DNA from: Candidatus Poseidoniaceae archaeon
GTDB taxonomy: Archaea; Thermoplasmatota; Poseidoniia; Poseidoniales; Poseidoniaceae
DNA length: 41,619 nucleotides
Assembly: GCA_028353405.1 (NCBI GenBank)
Contig: JAOMOG010000013.1
Location: 1 to 41,619 of the forward strand
Direction: 5' to 3'
Every line of letters starts with the position of its first letter. Position 1 is the stretch's first letter. Of the stretch, positions 1-41,619 are shown piece after piece. A program made the position numbers and the translations under genes. Under the pieces are notes generated by a model. It saw only the letters and a list, made by a program, of their open reading frames with translations. It had not been told where the DNA came from and did no database searches.

Positions 1-924
1 TCTTCCTCCGCCGCCTGAACGAGCCAGGCCACATCGATTACACTCATCTCTTCTTGCGAAGTTATTGTTATGGCATTTAGGACACTCCCAATCTCCATCC
101 ATGCGGTTTTCATTACCACCACTTCGGTTATCAGATCTGCTGAATCTATCTCTTCCGCTATCTCTACGGTCTCTGAATCCACCATCTCTTCCACCACTTC
201 GGTCATTTCTTTGACGTGAAGGGCTAGGTGCTCCACCTTCTCTTTCAAGACCACATCGGTTACATTCCGAGCGGAATGAGAAATTACTATTTTGACATTT
301 AGGACAGTCCCAATCATTACTGTTATCTGCACCATCGCGTTGTCCACTTGAACGGTTAGAATCACGTCCACTATCACGACTTCCACGGCGGTCACCACGA
401 CCCCTGTTGTCATCACGACCTCTTCGATCATCTCTACCGCCATATCTTTCATCGCGGCGAGCGCTTGAACGACCTGAACTTGGCCGAGGCGCTTCACAAC
501 GGTTACAGTTTTGACGGAATGAATAATTATTATTTTGACATTGAGGGCAATCCCAATCTTCACTTGGTTGGTGATTTCTTTCTTGCCTTCTTTCGTCGCG
601 ACTTCCACGTCGACCATCACGATCTCCGCTTCTTTCATTGCGCTGGTCACGGCGTTGGTCACGGTCGTTTTGGCGTTGTTCACGAGGTTTTTTCGATCTC
701 ACGCCGACTTCCTTTCCAACTAAGGATTGCATGTCGAGTTTTCTTTCAATATGTGCAACATGAACTAATGGAGAATTAGTGTTTCCTAATACTGAATCCA
801 CCTTACCAATATAATCACCAGTGGTAGCATCAGTGATTATAGATTCTAGCGCAGGTGACGAACCTGTAAATTTGACAAGTAATCCACCTTCGTGGCTCAA
901 CGACTCAATAGTACCAGTAAACAT
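1..924 (-). CDS. Gar1-like domain protein with three RanBP2-type zinc fingers (partial, C-terminus off window)
   Basis: Reading leftward from an ATG at 924, 308 codons stay open to the window edge, so the protein is incomplete at its C-terminus. Residues 1-88 resemble Gar1 of box H/ACA pseudouridylation RNPs: a small beta-barrel with a GxI start, a Pro-Ala-Leu segment, then IGKVDSVLG, SPLVHV and LVGKEV, which match the archaeal Gar1 layout. The rest is Arg/Asp/Gly/Ser-rich linker holding three fingers of the form W-x-C-x2-C-x3-N-x6-C-x2-C, at about residues 123-147, 204-228 and 278-300. The third has NFARR then CNRCG, nearly the ZRANB2 RNA-binding finger. A purine-rich AAAGGAGGAGGG lies about 20 bases upstream of the ATG; an in-frame TTG at 942 is better spaced from it and is an alternative start. 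The likely role is RNA binding, perhaps in rRNA modification. The finger call is very secure; the Gar1 call is by pattern and is good but unsearched. Confidence 0.85.
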   Translation of the reverse strand, partial: MFTGTIESLSHEGGLLVKFTGSSPALESIITDATTGDYIGKVDSVLGNTNSPLVHVAHIERKLDMQSLVGKEVGVRSKKPREQRQNDRDQRRDQRNERSGDRDGRRGSRDERRQERNHQPSEDWDCPQCQNNNYSFRQNCNRCEAPRPSSGRSSARRDERYGGRDDRRGRDDNRGRGDRRGSRDSGRDSNRSSGQRDGADNSNDWDCPKCQNSNFSFRSECNRCGLEREGGAPSPSRQRNDRSGGRDGGFRDRRDSGRDRFSRSDNRSGGNENRMDGDWECPKCHNNNFARRDECNRCGLARSGGGGR

Positions 925-976
925 GGTATTCCCCAAACACAATGCGGAAGCCCTCCTCCTTTAAGGGGGTCGGTAT

Positions 977-2932
977 TCACAAATATTGTTTTCTTTGCCA
1001 AAATGCCATTGCCAATAATGTGATTATCAGCGTTGAAAGCATAGATAATGAGGGAAGTCCACCCTCTTCAGAAGGTTTGCCATCATCGATTATGATCTCA
1101 CCATTGTCCTCAGCATAAGGGTCGGGAATGAACACAGATAAGGTTCCGATAACTCCGGATTCATCAGTGGCAGAAATAATTACATCATATTCAGTAATTT
1201 CTTGCTGCATACAAGAGGCTATTGAAACATCAATTTCCCAATTAGTTCCAACTTGGGTGAAATCGGTTGTAGAGCCACCGCAAAGAGATAGCAATAGGGT
1301 CACTTCCTCTCCATCAGGGTCAATCACTGTACCTTTCAAAGTAAATTTCAATCCGCTATCATCCCACGTTGCATTTTCTTGACTTATTCCAGTAACCAAT
1401 TCTATAACGGGTGGAGAACTTGATTTTTCAAGGCCAAAGTTCAGCATAAATGAATATGTCATCATATTAGTTGCATCAGCAGTACCCATTATCAGTACCG
1501 CACCAGGTCTTAATTTTTTGAGAGATAAACCAGTTGTTATTTCACTCGTTGCAACAGTGATTGTTTTTGCGTCCGCCATATTATCCGATTGATGAGCATG
1601 AGCTATTACTGTCATTTCTCCAACCAATCCAGTTGGCGTAATGGTCAATTCTAATTCCTCACTTTCTTCATTCATCACCGCACTTGATGTAAATAGTTGA
1701 CCAAATGTCCATGTTCTAGATAATTCAGAAGTTGCTCCGAAAGTGTCCTCGAGAAAACATGTTGCCTGTGAAGAACCAGTGCCAATTGATGTGATAATAA
1801 ATGCCCCATCCTCATCCATTTGACTCGACCAGCCATCTTCAACGAAGTCACAATCTAATTTCCAACCATGATCATCACTTGCCCAATTTTCAGTATTATC
1901 ACCATCTACCGCGATAACAGTTCCATCACCAGATAACGGAATCACCATGCCGTCATCAGGTGCACTACTACTCCAAATTGGTATGTCATTATCCTCAACT
2001 TCTAAAGTCGTGAAATCAATAAATATTTCACGAATTACTGGGTAATTGGAAGTAGGATATTCGACATCAATAGATACTCTCATTCTTCCATTAGGAAGAT
2101 TTTCTATTACTGGGGTTTCAAGGGCATCATTCTGAACCTCATCATCCATTGTGGAGAAATCTAGCATTCTCAAACCTTGGGTTTGAGGGAATGTAAATAC
2201 AAATATGGCATCTGTGACATTTGTTACATTTATTGCAAGAGTGAAATTTGACATCCCTTTGTTAGGTAATTGGTTAAATTCAGTATTATGTGTCTTTCCG
2301 TCGGCAAGGAACATACTGATTTCTAAATCATCAGTTGCTGAAACAGGGACCTCATAGCAACCGTTAGATGCTAATAGGTTTTGACAAGTCCTTTTTTCTT
2401 CATGATCGGATGGAACTAGACTTATCTCATCCAATGCGATTCCATCTTGAATGAAACTCCACTGATTGAAGTCAACACCATGCCGAGGGGCAACTCCTTC
2501 TTTCATGCCAATTCTTGTATCCATGTCGGCGATACAATCTGGACCAATCGCTCTAACAGCATCTCTTTCATCAGTACTTAGCCATCCGTTACCGCCGCCT
2601 GGGACATCTTGAGAACCTATTAATTCGTCAAGATTTTCTCTAACAGTTGCTGCATTTGAACCGTTTACCCAAGAGTTAGCATAATAATCTACAGTCGCCC
2701 AATCATCAAGGATATTGATGTCAAAACTTGCAAAATCATAATCAAATAAATCTTCAAAAGTCAAACCACTACAGTTAACTTGCCCGACATCATCTTCCCT
2801 TGCTTCAGCATCAAGAATAACGTTATCTTCAAATCCATTTTCTTGCTGTTGAATTGGTGATAATGTCATCATTAACAATATCACACTGAGAATGAGTGAG
2901 GAAATTTTCAGCCTAGTGTTTACATCTGCCAT
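977..2932 (-). CDS. Large secreted surface protein with C-terminal membrane anchor
   Basis: This 651-residue protein has an N-terminal signal or anchor helix at about residues 8-25. A long acidic, Asp/Asn/Thr-rich extracellular region follows, with a few cysteines. A hydrophobic C-terminal helix (about residues 628-645, beginning LPSLSML) ends in a short basic tail, WQRKQYL. This signal-ectodomain-helix-basic-tail layout is typical of archaeal cell-surface proteins anchored by the C-terminus. The segment around VIDPDGEEVTL near residue 560 looks like a cadherin- or Ig-like beta-sandwich repeat. No catalytic motif is visible. It lies 62 bases downstream of the ABC-2 permease on the same strand, so it may share transcription or be exported or modified by that system; this is inference. 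No Shine-Dalgarno sequence is evident. Function unknown. Confidence 0.8.
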   Translation of the reverse strand: MADVNTRLKISSLILSVILLMMTLSPIQQQENGFEDNVILDAEAREDDVGQVNCSGLTFEDLFDYDFASFDINILDDWATVDYYANSWVNGSNAATVRENLDELIGSQDVPGGGNGWLSTDERDAVRAIGPDCIADMDTRIGMKEGVAPRHGVDFNQWSFIQDGIALDEISLVPSDHEEKRTCQNLLASNGCYEVPVSATDDLEISMFLADGKTHNTEFNQLPNKGMSNFTLAINVTNVTDAIFVFTFPQTQGLRMLDFSTMDDEVQNDALETPVIENLPNGRMRVSIDVEYPTSNYPVIREIFIDFTTLEVEDNDIPIWSSSAPDDGMVIPLSGDGTVIAVDGDNTENWASDDHGWKLDCDFVEDGWSSQMDEDGAFIITSIGTGSSQATCFLEDTFGATSELSRTWTFGQLFTSSAVMNEESEELELTITPTGLVGEMTVIAHAHQSDNMADAKTITVATSEITTGLSLKKLRPGAVLIMGTADATNMMTYSFMLNFGLEKSSSPPVIELVTGISQENATWDDSGLKFTLKGTVIDPDGEEVTLLLSLCGGSTTDFTQVGTNWEIDVSIASCMQQEITEYDVIISATDESGVIGTLSVFIPDPYAEDNGEIIIDDGKPSEEGGLPSLSMLSTLIITLLAMAFWQRKQYL

Positions 2933-2964
2933 ATCAATTGATACTAGGTGTCATCTAATACACT

Positions 2965-2980
2965 TGCCCCTTTAGGGGCA
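2965..2980. terminator. GC-rich hairpin between ABC permease and surface protein
   Basis: A perfect 6-bp stem, TGCCCC/GGGGCA, closes a TTTA tetraloop in the 62-base gap between two minus-strand genes. It could terminate or stabilise the ABC-exporter transcript. No strong T-tract follows on the minus strand, so the terminator call is weak. Confidence 0.35.
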
Positions 2981-2994
2981 GTATTTTACTTATT

Positions 2995-3825
2995 TCAAGG
3001 AACTAAATTTTCCATTCGTTTTGCAAGTATCCAAAGTGGCAAAATAGTCCAAGCAATTGCCATAATCCCAATTTGCCAACCAGGAACGCCGCGTTGAACG
3101 CCTGATAACCGTGTTTCTAGTATGTGATGATAAACACCGTTTGGTGAAAATAAATCAAGAGCTCCTTCTAATGCAATCCAAGAAGAATCATTATCTTGGC
3201 CGATGGCAATTCCAGAAGCAAGGGCAACCATACTTGTTACCAATGCCCACAAGAATGTGAAGAAAAACCAAATACCGACTCCAAAAGCCATCGCAGTACC
3301 CTGCTCTCTCGCTTTTGAAGAAGCGATTAGCGTGAATAATGTATACCATATCAAAATCAGTCCAGTTGCAATAATATGGACAATGAGATCCATGGCTTCT
3401 GGCCAAACTCCCATTCTATAACGAATAATAACTACTGAGATTAGCACCAAAATAGTTACAGGAATAATTACTGCAATAGAAGTGCCATGCACTAGAGCAA
3501 GTGTTTGATTTAAGCGAGACATTGGTTGAGCCAATTTCACTTCTAGAACACCGCTTGCTCTTTCTTTGCTTACACCATCAAAAGCCATTAAAACAGCACA
3601 CATAGTTCCACCGAAAACGATTCCAAGGCTGGAATAAAATAGCACTTCCATCGGTGTTTCAGGTCGATGGCCACCTGGGAGAATGATGTTAGGGTCTGAA
3701 AATCCCCAGGCCATTCCAGGAATAAACAATAGTAATATTGGGAACATCAATAACATCCTTGTTGAGAATATTTTCTCTTTGACAAGTAGAGAGGTTACTT
3801 TTCGATATGATACCTTTCCTCTCAT
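2995..3825 (-). CDS. ABC-2 type transporter permease
   Basis: This 276-residue membrane protein has about six hydrophobic segments: near residues 23-40, 68-86, 108-130, 145-168, 178-203 and 250-268. It also has the signature ERASGVLEVKLAQPMSR stretch after the second helix (about 88-104), which is typical of ABC-2 permeases of the NosY/ABC-2 family. Its start overlaps the ATPase stop by ATGA (3822-3825), so the two are translationally coupled and form one exporter. The substrate cannot be read from the sequence. ABC-2 systems usually export lipids, polysaccharides, peptides or drugs, or take part in copper-enzyme assembly. The neighbouring surface protein suggests a cell-envelope role, but that is only inference. 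Confidence 0.85.
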   Translation of the reverse strand: MRGKVSYRKVTSLLVKEKIFSTRMLLMFPILLLFIPGMAWGFSDPNIILPGGHRPETPMEVLFYSSLGIVFGGTMCAVLMAFDGVSKERASGVLEVKLAQPMSRLNQTLALVHGTSIAVIIPVTILVLISVVIIRYRMGVWPEAMDLIVHIIATGLILIWYTLFTLIASSKAREQGTAMAFGVGIWFFFTFLWALVTSMVALASGIAIGQDNDSSWIALEGALDLFSPNGVYHHILETRLSGVQRGVPGWQIGIMAIAWTILPLWILAKRMENLVP

Positions 3826-4865
3826 TCTTCTTCCGCCTCCCTATGAATCAGTGGTAGGAATGCGGATGAAGTAATTTCCAAGCCAACATCCTCTACCCTA
3901 AGCCCTGTTGAAGAGCATAACATCTCTACTAAATCGGGTGCATGTGGTTGCCAAGATTCTACTTCAATTCCTTCACTGATGAGTTTTTTCAGCACCCCAT
4001 CGGCATTACCCTTCAGTTGCATTTGCCAAGAGTCTTGATTAGTTTCAGATTCAAGCAGTTCCATTCCTAATTTTTTAACCAACTCAGATGATGGTGGCTT
4101 TGAAGTTCCAGTCAAGTCAAACCTATCACTCAATTCCAACTCTTTTTCGACCGATTTTATTTCACCTTCGATTAGTAGTTGACCGCGATGAAGTAATGCG
4201 ATTCTATCTATTAGCCCAATTAGCCCTGAAACTTGGTGAGAGGATATCACAATAGAAACTCCTTTTCCACTCAATTGTTGTAATAGTTGAGCGAATGCTT
4301 GTGCAGCAACAGGGTCTAGTCCATTGAATGGTTCATCGAGAAGTAGAATATCTGGGGAACCCAGTAATGCAGTAGCTAAAGTTAGACGCTGTCGCATACC
4401 TTGACTTAATTCATCTAGCGGAGAATCAATTCGTGAGTTCAAACCTACTAGTTTAATCAATCCAAGAATACGATGTTCTGATGAACCTCTCATAGCAGCG
4501 ATTTCAACCATTGCATCATGAACTGTTTTCCTTCCCTGCCAGCGAACTTGCTCCGGCATATGTCCAATAATTTCTCTCAATTCAACACTGTTTGACAATT
4601 TTCTTTCTATCGTTTGATCACCCTTTGAAGAGGTGAAAACAGCATTTCCTTTCTGTAGAGGTAAGACTCCCGCCAACATTCGTAACAAGGTCGTTTTCCC
4701 TGCACCATTTGGACCAACTAGGCCCAATATTGTGCCTCTGTGTAGAGACAAGTCGATTTTGGGAATGCCGGGTCCACGGATTTTCTTCCAGGGTTTTGTT
4801 AGCGTTGGAGCGCTAATGTAGTGGCGACAAGACGCGCCAACAAGTTGTAAAACGACCTCCGCCAT
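3822..4865 (-). CDS. ABC-2 type transporter ATP-binding protein
   Basis: This 347-residue protein has one nucleotide-binding domain. Walker A is GPNGAGKTT at residues 51-59, the ABC signature is LSQGMRQR near residue 195, and Walker B is LLLDEPFNGLDP, followed by a switch His in ISSHQ. About 110 C-terminal residues after the ATPase core form the accessory domain common in ABC-2 exporters of the CcmA/NosF type. The ATG start overlaps no other gene. The stop overlaps the permease start by four bases, so the pair is a coupled exporter. Residues 18-35 of the N-terminus contain a short insertion before the first beta strand. Substrate unknown. Confidence 0.93.
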   Translation of the reverse strand: MAEVVLQLVGASCRHYISAPTLTKPWKKIRGPGIPKIDLSLHRGTILGLVGPNGAGKTTLLRMLAGVLPLQKGNAVFTSSKGDQTIERKLSNSVELREIIGHMPEQVRWQGRKTVHDAMVEIAAMRGSSEHRILGLIKLVGLNSRIDSPLDELSQGMRQRLTLATALLGSPDILLLDEPFNGLDPVAAQAFAQLLQQLSGKGVSIVISSHQVSGLIGLIDRIALLHRGQLLIEGEIKSVEKELELSDRFDLTGTSKPPSSELVKKLGMELLESETNQDSWQMQLKGNADGVLKKLISEGIEVESWQPHAPDLVEMLCSSTGLRVEDVGLEITSSAFLPLIHREAEEE

Positions 4866-4968
4866 GTGTACGCCTAAATCGCAATCACTTGATATTCTAC
4901 CGTTTCATAGTCTCTCAAAGCAAAAGTATCATCACTGAAAGGTAGTCAATCCATTTACGGGAACAGCA

Positions 4969-5883
4969 ATGCTAGGGGGTATAATTTATTCTGCGGGCCT
5001 TGTTGTTGCGATTATTGCTGTTATCTTTTTGCAGTATAGGGAATTCGTTAAGCAACAAGAAAAAGAAGAAACTTCAACTATTTTCAATTATAGAGAAGTA
5101 TTTGGTCCAATGGGTTTAGAATTCCTCGGATTGTCTATAATTCTGATTTGGATAGTACCTTACGGTGTTTTGGTAATTGCGCCCCTTGGTTTGATATTGT
5201 CAGTACTATCACCTGCTGGTCGAATAACATGGGCTCAAACAAAAGTTCCTAGGGCTATGGTTTGTGTATTCATGATTAGCATGATAATGCTTGGAAGTTT
5301 AGCTCCTGTATCCCAACCTAAATCACCGGATTCTTGGGGGAACCCGTTGTTAACTGAGAATCCCAATGCGCCTATTTGGCCAGCTAGTCAGCAATATACG
5401 TGGCTTATGGCTCCATCAACTGGTGAATTAGATCTGGAAATAATACAATCTATTTCGATTAGAACTCCTCACCAATTAGGTGTCTTTGGTTCTGCGAGTT
5501 CAAGTTTAAATTTGGCATCACTGATGGGATTGGAGCAATCAAGATTACACCAAGCCATTGAGTTATTAGATGATGAGTTGTCATTTGTTAGATTGAACCC
5601 TGAAGAAATGGCACTCACCTCCATACCAAATCAAGAGACACATCGCTATGTAAGTAATACACTTGGAATTGATGAAGATATTGTAATTCGTCAATATGAG
5701 TTACGGGCACTATCAATAGGGTCTAATGAAGAAGGAGTTAAAGTCGGCGAAGTACTTTGTGCAGCGACCTCAACTTGGGGCGGGGAATTACAGATTTTAG
5801 TCATCATTAGACCTCTTGGACACCCAGATCTTACAACCAATCGTTATGCAGAGAAATTAGTATTAGATTGGCTTTCTGCATGA
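4969..5883 (+). CDS. Membrane protein of unknown function
   Basis: This 304-residue protein has four predicted hydrophobic segments in its first half: about residues 4-22, 48-66, 68-86 and 98-115. A soluble C-terminal half of about 180 residues follows the fourth helix (after SLAPVSQPKSPDSWGN) and is probably exported or periplasm-facing. The C-terminal part (HQAIELLDDELSFVRLNPEEMALTS and VLCAATSTWGGELQILVIIR) reads like a compact alpha/beta domain, but I do not recognise the family. It is divergent from the ABC exporter gene and upstream of the iron-transport operators. The operators lie between it and the lipoprotein, so it is probably not part of that regulated unit. Confidence 0.7.
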   Translation: MLGGIIYSAGLVVAIIAVIFLQYREFVKQQEKEETSTIFNYREVFGPMGLEFLGLSIILIWIVPYGVLVIAPLGLILSVLSPAGRITWAQTKVPRAMVCVFMISMIMLGSLAPVSQPKSPDSWGNPLLTENPNAPIWPASQQYTWLMAPSTGELDLEIIQSISIRTPHQLGVFGSASSSLNLASLMGLEQSRLHQAIELLDDELSFVRLNPEEMALTSIPNQETHRYVSNTLGIDEDIVIRQYELRALSIGSNEEGVKVGEVLCAATSTWGGELQILVIIRPLGHPDLTTNRYAEKLVLDWLSA

Positions 5884-5932
5884 AATCTCGTCATACGGTA
5901 AAATTTAGCAAGAATGCTGCGGTAACATACAG

Positions 5933-5948
5933 TTTAGGTCTCCCTAAA
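5933..5948. promoter_or_regulatory. Operator copy 1, TTTAGG-N4-CCTAAA
   Basis: This 16-bp palindrome has half-sites TTTAGG (5933-5938) and CCTAAA (5943-5948) around TCTC. An identical-form site lies 34 bp downstream. The half-sites resemble the TTAGG/CCTAA halves recognised by DtxR/IdeR-type metal-dependent repressors, although the spacer is shorter than in the classical 19-bp box. The downstream gene is a predicted iron-binding protein, which fits iron control. The regulator itself is inferred. Confidence 0.65.
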
Positions 5949-5950
5949 CT

Positions 5951-5960
5951 TTCATATAGA
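5951..5960 (+). promoter_or_regulatory. Probable TATA element between two operators
   Basis: TTCATATAGA is the only A/T-rich TATA-like element near the lipoprotein gene. It lies exactly between the two palindromes. Transcription would begin about 25 bp downstream, inside or just after the second palindrome, giving a nearly leaderless mRNA with its ATG at 5997. A repressor on both sites would block TBP/TFB binding and the start site. Confidence 0.45.
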
Positions 5961-5966
5961 GGGGTG

Positions 5967-5982
5967 TTTAGGGCGACCTAAA
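5967..5982. promoter_or_regulatory. Operator copy 2, TTTAGG-N4-CCTAAA
   Basis: This second copy has TTTAGG (5967-5972) and CCTAAA (5977-5982) around GCGA. It ends 14 bases before the lipoprotein ATG. The two copies also pair with each other as one long inverted repeat (5933-5949 against 5966-5982, one mismatch), so a hairpin in RNA is possible. The conserved internal palindromes favour protein binding to DNA. Confidence 0.65.
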
Positions 5983-5996
5983 TCGGAGTATTGTGT

Positions 5997-7046
5997 ATGT
6001 CGGTAAAACCAATTTTTATAGTTCTAATAATACTAGCATCCAGTCTTACTGGATGTATTGATGGTAAGCAAAGAATTGATGATGGTGGTTTAATTGCACC
6101 CGAATCAATAAAAATCGCATTTTCAATCAAAGATGATTATAGCAACTTCGATGAAAACCCATATCGGCTTGCAGATTATTTGTCGCAACAAATAGGTAAA
6201 CCAGTAGAATTGTACCCTATCACTTCTGATGCACTTGCATTGGAAGCATTACGCTTTGGATCTGCTGATATGGCTTTCATGGATGGCGGCGCTGGTTGGG
6301 TCGGTTGGCAAAAATACGGATTACAGGTTGCAGCAGCGGATATGAAGAGTGATGGAAAAACCTACTATCAAGCCCATGCATGGGTATTGAATGGTAGCGA
6401 TGTTGCAGATGCGCTCCAAGATGGAAATGAATCAACGGATCCCTTCGCTTTACTACAAGGAAAAACATCATGCCACACAGGTTGGTTAAAGTCAGCTGGA
6501 ATGTTGATTCCAATGGGTTATCTAATCGGAAATAACTACACCGAGGTAATCGGCGATTCAGAAGATATTGAATCATTGCGCAATACGATATTTAATTTCT
6601 TTAATGCGGATGCGAGTATTCCCGAATCGGGAACTCCATATTATGGATATTCAGGTGCTATGAAGTGCCTAAGCGATGGTAAAGGAGAGGTCGCATTTGC
6701 CAAAGATTCCACCGTTGACACATATTGCAATAACGAAGTAGTTGAGGATAATGACGATTGGTGTTTGGATCTTGCCAGTTACATCAAATTACCAGCATTT
6801 GGAAATGCACCAAGCCATCCACTAATGTATCAACCTAATTCAATCTCAGATTCAGATAGAGCTGCGATTGTATCTGCATTGGTAGAACTACAAGATAGTG
6901 AAGATGGGCGTTCTATTTTACAAAATATTCTCAATACCCCTGGAATAGTTGAAAGCACCGCTGAACAACATTTGAATTCATATTCTGGTCTAATTTCCCA
7001 CGTCCCTGGAATCTCACAATACATGGAAGAAAAATACCAAGCATGA
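5997..7046 (+). CDS. Transferrin-like iron-binding lipoprotein of an ABC importer
   Basis: This 349-residue precursor has a lipoprotein signal ending in lipobox LTGC (Cys20). The ATG at 5997 is preferred over the in-frame TTG at 5991. The fold reads as a two-lobed periplasmic-binding protein of the PhnD/transferrin superfamily. Several segments look strikingly like animal transferrin lobes: GKTSCHTGWLKSAG with IPMG (155-174), YYGYSGAMKCL (215-225), EVAFAKDSTV (231-240) and NAPSHPLMY (270-278). By this alignment the iron ligands are all present: Asp96, Tyr123 or Tyr124, Tyr218 and His274. The carbonate-site Thr is Thr161, and the usual Arg is Lys165. Cysteines at 159, 224, 244 and 256 could form disulfides. 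It heads an operon with an ATPase and a permease and follows two metal-repressor-like operators. Proposed role: capture of Fe(III) at the cell surface. A phosphonate or phosphate ligand is the main alternative, but the ligand set argues for iron. Confidence 0.85.
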   Translation: MSVKPIFIVLIILASSLTGCIDGKQRIDDGGLIAPESIKIAFSIKDDYSNFDENPYRLADYLSQQIGKPVELYPITSDALALEALRFGSADMAFMDGGAGWVGWQKYGLQVAAADMKSDGKTYYQAHAWVLNGSDVADALQDGNESTDPFALLQGKTSCHTGWLKSAGMLIPMGYLIGNNYTEVIGDSEDIESLRNTIFNFFNADASIPESGTPYYGYSGAMKCLSDGKGEVAFAKDSTVDTYCNNEVVEDNDDWCLDLASYIKLPAFGNAPSHPLMYQPNSISDSDRAAIVSALVELQDSEDGRSILQNILNTPGIVESTAEQHLNSYSGLISHVPGISQYMEEKYQA

Positions 7047-7074
7047 GAAAAAAACAATCATTGGAGTAAATAGT

Positions 7075-7737
7075 ATGGCGAAATTGTTAGCAAAGTTAGT
7101 TGATGTTTCTGTCGGTTACGAAACAACTCTGATCGAGGAGATTAATCTAGAGATTTACTCTGGTGATGTTATTGCGGTATTAGGTCCCTCTGGAATTGGC
7201 AAAACAACACTGCTGCGAACTTTAGCAGGATTGGTTAGACCAATCTCAGGTTCGGTGGAATTGAAAGTAAAACGCAGAGGAGGTTTAGGGTATATTCCTC
7301 AAAGACTCGGGTTAATAGGCAATATGAGTGTTCGTTCAAATATTGAAATGGGTGCAAGGATGCATGCGTCAAAATGGTTGCCTCCAATATTCCCCTTACC
7401 CAAAAAGTTACGACCAATAGTGGACAAAGCATTACACAATTTCGATTTGACTGAATTTTCTAACCAGCCTGTTAGGACGCTATCCGGTGGCCAGCAACGC
7501 AGGGTCGCAACAGCAAGAACTGTTGCGCAACAACCCAAACTGGTTCTTGCTGATGAGTTCTTGGGGGAATTAGACGATGACAATGTTGAAATTGTAATGA
7601 GGACTGTTAAAGCGACGATTAAAGAGAAGAAATCTGCCTTAGTAATGGTTGAACACCATGAAGAGTTGGCGCATCAAGTTGCAAATAGAATTTGGAGAAT
7701 TATTGATGGTAAATTGATTGAGGAGGAGATTCAATGA
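7075..7737 (+). CDS. ABC importer ATP-binding protein, PhnC-like
   Basis: This 220-residue ATPase has Walker A GPSGIGKTT at residues 37-45, a Q-loop in YIPQRLGLI, signature LSGGQQRR from residue 136, Walker B LVLADE ending near residue 161, and switch His in VEHHEE. The IPQRLGLIGNMSVRSNI stretch and overall length resemble PhnC-type ATPases of phosphonate importers. It follows the transferrin-like lipoprotein after 28 bases and overlaps the permease gene by ATGA (7734-7737). The three genes are therefore one importer. Walker B is followed by FLGELD rather than the usual PTGxLD, a modest variation. It should energise import of the iron or other ligand delivered by the lipoprotein. Confidence 0.92.
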   Translation: MAKLLAKLVDVSVGYETTLIEEINLEIYSGDVIAVLGPSGIGKTTLLRTLAGLVRPISGSVELKVKRRGGLGYIPQRLGLIGNMSVRSNIEMGARMHASKWLPPIFPLPKKLRPIVDKALHNFDLTEFSNQPVRTLSGGQQRRVATARTVAQQPKLVLADEFLGELDDDNVEIVMRTVKATIKEKKSALVMVEHHEELAHQVANRIWRIIDGKLIEEEIQ

Positions 7738-8645
7738 ATACAAGAGTTTTCGCAGTCGCTTCAATATCATTGCTTTTAGCGTTGATCACATTCAATGATT
7801 TAGTTGGTGATTGGGGTCGATTAGAAGGTGGATGGAGCAATCTAGTAATTTTCTTTAATGAATCATTGTGGCCACCTAACTGGTCCGTATTAGAAGCACA
7901 ATCGTATCCGGTTTGTGAAGAAAGTGTAGGTCTATTTTGTTCAGTTGCATGGATCGGTATGGTTGAAACTATCAAAATTGCCTTTGTATCAACTGCTTTT
8001 GGTTTTATTATCGCCTTGCCTTTAGCAGCCTTTGCTGCAAATAATTTATCTCCAAAATGGGTTTCATTTCCTGCGCGAGTAATTCTTTCAGCAATGAGAA
8101 GTTTACCTTCAATAATTTGGGCAATATTATTCGTTATTATTTTTGACATCGGCACACTTGCGGGGATATTTGCAATGACTTTTTACACAGTTGGCTATCT
8201 AGGGAAATTACAATTTGAATCTATAGAAGGCATTAGAAACGCACCTCTTGAAGCATCGAGAGCGATGGGAATGACTCGTGCAGAAATAACTTATCTAGTT
8301 GCGATACCTGAATCTGCAAATAATTTACTATCTCATCTTATGTTTATGTTTGAATATAATGTGAGACATGGAACTGTAATCGGTTTAGTCGGTGCCGGTG
8401 GTATTGGATTATACCTCAATACCTATCTTAAAATGTTACAATACGATAAAGTGGTTGCATTGTTGATTATCGTATTCATAGTGGTTGTTTTGATAGATAT
8501 GTTATCGATGATAATACGTTCCAAATTCACAGAAGAAGGAGATGTGCAAAGGCCCTCTTGGTCTACAATTCTTCTGCCAGCAAAGATGGCATCATCGCAT
8601 CATCACGGCAATTTTGTTCATCAAGAAGATGGCTCAGAAGAATGA
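7734..8645 (+). CDS. ABC importer permease, PhnE-like
   Basis: This 303-residue protein has about six membrane segments and the binding-protein-dependent permease core. The EAA coupling loop is visible as EASRAMGMTRAEITYLVAIP (about residues 172-191), followed by a glycine-rich GLVGAGGIGLYL, typical of PhnE-type permeases. An extra N-terminal helix and a loop with two cysteines (PVCEESVGLFC, about 58-68) precede the core and probably lie outside the cell. The C-terminus is hydrophilic and ends in a His-rich patch (SSHHHGNFVHQ) that could contact metal or be incidental. It is translationally coupled to the ATPase. It converges with the small winged-helix gene, whose stop is only three bases away. 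Confidence 0.9.
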   Translation: MNTRVFAVASISLLLALITFNDLVGDWGRLEGGWSNLVIFFNESLWPPNWSVLEAQSYPVCEESVGLFCSVAWIGMVETIKIAFVSTAFGFIIALPLAAFAANNLSPKWVSFPARVILSAMRSLPSIIWAILFVIIFDIGTLAGIFAMTFYTVGYLGKLQFESIEGIRNAPLEASRAMGMTRAEITYLVAIPESANNLLSHLMFMFEYNVRHGTVIGLVGAGGIGLYLNTYLKMLQYDKVVALLIIVFIVVVLIDMLSMIIRSKFTEEGDVQRPSWSTILLPAKMASSHHHGNFVHQEDGSEE

Positions 8646-8648
8646 ATC

Positions 8649-8864
8649 TTATTCAACTGCAATATGTAGTGAACCATCTTTGTAAAAGACTTGAATACGT
8701 TCAGGGACTTTCTTTGTCAGTGAAGCAATAGCTTCGTAAACATCATCATCTTCAACTTCAAAAACCTGTGCAGCATCCTCTGTCGACCAAGGAGTTAGGT
8801 GGAAATCTGATTGACGTAGCCACTCAAATAATCTAGCTTCTAACTCTGTCAATTCCGCCGCCAT
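8649..8864 (-). CDS. Small winged-helix-like protein
   Basis: This 71-residue acidic protein has an initial helix (TELEARLFEWLRQ) and a turn (HLTPWS). A helix-turn-helix-like pair follows (TEDAAQVFEVEDDDVYEAIASLTKK), then a two-strand wing (RIQVFYKDGSLHIAV). The size and order fit a single winged-helix domain with no partner domain. Its low positive charge makes direct DNA binding uncertain, so a protein-interaction role is possible. It faces the importer operon tail to tail and is not a strong candidate for that operon's repressor, because DtxR-family proteins are larger and carry metal-binding domains. Confidence 0.7.
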   Translation of the reverse strand: MAAELTELEARLFEWLRQSDFHLTPWSTEDAAQVFEVEDDDVYEAIASLTKKVPERIQVFYKDGSLHIAVE

Positions 8865-8928
8865 AGTATTGCCACAACGCTACCATTCAAAACAGCACCG
8901 CAAAATATGTAGTTTTACAAATCTCAAA

Positions 8929-9927
8929 TCAGTTGAGATTAACTATTCTTCGGCAACACTCTTCAGCATCGATATCTCCGTTGAGTAATGTATTCAATGC
9001 CTTGGTAAATGGAATCTTAATATTGTCATCTTCAGCTCTATCAATGAACATCCTTGTTGCTCTTACACCCTCAGCAACCATGTGCATCTCTTCCAATGCC
9101 TCATCTAGCGTTAATCCAGTTCCTAGTTTTTCACCCATAGTACGATTTCTTCCATGCGGTGAAGTTGCAGTAACATAAAGATCTCCTAATCCGGCAGGTC
9201 CGAATGCAACTTCTGCTCTTGCGCCTAGTTGGGGTAGCAATAAGCAACCTTCTTTGAATCCAGCCATAAAAATCGCAGCCTTGAGATTATCACCACCCAA
9301 TGTACCTACTTGTTTCAATCCATCAACTAATCCACATGCAAGTGCAACTACATTTTTGAAAGCACCCCAAAGTTCAGCACCTATTGGATCGGATGCAGGA
9401 TGTAAGATGAAAGTTTGAGTGGTTAACGTTTTTGCTAATTTCTTTGCAACAGAAACATCCTCGCTTGCAACCAATGCAGTAGTCATCACTCCCGCTGCGG
9501 CTTCTGGTGCGATGGTTGGACCAGTGACTACTGCCAAAGGATTAGCCATACCAGCAGCAGCCAATTTTTCTTGAATGGCATGTGAAATCATTTGATTATC
9601 AGGGGCCAATCCCTTGGCTAAATCGATAATAACGTGTCTTGGGCGTAGGTGTGGAATAACTTGATCTACTACATCCAAAATAACCGAAGAAGGTACTGCA
9701 AGAACCACAACTTCAACCCCGTCTAGGGTATCTGCAATATGCATTGATACATCCATGCCCTTGAGAGATAGCTTTGGCAGATACTTGTGATTGATATTTT
9801 CCATTGTTATGGATTCATAAACTTCTGACTCAATAGTCCATCCTTTGACCTTATGACCCTCATCAAGCCACATTTTAGCGATAGCGCTACCCCAATTTCC
9901 GAGGCCTAAAATTCCAATGGACACCAT
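8929..9927 (-). CDS. gpsA: Glycerol-3-phosphate dehydrogenase [NAD(P)+], bacterial type
   Basis: This enzyme reduces dihydroxyacetone phosphate to sn-glycerol-3-phosphate, the backbone of bacterial and eukaryotic ester lipids. The 332-residue product from the ATG at 9927 (an in-frame TTG lies at 9936) has the usual GpsA length. It shows GILGLGNWGSAIAK near the N-terminus for NAD(P), AVPSSVI, TGPTIA, and the catalytic-lysine motif GAFKNVVALACGLVDGL. The C-terminal substrate motif GLGDLYVTATSPHGRNR is also intact. Archaea normally make the opposite stereoisomer with an unrelated G1P dehydrogenase (EgsA). Reports on Marine Group II describe GpsA in genomes lacking EgsA, so this gene supports the MGII assignment. 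It may also serve glycerol catabolism. Confidence 0.95.
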   Translation of the reverse strand: MVSIGILGLGNWGSAIAKMWLDEGHKVKGWTIESEVYESITMENINHKYLPKLSLKGMDVSMHIADTLDGVEVVVLAVPSSVILDVVDQVIPHLRPRHVIIDLAKGLAPDNQMISHAIQEKLAAAGMANPLAVVTGPTIAPEAAAGVMTTALVASEDVSVAKKLAKTLTTQTFILHPASDPIGAELWGAFKNVVALACGLVDGLKQVGTLGGDNLKAAIFMAGFKEGCLLLPQLGARAEVAFGPAGLGDLYVTATSPHGRNRTMGEKLGTGLTLDEALEEMHMVAEGVRATRMFIDRAEDDNIKIPFTKALNTLLNGDIDAEECCRRIVNLN

Positions 9928-10023
9928 GTCAACCAATAGTCACCCTGAACCCTTTGCTTAAGTCGCTTACCACTGTAAGATAATGGTACAGTTAAGTTTT
10001 ACAACTTATTTGCTAATGCCAAA

Positions 10024-11142
10024 TCAGAAAAGATCATCATCAGAATCTTCTAAATTAATTGCTTCTTTCTTATCTTTTTTAGATTTCTTAGTAGCAGGTT
10101 TTTCTTCAACAGCAACGGTTTCCTTTACAGCAGGGGATTCTTCAACCGCTTCAAGATGCATTTGTTGTTGTGCTTTGCGAGCAGCGATTGCATTCTCAGA
10201 ACTTCCGCTTTGAAGGGTGAGTGCTATCCTTCTATCCTCGCGAGCCTTACGCTCAAGTTGTCTATGGCGTGATTTTTCGATATTTTGTAGCATATACATT
10301 GCATCGTGTTCTAGCAATGGTGAATCCGAGATCAAGGTGATGTCTAACCATCCACCATCTTCAACGATGAAATCAGCCAGTGGTTCAAAGTTCAAGTCAG
10401 ACTTCTTGATTTGAGTATAATGCATTGCATTTCCACCGCGGTGGTCTACTCCAGAGAAGTGACAATAGAATTCCTTTGTTCCAATAGATTCTCTTACTTG
10501 GTCAAACAATTCTCCGTAATCCTCAGAGGTTCTCATTCTTCCATGGCCTCTGGCGTGAATGTGTGCAATATTGAGAACAGGTATTGTGCCTTCAACGTGA
10601 TTGACAACTTCTAGAACTTCTTCTAAACTGCCCCACAATTCTTGCCGTCCAGATGTTTCAACTCCAATTTTAGACGGAGTGCCATCCTTTATCCAAGGGA
10701 ATACAGGGAATTCATCTTCATCATCATGCCATATTTCGGCAACTCGATCGACAATTCCTGCGAATACATTAGCAACTTGCTCGTTAGCAGCAGTTCCACG
10801 ACCCATGTCACCATAATGGCCAGCGTGTAAAGTGATATGGCGAGCATTGATTGTACGGGCTGCTTGTAAAGTGGATTCAATCTTGGTTAGACTTCGACCC
10901 CTCTCAACTTTGTTACCCAATAATTCTGAATAATAGGGTCCATGAATGTTCATTTCAAACTCTGTTTTGTTTGAAAGTACACCAGCTTGCCAATATTGCT
11001 CAAAGTGATTTGGAGCAACCATACGAACGGTTTGAACTTCCATTGTTTCCAATCCGAGTGAAATGATATCATCCATTCCTTCAACAATTGTCCTACCTTT
11101 ACAGGACAATGGAATTCCGGCTGGACCTAACTTGATTGGCAT
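10024..11142 (-). CDS. Endonuclease IV-like TIM-barrel protein with charged C-terminal tail
   Basis: This 372-residue protein starts at the ATG at 11142, eight bases after a strong GGGGAGGT site. A TTG at 11166 is in frame but less likely. Residues 1-300 match the xylose isomerase-like/AP endonuclease 2 barrel. Candidate metal ligands, by pattern, are His67 (NIHGPYY), His106 and His109 (LHAGHYG), Glu162 (VETSGR), His194 (NIAHIH), His228 (CHFSG), His241 and Asp273 (LISDSP). Two positions that are usually Asp and Glu in Nfo seem to be Asn191 and Asp273, so metal binding or activity may differ. Residues after about 305 are a long Lys/Glu/Ala-rich tail ending in DDDLF, absent from bacterial Nfo; it may bind DNA partners such as a sliding clamp. 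Likely role: cleavage at abasic sites. A sugar isomerase is a weaker alternative. Confidence 0.8.
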   Translation of the reverse strand: MPIKLGPAGIPLSCKGRTIVEGMDDIISLGLETMEVQTVRMVAPNHFEQYWQAGVLSNKTEFEMNIHGPYYSELLGNKVERGRSLTKIESTLQAARTINARHITLHAGHYGDMGRGTAANEQVANVFAGIVDRVAEIWHDDEDEFPVFPWIKDGTPSKIGVETSGRQELWGSLEEVLEVVNHVEGTIPVLNIAHIHARGHGRMRTSEDYGELFDQVRESIGTKEFYCHFSGVDHRGGNAMHYTQIKKSDLNFEPLADFIVEDGGWLDITLISDSPLLEHDAMYMLQNIEKSRHRQLERKAREDRRIALTLQSGSSENAIAARKAQQQMHLEAVEESPAVKETVAVEEKPATKKSKKDKKEAINLEDSDDDLF

Positions 11143-11237
11143 AGCATGACCTCCCCGCAGAACCAACCCAATTGTCGCCTCTCCTTAACCCCTTTCTGTT
11201 GGCTGTTTGCCAAATCTATTATTTTTCTTCCCATTTC

Positions 11238-11250
11238 ACTATAATAGAAC
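11238..11250 (+). promoter_or_regulatory. TATA-like element before riboflavin operon
   Basis: ACTATAATAG lies about 50 bases before the ribB start, in an A/T-rich gap between divergent genes. It is a plausible TBP site for the riboflavin operon. No riboswitch-like structure is evident. Confidence 0.35.
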
Positions 11251-11288
11251 ATACGACTATCTATGAAGTAGGGGCATAACGAGTGGTC

Positions 11289-11996
11289 ATGGACGAGGCG
11301 GTATCTAGGGCTATTAACGCCTTCAAACTTGGCAATCCGATTTGCCTTTTTGACTCTGAAAACAGGGAAGGGGAAACCGATTTACTATTCCCAGGGCAAT
11401 TCGCTCAGCCTGCGACAATGCGTCAATTGAGAAAGGATTGTGGAGGATTACTCTTTTTGGCAATAGGACATGATGTAGGAGAGTTATTTTCTCTACCATT
11501 TTTACAAGACCTACATACTCATCCAGCATTGGTTTCAGATAATTTGGTACTAAAGGAATTAATTACCAATGATTTACGTTATGATTCACGCTCAGCATTT
11601 ACACTTTCATTAAATCATCGTGGAACATATACTGGGATTACAGATCATGACAGAGCTTTGACAACACGCCGTTTTGCAGAATTGTCAGAAGAATGCCAAC
11701 AGGCTGGAATTAGCGGAGAAGAAGCCAGAAAAGCACTTGGTAACGAGTTTAGGACACCAGGGCACATTCCGGTTTGTAGGGAGTCAGAAGGTGGATTATC
11801 TCGGCGCCAAGGACATACTGAGTTGGCTGTAGGGCTGGCGCGTCTTGCGAACATGACTCCTGTGGTCATCGGCGCAGAGATGTTACAGTCAGATGGTGAT
11901 GGAGCATTGTCAGTAGAGGATGCACGTGCTTGGGCTATGCAGAGAGACATTCCATTCCTCGAAGGGGCACAATTAATCGATGCTCTAAATTTATAA
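11289..11996 (+). CDS. ribB: 3,4-dihydroxy-2-butanone 4-phosphate synthase
   Basis: This enzyme converts ribulose 5-phosphate to 3,4-dihydroxy-2-butanone 4-phosphate plus formate, the four-carbon precursor of riboflavin. The 235-residue product carries the acidic metal and substrate loop DSENREGETDL near the N-terminus. It also has RHGHTELAV-like GHTELAVGLARLA and VVIGAEML in the C-terminal half, as in monofunctional RibB. No GTP cyclohydrolase II domain is fused. The ATG at 11289 is preferred; a GTG at 11283 is in frame. It is the first gene of a four-gene flavin operon and is separated from ribL by 56 bases. Confidence 0.95.
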   Translation: MDEAVSRAINAFKLGNPICLFDSENREGETDLLFPGQFAQPATMRQLRKDCGGLLFLAIGHDVGELFSLPFLQDLHTHPALVSDNLVLKELITNDLRYDSRSAFTLSLNHRGTYTGITDHDRALTTRRFAELSEECQQAGISGEEARKALGNEFRTPGHIPVCRESEGGLSRRQGHTELAVGLARLANMTPVVIGAEMLQSDGDGALSVEDARAWAMQRDIPFLEGAQLIDALNL

Positions 11997-12052
11997 TTTA
12001 CCAACCGATATTGAAAAGAATAGCAACCTGTTGCAAGTGATGAGGTGAGACG

Positions 12053-12517
12053 ATGAAGAGGGTAATGGCGGTTGGAGTTTTTGACTTACTCCACGCAGGA
12101 CATTTACATTACTTAGAGCAAGCCAAAGCATTGGGAGACCACCTCACAGTAGTTGTTGCACACGATGATACTGTGCGAAAGAGAAAGCATGAACCGGTTA
12201 CTGGACAAGACTTACGCCGTAGAATGGTTGAAGGATTAAAACCAGTAGATGATTCAATAATTGGTAATCCCCCAAATGTACCTATTTTTGATATCTTACC
12301 AATTGTTAATCCAGATATCATTGCACTTGGTTATGATCAAATTCATGCGGTAGAGAAAATAAAATCTCAATTATTGGAATTAGGTCTTGATTCTATAGAA
12401 GTTACTAGGGTTGAGGGTCTTAATGATGATCTAGATGGTACTCGTAAGATTATTGCCCGAATATTAGAATTGGCTGCAGAGAGAAAACAATCGGATGACT
12501 CAAAGGATGGTGAATGA
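12053..12517 (+). CDS. ribL: FAD synthetase, archaeal nucleotidyltransferase type
   Basis: This 154-residue cytidylyltransferase-fold enzyme should adenylate FMN to FAD with ATP. It shows the nucleotidyltransferase HxGH motif as HAGHLHYL (residues 15-22) after GVFDLLHAG, basic residues RKRKHEP, and the GYDQ motif near residue 98. Glycerol-3-phosphate cytidylyltransferase is a close relative, so sequence alone is not decisive. The position inside a riboflavin operon and the archaeal RibL-like length favour FAD synthetase. A GAGGTGA site lies five bases before the ATG. Its stop directly abuts the ATG of ribE. Confidence 0.9.
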   Translation: MKRVMAVGVFDLLHAGHLHYLEQAKALGDHLTVVVAHDDTVRKRKHEPVTGQDLRRRMVEGLKPVDDSIIGNPPNVPIFDILPIVNPDIIALGYDQIHAVEKIKSQLLELGLDSIEVTRVEGLNDDLDGTRKIIARILELAAERKQSDDSKDGE

Positions 12518-13117
12518 ATGTTCACTGGAATCGTTCAAGGCATTGCAACAATCAATGCCACTTCACAAAGCGATTCGGTTATGAACTTGACAATCACTTT
12601 GCCAGGAACAGAAAACCTACAAGTTGGTGCAAGTGTTAGTATCGATGGAGTCTGTTTGACAGTGACTTCAATAGATGGTTCAAATGTCAATTTTGATGTT
12701 ATTGCAGAAACATTACACAGAACAACACTCTCAGACTTGGAGATGGGTAGTGAAGTTAATTTTGAACGAGCACTTCGTTTTGGAGATGAGTTGGGCGGTC
12801 ATCTATTGTCCGGCCACATTATGTCGGCTGGATTGATTCATTCGATCACAGAAAATGGTGGAGGTAAAGACATATCTATTATCGCTCCACCTTCATTGCA
12901 AAAGTACATCATCGAGAAAGGATTTGTCGCAATAGATGGTATTTCATTAACAGTTGGAGTAGTTGAATCAAATATTTTCGCACTGCATATCATCCCTGAA
13001 ACCCTCCGCATGACAACTTTAGGTTCAAAACAAGAGGGTGACGCAGTGAACATTGAGATAGATTCAAACACTCAAACAATCGTATCTACAGTAGAGAGAA
13101 TACTTGCAGAGAAGTGA
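12518..13117 (+). CDS. ribE: Riboflavin synthase, alpha-subunit (bacterial) type
   Basis: This enzyme dismutates two molecules of 6,7-dimethyl-8-ribityllumazine to riboflavin. The 199-residue product begins MFTGIVQG and consists of two homologous lumazine-binding barrels, at about 1-90 and 95-190. Both carry the SIDGVCLTV or AIDGISLTV motif, and the first is followed by the conserved AETLHRTTLS. Euryarchaeota such as Methanocaldococcus instead use RibC, a protein related to lumazine synthase, so this is a bacterial-type replacement. Its ATG directly follows the ribL stop, so translation is coupled. The next gene, ribH, starts five bases after its stop. Confidence 0.95.
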   Translation: MFTGIVQGIATINATSQSDSVMNLTITLPGTENLQVGASVSIDGVCLTVTSIDGSNVNFDVIAETLHRTTLSDLEMGSEVNFERALRFGDELGGHLLSGHIMSAGLIHSITENGGGKDISIIAPPSLQKYIIEKGFVAIDGISLTVGVVESNIFALHIIPETLRMTTLGSKQEGDAVNIEIDSNTQTIVSTVERILAEK

Positions 13118-13121
13118 TATC

Positions 13122-13517
13122 ATGGCTAAAATTTCTATTATTTGTGGATCGTACCATAAGGAACAAATCTCCCGAATGCTAGAGTTTGCTGAGGAAGAAG
13201 CGGATCTCTTAGGTTTAGAAATTGCCGAGGTAGTATGGGTTCCAGGTTCAATGGAAATCCCCCTCGCTCTTGAAAGACAATTGCGTAGAGATGAAATCGA
13301 TGCAGCCGTATGCTTGGGAATTATTGAGAAAGGACAAACAAAACATGGTTTAGCAATGGGCCAAGCAGTTACTAAAGCAATAGTTGATTTACAATTAAAA
13401 CATGACAAACCAATCGGTTTAGGGATTATCGGACCGGGTGCAAAGCCGGAACACATTGAGCCGCGTATTGAGCCTCATGCTAGAGCTGCGGTTTCTGCAA
13501 TTTCTTCAATGCTGTGA
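13122..13517 (+). CDS. ribH: 6,7-dimethyl-8-ribityllumazine synthase
   Basis: This enzyme condenses the RibB product with the pyrimidine 5-amino-6-ribitylamino-uracil to form lumazine. The ATG at 13122 gives 131 residues, close to short archaeal lumazine synthases; an upstream TTG at 13104 would overlap ribE. Visible motifs are WVPGSMEIPLAL near residue 43, AAVCLGIIEKGQTKHG for the phosphate and catalytic-His region, and GLGIIGPGAKPEHIEPR near the end. The pyrimidine-branch genes (GTP cyclohydrolase, deaminase and reductase) are not in the window. The last 43 bases overlap the 3' end of the convergent membrane-protein gene. Confidence 0.93.
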   Translation: MAKISIICGSYHKEQISRMLEFAEEEADLLGLEIAEVVWVPGSMEIPLALERQLRRDEIDAAVCLGIIEKGQTKHGLAMGQAVTKAIVDLQLKHDKPIGLGIIGPGAKPEHIEPRIEPHARAAVSAISSML

Positions 13518-14017
13518 GTTTTCTCTTTCTTCAAAATATACCAATACACAGTGCCAAGAACAATCGCTTGTGGCCAGAAGAACCACCATTCACTCCACCT
13601 GGCTCCATCTATCATAAAATCGCTGAATGGATATAGGAATGGGGTTGGAAAGAAACTAATCGTATGGCCAGGAATATCCAATAAGATATGGAAAAACCAA
13701 GGTAAGACAAATATCCATGCCATATATTTAGGATTTTCATGATTCTTTGCCCTTAGAATGTACCAGGCAGCTAGAAATAAAATTAATACAATTGTCAAAG
13801 AATGAGACCATTGATAGATACTCCACGCGATTGGTAAGTCGGAAGTAACTGTATTTTCATCCACTTGGACCGGCTTTATGCTGTAGATTAAACCATAAAT
13901 AGCCGAAGGTACGAATGCGACTAAATCAGGAAGGACCCCCATCGGTCCACTAACTTTCCACGACATCTTGCCTCTGGTTAATGCCATCCCCCATAGCCAG
14001 TGTGAAATAACATCCAT
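13475..14017 (-). CDS. Polytopic membrane protein, possibly YdjM/DUF457-like
   Basis: From the ATG at 14017 this 180-residue protein has about four membrane segments. The layout starts DVISHWLWG, continues GVLPDL, then SIYQWSHSL, and later FHILLDIPGH. The spaced Asp and His residues in membrane-facing loops recall the YdjM/DUF457 family of predicted membrane-bound metal-dependent hydrolases. The gene converges on ribH and overlaps its end by 43 bases. Upstream it is divergent from thioredoxin reductase. Family assignment is tentative; the membrane-protein call is firm. Confidence 0.75.
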   Translation of the reverse strand: MDVISHWLWGMALTRGKMSWKVSGPMGVLPDLVAFVPSAIYGLIYSIKPVQVDENTVTSDLPIAWSIYQWSHSLTIVLILFLAAWYILRAKNHENPKYMAWIFVLPWFFHILLDIPGHTISFFPTPFLYPFSDFMIDGARWSEWWFFWPQAIVLGTVYWYILKKEKTHSIEEIAETAALA

Positions 14018-14093
14018 ATCTCTAGGGCGGCATTGTTTTACTCTTGAATGTTGATAGACAATGTTCAAGGATTCTATCCTCTCCGCAAAGGAT

Positions 14094-15026
14094 ATGGGCG
14101 ACGATATACACAATGTAATCATCATCGGAAGTGGACCTGCTGGATACACTGCTGGACTCTATGCTGCACGTGCGATGTTAGAACCCCTAATGTTCGCTGG
14201 ATATATGTCGGGAGGGCAATTAATGCTCACAAGTGATGTTGAGAACTTCCCTGGCTATCCAAAAGGTATTGGCGGCCCTGAGATGATGATGGAATTAAGA
14301 GAACAAGCAGAACGCTTCGGACTAAAGGTCGAGGATAAAAATGTTGAATCAGTAGACCTTTCAGAGAAACCATACAAAGTTGTAGTTGAGGGTGAGACAT
14401 TTTTGACCCATGCAATAATCGTTTCAACCGGTGCAGAATCCATTTGGCTCGGTGCTAAAGGTGAAGCAGAGCAGAAAGGACGGGGAATTTCAACATGTGC
14501 TACATGTGATGGGGCTTTCTTTAGAGACGAGGAAGTATTGGTTATAGGTGGTGGAGATTCTGCTTGTGAAGAAGCAACATTCTTGACTCGCTTTGCAAGT
14601 AAAGTTACACTCCTCCATCGCAGAGATGTTTTCAAAGCATCAACAATAATGTATGAAAGAGCATTAAATAACGACAAGATTGAAATCAAAACCTTTAGAC
14701 AAATTAAGGAATGGTTAAGTGATGAAAAAGGATTGACTGGGGCTGTTATTGAAGATCCACGAGATGGTTCAACGTCAACAATAGCGGCAACGGGGGCATT
14801 CATTGCGATTGGCCATACTCCAATTACTTCATTCCTAGAAGGACAAGTAGAAACTGATGGAGAAGGATACATTTTGCATAAGAAACACACTATGACTTCG
14901 GTCGAAGGTGTATTTGCGGCTGGAGATGTAGTTGATACCCGTTACAAACAGGCCATTACCGCTGCTGGGATGGGATGTCAGGCAGCAATGGATGTTGAAA
15001 AGTGGCTAGAAGATAACGTCGAGTGA
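14094..15026 (+). CDS. trxB: Thioredoxin reductase
   Basis: This FAD- and pyridine-nucleotide-dependent disulfide reductase transfers electrons to thioredoxin. The 310-residue length is typical. It has the FAD motif GSGPAGYTAG near residue 12, the redox-active pair Cys135-Ala-Thr-Cys138 followed by Asp-Gly, the NAD(P) motif GGGDSACEEA, and the C-terminal FAD motif GVFAAGDV. The active-site sequence CATCDGAFF matches the low-molecular-weight class. The ATG at 14094 is chosen because it begins just before the first beta strand; an earlier ATG at 14061 adds an 11-residue tail. The E1-like/rhodanese gene follows closely and may be co-transcribed, linking thiol redox with sulfur transfer. Confidence 0.95.
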   Translation: MGDDIHNVIIIGSGPAGYTAGLYAARAMLEPLMFAGYMSGGQLMLTSDVENFPGYPKGIGGPEMMMELREQAERFGLKVEDKNVESVDLSEKPYKVVVEGETFLTHAIIVSTGAESIWLGAKGEAEQKGRGISTCATCDGAFFRDEEVLVIGGGDSACEEATFLTRFASKVTLLHRRDVFKASTIMYERALNNDKIEIKTFRQIKEWLSDEKGLTGAVIEDPRDGSTSTIAATGAFIAIGHTPITSFLEGQVETDGEGYILHKKHTMTSVEGVFAAGDVVDTRYKQAITAAGMGCQAAMDVEKWLEDNVE

Positions 15027-15079
15027 GACACATTTCACTTCTCCGGCGGATTCATTGCTATGATGCCGCTGGCCGGTCT

Positions 15080-16261
15080 ATGGTCGACCTGTCTCGTCAT
15101 GCGCGGCATATTTCATTGCCACAAGTTGGCATAGCGGGCCAACAAAAATTGTCAGATGCCAGTGTTCTTGTTGTAGGGGCGGGGGGATTGGGGAGTCCTG
15201 CATTACTTTACTTAGCGGCAGCAGGTATTGGTAGAATCGGAATTATTGATGATGATAAAGTAGATCTTTCTAATTTACAAAGGCAAATTATTCATAGCAC
15301 AAATAATGTTGACAAATCTAAATCTCAATCTGCAATGGAGAGTATTAATTCTCTTGATCCAGCAATCCAAGTCATTTCTATAGAAGAAAGACTTGCTCCT
15401 ACTAATGCGATTGAATTATTACAGCAGGACTGGGATGTATTGATAGATGGAACCGATAATATTCCTACTCGTTATTTGATAGATGATGCTTGTTCAATAC
15501 TAGGAATACCTTGGATATATGGTTCAATTCATCGTTTTGAAGGACAAGTTACAGTGTTCAATCATAACGATGGACCATGTTACCGAGATTTATTTCCTGA
15601 AGCTCCACCTGCTGATGCAGTTCCTAATTGTGAAGAAGGTGGTGTTCTAGGAGTCTTGCCAGGTGTTATTGGTTCGATTCAGGCTACGGAAGCGATTAAG
15701 ATAATATTGGGAATTGGGAACTCTTTGTCGGGTCGTCTTTTAATTTATGATGCAGAAAGAATGGAATTCAATACCTTGAAATATTCAAAAAGTGATGATA
15801 GGGAGCCAGTATTGGATTTAAAAATGGTTACTGAAATGTTTGATTCTAGCCAATGGTGCGCAACGGATTTGAATAATGTTGAAATCGTTAATGAGCAAGA
15901 AGTTCAAAAAGGAAAAGCCAACCAAGGGGAAATCATGATTGCCGAGATCACTATGGATGAAGTAATTCAAAAGAGAGACAATGGATGGTTGCCGTTTATT
16001 TTAGATGTACGTTCTGAAATGGAATATGACCAAGCAAGAATTGCTACAGTAGACCTACAGATTGAACATACCAATGTACAGTCCATAGTGAATGATTTAC
16101 CTGCAGATAGAGATGTTTTGGTCCACTGTAGATCTGGAATGAGATCGCAAATGGCAATAATGCTTCTAGCACAATCAGGCTTTGATTCTTCGAGAATGTT
16201 CAATCTAAGTGGCGGCATCATAGCCTGGAGTGCTGCCAAGCCTGATGAAATCATCAACTGA
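15080..16261 (+). CDS. E1-like adenylating enzyme fused to rhodanese (MoeB/UbaA-MOCS3 type)
   Basis: This 393-residue protein has a ThiF/MoeB/HesA adenylation domain (about 1-255) and a C-terminal rhodanese domain (about 285-390). The first has GAGGLGSPAL for ATP, the DLSNLQRQ loop, DGTDNIPTRY, and a Cys184 in PNCEEGGVLG at the place of the E1 thioester Cys. The second has the active-site loop HCRSGMRSQ with Cys350. This is the MOCS3/Uba4 layout, which activates ubiquitin-like sulfur carriers (MoaD, SAMPs, Urm1) for molybdopterin and tRNA thiolation. The zinc CxxC pairs of MOCS3/MoeB seem missing: GPCYRD replaces CYRC, and no second CxxC is present. The ATG at 15080 is preferred; a GTG at 15023 overlaps trxB by four bases and would add 19 residues. 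A molybdenum hydroxylase in the same window fits the role. Confidence 0.9.
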   Translation: MVDLSRHARHISLPQVGIAGQQKLSDASVLVVGAGGLGSPALLYLAAAGIGRIGIIDDDKVDLSNLQRQIIHSTNNVDKSKSQSAMESINSLDPAIQVISIEERLAPTNAIELLQQDWDVLIDGTDNIPTRYLIDDACSILGIPWIYGSIHRFEGQVTVFNHNDGPCYRDLFPEAPPADAVPNCEEGGVLGVLPGVIGSIQATEAIKIILGIGNSLSGRLLIYDAERMEFNTLKYSKSDDREPVLDLKMVTEMFDSSQWCATDLNNVEIVNEQEVQKGKANQGEIMIAEITMDEVIQKRDNGWLPFILDVRSEMEYDQARIATVDLQIEHTNVQSIVNDLPADRDVLVHCRSGMRSQMAIMLLAQSGFDSSRMFNLSGGIIAWSAAKPDEIIN

Positions 16262-16267
16262 GGCAAA

Positions 16268-16280
16268 GAGATATATTTGG
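16268..16280 (+). promoter_or_regulatory. TATA-like element before receiver-domain gene
   Basis: GAGATATATTTGG lies just after the preceding stop and about 105 bases before the ATG at 16379. With a start site about 25 bp downstream it would leave a roughly 80-base leader. That leader holds no obvious structure beyond a GAAGAGGTGA ribosome-binding site. Confidence 0.3.
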
Positions 16281-16378
16281 TTTTTTGAAGACTAGCAACA
16301 AACTGCCTAGAATCGTCATTTGAAGGGGAGAGTTTGAAGGCTAATGGCCAACCCCTATGTGGTTGAAGAGGTGATTTC

Positions 16379-17464
16379 ATGGCAAAGGTAATCGTTGCAG
16401 ATGAGAACGAAGGTCGTCGCAATCTCCTCGGGTCATCACTGGAAAGAGAAGGATTTGAGATTACACGAGCTAGTACTCTTCGCCAAGCTGAAGGTACGGC
16501 CCTAGCAACAATGCCCGAAGTAGTACTGCTAGAAGGGGATTGGAGTACTGGTGATGTTATTGATGCCAGTCAGCGTTTAATGAGTGATCCTGAATTTGCA
16601 TTCAAATGCCGCATCGTCGTATTATCGCGAAATGTAACCGAGGATTTTTTGTTGACTGCTGCGAAAGCAGGGATTTCAGAAGTAATGTCAAAACCGATTG
16701 ATATGCCTACATTGGTTGAACAAATCGGTAAACATACTCGTAAGCAATTTGTTCCACCACCCGCTGATGTCGATAGTGGAATCGGTGGCGGAGGATCTTT
16801 CGATGTTGGAATGATGATGGGTGATGGCAAATGGGCCCTTCCAATGCTGAAAGGCTTGGTAAATCCTGAAAAAATCAATACTGATTTCATCAATGAGATA
16901 ATGCAACAACTAGGTGAAGAAGGAATAGAAATTGATGAGGAAATCGATTTGTCGATGATGTCTTCTATGCTACGAATTGCCTTGAATCGATTAGTAGGAG
17001 AGGCTAGCGAAATATCAGCTCAAGCAGAATCAAAAGATGGTGATACAGGCGAATCAGAAAAAGACACATCTTCAATACCTTCATTCAAACAAATGAGTAA
17101 AGGCAAAAACACACTAGGCGGTGGAGTAAAGCCCTCCAATAAACTCAAACAGAGTTCTTCAATGGAAAATATTCTTCAAAACCAAGCGGATAATATTGAA
17201 GATGAAATAATCGAAATAATGGATTCAATCCTTGAAGAAGAGCCTGATTTAATTGCTATCCATGAAGATGAGTTTAAGGTCAAAATCGACCCTCAAGTTC
17301 TGAAAATGACAAAATTGACAACTGAAATTATACATGATTTGATGTGGAGTCTTGGTCGGCCAGGTGCTGTTTCAGATCTGACATTAATGACTCAAATCGA
17401 AGATGCTGCGAAATTAACTAGGGAAGTTCTTGATTCTTTACCAGAATTGGAGGAGGAAGAATGA
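16379..17464 (+). CDS. Receiver-domain protein with divergent phosphorylation site
   Basis: This 361-residue protein starts with a CheY-like receiver domain (1-120). It keeps the acidic pair Asp8-Glu9, the Ser83 switch position and Lys105 in MSKP. At the usual phospho-acceptor position the sequence is VVLLEGD, placing Glu52 where Asp is expected and Asp54 two residues on. It may thus be constitutive, phosphorylated atypically, or used only for protein contacts. Residues 125-215 are Gly/Met-rich then helical (FINEIMQQLGEEGIEIDEEIDLSMM). Residues 220-290 are a low-complexity Ser/Lys linker, and the C-terminus is acidic and helical. No DNA-binding domain is recognisable. A GAGGTGA site supports the ATG. 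It overlaps the MFS gene by ATGA. Confidence 0.85.
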   Translation: MAKVIVADENEGRRNLLGSSLEREGFEITRASTLRQAEGTALATMPEVVLLEGDWSTGDVIDASQRLMSDPEFAFKCRIVVLSRNVTEDFLLTAAKAGISEVMSKPIDMPTLVEQIGKHTRKQFVPPPADVDSGIGGGGSFDVGMMMGDGKWALPMLKGLVNPEKINTDFINEIMQQLGEEGIEIDEEIDLSMMSSMLRIALNRLVGEASEISAQAESKDGDTGESEKDTSSIPSFKQMSKGKNTLGGGVKPSNKLKQSSSMENILQNQADNIEDEIIEIMDSILEEEPDLIAIHEDEFKVKIDPQVLKMTKLTTEIIHDLMWSLGRPGAVSDLTLMTQIEDAAKLTREVLDSLPELEEEE

Positions 17465-18717
17465 ATGCCCAAGAAAGAAAGATGGCATTTGCCTTTCCAG
17501 CCTTAATCATGGCTTTATTCGTCAATTATCTCGGATATGCCTTCATCGTACCGATATTACCAGCGTGGCAAGAATTATTTGGTTTCAATGCGACTCAAGC
17601 AACATTATTAGTTTCTATTTGGGCGGTTCCGATGTTTTTATTGGGCCCATTAACAGGTCGCTTGACCGATAAAATTGGTTGCGGTAAGATCATTCTGATA
17701 TCGTTAGTACTATTGTCGGCTTCTTCACTAATGTATCTTGTAGCAACTGAAGGATTGCTACCACACCCATTCCTAATTCTTGCAGGAGCAAGATTAGTCC
17801 ATGGCGCATCAGGTGCAGCAATAATGACGGCGTGTCTTGCATCAGCATCACAATTATGGCCTACTAGATTCGGAGAACAAGCTGGAAAACTAATCGCAAT
17901 GGCGGCGGTTGGGGGTCTATTGGGGCCAGTTCTCGGAGGATTCTTATTCCAATACTTTGGCTCGGCTGCCTTCGTTGTATTGTCACTTGCAACCCTTGTT
18001 GCAGTTCCTGCAGTCTGGTATTCCTCCTCAATAATCGGGGATGCACAAGAACCTACACAGGGTAATGTTTCATTGAAGGTATTCATCACTAACCCGATTT
18101 TACTCAGAGTTGGAATCTTAATTGCAATAACCACGTTAGCAACCGGTGCATTGGAAGCCGGAGGTCCGCTATTCCTTGATGACAAATTGGGTTTAGGGCC
18201 AGCAGCGATTGGAGGTGTATTATTGGTAATGGTATTCACTCAAGGTATCGGTTCATTATTTTGGGGTAAATTAGTTGACAAGAATGGCCCTACTAGATAT
18301 ATGCTGATGGGTTGGGTAGTGGTCACTATTTCTTTGGCCTTGGTTGGAATATTGGGATCTACGCTATCAGGGAAAGAAGCGATTATAGCGATGATTCTGA
18401 TGCTCGGAATATACCAATTTGCTATCGCAGCAACTCAAATACCGATGTTGACTATGATAGATGCCGCTGCTAACCAAGCATATGGCTCAGGCAACCCTGG
18501 GTTGGCCTTTGGAGCATTTGGTACTGCTTGGGCAGCAGGAACAATAGTTGGACCATTAATCGTTGGACCGGTGTATGACTTATCTCATTCGTGGCCGCTT
18601 TCACTCGGTCTTCTATGCGTTCCAGCATTCATTGGTTTTGTGGTGACATTTAGAAATCAAGACATACTCACTGAATGCTATAATTCTGAAATGAGTACTC
18701 GTCTTGAAGCAGAGTAA
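17461..18717 (+). CDS. MFS transporter
   Basis: This 418-residue protein has about 12 hydrophobic segments. The major-facilitator loop 2-3 motif is present as GPLTGRLTDKIGCGK near residue 63, and a related loop GKLVDKNGPTR appears in the second half. This is the arrangement of drug/H+ antiporter-like family members. Substrate unknown. It is translationally coupled to the receiver-domain protein, an unusual partner that could sense or control the transporter. The C-terminus is short and acidic. An efflux function is the commonest for this subgroup, but that is inferred from the family only. Confidence 0.93.
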   Translation: MNAQERKMAFAFPALIMALFVNYLGYAFIVPILPAWQELFGFNATQATLLVSIWAVPMFLLGPLTGRLTDKIGCGKIILISLVLLSASSLMYLVATEGLLPHPFLILAGARLVHGASGAAIMTACLASASQLWPTRFGEQAGKLIAMAAVGGLLGPVLGGFLFQYFGSAAFVVLSLATLVAVPAVWYSSSIIGDAQEPTQGNVSLKVFITNPILLRVGILIAITTLATGALEAGGPLFLDDKLGLGPAAIGGVLLVMVFTQGIGSLFWGKLVDKNGPTRYMLMGWVVVTISLALVGILGSTLSGKEAIIAMILMLGIYQFAIAATQIPMLTMIDAAANQAYGSGNPGLAFGAFGTAWAAGTIVGPLIVGPVYDLSHSWPLSLGLLCVPAFIGFVVTFRNQDILTECYNSEMSTRLEAE

Positions 18718-18731
18718 TATTTATTGTTTAA

Positions 18732-18890
18732 TCAACTAAAATAATAAATTCCCAATGCAATGAATGGGGCGATAAATAAGAATTTTGTTAATGGTTTCCA
18801 CCACCATTTCTTCTCAACTTTCTCTAAATCAACAGCATCAGCGGCATGTGCAGCAATCTCTGCGACTAAATCTCCTGCGAAAGGGTCCAT
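18732..18890 (-). CDS. Small tail-anchored membrane protein
   Basis: The preferred reading from the ATG at 18890 gives 52 residues: an amphipathic acidic helix (FAGDLVAEIAAHAADAVDLEKVEKK), a KWWWK interface patch and one C-terminal membrane helix. The frame stays open upstream to 19004. It adds a Cys-x2-Cys-Gly segment that could be a zinc knuckle, but that would overlap the start of the divergent E1 gene. No Shine-Dalgarno site is seen; an A-rich run precedes the ATG. The coding call rests on the plausible protein layout and on filling the gap exactly. Confidence 0.5.
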   Translation of the reverse strand: MDPFAGDLVAEIAAHAADAVDLEKVEKKWWWKPLTKFLFIAPFIALGIYYFS

Positions 18891-18995
18891 ATCTTTTTTT
18901 TGAGACTTATTGGATATCAATGTTTGCAATAGTTGGCCGCAAACGATGCATAGGCTTGAAGGAGACTTCCTTCTGCGCCAACATGAGGCTGTAAT

Positions 18996-21596
18996 ATGGA
19001 ACAAGGGGACTTACCAGTTATTCACGGCGCTGATTGGCGCCCACAAGCCCCTCTTGAATTCATTCAACAACTTCATGCAGATACTGCTAGGAGTGAAGTG
19101 CTTCGCTTTGTAACGCAACGCCACGATGGCCATTTATTCCTCGTCGCCACCGTTTGGGATCACTTGATTGGAAATGAACCAAAACAATTCGAAGGACCTT
19201 CATGGCATAATTTTAGCGAACGCTTTTTAATCGCATTGGAAAGAGCAATGAAGGCGCAAATAGATTCAAAGATGGAAGGGCAAGGTGATGTGGAAGTTAT
19301 TCCGCGAAGAACTATGGATGAATTTTTAGACAGAAGAAATACACATTTTATTATTGATATGCGTTTGACATTAAGGCGCTTAGCACATTACATGTCTGTA
19401 ACTATAGAACAACGCCTTGAGTGGCAAAGACTGATGGAAAGAACTAGATATTTGGATGACCAATTAAAGAATATTTTTACTGAAGGGATTGAAACTCCAG
19501 ATGGCAGTAAATTTGGTGGTAAAGGATTTCGTTCAACATGGCAAGAAGGAGTTGTTGCAGTTGCCACCGCCTTAAACCGTCAAATTGATGCTCCACGTGG
19601 ATCAACTCCCGGAAATGGCTATGACGGAGATTTAGTTGCACCTATGATTAGAGATATTGGTCTTGGATTGGCAATGGGGGATACGCCCCTGGATGTAATG
19701 GCAGCAAATCTTGGAAAGGCTGGTTCTAATCAAAATGGTGGCTGGGAAAATAGTGGTGGAAGAGATTTGCACGTCGGTGCATGGCATGTAGGAGTTCTAC
19801 CTCCTACTGCACCATTGCCTATCGCTAGCGTTACGATGACAGGATTAGCATTTGCCGCATGGAGGCAAAATTTGCAAAGATTCCATATCGCTTGTATTGG
19901 CGAAGGTGCTTCATCATCCGGTGAATATTGGGAGGCAATGAATCTAGCAGGTGCTAGAGGTCTACCGATTTGCTACATATTACAAAATAATCAAATCGCT
20001 TTGGACACACCTCCAGCAAAACAATCAGGAGTAGAAGTTTGGGCTGATAAAGCAGTAGCTATGGGATTCCCATCATGGACAATCGATGGTTCAGACCCAG
20101 CATCTTGGCATGCGAGTACCGCCTGTGCGCGTGAATTCACTTTAGAGGGCGGTGGACCTACAATGATTCATGTGGAAACAATGCGCGGTTGTGGCCATGC
20201 TCATCATCACGATGATCTCTATCTCGGAAGTGAAACAGGAACTCCAATAGGCTATGTAGACAAAGACTTACTTGCATATTGGGAGGAGAAAGACCCAATC
20301 CCAACACATCGTCAACTTCTTGTTGATCTTGGAGTGGAAGAGGAAATATTGCTGGCAATTTCTCAAGAAGAAAAGCAACTTGTTGAGGATGCGCGAGGAG
20401 ATCTTGAGAATATGGACTGGCCAAGTCCAGAGACAGTGACAAAAGGAATTACTTCCCTCAATGATGCAGATACTCACCAAGACCATCTGTCAAGAATTAA
20501 TGGAACAGAGGAAATACAATTGTTCGATTCTCCACTAGAAGTCGGACAATGTACTCTACAATATTCTGAAAGTGGTGGTTGGACATATGCACGTGCTATA
20601 CAACAAGCGATGGCCGATATTGCGAATCGTCATCAAGAAAACTGTGTCTTCATTGGAGAAGATATGGAAGTTGCCGGTGCCTTTGGAATGAATATGGCAT
20701 TGAAAAACGCGGGCCATTCTGATAAATTAATTGACATGCCACTTTGTGAAGCAGTCATCGTCCATACTGGTGTAGGTGCTGCATTATCTGGAATGAGGCC
20801 AATGATTGAAATTCAATTTGGAGGATTTGCAGCTCTTGGCTATAATGCACTCATCAATAATGCAGCAATGCTCCGTTGGAGATGGGGTGCAGAGTGTCCA
20901 ATGACTATTCGGATACCACTCGGAGGTAAAACTCGCTCAGGGCCTTTCCATGCTAATATGATTGAGGCGTGGTTTGCTAATGACCCTGGATTGGTGGTGC
21001 TAGCGCCAGCAACGCCACAAGATGCGTATGATCTTCTAATGGAGGCTGCTGAATTAAATGACCCTGTATTGATGCTTGAACACATTGGATTGTATGGTTT
21101 GAGAGGTGGGCTAACTGGATGGGGTCAAAATATTAATCAGATTGTTGACACTGAATCGGTAAATAAATCAATTGAAAACAAACAGCCCTTCAAAATTGGT
21201 AAAGCCGCAGTAATCCGTGGTGGCAGAGATGTTACTTTGGTGACATGGGGCTCAATGCTTCATGTTGCATTAAAAGCAGCACAGCAATTAGCTCAAGAAA
21301 ATATTGAAGTTGAGATAATCGATTTAAGGACTCTAATACCATTCGATGCCCAAACATGTATTGAATCGGTTACTAGGACTGGTAGACTTGTCACCTTACA
21401 AGAAGGTCAATGGAGTGGTGGACTTGGTCATACAATACAATCTAGAATTTTAGAATCTTGTTTCTACAATATGGAATCTGCACCGGTTGTAATTGGTGCG
21501 TTGGACACTCCGGTTCCATTCTCTCCTCCTTTGGAAGATCATACAATACCTTCACTTGAACACGTTATTGAAGTATTGCGAACTACCTGTTCTTGA
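18996..21596 (+). CDS. 2-oxoacid dehydrogenase E1, alpha and beta subunits fused
   Basis: This 866-residue thiamine-diphosphate enzyme joins E1 alpha and E1 beta in one chain. The alpha part has the ThDP/Mg motif GEGASSSG at residue 302, extending to LQNNQ, and the His-rich GCGHAHHHDD loop near 395. The beta part starts near residue 528 (WTYARAIQQAMADI) and includes FIGEDMEVAGAFG, IEIQFGGFA, and a C-terminal transketolase-type domain with GRLVTLQEGQWSGGLG. About 190 N-terminal residues precede the alpha core. It should decarboxylate a branched-chain 2-oxoacid or pyruvate and acylate the lipoyl group of an E2. No E2, E3 or lipoate gene is nearby. The acyl-CoA dehydrogenase at 23561 suggests branched-chain amino-acid breakdown as one possible context. 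Confidence 0.9.
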   Translation: MEQGDLPVIHGADWRPQAPLEFIQQLHADTARSEVLRFVTQRHDGHLFLVATVWDHLIGNEPKQFEGPSWHNFSERFLIALERAMKAQIDSKMEGQGDVEVIPRRTMDEFLDRRNTHFIIDMRLTLRRLAHYMSVTIEQRLEWQRLMERTRYLDDQLKNIFTEGIETPDGSKFGGKGFRSTWQEGVVAVATALNRQIDAPRGSTPGNGYDGDLVAPMIRDIGLGLAMGDTPLDVMAANLGKAGSNQNGGWENSGGRDLHVGAWHVGVLPPTAPLPIASVTMTGLAFAAWRQNLQRFHIACIGEGASSSGEYWEAMNLAGARGLPICYILQNNQIALDTPPAKQSGVEVWADKAVAMGFPSWTIDGSDPASWHASTACAREFTLEGGGPTMIHVETMRGCGHAHHHDDLYLGSETGTPIGYVDKDLLAYWEEKDPIPTHRQLLVDLGVEEEILLAISQEEKQLVEDARGDLENMDWPSPETVTKGITSLNDADTHQDHLSRINGTEEIQLFDSPLEVGQCTLQYSESGGWTYARAIQQAMADIANRHQENCVFIGEDMEVAGAFGMNMALKNAGHSDKLIDMPLCEAVIVHTGVGAALSGMRPMIEIQFGGFAALGYNALINNAAMLRWRWGAECPMTIRIPLGGKTRSGPFHANMIEAWFANDPGLVVLAPATPQDAYDLLMEAAELNDPVLMLEHIGLYGLRGGLTGWGQNINQIVDTESVNKSIENKQPFKIGKAAVIRGGRDVTLVTWGSMLHVALKAAQQLAQENIEVEIIDLRTLIPFDAQTCIESVTRTGRLVTLQEGQWSGGLGHTIQSRILESCFYNMESAPVVIGALDTPVPFSPPLEDHTIPSLEHVIEVLRTTCS

Positions 21597-21597
21597 A

Positions 21598-22221
21598 TCA
21601 TTCAGGCATCTCTTTTTGAGGTTTAATTCTCAAAAATAATTCAGCAGCAAGCCAGGCTCCAATAATGGTTGAAATAATATAGAGTGGCATACTGCTATAG
21701 ATTCCAGAAATCAAATTTGGTCCAATTGTTCGTGCAGGGTTCATACTTGCACCTGTAGCAGGTCCAAACAAAAATGCTAATATTCCTACCCATCCACCAA
21801 TCCAAGAAGAAATAATAATTCTATTATCACTGTTGCCAATGATCCATAAGATATTTGCCATCAAAACAAAGGTGATTAAAACTTCGATAAAGAATGCACT
21901 TAGGTAATTATGGCTGGCTGCAATTGTTGTTGGTCCGCCACCAGAAATTGCAATAGCAGCGAGTATTCCACCAATTATTTGTGCAGAAACATATGGAATA
22001 AGGGCATTTTTCTCTAAATCTCCATGCCTGTAAAAAGCAATGCTAACCGCCGGATTGATATGGGCTCCAGATATTGGTCCAAAAATTAGTATTGCAGTTG
22101 TGACTGCAACTGCAAACGCCAAACAAATAATCGGTAATGAGGCACCATAAGCAATACTTCCGCATCCCACTGCAACCATCAATGCGGTGCCGCTTAGTTC
22201 GGCTCCCGCACGTTTCCACAT
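21598..22221 (-). CDS. Aquaporin / MIP-family channel
   Basis: This 207-residue channel has six membrane helices and two half-helices with intact NPA boxes: Asn56-Pro-Ala in GAHINPAV and Asn161-Pro-Ala in GASMNPART. The second is followed by the selectivity-filter Arg164. It probably conducts water, and possibly glycerol or other small neutral solutes; the filter is not clear enough to decide. The length is at the short end for the family. AGGGGGATGA lies just upstream of the ATG. It converges with the E1 gene (one base between them) and is divergent from the cation exchanger. Confidence 0.95.
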   Translation of the reverse strand: MWKRAGAELSGTALMVAVGCGSIAYGASLPIICLAFAVAVTTAILIFGPISGAHINPAVSIAFYRHGDLEKNALIPYVSAQIIGGILAAIAISGGGPTTIAASHNYLSAFFIEVLITFVLMANILWIIGNSDNRIIISSWIGGWVGILAFLFGPATGASMNPARTIGPNLISGIYSSMPLYIISTIIGAWLAAELFLRIKPQKEMPE

Positions 22222-22322
22222 ATTTCATCCCCCTAAGCGAAGTATTATTTGGTTTTCCTAAACGAATAAATTGATTATATTCTCACATAAGTGTCAAGAA
22301 GGACCGAGAATGACGGCTGGAC

Positions 22323-23459
22323 ATGGCAGAGGAAAACAGTGTAATGGGTATACCAGAATTAATCCATTACAACACTCTTGCAGTTACGGGTTCCTTATTC
22401 GCCGCGATAATTGGTTTCAAATTATGGGGAGATAAGTTCGGTTGGGATAATCTTCCATTTTCAATATTTGTTTTATTATTGGCATTAGCCTTATTGGTGA
22501 CTTCTGCAGACTTTTTCATTAAAGGTGCTAAAGGATTAGCCCAAAGAGCATCGATTCCAGAAGTTGTTATTGGCCTTACCATCGTTTCTATCGGTACTTC
22601 GTTACCAGAGATATTGGTGACTTCAACCGCTGCAATTAGCTCTTCTGGCCCAGGAAATTCAGAAATTGCTGATTTTGCAATTGGTGGAATTTTCGGTTCT
22701 ATTTTAGTTCAAATAACCTTGATTCTTGGCGTAGTAGTTTTGTTTAGAGGTATGAAAATACGCCCTTCATGGTTGAAACGAGATGGACTAATAATGCTCT
22801 TTTCATTATTGTTGCTGAGTTTTTTTATCTATTCAGGAAATGATTTAGTTCGTATTGAAGGATTGATTCTAGTTCTATTGTATATCTTATATGTGTCATG
22901 GTTACTGCTAAACCGTAAAGAGATTAGAGAAGATGAAATGACAGGGAAATCGCTTGACATTGAGACTACAGGTTCCAATTGGAGCACTACGGCATATCTA
23001 GTAATGATCACATTGGGTTTGTCTTTTGCAGTTTTTGCAGCCCACCATCTAGTATTGATCGCAAGTCAGTTGGCAAATGACATGGAGGTTCCTCATTCAG
23101 TAATAGGCTCAACCGTTTCTGGATTGGGGACTTCACTACCTGAGTTGACTATCGCTCTGATGGCTGCCAGAAAAAGTGAGGGTGTGGCTATAGGTACACT
23201 GATTGGCTCCAATATCACCGACCCATTATTGTCTATTGGAATTGCAGCGGTAATTAGCCCATTGGTGATTACAAGTTCTGGAGAACCAATGCTTCTAAAT
23301 TTCATCATTCCAACAACTATAATCGGTTCTACGATTGCAATTTTCATGATGTGGACACAATATGAATTTAGGCGGTGGGAAGGGTTAGTGTTGATCTTAT
23401 TTTATGCAGTTTTCGTGGCGATGTTAGCAGCAGCCCATTTTGAATATATCTCCTTTTAG
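22323..23459 (+). CDS. Calcium/sodium (CaCA) antiporter
   Basis: This 378-residue protein has ten or eleven membrane segments arranged as two inverted halves. Each half holds the ion-binding alpha repeat: VSIGTSLPEILVTSTAA near residue 93 and VSGLGTSLPELTIALMAA near 268. The second continues with GTLIGSNITDPLLSIG. The Glu residues in SLPE are the Ca2+ ligands in the YrbG/NCX family. The predicted role is calcium extrusion in exchange for Na+ or H+. A hydrophilic loop near residues 195-220 separates the halves. The ATG start follows a 100-base gap shared with the divergent aquaporin. Confidence 0.95.
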   Translation: MAEENSVMGIPELIHYNTLAVTGSLFAAIIGFKLWGDKFGWDNLPFSIFVLLLALALLVTSADFFIKGAKGLAQRASIPEVVIGLTIVSIGTSLPEILVTSTAAISSSGPGNSEIADFAIGGIFGSILVQITLILGVVVLFRGMKIRPSWLKRDGLIMLFSLLLLSFFIYSGNDLVRIEGLILVLLYILYVSWLLLNRKEIREDEMTGKSLDIETTGSNWSTTAYLVMITLGLSFAVFAAHHLVLIASQLANDMEVPHSVIGSTVSGLGTSLPELTIALMAARKSEGVAIGTLIGSNITDPLLSIGIAAVISPLVITSSGEPMLLNFIIPTTIIGSTIAIFMMWTQYEFRRWEGLVLILFYAVFVAMLAAAHFEYISF

Positions 23460-23560
23460 TTGAAAAAACATTCACCGAGTTATTGTAAACCTGCAATATT
23501 ACCTTCGATTGATGTTATTTTTGTTTCAATCCTCATAAGGGGGTTCTTGTTGGGGGTGTT

Positions 23561-24709
23561 ATGGTCAACTTCCAACTTGATGAGATGCAAGAGATGTTGC
23601 GTGAACTCGCTCATGAGTTTGCAGTCGACGAGATTCGTCCTAATGCTGAGCATTGGGATGCTAACTCTCAATACCCCAAGGAGGCCATACAGGCTGCACA
23701 TGAGATGGGTTTGCTAAACTTGCATATTCCAGAAGATTATGGCGGTCCAGGATTAGGTTTGATGGAGGAAGTTTTGGTCAATGAAGAACTTGCTTGGGGA
23801 GATCCAGGGTTTGCTACAGCGGCATATGCCACTTCTTTGGCCTGTGCCCCTATCATCACCGGTGCAACTGAAGAACAGAAGCAAAAATGGTTGAGAAAAG
23901 TTTCAGAAGATGGTGCTTTGGCATCATATTGTGTGACTGAACCAGGTGCAGGTTCTGATTTAGCAGCATGTAAAACAACAGCAATTCGCGATGGAGATGA
24001 ATATGTCATCAATGGCTCAAAGATGTTTATCACAGGTGCAGGATATGCAGATTTCTTCTTCGTTTTAGCAAAAACAGATCCAGATGCCGGTTACAAAGGG
24101 ATGTCTGGATTTATTGTTGAAGCAGGAACTGATGGTTTTACACTCGGCAAGAAAGAAACCAACATGGGGCAAAGATGTTCAGATACACGTGCGATTACTT
24201 TTGACAATGTGCGAGTTCCAGTTGAGAATCTAATAGGAGGTTCTGAATCTGGTGGTTGGCTAAATGCAATGAATGCCTTTGACATGAGCAGGCCGAATAT
24301 CGCCGCACATGCCACAGGTTTGGCAAGAGCAGCGTATGAGCACGCACTACAATATTCAAACGAGCGCCATTCATTTGGCAAGCCATTGCATAAGCACCAA
24401 GCAATACAATTCATGCTTGTAGATATGAAAACTAAAACCGAGGCTAGTAGATTATTGACTTGGAAAAGCGCTTTTGAAGCAGATAATGGAATTCGTAATA
24501 CTGAGTCTGCTGCACATGCTAAGAGATTTTCAGCAGATACAGCAATGGAGGTTTCAACCGATGCAGTACAAGTTTTCGGCGGCTATGGATATTCAGAAGA
24601 ATATCCGGTTGCACGTCTCATGAGGGGTGCAAAAGTTATGCAAATTTATGAAGGTTCATCACAAGTACAGAGAATGATTATCGGACGTGAAATTACTAAA
24701 GATTTCTAA
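23561..24709 (+). CDS. Acyl-CoA dehydrogenase
   Basis: This FAD enzyme introduces the alpha-beta double bond in an acyl-CoA. The 382-residue product has the family length, with an N-terminal helical domain, YCVTEPGAGSDLA and MFITGAG for FAD contacts, and RHSFGKPLHKHQAIQF. The C-terminal signature VFGGYGYSEEYPVARLMRGAKVMQIYEGSSQVQ holds the catalytic Glu in YEG (about residue 368). This position is typical of short- and medium-chain enzymes and butyryl-CoA dehydrogenases. The substrate is not determined; fatty-acid or branched-chain acyl-CoA breakdown is likely. A GGGGGTGTT run precedes the ATG. Electrons would go to ETF, not encoded here. Confidence 0.96.
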   Translation: MVNFQLDEMQEMLRELAHEFAVDEIRPNAEHWDANSQYPKEAIQAAHEMGLLNLHIPEDYGGPGLGLMEEVLVNEELAWGDPGFATAAYATSLACAPIITGATEEQKQKWLRKVSEDGALASYCVTEPGAGSDLAACKTTAIRDGDEYVINGSKMFITGAGYADFFFVLAKTDPDAGYKGMSGFIVEAGTDGFTLGKKETNMGQRCSDTRAITFDNVRVPVENLIGGSESGGWLNAMNAFDMSRPNIAAHATGLARAAYEHALQYSNERHSFGKPLHKHQAIQFMLVDMKTKTEASRLLTWKSAFEADNGIRNTESAAHAKRFSADTAMEVSTDAVQVFGGYGYSEEYPVARLMRGAKVMQIYEGSSQVQRMIIGREITKDF

Positions 24710-24712
24710 TTT

Positions 24713-25477
24713 TCATCGTAATCCATGAACTTTATCAGCTTCTCTATCCCAATCAGAAATTATCTTTTCAATATGATTTTCTCTCATCTCTTGTTCTTTT
24801 AATTCCCTTTCAAGATCAATACTTTCTTTTTTAGCCGATGCTTCGCTATGAGTGAATAGGTTTGCAAGTGCATCAAAAGCATGATTATTAATTACCAATC
24901 CATTTTGCAGTATATCTTCCTCTTCTTCCCACTCCCCATCCCAAGTCCCATCGTCCCATTCGCCGAAAGAGTCGTCTTGATTCAACATATCCGAAGTAAC
25001 TATTCCCTCATCTTGGAATATTTCTATATCTGAAAATCGATATCTCGGGCAAACAATGAATTGGGCTAGTAATGGAATATCTACCGCAGTAATTTTGTCA
25101 TTTGCCAAAGATAAACATAGGCTTACTAAACTATCTCCTATCGGTAATCTATCCCCACTTTTTGCTGTGTGTATGCATATGTCAACAACCATGTCACTAT
25201 TATTGATAAAGTCTGATCTCCACGCAGCGCCCTTTACCATAATCGCCCAAGAACTAGTCCAATGCATTGGGCATTCCGCAGGTTGATCTGTATTTAGTGG
25301 TCTAATTTGGGCTGCATTTATTTTGTACCAGCGTCTCGACATTCCTTTGACAAATATCTCAACCTTTCCATATTCCTCATCATCCCATTCAAGTGAATCG
25401 TTACTTTCTACTGTGTCGAATAACAACTGCATAGACCTATAATAAGGGCCAGATATTTCACTTTCAGATTGTTTCAT
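24713..25477 (-). CDS. Acidic hypothetical protein
   Basis: This 254-residue soluble protein has no signal or membrane segment. The N-terminal 150 residues look like a folded alpha/beta domain, with a CPMHW segment, WAIMVKGAAWRSDF and SLCLSLANDKITAVDIPLLAQF. Residues 165-190 are a highly acidic Trp-rich stretch (GEWDDGTWDGEWEEEED). The C-terminal 50 residues form a charged coiled-coil-like helix rich in Glu and Lys. I do not recognise the family. It converges with the acyl-CoA dehydrogenase (three bases between stops) and is divergent from the MocA-like gene. Confidence 0.7.
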   Translation of the reverse strand: MKQSESEISGPYYRSMQLLFDTVESNDSLEWDDEEYGKVEIFVKGMSRRWYKINAAQIRPLNTDQPAECPMHWTSSWAIMVKGAAWRSDFINNSDMVVDICIHTAKSGDRLPIGDSLVSLCLSLANDKITAVDIPLLAQFIVCPRYRFSDIEIFQDEGIVTSDMLNQDDSFGEWDDGTWDGEWEEEEDILQNGLVINNHAFDALANLFTHSEASAKKESIDLERELKEQEMRENHIEKIISDWDREADKVHGLR

Positions 25478-25593
25478 GGATGTCGATAATACTTAGAGTA
25501 TTTCAAGACGCGAAGTTATCCCACAGTGAAGTTGACTATATTCTCAGAACGAATAGCCGATTACTCAAAGAATAACTCTGTCGTGGCAGCATC

Positions 25594-26187
25594 ATGTCCA
25601 AGGGAATTCCAGCGATTATTTTGGCAGCGGGAGCATCATCTCGTCTTGGCCAAGCAAAGGCGCTTGTAAAAATTGGAGATACCAATTTACTTGGTTTGGC
25701 CTATCGTCGTTTACAACGTGCCGGTTGTTCTCCTATTATTGTAGTAACATCAGCTGAATTAGCAGTTGATTGTTTGACTTCTGTGCTAGGTGCTACAATC
25801 GTAATCAATAAAGCACCACAAGATGGCAGAACTGGAAGCATTCAATGCGGATTGATGTCATTATGTGGCGATCATGGTAGAACTCCAAGAAGGGTACTAA
25901 TTGCGCCAGTGGATAGACCGGGATGGAATGTGTCTATGGTTAAACAGTTAATGGAATCTGAGAACTCTTGTAAGCCAGTAAGTGATAAAAGAAGCGGTCA
26001 TCCAGTAATTCTCGTCGATGGAGATATTGAAGATGTATTGGCTTCATATCCAGATGAACCTTTGAGAGATATTGTTTCATTTGATTCAGTTCAAGTAGAT
26101 TATCAATTGATATCATTGAATATTGATACAGAAAATGATTTACAGTTATTATTTGACAATGAACAAACACTTTTGAAAAATGATTGA
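25594..26187 (+). CDS. MobA/MocA-like nucleotidyltransferase
   Basis: This 197-residue GT-A-fold enzyme has the N-terminal signature ILAAGASSRLGQAKALVKIGD (residues 8-28). It also has the DGRTGSIQCGL loop, APVDRPG near 107-113, and KRSGHPVIL. This matches MocA/YgfJ-type molybdopterin cytidylyltransferases more than sugar nucleotidyltransferases. It probably attaches CMP to the molybdenum cofactor for a xanthine dehydrogenase-family enzyme. XdhC follows 47 bases downstream on the same strand, and hydroxylase subunits lie at 39322-41619. That context supports the assignment. Confidence 0.88.
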   Translation: MSKGIPAIILAAGASSRLGQAKALVKIGDTNLLGLAYRRLQRAGCSPIIVVTSAELAVDCLTSVLGATIVINKAPQDGRTGSIQCGLMSLCGDHGRTPRRVLIAPVDRPGWNVSMVKQLMESENSCKPVSDKRSGHPVILVDGDIEDVLASYPDEPLRDIVSFDSVQVDYQLISLNIDTENDLQLLFDNEQTLLKND

Positions 26188-26234
26188 ACTCTTTCAGTCG
26201 CAAAGTGTATGTGTGAACCCCGCAAGGAGTGGCT

Positions 26235-27134
26235 ATGACCGCAGCGGTTTTGGCATGGACGTTATCACGTCTTGACCGGGGTCATTCAGTAGTTGTAGCC
26301 AGTGTGATTAGCACATCTGGCAGCGTTCCTGGTAAAGTTGGAGCTAAATTGGCACTTTCTGGGTTTGATGAGCATGAGCAATGGGTTGGCACCGTTGGCG
26401 GTGCAGGTCTTGAAATGAAGGTTTTAGAGCGCAGTAGAGAGTTGCTAAAGCAATCATCAAAGCCTAGTGGAGAGGTGCTTACTTACGGTTTACACAAGGG
26501 TGCGAAGGGCTATCAAGTAACACCTCTTGATTCGTTATGCGGGGGCCAAGTCACTCTCGCCATCGAGGTGATTATTGCTATGCCACATGTATTGTTGATG
26601 GGTGCTGGACATTGCGCTAAAGCATTGGTCAATGGTTTCGAATCACTGGATTGGAATTATTCAATTCATGATACTAGAACAGAATTTGTTAGTTCGGATG
26701 AATTCGTAAATTCAAAAGAATTACATTGTAGTTCAGTTAAATCATTCTTTTCTGGTAATGAGCATAAAGAAGCAGAGACGAAGCAATCTCTCTCTCGCTT
26801 TAGTGATATTTTGCTACTTGGACATGATTGGGCTGAAGATCAAGAGAGACTGATTAGTTTGCTAACTATGCTTGAATCTAAAGGTGAAATAGATCCTAGC
26901 AGCAAACCAAGAATTGGAGTCATCGGCAGTAGAAGCAAGTGGCAATCATTTCAGTCTGAATGCTTGAATGTAGGTATCTCTCAGCAATCGCTAAATGAGA
27001 TTCAATGCCCAATTGGATTGAACATTGGTGCTGAAACTCCTGAGGAGATAGCAATTGCTGTAATTGCACAAATCCTATCCACACACAAGGGAGTCGACCA
27101 TTCACAACCTACTTGGCGAAGTAAACAGCAATAA
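26235..27134 (+). CDS. XdhC/CoxI-family molybdenum hydroxylase maturation factor
   Basis: This 299-residue protein has the XdhC N-terminal domain (VVVASVISTSGSVPGKVGAKLAL, then GTVGGAGLEMKV and LCGGQVTLAIEV). A C-terminal Rossmann domain follows, with LLMGAGHCAKALV near residue 115, IGVIGSRSKW, and CPIGLNIGAETPEEIA. XdhC binds the molybdenum cofactor and helps add the terminal sulfido ligand before insertion into xanthine dehydrogenase-like enzymes. AGGAG lies five bases before the ATG at 26235, which is preferred over the GTG at 26229. It sits behind the MocA-like gene and so forms a cofactor-maturation pair. Confidence 0.9.
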   Translation: MTAAVLAWTLSRLDRGHSVVVASVISTSGSVPGKVGAKLALSGFDEHEQWVGTVGGAGLEMKVLERSRELLKQSSKPSGEVLTYGLHKGAKGYQVTPLDSLCGGQVTLAIEVIIAMPHVLLMGAGHCAKALVNGFESLDWNYSIHDTRTEFVSSDEFVNSKELHCSSVKSFFSGNEHKEAETKQSLSRFSDILLLGHDWAEDQERLISLLTMLESKGEIDPSSKPRIGVIGSRSKWQSFQSECLNVGISQQSLNEIQCPIGLNIGAETPEEIAIAVIAQILSTHKGVDHSQPTWRSKQQ

Positions 27135-27273
27135 TTGGATGCCTTCTTTTTAGGATAAAGGCATGTTCAGTGAAGTAGCATGGGTACCCACCCAACCATA
27201 TACTATACAATGGGTTGGCAATTGAGCCCTTTCGACCAAAAAAGCATTTATCTATCACTTACGCCGTTGACAC
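27135..27273. other. Intergenic gap with small inverted repeats
   Basis: This 139-base non-coding gap contains TGGGTACCCA, a perfect 10-bp palindrome, followed by CCAACC and GGTTGG about 15 bases apart, which could pair. A TATA-like ATACTATA lies in the loop. The gap may hold a promoter and operator for the following gene. No tRNA-like fold is seen. Confidence 0.3.
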
Positions 27274-27702
27274 ATGATAGATCGATTATCATTGGATGAC
27301 TTCGATGATTATAATGGAGGTTTTACAAATTTGTCGACATTTAGTACCTTCATCACGGGATTAAGCAAACGTTCGAGCACTATCCATGTGCATCAGCATG
27401 GGGAGAATGGTATTTCTGGCAGATTGGTGATCAAGATTTTATCTGTGTGGTCACATGACGATGGGCAAAACAACACAGATAATGCTCCTCCTGTACCGTG
27501 GCTGGCGTTCAAGTGCGCTGCTGCTGGTCAGGTGCATTATTTATTGGCGATTAAGCACCATGGTTGTAGTTGTAACGGAATGCCTAGAGACAACATCCTA
27601 ATTCGTAAACTGGCAGGTTGTGGTTATGGAAGCCTCGAAAGTGACGCCCTTCAAGCACTAGATAATGGAATAGCCTCTTTGTATCGGACTAACCAGTTGT
27701 AA
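27274..27702 (+). CDS. Small hypothetical protein
   Basis: This 142-residue soluble protein has no signal peptide. It carries a His-rich segment (TIHVHQHGENG, residues 35-46) and a His/Cys segment (KHHGCSCNGMPRD, about 95-107). These could bind a metal, but the residues are not arranged in a known motif. The C-terminus (LESDALQALDNGIASLYR) is helical. It follows the MocA/XdhC pair on the same strand after 139 bases, so a link with molybdenum-enzyme maturation is possible but unproven. Family not recognised. Confidence 0.6.
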   Translation: MIDRLSLDDFDDYNGGFTNLSTFSTFITGLSKRSSTIHVHQHGENGISGRLVIKILSVWSHDDGQNNTDNAPPVPWLAFKCAAAGQVHYLLAIKHHGCSCNGMPRDNILIRKLAGCGYGSLESDALQALDNGIASLYRTNQL

Positions 27703-27784
27703 GAGTTAGCAATGGGTCAGATTCCCCCCTACCCTGTACAATGCGAGTGTTACAGAGGGACTCTTTCCAAAATGAATCTAAACC

Positions 27785-27805
27785 GCAAACGTCCTTTTCG
27801 TTTGC
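27785..27805 (-). terminator. Hairpin at end of phosphatase gene
   Basis: GCAAACG and CGTTTGC form a perfect 7-bp stem with a TCCTTTT loop, directly at the phosphatase stop codon. It is a candidate transcript 3'-end structure for the minus strand. The downstream T-richness is only moderate. Confidence 0.4.
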
Positions 27806-29145
27806 TATTGTTTACGTAATGCTGCACCCAAAAGTGCAATAATTGCGAATATTGAATCAATACCAATAATTCCAAGTGCGCTCGAATCTTCAGATTGAGT
27901 GCTAATGAAGGATTCTTGAAGTGTGAAAGAATCACCGATTGTACCATCAATTCGATGATGGGTAAATTCTAACTGACGTGTATTATCATCATAGACAAGA
28001 CGAGTCCAGCCATAACTACTATTCTCTCGATAAGCACTCCACTCCGGCTGTGGTTCTTCCAATTCCTCGTATGCAGATCTTCCAGCAATACCAATTACCA
28101 AATGTATCGGTTCATGGCCTTTTCCAAAGACATCACCACCACCTTTGTCTGAAACCTTCTCACCATTAACCGGCCACGTCCGTTCATAGAAATGGTCGTG
28201 TCCAGCGATAACAAGATTTACTCCATTTTCAACATAAAGCGCTTCAAGGGCATCACGAAGTTCAACCTCTGAACCATGATAATCGTTGCTTGAATACATC
28301 GGTTTGTGACCTATTACAATAATGAAAGGTTTCTCATTTCTAGCATCAGGAGTATTAGCTGCTTGTAAATCGTTTTGAAGCCAATTGTATTGTGCACTAC
28401 CTGGAGTGTAATCATGCTCTGTGGACATGAAAACAAGATGTACACCAGGAATATTTCGTGAAAACCAGAATGTTTCACTTTCTATTACTCCATCTGAATC
28501 AAAACGATGCACATAAGCCTCAAAACCTACGGCTGGTTCATTTTCATGATTACCAACTGTAGTGACCCATGGTATCGAAGCCATACTTTCTTGCTGGGTT
28601 GAAAACCATTCATCCCAAACATTTTGATTTCCATCTGCATATGATATATCACCAGAAATTGTTACAAGTTGTGCTTCAGAATCTGCAATAATGGCCTCTG
28701 TAACATCCAGTGCTTCAGAAGAAAGGCCATGGTCAGCAATAGAGATCCATTCAAAATGTTCCGCATCTGGATTGAAAGGAGTAAATGTGAATTCTTGCGA
28801 CCAAACATTGCCATTTCCAACACGATAGGTTACTTCCTCACCGAGAGTTAAACCATCCATCACTACCATGTGGAATGCTTTGTCGTGGTTGTAACAATAT
28901 GAATCACCGTTAGCAGAATTAGAAGCGCTTTCAGAACTCCATTCAGCTATTGCATCGCCTCTTTGTTCTGTAGCCCAAACTACAACCATCTCGCTAGGAT
29001 TATCTGTTATTTGCAAATGTACCTGCTCAGGTTGTGAACTTCCAGTCATCGTGCTAGGGCACTCTTGCAACACTTCAGCAAGACCTTGTGCCTGGGACAA
29101 AGGTGCGAGAAGTAAAATTGTCAGCAAAGGGAATAGAAGCCTCAC
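27805..29145 (-). CDS. Secreted purple acid phosphatase-like metallophosphoesterase
   Basis: This 446-residue protein has a signal peptide (residues 1-19), a fibronectin-like N-terminal domain (about 40-125) beginning QVHLQITDNPSEMVVVWAT, and a calcineurin-like catalytic domain. Metal-binding motifs appear in order: SIADHG, SGDISYADG, TVGNHENE, VIGHKPMYS and AGHDHFYERTWP. This is the purple acid phosphatase pattern, so it probably hydrolyses phosphate esters outside the cell with a two-metal centre. A C-terminal hydrophobic helix with RKQ end anchors it. The start is GTG at 29145, preceded by GGGAGG. It may supply phosphate in nutrient-poor water. Confidence 0.92.
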   Translation of the reverse strand: MRLLFPLLTILLLAPLSQAQGLAEVLQECPSTMTGSSQPEQVHLQITDNPSEMVVVWATEQRGDAIAEWSSESASNSANGDSYCYNHDKAFHMVVMDGLTLGEEVTYRVGNGNVWSQEFTFTPFNPDAEHFEWISIADHGLSSEALDVTEAIIADSEAQLVTISGDISYADGNQNVWDEWFSTQQESMASIPWVTTVGNHENEPAVGFEAYVHRFDSDGVIESETFWFSRNIPGVHLVFMSTEHDYTPGSAQYNWLQNDLQAANTPDARNEKPFIIVIGHKPMYSSNDYHGSEVELRDALEALYVENGVNLVIAGHDHFYERTWPVNGEKVSDKGGGDVFGKGHEPIHLVIGIAGRSAYEELEEPQPEWSAYRENSSYGWTRLVYDDNTRQLEFTHHRIDGTIGDSFTLQESFISTQSEDSSALGIIGIDSIFAIIALLGAALRKQ

Positions 29146-29316
29146 ATTCCTCCCTTAGCGTCATACATAATTACTTTAATTGAATAATCACTAAATTCTA
29201 AACTCTCAAATAGATACACACCTTCAACTAATGAGGGCCATAATAAACCGATTGTAATCAGATAAAAATAAAATTGAATATCAATCTCACGGCGTTCAGT
29301 ATTTCCTTTAGATAGC

Positions 29317-29865
29317 CTATTGTGAAACTTTGAATAGTTCATTTCTAAAGTATTTTAATTCTTCAATTGACTCTAAAATGTCATCAAGAGCTAGGTGGCA
29401 ACCTTTCTTTTGAAATCCCTCAATTTGCGGATACCAGCGTCTTGATAATTCTTTAATAGTAGAGACATCTATCATTCTATAGTGTAAATAATTTACTAAT
29501 TGCTTCATCTCCTTTTCCATGAATTTACGGTCATTCCAAATTGAATTACCACATAATGGTGCAACACCTTCATCGACCCATTTTGAGATGAATTCTAGTG
29601 TTTGTTTTTCTGCTTCCTCAAGTGAAACAGAATTATTACGAACCCTTTCTACTAAGCCACTCTGGTTGTGATGGCTAGTATTCCATTCATCCATATTTGC
29701 CAATAATTCTTCACTGACAGAGATTGCTAAATTTGGCCCTTGTGCGAGAATATTCAATTCACCATCGGTTATTACGGTTGCAATTTCAATGATGGACTCA
29801 GATTCAATGTCCAATCCAGTCATTTCTAGGTCAATCCATACCATGCGCTGTGACCGTTCGTCCAT
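29317..29865 (-). CDS. orn: Oligoribonuclease (DEDDh 3'-5' exonuclease)
   Basis: This 182-residue enzyme degrades very short RNA oligonucleotides to mononucleotides. It shows the DEDDh catalytic set: Asp12 and Glu14 in WIDLEMTGLD, the Asp in GNSIWNDRKFM, and the His and Asp in HLALDDILESI. Also present are IIEIATVITDGELN and RMIDVSTIKELSRRWYP, both typical of Orn/REX2. The ATG at 29865 gives the normal Orn length; the frame stays open to 30000 but overlaps the divergent protease gene. Orn is mainly bacterial and eukaryotic, so its presence in an archaeon is notable. The 171 bases downstream hold no clear gene. Confidence 0.95.
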   Translation of the reverse strand: MDERSQRMVWIDLEMTGLDIESESIIEIATVITDGELNILAQGPNLAISVSEELLANMDEWNTSHHNQSGLVERVRNNSVSLEEAEKQTLEFISKWVDEGVAPLCGNSIWNDRKFMEKEMKQLVNYLHYRMIDVSTIKELSRRWYPQIEGFQKKGCHLALDDILESIEELKYFRNELFKVSQ

Positions 29866-30004
29866 GTTGAAGCCATGAGGCTTGACCCTTTCAATTAGGC
29901 GTAGTGTTGAAGAAGGGAACATTTGAGGCATGAGTATGTCCGCCGACACCATAGTTGATATCGCGGATGCTATTATCGTGATTGGTCCCGGTCCTAGCAA
30001 GAAG

Positions 30005-31321
30005 ATGCTGAGTGCATTGTTATCAACAATACTTCTGTCATCTATTGTGCTAGGATTAGCAATGAATACTAATTCTGATATGGGTAATGCGTCAATAGAA
30101 GAGCAAAGCGAGCAAAATCAATGGCGTTCTTTTTCCGTAGTATCACCAATTGATACTGGAATTAATGTATATCATGATCATTTCCGCAATAATGAAACGT
30201 TGCCAGCATGGTTAGGTCAGCAACTAGGTGTTACAATTACTTGTAACTTGACTTTCGAAGGCTCATACCAAGAAAGGGTTGATGCAGATAGAGCGGGTTG
30301 CTGGGACTTGATTGGTTCTGATGATGTTGTTTACTTTGAAGGAACTAGAATTTTCGGCCAATCACCAGATTGGACAGAAGGTGAAGGAACTCCAATATTG
30401 GATGACCCAAATGATGGTCATGGCTCAGCCGTTACCGGTGCGGTAGTAGATGCAAATCCAAATGTAATAATTTTCTTCGTTGAAGGATTCAGTACCGAGG
30501 CAGTACTTGCGGCGGCTAATCAGCCACTTGTTGATGTCATAACAACTTCATTCGGAGCACCGGGCTCTCTACCCGTTCCTGGGATTGAATTAGGTACCAA
30601 AGAAGCAGTAGTATCTCAAATGAAACTTCATGCTGGTGCAGCTGATAATTCACCATCTCCTGCTGTACAGGATGCAACAGCAGGACCGCCATGGAGTATT
30701 GGCATTGCAGGTTATGCTGAGGAAGGAGATGACCAAAAGGAAATAATGTCTGGCTCATATCCAGATATTTCCGCAGACTGGACTCAGGTATTACCTAATC
30801 ACCAAGATATTAATGGTTATCATGAGACTTCTGGTACTTCCTTCGCCACCCCAAGAACCGCTGGAATCATTTCCTTTGTATTAGAGGAATTAAGAGACCA
30901 ATATTCTGATGATGGTAGTGGCGCCTCTCCTTCCAATAGATCTGGATATCTAGTCAATGGAACTGATGTGGAAGGAAATCCAGTTCAGATTAAGAATTCT
31001 GATGTGCGTGAAGCGATAAATTTGAGTGCTTGGTATCCTGATTTGGATTGGGATCCTACCAGTGGCACAATGCCGGTTTCTCCGATAGCACCTTGCACTC
31101 AAACCGGTTGGGGTTTGGTTAATTTGAGTAATATTGAACCAATTATTAAACATCTAAATGGAAGTGAGGAAATGCCTTCAAGAGCCTCAGATGTTGTTCT
31201 TTGCATGCAACTGAACCAACAAGCAAGAGAGGCATATTGGGGCGCTTATCCAAGTATTCAAAACTTAACGATTGCACCTAGAACAACCGCTGGGGATGAA
31301 GGAGCAACCACTCGTGATTGA
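30005..31321 (+). CDS. Secreted subtilisin-like (S8) protease, divergent
   Basis: From the ATG at 30005 this 438-residue protein has a signal peptide (about 1-20) and an S8 catalytic triad in order: Asp50 in SPIDTGINVYHD, His139 in NDGHGSAVTG, and Ser279 in TSGTSFATPRTAG. Asn215 in AADNSPSPA is the likely oxyanion residue. No separate propeptide-like domain is evident between signal and Asp50. No C-terminal membrane helix follows, so it may be released. The motifs are looser than in typical subtilases (DTGIN, NDGHGS), so an altered specificity is possible. It is divergent from orn. Confidence 0.88.
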   Translation: MLSALLSTILLSSIVLGLAMNTNSDMGNASIEEQSEQNQWRSFSVVSPIDTGINVYHDHFRNNETLPAWLGQQLGVTITCNLTFEGSYQERVDADRAGCWDLIGSDDVVYFEGTRIFGQSPDWTEGEGTPILDDPNDGHGSAVTGAVVDANPNVIIFFVEGFSTEAVLAAANQPLVDVITTSFGAPGSLPVPGIELGTKEAVVSQMKLHAGAADNSPSPAVQDATAGPPWSIGIAGYAEEGDDQKEIMSGSYPDISADWTQVLPNHQDINGYHETSGTSFATPRTAGIISFVLEELRDQYSDDGSGASPSNRSGYLVNGTDVEGNPVQIKNSDVREAINLSAWYPDLDWDPTSGTMPVSPIAPCTQTGWGLVNLSNIEPIIKHLNGSEEMPSRASDVVLCMQLNQQAREAYWGAYPSIQNLTIAPRTTAGDEGATTRD

Positions 31322-31327
31322 GTCCGA

Positions 31328-34300
31328 TCATTCATTCTCGAAATTCAACATAACTTGTCCAGAAGGAGAGAATCCCAGTACTGGCTTGAATCCTTCATGT
31401 GGAGTATTGTTAATCGAATTCAAAATGTTCTGGACAACGTCGCCAGGTAGTCTGATTGCAAATCCATCCGCAGTCTCAATCAATCCATCGTGAATTACAG
31501 GAGTTTCTGCTATCACTGCTTCTGGTATAGGTTTGGCAACAGCCGGCGCTTTATCGACAATGATTTTCTCTTCAACAATTTCCGCTTGTGTTTCTTGCTT
31601 GTTTGGCATTTCCTTTTCAACGAGTTGTGGTTGTGTTTCTTGCTTAATCGGCATTTCTTTGATAGCTTGAAGAAGACCACTTTGACCCAGTTCTTCCGTT
31701 AAATAAATTTCACCTTCATCACCAATTCTCTGACTGAACATTGCACCATAACCGAATCCAAGTATTCCTAGGAAGACATATCCGAGTGCTGTGAAAATAT
31801 CAGAATCCAATGTATTGGCGAAAATAAATGCTGTAATCAGTGAACCAAAACCTCCGAAGCCTCTTCTCCACCGTGCATCATTTTCCTTAGAGAATCCTTG
31901 AATAGCAACTAATGTAAAGAGAATAGTCATTATCAGCCAAGAAAACGAATCAATATCAGTTCCTTCAAATGCATACCATGTCCCTGTAATGGCAGATAGC
32001 AAACCACCCATTCCTAAGTAGTCCATGAAATCTAAGAACTCATTATCATCGTCCCAATTGAAAGTCTCCCATTCGTAAACTGTATCATTTTGGGTTGAGA
32101 AGTAGATTAGAGTTGCTCCTTCTACTGCCATCAATAATCCAACGATTAATTGTCCAATCTCATCAGAAACAATATTTGCTTCATTCAAACAATTTGCTAT
32201 TGAAATACCATGTAATAATGGCATCAATAGTAGTCCATTTGTATTGCCTTTACGTATAGCAATATATGTTACCCAAACAGCAGCAATAACAGGACCAATT
32301 CCTAGTGCAATATCAAATGAAAACAAAAACGCCGCAATACCCATTATTCTTAGCACATCAGAAATTTGCTCTCTTCCCGCTTGAACAGATGGTGAAAACA
32401 TATCCCATCTTTCAATTTCATTATCAACTTCGTCACATTTTAAATATAGCCAATCGGTCATCTCCATTGCCGAAAGTGACAGTGTAAAGAATGCAGTAGC
32501 TATAGCACTCCATCCAAATATTTCTCCATCATTAAAATCAGCAAAACTAGCATCATTACCCATTCCTATGAGTAATGAGAAGAAGAAAGCAATAGGCATA
32601 GCAGGTATGAACGAAGCCTTACCCCTGTAGATTGCACTACCAGTCAACATTATCGTGAATACAGTTGGCATCCATGTGACTTCAGACATTGCGGTGATTA
32701 TTCCTACAGCAACCCATACCATTGAGCCCCACCATGGCAATTCAACTTTATCATCATCCATTGTTTTAGTTGCCATAATCCAAACGATTCCCATTTGGAT
32801 TGTGATTAACCATCCGCTAATATTTGCAATAGTAAGGAATCCAAATTCAACATCAATTGCCATTGCATCTAGAATCGTGTTTGCTAATCCAAATTCTTGC
32901 AGCCAAGAGGTCCCAACGAATGCGAAAATTAGTGGAGATACCAACAACAGCATGTTGTGTCTGTGTTTTATTGCTCTAATTGTCACTAATACAAACATAC
33001 TGATAAGAAGTAACCCTCCTGAAGAATCCATCATTGCAAGTAAAAGAAGTCCAGCCAGTGCTGAAACATCGGCATTCTTGGATAATACTCCATCATCTAT
33101 TCCACGCTTATTTATTTGAGAGTTGACAATGAATGGTGCTGCGATCAAAATCAAATCTAAAACAATAGCAGCAGGTATCAATCCTCCAAGATGTTCCAAT
33201 TGCTTTGGAGTTGCTTCGAATCTTGCTATTTGCATCCGGAGTATCATTGGAATAGCCATCAGCACCAGCATCCATACCCCAGTTGCTCTCGTGACGGAAC
33301 TAATCTTGTCAAGTGCGAGAATCTCGTAAACTAATATTGCAACTGGAATTGCTAGTAGCATTACCCAAATCGGGTTTTGAGCAAAAGGCTCAATTTCTAC
33401 TGATGCGATTGCGATTGTCATGAACACAAGTGGAACAATTAGCCCCATTCTCGCTAGAGAGCCCCAAGATTTTGTCAACCACGTTTGTTCAAATTGTTTG
33501 ATATGATCTTCACTTTTTGTATCAACTTCAACCCATGCATTTAGTTCAGAATTAAATGTAGTTGCACTCTTTTTTTGTGTTTTCCAATTCAGCAACATCC
33601 CTATGTCGAATTCAACATTTCTGCCAATACGTAATAGGTAATATGATCCAATTCCTAATATCATTAATGAGAGATTAAATCCAGATAAATAATCATCAAG
33701 TACTGTTTTAGGTAAGTTTAGTTTTCCAAATATTGCCAATAGCAGAGTTGAACCTAGGGCGATAACAATTGTTAGAGATGCTTCTTTTCTGTCGTTAAAT
33801 ATGTTCGATTCACTAGCAGACTTGAGGCTATAATTTGCAATATACAAGATATATGCCACGAATACCCAAGGCAAGAACCATTCTTCAGCGCCTAGTATTG
33901 CTCGCGACAATACAACTCCACATACGATGGATAAGTGTGCCCAAGATGATATTTTCTCCTTTTTGAAACCGTATTCGGCAATGATAACCAATGTGATTGG
34001 GATGATATATTCTGCAAAAGGCATAGAAAACATGTCAACATAATTAATGCCATCCATACGAGCCAATAAATCGGTCATGAAAAATGATACTGCAATCATC
34101 GCTACAGTGAAATCAGCCACCCATTTCCTGGTATTTTGGTTAATAAATAGCATATAAGGAATCATTGCCAATGTAATAATCCAAGGAATCATATTCGACT
34201 CTGTAGGTAAAAAGAATAGAGAAATAGCCAAACCAATCGGCATCCAAGGGACTCTTCGTTGCATAACTGCAGGGAAATATGCAATCAGTACAGTTACCCA

Positions 34301-35386
34301 CAACATAACAGGCAAGGTTAGATGTTCTGCTAACATTCCTATGTTTTCAGCTCTCAATGGTCCGAGGATTAAGTTTAGTTCGGCAGTTCTGGCAATAAAC
34401 ATTGCAATCAAGACTTCACCAACCAATAACACACTTGCTTTCTGCATCAAATCAGAGCGTAATTCTTGCTTTGATGCATAGTAGCCTTGAATTGCAATAA
34501 TGAATATCAATAGAGACAATGCACCACCTTCGCCTCCAGCAGGAGCATTGGTGTTGAACAGTTCATACAATATCGGAACTAAGCCAGAAACGATTGCGGC
34601 AACGAAAAAGTGCATTGATTTATTTGAACGTAAGGCTGCTTCCATACTGACGAAAGAGAGCAGGATTATGGCAAGTCCTAACTCGTAAGACACTTCATTA
34701 TTGGACCAATCAATCCAAGGTCCTACTCCGGTAATCATCAATGCCAGTGGGCCATAAATAGCAACCCCCCAGCCAAATGTTGTTGCACCTTTGTATCTGT
34801 TGAGAAGTTTTATTTCAGTATACAACAGGGCAATTACAGCCACTACTTGCAAATATATTCCATTTGCATTAGGTTGCCAATCCGCGACATTTTCGTAATT
34901 ATCTGAATCTCCAAAAACCTCAAGGCCCAGTGTACCTGTAGCGAAACCCATTAGGTATCGAGCACCCCATAGTGTGCCGACAGTTGCAAAGAAGAAACCT
35001 AATCCAAGCATGTAATTTTGCACTTCCATCAATTGATATGCATTTCTCTTGGATTGCATTTCAATCCAAGCGATGGCCATTGCAGCAGAAACTAATCCTC
35101 CAATGAATAGTAGTAAGAAATTTGAATTGGTTGCATTGTCATCGAAAGCGATACTAAAAATCCCGCCCCATATGGCAATTAATGCAACAACATACATTAT
35201 CAGTTGTGCGAATTTTTCTAAATCAACATCACCTTTTGTTCTAATTTTTCCTGGTTGACTAATCACCATAGGTGGTGCACTGACGGCACTCTCAGGTGTT
35301 GAAAAGATTGTACCTTTGTCATTTGCGCGTGATAATAATCCTTGATTTGAAACTCGTTGTGGTGCATTTCTGGTTGGCGCTGCCAT
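31328..35386 (-). CDS. Giant polytopic membrane protein of unknown function
   Basis: This 1352-residue protein starts at the ATG at 35386 (a TTG at 35395 is in frame). Residues 1-60 are hydrophilic and probably cytoplasmic. More than 30 hydrophobic segments follow, up to about residue 1235, broken by short loops and one charged loop near residue 600 (TQKKSATTFNSELNAWVEVD). The last 120 residues form a Glu/Lys/Pro-rich tail with two near-copies of a KEMPxKQETQ unit, then a compact end (GFAIRLPGDVVQNILNSINNTPHEGF). No transporter or enzyme motif is evident. The layout resembles very large DUF2339-like proteins, but I cannot confirm a family. It converges with one S8 protease gene and is divergent from the other. 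Helix counts are estimates by eye. Confidence 0.85.
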   Translation of the reverse strand: MAAPTRNAPQRVSNQGLLSRANDKGTIFSTPESAVSAPPMVISQPGKIRTKGDVDLEKFAQLIMYVVALIAIWGGIFSIAFDDNATNSNFLLLFIGGLVSAAMAIAWIEMQSKRNAYQLMEVQNYMLGLGFFFATVGTLWGARYLMGFATGTLGLEVFGDSDNYENVADWQPNANGIYLQVVAVIALLYTEIKLLNRYKGATTFGWGVAIYGPLALMITGVGPWIDWSNNEVSYELGLAIILLSFVSMEAALRSNKSMHFFVAAIVSGLVPILYELFNTNAPAGGEGGALSLLIFIIAIQGYYASKQELRSDLMQKASVLLVGEVLIAMFIARTAELNLILGPLRAENIGMLAEHLTLPVMLWVTVLIAYFPAVMQRRVPWMPIGLAISLFFLPTESNMIPWIITLAMIPYMLFINQNTRKWVADFTVAMIAVSFFMTDLLARMDGINYVDMFSMPFAEYIIPITLVIIAEYGFKKEKISSWAHLSIVCGVVLSRAILGAEEWFLPWVFVAYILYIANYSLKSASESNIFNDRKEASLTIVIALGSTLLLAIFGKLNLPKTVLDDYLSGFNLSLMILGIGSYYLLRIGRNVEFDIGMLLNWKTQKKSATTFNSELNAWVEVDTKSEDHIKQFEQTWLTKSWGSLARMGLIVPLVFMTIAIASVEIEPFAQNPIWVMLLAIPVAILVYEILALDKISSVTRATGVWMLVLMAIPMILRMQIARFEATPKQLEHLGGLIPAAIVLDLILIAAPFIVNSQINKRGIDDGVLSKNADVSALAGLLLLAMMDSSGGLLLISMFVLVTIRAIKHRHNMLLLVSPLIFAFVGTSWLQEFGLANTILDAMAIDVEFGFLTIANISGWLITIQMGIVWIMATKTMDDDKVELPWWGSMVWVAVGIITAMSEVTWMPTVFTIMLTGSAIYRGKASFIPAMPIAFFFSLLIGMGNDASFADFNDGEIFGWSAIATAFFTLSLSAMEMTDWLYLKCDEVDNEIERWDMFSPSVQAGREQISDVLRIMGIAAFLFSFDIALGIGPVIAAVWVTYIAIRKGNTNGLLLMPLLHGISIANCLNEANIVSDEIGQLIVGLLMAVEGATLIYFSTQNDTVYEWETFNWDDDNEFLDFMDYLGMGGLLSAITGTWYAFEGTDIDSFSWLIMTILFTLVAIQGFSKENDARWRRGFGGFGSLITAFIFANTLDSDIFTALGYVFLGILGFGYGAMFSQRIGDEGEIYLTEELGQSGLLQAIKEMPIKQETQPQLVEKEMPNKQETQAEIVEEKIIVDKAPAVAKPIPEAVIAETPVIHDGLIETADGFAIRLPGDVVQNILNSINNTPHEGFKPVLGFSPSGQVMLNFENE

Positions 35387-35488
35387 AATAATCAAAAAAT
35401 GATTTTTAATACTGACTATAACATTTGACCCGTCAAGAATAGAATAATGGCAAAAACTGCCATGAATCTAAAATTCCATCTTGAAAAG

Positions 35489-35498
35489 TTTATAAAAA
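35489..35498 (+). promoter_or_regulatory. TATA box of anchored S8 protease gene
   Basis: TTTATAAAAA is a classical archaeal TATA box, preceded by purine-rich GAAAAG as a BRE-like element. It lies about 75 bases before the ATG at 35574 in a 187-base A/T-rich divergent gap. The implied leader is about 50 bases and contains AAGGTGG before the start. Confidence 0.5.
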
Positions 35499-35573
35499 TT
35501 ATATTTATTGTTTAAACTATCAAGCACTATGTTGAAACGATAAACGCTTGTGGGTAGATTGAAGGTGGAAGTA

Positions 35574-37562
35574 ATGAGCACACTCCGTAACACAATGACA
35601 TTCTTCTGTTTGACTATATTTTTGTTGCCAACATTGATGATGGCCATTCCAGTTAGCGCCAAAACTAGCAACGAACCATTTGAGGAGGGTTGGTGGGTTG
35701 AGACAACCGTTGACCGCAATCAAAACAAGATTGGAGATATGGTCGAGTTACACAAGGATAATCCAATCTTCTTAGATGAATTTGAGACACTGCCGCTAAT
35801 CATTGATTTTGACCATACACCAGGTCAAGAAGAAATTGAATTGTTGGAAAGAGAAGTAAATTATCAACATCAATGGACATTAAAGCATATTGATGCACTT
35901 GCAGGAAGAATTCCAGCGGGCTCTATTTTAGAAACGATTTCACTACCAGGTGTAGTTATGGTTGAATTGGATAGTATTTTGACAATAGCTAATGGGGATG
36001 CTGCTGTTTTACACGGCGTAGACCAAGTTTGGCAAAATACCGGATATGATGGAGCAGGTTCTACTGTCGCCATCATTGACACAGGGATTGATGGAGCACA
36101 CGCAAGTCTTGATGACTTGGATGATGATAACTCAACCTATGACCCGAAAGTGATTGGATTTTACGATCCAGTAAATAATCCAGGAGCTACCAATGGAACC
36201 GAGATATTCCCTTACGATGACCAAGGTCATGGCTCGCATTGTGCTGGTACAACCGCTGGTACAGGAGCGCCTAATTACGAACATATTGGGATGGCCCCTC
36301 AGGCCTTTTTAGTTGGCGTCAAGGTTCTAGATAGTGGCGGTTCAGGTTCATTTGCAACTGTTATGGCGGGAATGCAATGGACTGTTGACCATCGCTTTGA
36401 ATTCAATATAAGGGCAGCATCAATGAGCCTTGGAGGGCCAGGTCCGATCGAATGGACATCATCCGAGGAAGACAGTGTTAATCGCTATGCAAATGAAATG
36501 GTTCGTTCTGGAATCGCATTATTCATCGCAGCAGGAAACAGTGCCGTATCAGGTTCAATCGGAACTCCAGGTTCCGCTGAAGATGTAATCACAGTTGGAG
36601 CATTGGACAAGGATTCTGGGATAGCGCCTTATTCTAGTCAAGGACCATCAGAAGAAGGAAGAATAAAGCCAAATGTTGCTTATGTTGGTTCTAATGTAAT
36701 GTCTGTTGAAGCAAATAGTGGTACTGGATATACCGATATGTCTGGAACTTCAATGGCAACACCAGGTGCTGCAGGAGTTGCAGCGTTAATGTATCAAGCA
36801 AATCCTGATTTATCTCCATTTGACATTAGAAATATTATGCAAGAAACTGCAACATACCGACGTTGTGAATATATGTTGAAAAATGAACCTTGTATCGAGG
36901 ATCTCGCTCCTAAGAATCGCCAAAACAATGTTTACGGACATGGTGAGGTAAGAGCACTTGATTCTGTAATGGAGGCTGCGGAACGAGATTATGCTTTCAA
37001 CAACAATATTACAATCAATCTCATGACAGAAATTGGCATGGATAATCGCATTCATTTAGAGAGTTCTGATAAGTTGCAATTCAATATTTCACAACCAGTA
37101 GACACAATTCAATGGAGAAGTAATCACCTAAGAGATGACTGGAGCAACCTACATTCCTTCGACCATGGAGATGACAAATTCACAATTTCAGCCATTGACA
37201 TGATTCATAATTTAGAACACTTGCCTGGAATTACTTTAGAAGGGAATCACACAATTTCTATTCGTGGAATTGGCAATGGAGAAGGAGATTCTTATTCAAC
37301 TGCGATTATTACTGCAGATATCATGTTAATGAATCCGAGCAAAGAACTTTCATCATCAAGTGGTAATGAAGATGGAATTTCTAGCATTGCTCTCGCAATA
37401 GCCTCTTTCGCAATAGTTTTCTTAGCAGTACTGTTGATTGCAGGAGTAGTTACTGACAAGGAAGAAGGAAGTTTAGCATCAGTTGATGTTTCTGCTAAAC
37501 AATATGTTGAATCAATTGATGATGACATTGAATCAATAGTAGATGCAGAACTTGATGATTGA
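35574..37562 (+). CDS. Membrane-anchored subtilisin-like (S8) protease
   Basis: This 662-residue precursor has a signal peptide (about 8-29), an inhibitor-like propeptide (about 70-135), and a peptidase S8 domain. The catalytic triad is Asp169 in AIIDTGIDGAH, His219 in DQGHGSHCAGT and Ser393 in MSGTSMATPGAAG, with oxyanion Asn322 in AAGNSAV. A beta-rich region of about 120 residues follows (about 480-590). A membrane helix at about residues 612-632 and an acidic cytoplasmic tail of 30 residues close the protein. It probably digests proteins at the cell surface. The ATG at 35574 has AAGGTGG upstream and is preferred over a GTG at 35550. Confidence 0.95.
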   Translation: MSTLRNTMTFFCLTIFLLPTLMMAIPVSAKTSNEPFEEGWWVETTVDRNQNKIGDMVELHKDNPIFLDEFETLPLIIDFDHTPGQEEIELLEREVNYQHQWTLKHIDALAGRIPAGSILETISLPGVVMVELDSILTIANGDAAVLHGVDQVWQNTGYDGAGSTVAIIDTGIDGAHASLDDLDDDNSTYDPKVIGFYDPVNNPGATNGTEIFPYDDQGHGSHCAGTTAGTGAPNYEHIGMAPQAFLVGVKVLDSGGSGSFATVMAGMQWTVDHRFEFNIRAASMSLGGPGPIEWTSSEEDSVNRYANEMVRSGIALFIAAGNSAVSGSIGTPGSAEDVITVGALDKDSGIAPYSSQGPSEEGRIKPNVAYVGSNVMSVEANSGTGYTDMSGTSMATPGAAGVAALMYQANPDLSPFDIRNIMQETATYRRCEYMLKNEPCIEDLAPKNRQNNVYGHGEVRALDSVMEAAERDYAFNNNITINLMTEIGMDNRIHLESSDKLQFNISQPVDTIQWRSNHLRDDWSNLHSFDHGDDKFTISAIDMIHNLEHLPGITLEGNHTISIRGIGNGEGDSYSTAIITADIMLMNPSKELSSSSGNEDGISSIALAIASFAIVFLAVLLIAGVVTDKEEGSLASVDVSAKQYVESIDDDIESIVDAELDD

Positions 37563-37640
37563 TATTTCAATCGCATAGAACTCCTTTAATTCCGTAGTGT
37601 CCGGTGATTATTTCAATTACTATTAGAACTAGGGTCGGCC

Positions 37641-39239
37641 ATGAAGTGGCTAAAAGACCCGGTCGGAGATAATCATCCAAAGGTTGGATTCATTTATCGC
37701 CTGACACGCAGATTTACACGTGCTTTAGTATCTGTTTGGTTCCGAGAAATTGATCTGATAGATTCAGATAATCTGCCATCAGAAGGTGGACTTCTATTCA
37801 TTGCATGGCACCCATCCGGACTTATCGACCCCATGCTAATGCACGCATCTCTACCTGGTAAGCAGTCGATGATTGCCAAACATACACTCTTCAAAGTACC
37901 AATTTTAGGCAGATTCATCAAAGCTGCGGGAGCCTTGCCGATTGAACGTTCACAAGATAGTAAAAACAAAGCGGCTGCAAGCGATAGGAATAAAAATCAA
38001 TTAGCGACAGTATCAAGCGCTGTTGCAAATGGTGGAAGGTTGATTATTTTCCCCGAAGGAACGACCCATTCAGAGGCGAGTTCCAAACAGGCTCGCTCGG
38101 GAGCTGCAAGAATTATCAAAGCAGCGATTAGAGAAGCGGAAGAGATGGGCAAACCAAGACCCCAATTAGTGCCAATCGGGTTGCACTATTCTGATGCAGC
38201 TACTTTCAGAGAACGTTGTGCAGTAGTTATTGAAAGACCGATGGTCTTACCACAATTACCTGAGATTATTGAGGACTTTGAAGTGCAAGATAAACTCGAT
38301 AGAGAATGGGTTACTTCGGTGACAAAAGCCATTGATTTTGAATTAAAACGCGCATCACTATCCAAAACCTCTTGGGAAGAAAGGGAATTCATTTGGAGAG
38401 GGAAAGGAGTAGTCCATGCTGAGAGGGCTCGACAAATGGGTGAGGCTTTTACAAAACCAACTTATTACCAATCGGTATTAGGTGCTAGAAGAATTCGTGC
38501 TGGATGGGAGTTCATGGCTCAAAACGAACCAGAAAAGACTGCAAAAATTGTTGAAGATTGCACCGAACATTTTGCAAATTTGGATGATAGAGGGATCAGT
38601 CCGTTAGATGTTGACAGTAAGCCCGAACGAATGAGCACATCTAACGGCTTCATCCTAATGGTAAAGTGGGCATGGGCTGCCGTTTGGATGCTTGGATTAA
38701 TCACTTGGAGTGCAGTAATTGGCAATTTCCCTGCCTATCAAACCAATTACTTAGTGATGCATTTTTTGAAGAAATCAGATGCAGTAGACAAGTCTGCATT
38801 GGGAACATACAAAGTTCTTGCAGCCGTAATTACCTTCCCAATTTGGTGGATCATTGCATCTCTAATGGTTACTTGGGCGCTATTGGCTGAGGCTAGTCCA
38901 GTCAATGAATTATTGTCTATGCATTGGTTATTAGAATCTTTAACACATTTGCCATTCATCTTCGTTTTCCTAATTTTCATGTATTGGTGGCCAAACTCAG
39001 CCAAGTTACATTTGAAACTATATGCAAATTTAGTCCGTTGTCATCGTAGTTTGAAGAGATGGTCTCGATGGTCAGACGATGAAATTGATTGGGAAGAATT
39101 ACAACAAAACCAACGTTCTATTGCTCAACAATTAACTCAATTAGGAGATGGATTAGTGCTGCCAGGAGACCCTGATTGGGTTGAACCTCAAACTGGAATG
39201 GATGATTTTTCTGCAGTAAGTTATCGCCAAAGCAGTTGA
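37641..39239 (+). CDS. PlsC-like 1-acylglycerol-3-phosphate acyltransferase with C-terminal membrane domain
   Basis: This 532-residue protein has the acyltransferase motifs of the PlsC superfamily. HPSGLIDP near residue 54 is the HxxxxxD variant of the catalytic box. Residues 130-160 hold FPEGTTHSEASSKQARSGAARI, and PLIPIGL-like LVPIGLHY follows. About 190 C-terminal residues add three membrane helices (near 340, 395 and 435) and a charged tail, so the enzyme is membrane bound. Bacterial relatives make phosphatidic acid from acyl-CoA or acyl-ACP. In an archaeon with GpsA it could contribute to ester lipids, triacylglycerol-like storage or lipid uptake. The long C-terminal extension is unusual for plain PlsC and resembles bacterial GPAT-like proteins with the HPNGLIDP motif. 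Confidence 0.88.
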   Translation: MKWLKDPVGDNHPKVGFIYRLTRRFTRALVSVWFREIDLIDSDNLPSEGGLLFIAWHPSGLIDPMLMHASLPGKQSMIAKHTLFKVPILGRFIKAAGALPIERSQDSKNKAAASDRNKNQLATVSSAVANGGRLIIFPEGTTHSEASSKQARSGAARIIKAAIREAEEMGKPRPQLVPIGLHYSDAATFRERCAVVIERPMVLPQLPEIIEDFEVQDKLDREWVTSVTKAIDFELKRASLSKTSWEEREFIWRGKGVVHAERARQMGEAFTKPTYYQSVLGARRIRAGWEFMAQNEPEKTAKIVEDCTEHFANLDDRGISPLDVDSKPERMSTSNGFILMVKWAWAAVWMLGLITWSAVIGNFPAYQTNYLVMHFLKKSDAVDKSALGTYKVLAAVITFPIWWIIASLMVTWALLAEASPVNELLSMHWLLESLTHLPFIFVFLIFMYWWPNSAKLHLKLYANLVRCHRSLKRWSRWSDDEIDWEELQQNQRSIAQQLTQLGDGLVLPGDPDWVEPQTGMDDFSAVSYRQSS

Positions 39240-39321
39240 GATTACTTTTCCAATAGCATCATTAGTGGGCGGCAATAGGTCGCCATGGGCGACTATCGTG
39301 GTAGGGACAGAACATGTTGAT

Positions 39322-39900
39322 ATGCTACCGGTTGGAGCTAAGGAAATTTGGTCAGCAAAGGTCAATGGAGAGGATGTTGAAATCCTCACAACATCTAATG
39401 CAACACTACTCGATGTGCTACGAGATAAAGTAGGCACTTTAGGAGTGAAAAGAGGTTGTGATTTGGGTACTTGTGGCTGTTGTACGGTAATGGTCGATGG
39501 GCAACCACAACTTTCTTGTCTTACTTTCGCTGGACAAGTTTCACAATGTGAAATCACAACAGTAGAAGGTCTTGCAGACGGCGCACATCTTGCTCCGATT
39601 CAGAATTGTTTTGCAAAGTATGGTGGTTCACAGTGTGGATTTTGTACTCCGGGATTCCTTATTTCAGCACAATCTTTACTCAATACAAATACTTCTCCAA
39701 CAGATGAAGAGGTAAAAACTGCAATAGAAGGAAATCTATGCAGATGCACCGGATATCAACAAATTGTGGAATCTATTCAGGCAGCAGCGGCTATTCACAG
39801 AGGCGAAGTAGAAGCTGAAGAGCCAGCGAGTTCACCACACCCAGATCCACACCCATCCGGTCCTGAAGAACCACAAATGCCTCCGGGCCACGCTAGGTGA
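39322..39900 (+). CDS. Xanthine dehydrogenase-family [2Fe-2S] small subunit
   Basis: This 192-residue protein carries two [2Fe-2S] clusters. The plant-ferredoxin-type set is Cys46, Cys51, Cys54 and Cys66. The second, helical-domain set is Cys105, Cys108, Cys140 and Cys142. It passes electrons from the molybdenum centre of the next gene's product. The ATG at 39322 is preferred; a GTG at 39265 is in frame and would add 19 residues. The last 30 residues are Pro/His/Glu-rich (HPDPHPSGPEEPQMPPGH) and unlike standard small subunits. The stop is four bases before the large-subunit ATG, so they are coupled. No FAD subunit lies between them. Confidence 0.93.
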   Translation: MLPVGAKEIWSAKVNGEDVEILTTSNATLLDVLRDKVGTLGVKRGCDLGTCGCCTVMVDGQPQLSCLTFAGQVSQCEITTVEGLADGAHLAPIQNCFAKYGGSQCGFCTPGFLISAQSLLNTNTSPTDEEVKTAIEGNLCRCTGYQQIVESIQAAAAIHRGEVEAEEPASSPHPDPHPSGPEEPQMPPGHAR

Positions 39901-39904
39901 TGTC

Positions 39905-41619
39905 ATGTCAGGTGGATACAAACAACAGCCAGGTGGTGGAGGTAACGTCACCCGTAAAGATGGTAAGCGCGTTGCGGGGAAGCAATCTTTCCCTCCACCC
40001 GGTTCCGGCGGTTCAAGACCACAAATGGCAAAACGCGACTTGCAATTCATTCCAGAGATGGCCGGTGGTCGTGAAAAACAACCAGCAGGTGCACATGTAC
40101 ACGATAGGGCCAGAACCGGAACAACCGTTGGTAAATCAATGAAATTAGTAGATTCCAATGCCAAAGTAACGGGCCAAGCATGGTATGGTGATGATGTAAG
40201 ATTGCCAAATGAATGCGTTGCAAGAATATTACGCTCACCACATCACTACGCCAAAGTAATCTCTATTGATACTAGTAAAGTTGAGGCCTTGCCAGGTGTA
40301 CTGGCTGTAGCGACAGGGCAGGACTCTACAACCAGTTTCGGTGTTCTGCCAGTAACAAAAGATGAACACGCAATGGCGGTCGATAAAGTCAGACACGTTG
40401 GAGATTTAGTAGCCTGTGTGGCTGCAGTTGATGAGGCAACAGCGCTACATGCACTTTCTTTGTTTGAAGTAGAATATGAAGTACTTGAACCAGTATTTGA
40501 TCCAAAGAAAGGTTTGGAAGATGCCGACGAACCGATTCACTGGAGAGGGAAATACCACCTCGCCAAGACCAATGTTCAAAAGCGAGTATTCCAAGAATTC
40601 GGTGACCGGAGTTTAATCGACAAACCTTCAGCGAGTAATCATAACAAATGGACCATGAAAGGAGTACATCACGGTTTCACAGAACCTCATGCAGTTGTCG
40701 CACATTGGGATCCAAATGGGCGTTTACAATTATACACGCCAAGTCAAGTTCCCCACTACACACATCGAGCACTTTCAACAGTCTTATCTGTTCCAATGCA
40801 TCAAATAAATGTCATTAGAACCTTTGTAGGTGGTGGGTTTGGTGGAAAATCAGACCCATTCCCTCACGAGATGTGTGCGGCACTATTGTCGCGGAAATGT
40901 GGCCGCCCTGTTAGAATTACATTTGACCGAGAAGAAGTCTATATGATCAATAGAGGGCGACATCCAAGCCATATTGAAGTAAAAATGAGTGCAGATGAAG
41001 AAGCAAGAATTACTGGTTTTGATATTGATGCTCTAATCGATGGTGGCGGATTTGCTAGTTTTGGTCACGTCACTTCATACTATAATGGAGTTTTAGCAAC
41101 TGCTCCATATGAATTAGGTTCATTCCATTATACCGGTGCAAGAGTTTGGACAAATAAACCAGCAAGTGGCGCAATGCGAGGTCATGGTGCCGTCAATACA
41201 AGATGCGCGGTAGAAGTTGGACTTGACCAAATGGCTGAGGATTTATCAGTTGATCCAATCGATTTGAGATTAGCCAATCTTTTACCACCACATAGCAGGA
41301 CAATCAGTGGATTCAGGATTACTAGTAATGGTATGCGTGAAGCACTTGAAAAGGTTAGAGAAGGTTCTGATTGGGACAATAAATTTAGACAATTACCTCT
41401 TGGTAAAGGAATTGGAATTGGTTGTGGGTTTTTCATCAGTGGTTCAGGGCTACCGATTCATTGGGATCCGAACAAGTTCCCACATGCAACAGTGCATATT
41501 CAAGTCGATATGGATGGCGGCGTTACAGTTCATTCCGGTGCAGCAGAAATTGGTCAAGGTTCCACTACTGCAATAGCACAAGTGGTTGCCGAAGTATTGG
41601 CATTACCGATTGAAATGAT
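39905..41619 (+). CDS. Molybdopterin-binding large subunit, xanthine dehydrogenase family (partial)
   Basis: The frame from the ATG at 39905 stays open to the window end (571 complete codons), so the C-terminus is missing. About 85 hydrophilic residues rich in Gly, Pro and Lys come first, which is unusual. The aldehyde oxidase/xanthine dehydrogenase a/b hammerhead domain follows, from GKSMKLVDSNAKVTGQAWYGDD. The cofactor-binding domain shows VGGGFGGKSD at residues 308-317 and GAMRGHG near 422-428. The substrate cannot be named; aldehydes, purines, carbon monoxide and hydroxybenzoyl-CoA are all family substrates. The absence of a medium FAD subunit recalls two-subunit aldehyde or isoquinoline oxidoreductases. 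MocA- and XdhC-like genes in the window supply cofactor maturation. Confidence 0.92.
   Translation, partial: MSGGYKQQPGGGGNVTRKDGKRVAGKQSFPPPGSGGSRPQMAKRDLQFIPEMAGGREKQPAGAHVHDRARTGTTVGKSMKLVDSNAKVTGQAWYGDDVRLPNECVARILRSPHHYAKVISIDTSKVEALPGVLAVATGQDSTTSFGVLPVTKDEHAMAVDKVRHVGDLVACVAAVDEATALHALSLFEVEYEVLEPVFDPKKGLEDADEPIHWRGKYHLAKTNVQKRVFQEFGDRSLIDKPSASNHNKWTMKGVHHGFTEPHAVVAHWDPNGRLQLYTPSQVPHYTHRALSTVLSVPMHQINVIRTFVGGGFGGKSDPFPHEMCAALLSRKCGRPVRITFDREEVYMINRGRHPSHIEVKMSADEEARITGFDIDALIDGGGFASFGHVTSYYNGVLATAPYELGSFHYTGARVWTNKPASGAMRGHGAVNTRCAVEVGLDQMAEDLSVDPIDLRLANLLPPHSRTISGFRITSNGMREALEKVREGSDWDNKFRQLPLGKGIGIGCGFFISGSGLPIHWDPNKFPHATVHIQVDMDGGVTVHSGAAEIGQGSTTAIAQVVAEVLALPIEM

Follow-up and report, generated by a model that had tools for sequence, protein, structure and literature searches.

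A probable Gar1 protein with a tail of RanBP2-type zinc fingers in Poseidoniales archaea

The window that we analyzed, a stretch of 41,619 nucleotides, is the entire contig C5 of a genome that is 66% complete and spread over 54 contigs. At its first end lies a gene that most likely encodes a Poseidoniales-specific form of the Gar1 of an H/ACA RNP, with a zinc-finger tail that would bind single-stranded GGU RNA. An archaeal rRNA-modifying complex has thus probably gained a second RNA hold of its own. This is a known kind of system in a variant that is conserved across an archaeal order and undescribed in the literature we searched, where we found no description of a fusion of Gar1 to RanBP2 fingers. 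To our knowledge, archaeal Gar1 proteins are about 70-100 aa long and have no RNA-binding tail. The Poseidoniales form shares with them (PF04410; Pyrococcus furiosus 2ey4, 2hvy) the barrel fold, a single gene per genome and co-occurrence with Cbf5 and Nop10; unlike them, it is about 150-500 aa long, mostly fingered, and has lost the G-P-V-x-x-P motif.

The gene (924..1, minus strand) starts with an ATG at position 924, with an in-frame TTG at 942, and runs without a stop for 308 codons to the contig end. Because the window is the whole contig, the 3' end of the gene has been cut off by the assembly and its stop codon is missing. Its closest named relatives come from MAGs assigned to Candidatus Poseidoniaceae and Poseidonia (marine group II archaea), one of which encodes a protein that is 99% identical across the first 83 residues. 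Where the contigs of relatives reach further, the protein extends through Gly/Arg-rich stretches and in some cases includes a fourth finger before closing with a conserved sequence such as FRKSRGNGPGHAHNRPPKP. A C-terminal motif outside the fingers, FRK(S/A)(R/K)GK..GHAHN..P, recurs in family f1 (L003, L007-L011, L015, L125). The contigs of many Poseidoniales MAGs stop within the gene (window 1-20, L002, L004, L005, L012, L013, L014, L018), presumably because of its internal repeats, so that MAG-based surveys under-report or split it.

A frame at a contig end, in a gene within which contigs often end, might suggest that a Gar1 fragment had been misjoined with a zinc-finger gene. However, the same architecture is found in dozens of genomes and in two families, and a single-contig genome of the same genus, G083, carries an intact 307-aa frame with two fingers, which excludes misassembly. 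An assembly chimera is refuted by this recurrence together with G083, and we give it practically no credence. Compared with the close relative G007, the window gene shows 85 synonymous and 22 amino-acid-changing codon differences, with the synonymous excess seen in fingers and barrel alike. This excess and the intact copy in the single-contig genome support the view that the gene encodes a real protein. In one other locus (L024, genome G015), the frame of the tail shifts to a Glu/Val-rich reading past the second finger, which reflects either an assembly error or a true frameshift.

By sequence comparison and structure prediction, residues 1-80 are a divergent Gar1, and the predicted beta-barrel domain was delimited at residues 1-82 (679..924, minus strand). 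The preliminary description, made from the sequence alone, had assigned the first 88 residues to Gar1; the assignment stands, while the extent comes down to about 80 residues. Searches of Pfam and NCBIfam returned Gar1 as the sole recurrent family for this domain, at scores below both curated cut-offs, which are detection thresholds and not biological features: PF04410 scored 18.6 bits on the domain alone against a cut-off of 29.3, and the NCBIfam Gar1 model 20.7 bits against 139. With PF04410 at this score, automatic annotation would miss Gar1 here. The same Pfam model matches 21 of 23 homologues of the domain. An AlphaFold2 model of residues 1-83, made with 23 homologues, reached a pLDDT of 87 and a pTM of 0.74, and when its fold was compared with the PDB by Foldseek, the top three matches were Pyrococcus Gar1 chains (2ey4_D, 2ey4_C and 2hvy_B, from Cbf5-Nop10-Gar1 and H/ACA RNP crystals), with TM scores by target of 0.84-0.87 and rmsd values of 1.5-1.9 A. 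The top eight matches were all chains from H/ACA RNP entries of archaea or eukaryotes, the Pyrococcus chains being followed by those of insect, human and yeast. Alignment by hhalign to sixteen Gar1s from other Thermoplasmatota gave an E value of 4.3e-9 and a probability of 96 over 74 columns. Recognizing the domain took both this fold comparison and hhalign, since an ordinary profile search against the PDB, started from the domain alignment, reached Gar1 only at an E value of about 0.9.

We also considered Naf1, a Gar1-like assembly factor that has a related barrel and a long extension. We rejected this identity, as the fold match was weaker (2v3m at rank 23, amid ATPase barrels) and there was no partner Gar1. 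Naf1 is eukaryotic and is exchanged for Gar1 during assembly, whereas no second Gar1 was found in 60 Poseidoniales genomes.

Of those 60 genomes, all of the same genus or order, 53 carry a single copy of the Gar1 domain, and neither PF04410 nor a homologue search detected a second copy in any of them, the window's own incomplete genome included. A separate canonical Gar1, which the preliminary description had named as the observation that would count against it, was accordingly absent from the sequences searched. The co-occurrence with Cbf5 and Nop10 that it had proposed as a check was borne out: Cbf5 is present in the window's own genome and scored above cut-off in 38 of 40 genomes, and Nop10 was likewise found in 38 of the 40 searched, though not in the 66%-complete genome itself, which also encodes an L7Ae-type protein. 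Within this incomplete genome, the window protein is therefore the only Gar1 found alongside H/ACA partners, and the sole candidate for that role.

These data also bear on whether the protein has left the H/ACA RNP to act more generally as an RNA chaperone or a binder of single-stranded RNA, its barrel being a relic. Its divergence from the Gar1 models would agree with such a history, as would a tail that makes up three quarters of the protein and the fate of the G-P-V-x-x-P motif, which is invariant in the sixteen sister-group Gar1s and replaced in most Poseidoniales. Yet we detected no other Gar1, Cbf5 and Nop10 are maintained throughout the order, and the barrel is retained even in genera that lack fingers. 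We consider departure from the RNP unlikely and favor a working Gar1 whose interface with Cbf5 may differ from that of its relatives, since the motif is largely replaced.

Two genomes call for separate comment. G051, of genus g9, lacks Gar1, Cbf5 and Nop10, and we considered a joint loss of the H/ACA components in this genus. Its genus mates contradict this, with Gar1 in 8 of 10 and Cbf5 in 6 of 10, and because they retain these genes, the absence in G051 is best read as missing sequence. The MAG G174 contains two distinct Gar1-finger genes, L126 on contig C38 and L127 on contig C37; the latter is similar to the G092 gene, and either a true paralogue or sequence from a contaminating sibling species could account for it.

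The tail contains three RanBP2 fingers (PF00641, E 1.4e-21), as had been described from the sequence, and each exceeded the family cut-off in the genome search and conforms to the pattern W-x-C-x2-4-C-x10-C-x2-C. When the tail was searched against PDB sequences, the best matches were ZNF265/ZRANB2 (1n0z, 3.4e-6) and FUS (6g99, 1.6e-5), with RBM10 (2mxv) and ZRANB2 finger 2 (2k1p/3g9y) as further relatives, so that the search returned exactly the RNA-binding members of the RanBP2 family. Finger 1 (residues 121-149; 478..564, minus strand) is FUS-like and aligns with 6g99 at an E value of 1.6e-5; its putative RNA-reading residues are Asp123, Asn131, Tyr134, Phe136, Arg137 and Asn141. Finger 2 (residues 202-230; 235..321, minus strand) aligns with ZRANB2 2k1p/3g9y at 2.6e-4 and has Asp204, Asn212, Phe215, Phe217, Arg218 and Asn222 at these positions. 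Finger 3 (residues 276-304; 13..99, minus strand) is ZRANB2-like, aligns with 1n0z at 3.4e-6 and has Asp278, Asn286, Phe289, Arg291, Arg292 and Asn296. The close match of one finger to ZRANB2 that had been pointed out earlier is that of finger 3 to ZRANB2 finger 1, including the Arg-Arg pair, while fingers 1 and 2, with an aromatic-Arg pair, are nearer to FUS and EWS. In the full model, the barrel is followed by three folded ribbons (finger 1 at a pLDDT of about 80-87), and the stretches at about 80-120, 151-202 and 231-275 have a pLDDT below 50.

In ZRANB2 finger 2, GGU is read by Asp4, Asn14 and Asn24, which contact the third base, and by Arg19 and Arg20, which contact both guanines, along with an aromatic residue that stacks; FUS and EWS have Trp instead of Arg19 and keep the specificity (PMC6384913). 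We mapped these positions by alignment onto 147 fingers from 67 distinct Gar1-finger ORFs, which are related, so that the conservation counts are not independent events. Asp4, Arg20 and the stacking aromatic are present in all 147 fingers, Asn14 and Asn24 in 145 of 147 each, and Phe, Arg or Trp occupies position 19 in 143 of 147; positions 15, 21 and 22 of the same fingers are variable, unlike these determinants. This contrast argues strongly, if indirectly, that the fingers read RNA of the GGU/GGN type, and the near-invariant determinants support the suggestion that the tail makes sequence-specific RNA contacts. A degenerate finger lacking most of the GGU determinants occurs in the Gar1 tail of genus g2 (WVCGKCRTLNSRTGRCTNCG; L066, L069).

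Proteins as well as RNA are known ligands of RanBP2 fingers, and fingers of an NZF or nucleoporin type might dock the RNP to another protein, such as RNA polymerase or a component of the ribosome-assembly machinery. In line with this, Sulfolobus ArnA is likewise an archaeal protein with a RanBP2-type finger, and a signalling protein (PMC6509490); as an FHA protein of archaellum control, it differs in being no RNP protein. Against protein binding stands the near-invariance of every GGU-reading position next to variable positions 15, 21 and 22, and the linkers are cationic and Arg-rich, like those around RNA-binding fingers. We therefore regard protein-binding fingers as very unlikely and RNA reading as the preferred role of the tail. 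The fingers resemble those of ZRANB2, the FET proteins (FUS, EWS) and RBM5/RBM10 in sequence and in their GGU-reading residues, and the alternation of Arg/Gly-rich disorder with a RanBP2 finger recalls FUS in particular. Compared with these proteins, the Poseidoniales protein is archaeal, lacks an RRM and carries its fingers on a Gar1 barrel, and its tail has two to four fingers where FET proteins have one.

The fingers are separated by three linkers that are predicted to be disordered: linker 1, Arg/Asp-rich (residues 83-120; 565..678, minus strand), and linker 2, Arg/Asp/Gly-rich (residues 150-201; 322..477, minus strand), from composition and a pLDDT below 50, and linker 3, Arg/Gly/Ser-rich (residues 231-275; 100..234, minus strand), from a pLDDT below 50. 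Overall, the window linkers are 31% Arg, 17% Asp, 14% Gly and 13% Ser, with a net charge of +14 across 133 residues. The Arg/Gly/Asp-rich character noted at the outset thus holds, with Ser added, although the window linkers contain no literal RGG triplets. Such triplets belong to the RGG domains of eukaryotic GAR1, which have been described as eukaryote-specific and absent from archaeal Gar1; yeast Gar1 without its RGG domains shows altered catalysis, yield and turnover, which points to contact with the substrate RNA (PMC8096250). In Caenorhabditis elegans, the RGG domain of GARR-1 contributes to sub-nucleolar phase separation (PMC9633708), and this, with the multivalent fingers and Arg-rich disorder of the Poseidoniales tail, would suit a tail that serves mainly as a condensate scaffold, clustering H/ACA RNPs and pre-rRNA in a nucleolus-like body. 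Since the window linkers are also Asp-rich and lack RGG triplets, we hold this only as a tentative possibility, one that overlaps with our preferred reading of a Gar1 with an RNA-reading tail. Eukaryotic GAR1 likewise joins a Gar1 core to a disordered Arg-rich tail, with RGG repeats flanking the core on both sides and without zinc fingers, whereas the Poseidoniales tail is C-terminal only, Arg/Asp/Gly-rich and equipped with RanBP2 fingers. We read the Poseidoniales protein as probably convergent with the RGG-tailed eukaryotic GAR1.

We determined the distribution of the fusion across Thermoplasmatota and a few control genomes. Fingers are present in nearly every genome of the window's genus that carries the gene; in a second family, the number of fingers is one to three in several genera, while g4 and g8 have a basic tail without fingers, and the fingers are therefore not indispensable to the RNP. 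RanBP2 fingers occur (E 1e-5) in 36 of 194 genomes of the phylum, 35 of them Poseidoniales and one encoding an unrelated membrane protein. Elsewhere in Thermoplasmatota, Gar1 is short and has no fingers, and in family f3 (L145, L146), which belongs to the same class, it stops directly after the barrel. The Gar1-finger fusion is thus confined to Poseidoniales within the phylum sample. Given short fingerless Gar1s in the sister groups and fingers in Poseidoniales, the tail would most simply have been gained in the Poseidoniales stem, with fingers later lost or multiplied. A 465-aa Pro/Ala-rich membrane protein from another Thermoplasmatota family (L128; G072:C2:2900-2983) has a RanBP2-like finger at its end and bears no relation to Gar1.

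Archaeal Gar1 binds Cbf5 and shifts its thumb loop, which governs uridine placement and product release (PMC4551948). From its fold and this knowledge of Gar1, the N-terminal barrel would dock on Cbf5 and move the thumb loop in the same way, promoting correct placement of the uridine and release of the product. The tail, in which flexible Arg-rich linkers flank one to four RanBP2 fingers, would bind single-stranded RNA, each finger preferring GGU/GGN to judge from the conserved determinants. Tethered in this way, it could keep pre-rRNA near the guide-substrate duplex through several weak contacts, raising the local substrate concentration and residence time, and, being multivalent, it could gather RNPs on nascent pre-rRNA, as the RGG tails of eukaryotic GAR1 may do. 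We infer the binding to Cbf5, the RNA target, the effect on turnover and the clustering from these comparisons. A bolder version, which we offer as speculation with the odds against it, is that Poseidoniales, independently of eukaryotes, acquired on Gar1 a FUS-like finger array that reads GGU in rRNA, providing a second, guide-independent specificity together with nucleolus-like clustering. If this were true, the GGU-reading H/ACA RNP of Poseidoniales may tolerate weaker or fewer guide RNAs.

As far as we know, RanBP2 fingers that read GGU have been described chiefly in splicing and FET proteins of eukaryotes. An abundant marine archaeal order whose only Gar1 carries fingers of this kind together with an Arg-rich tail is a compact natural test system, which could show how H/ACA RNPs use RNA-binding tails, and the finding speaks to whether tails of this sort originate convergently. 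It also fills an annotation gap, as the Poseidoniales Gar1 is missed at standard cut-offs.

The gene adjoins neither an H/ACA gene nor an rRNA gene, and an Rfam search found no RNA within the window. In the window (977-4865) and at L080-L091, the gene order is conserved as ABC ATPase, ABC-2 permease, a protein of about 650 aa, gar1 and a 345-aa protein. We considered this synteny as support for an H/ACA function and set it aside, as the neighborhood is conserved yet uninformative. Both protein neighbors of gar1 lack a Pfam match, and the larger (651 aa) is membrane-anchored with a C-terminal hydrophobic segment. Beside the sister-group gar1 genes, no TFB zinc ribbon was found with the pattern used. 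An S-adenosylhomocysteinase gene joins the conserved neighborhood in several genomes, and a phosphonate-type ABC transporter set (binding protein, ATPase and permease) lies near gar1 at window positions 5991-8645 and also in several relatives.
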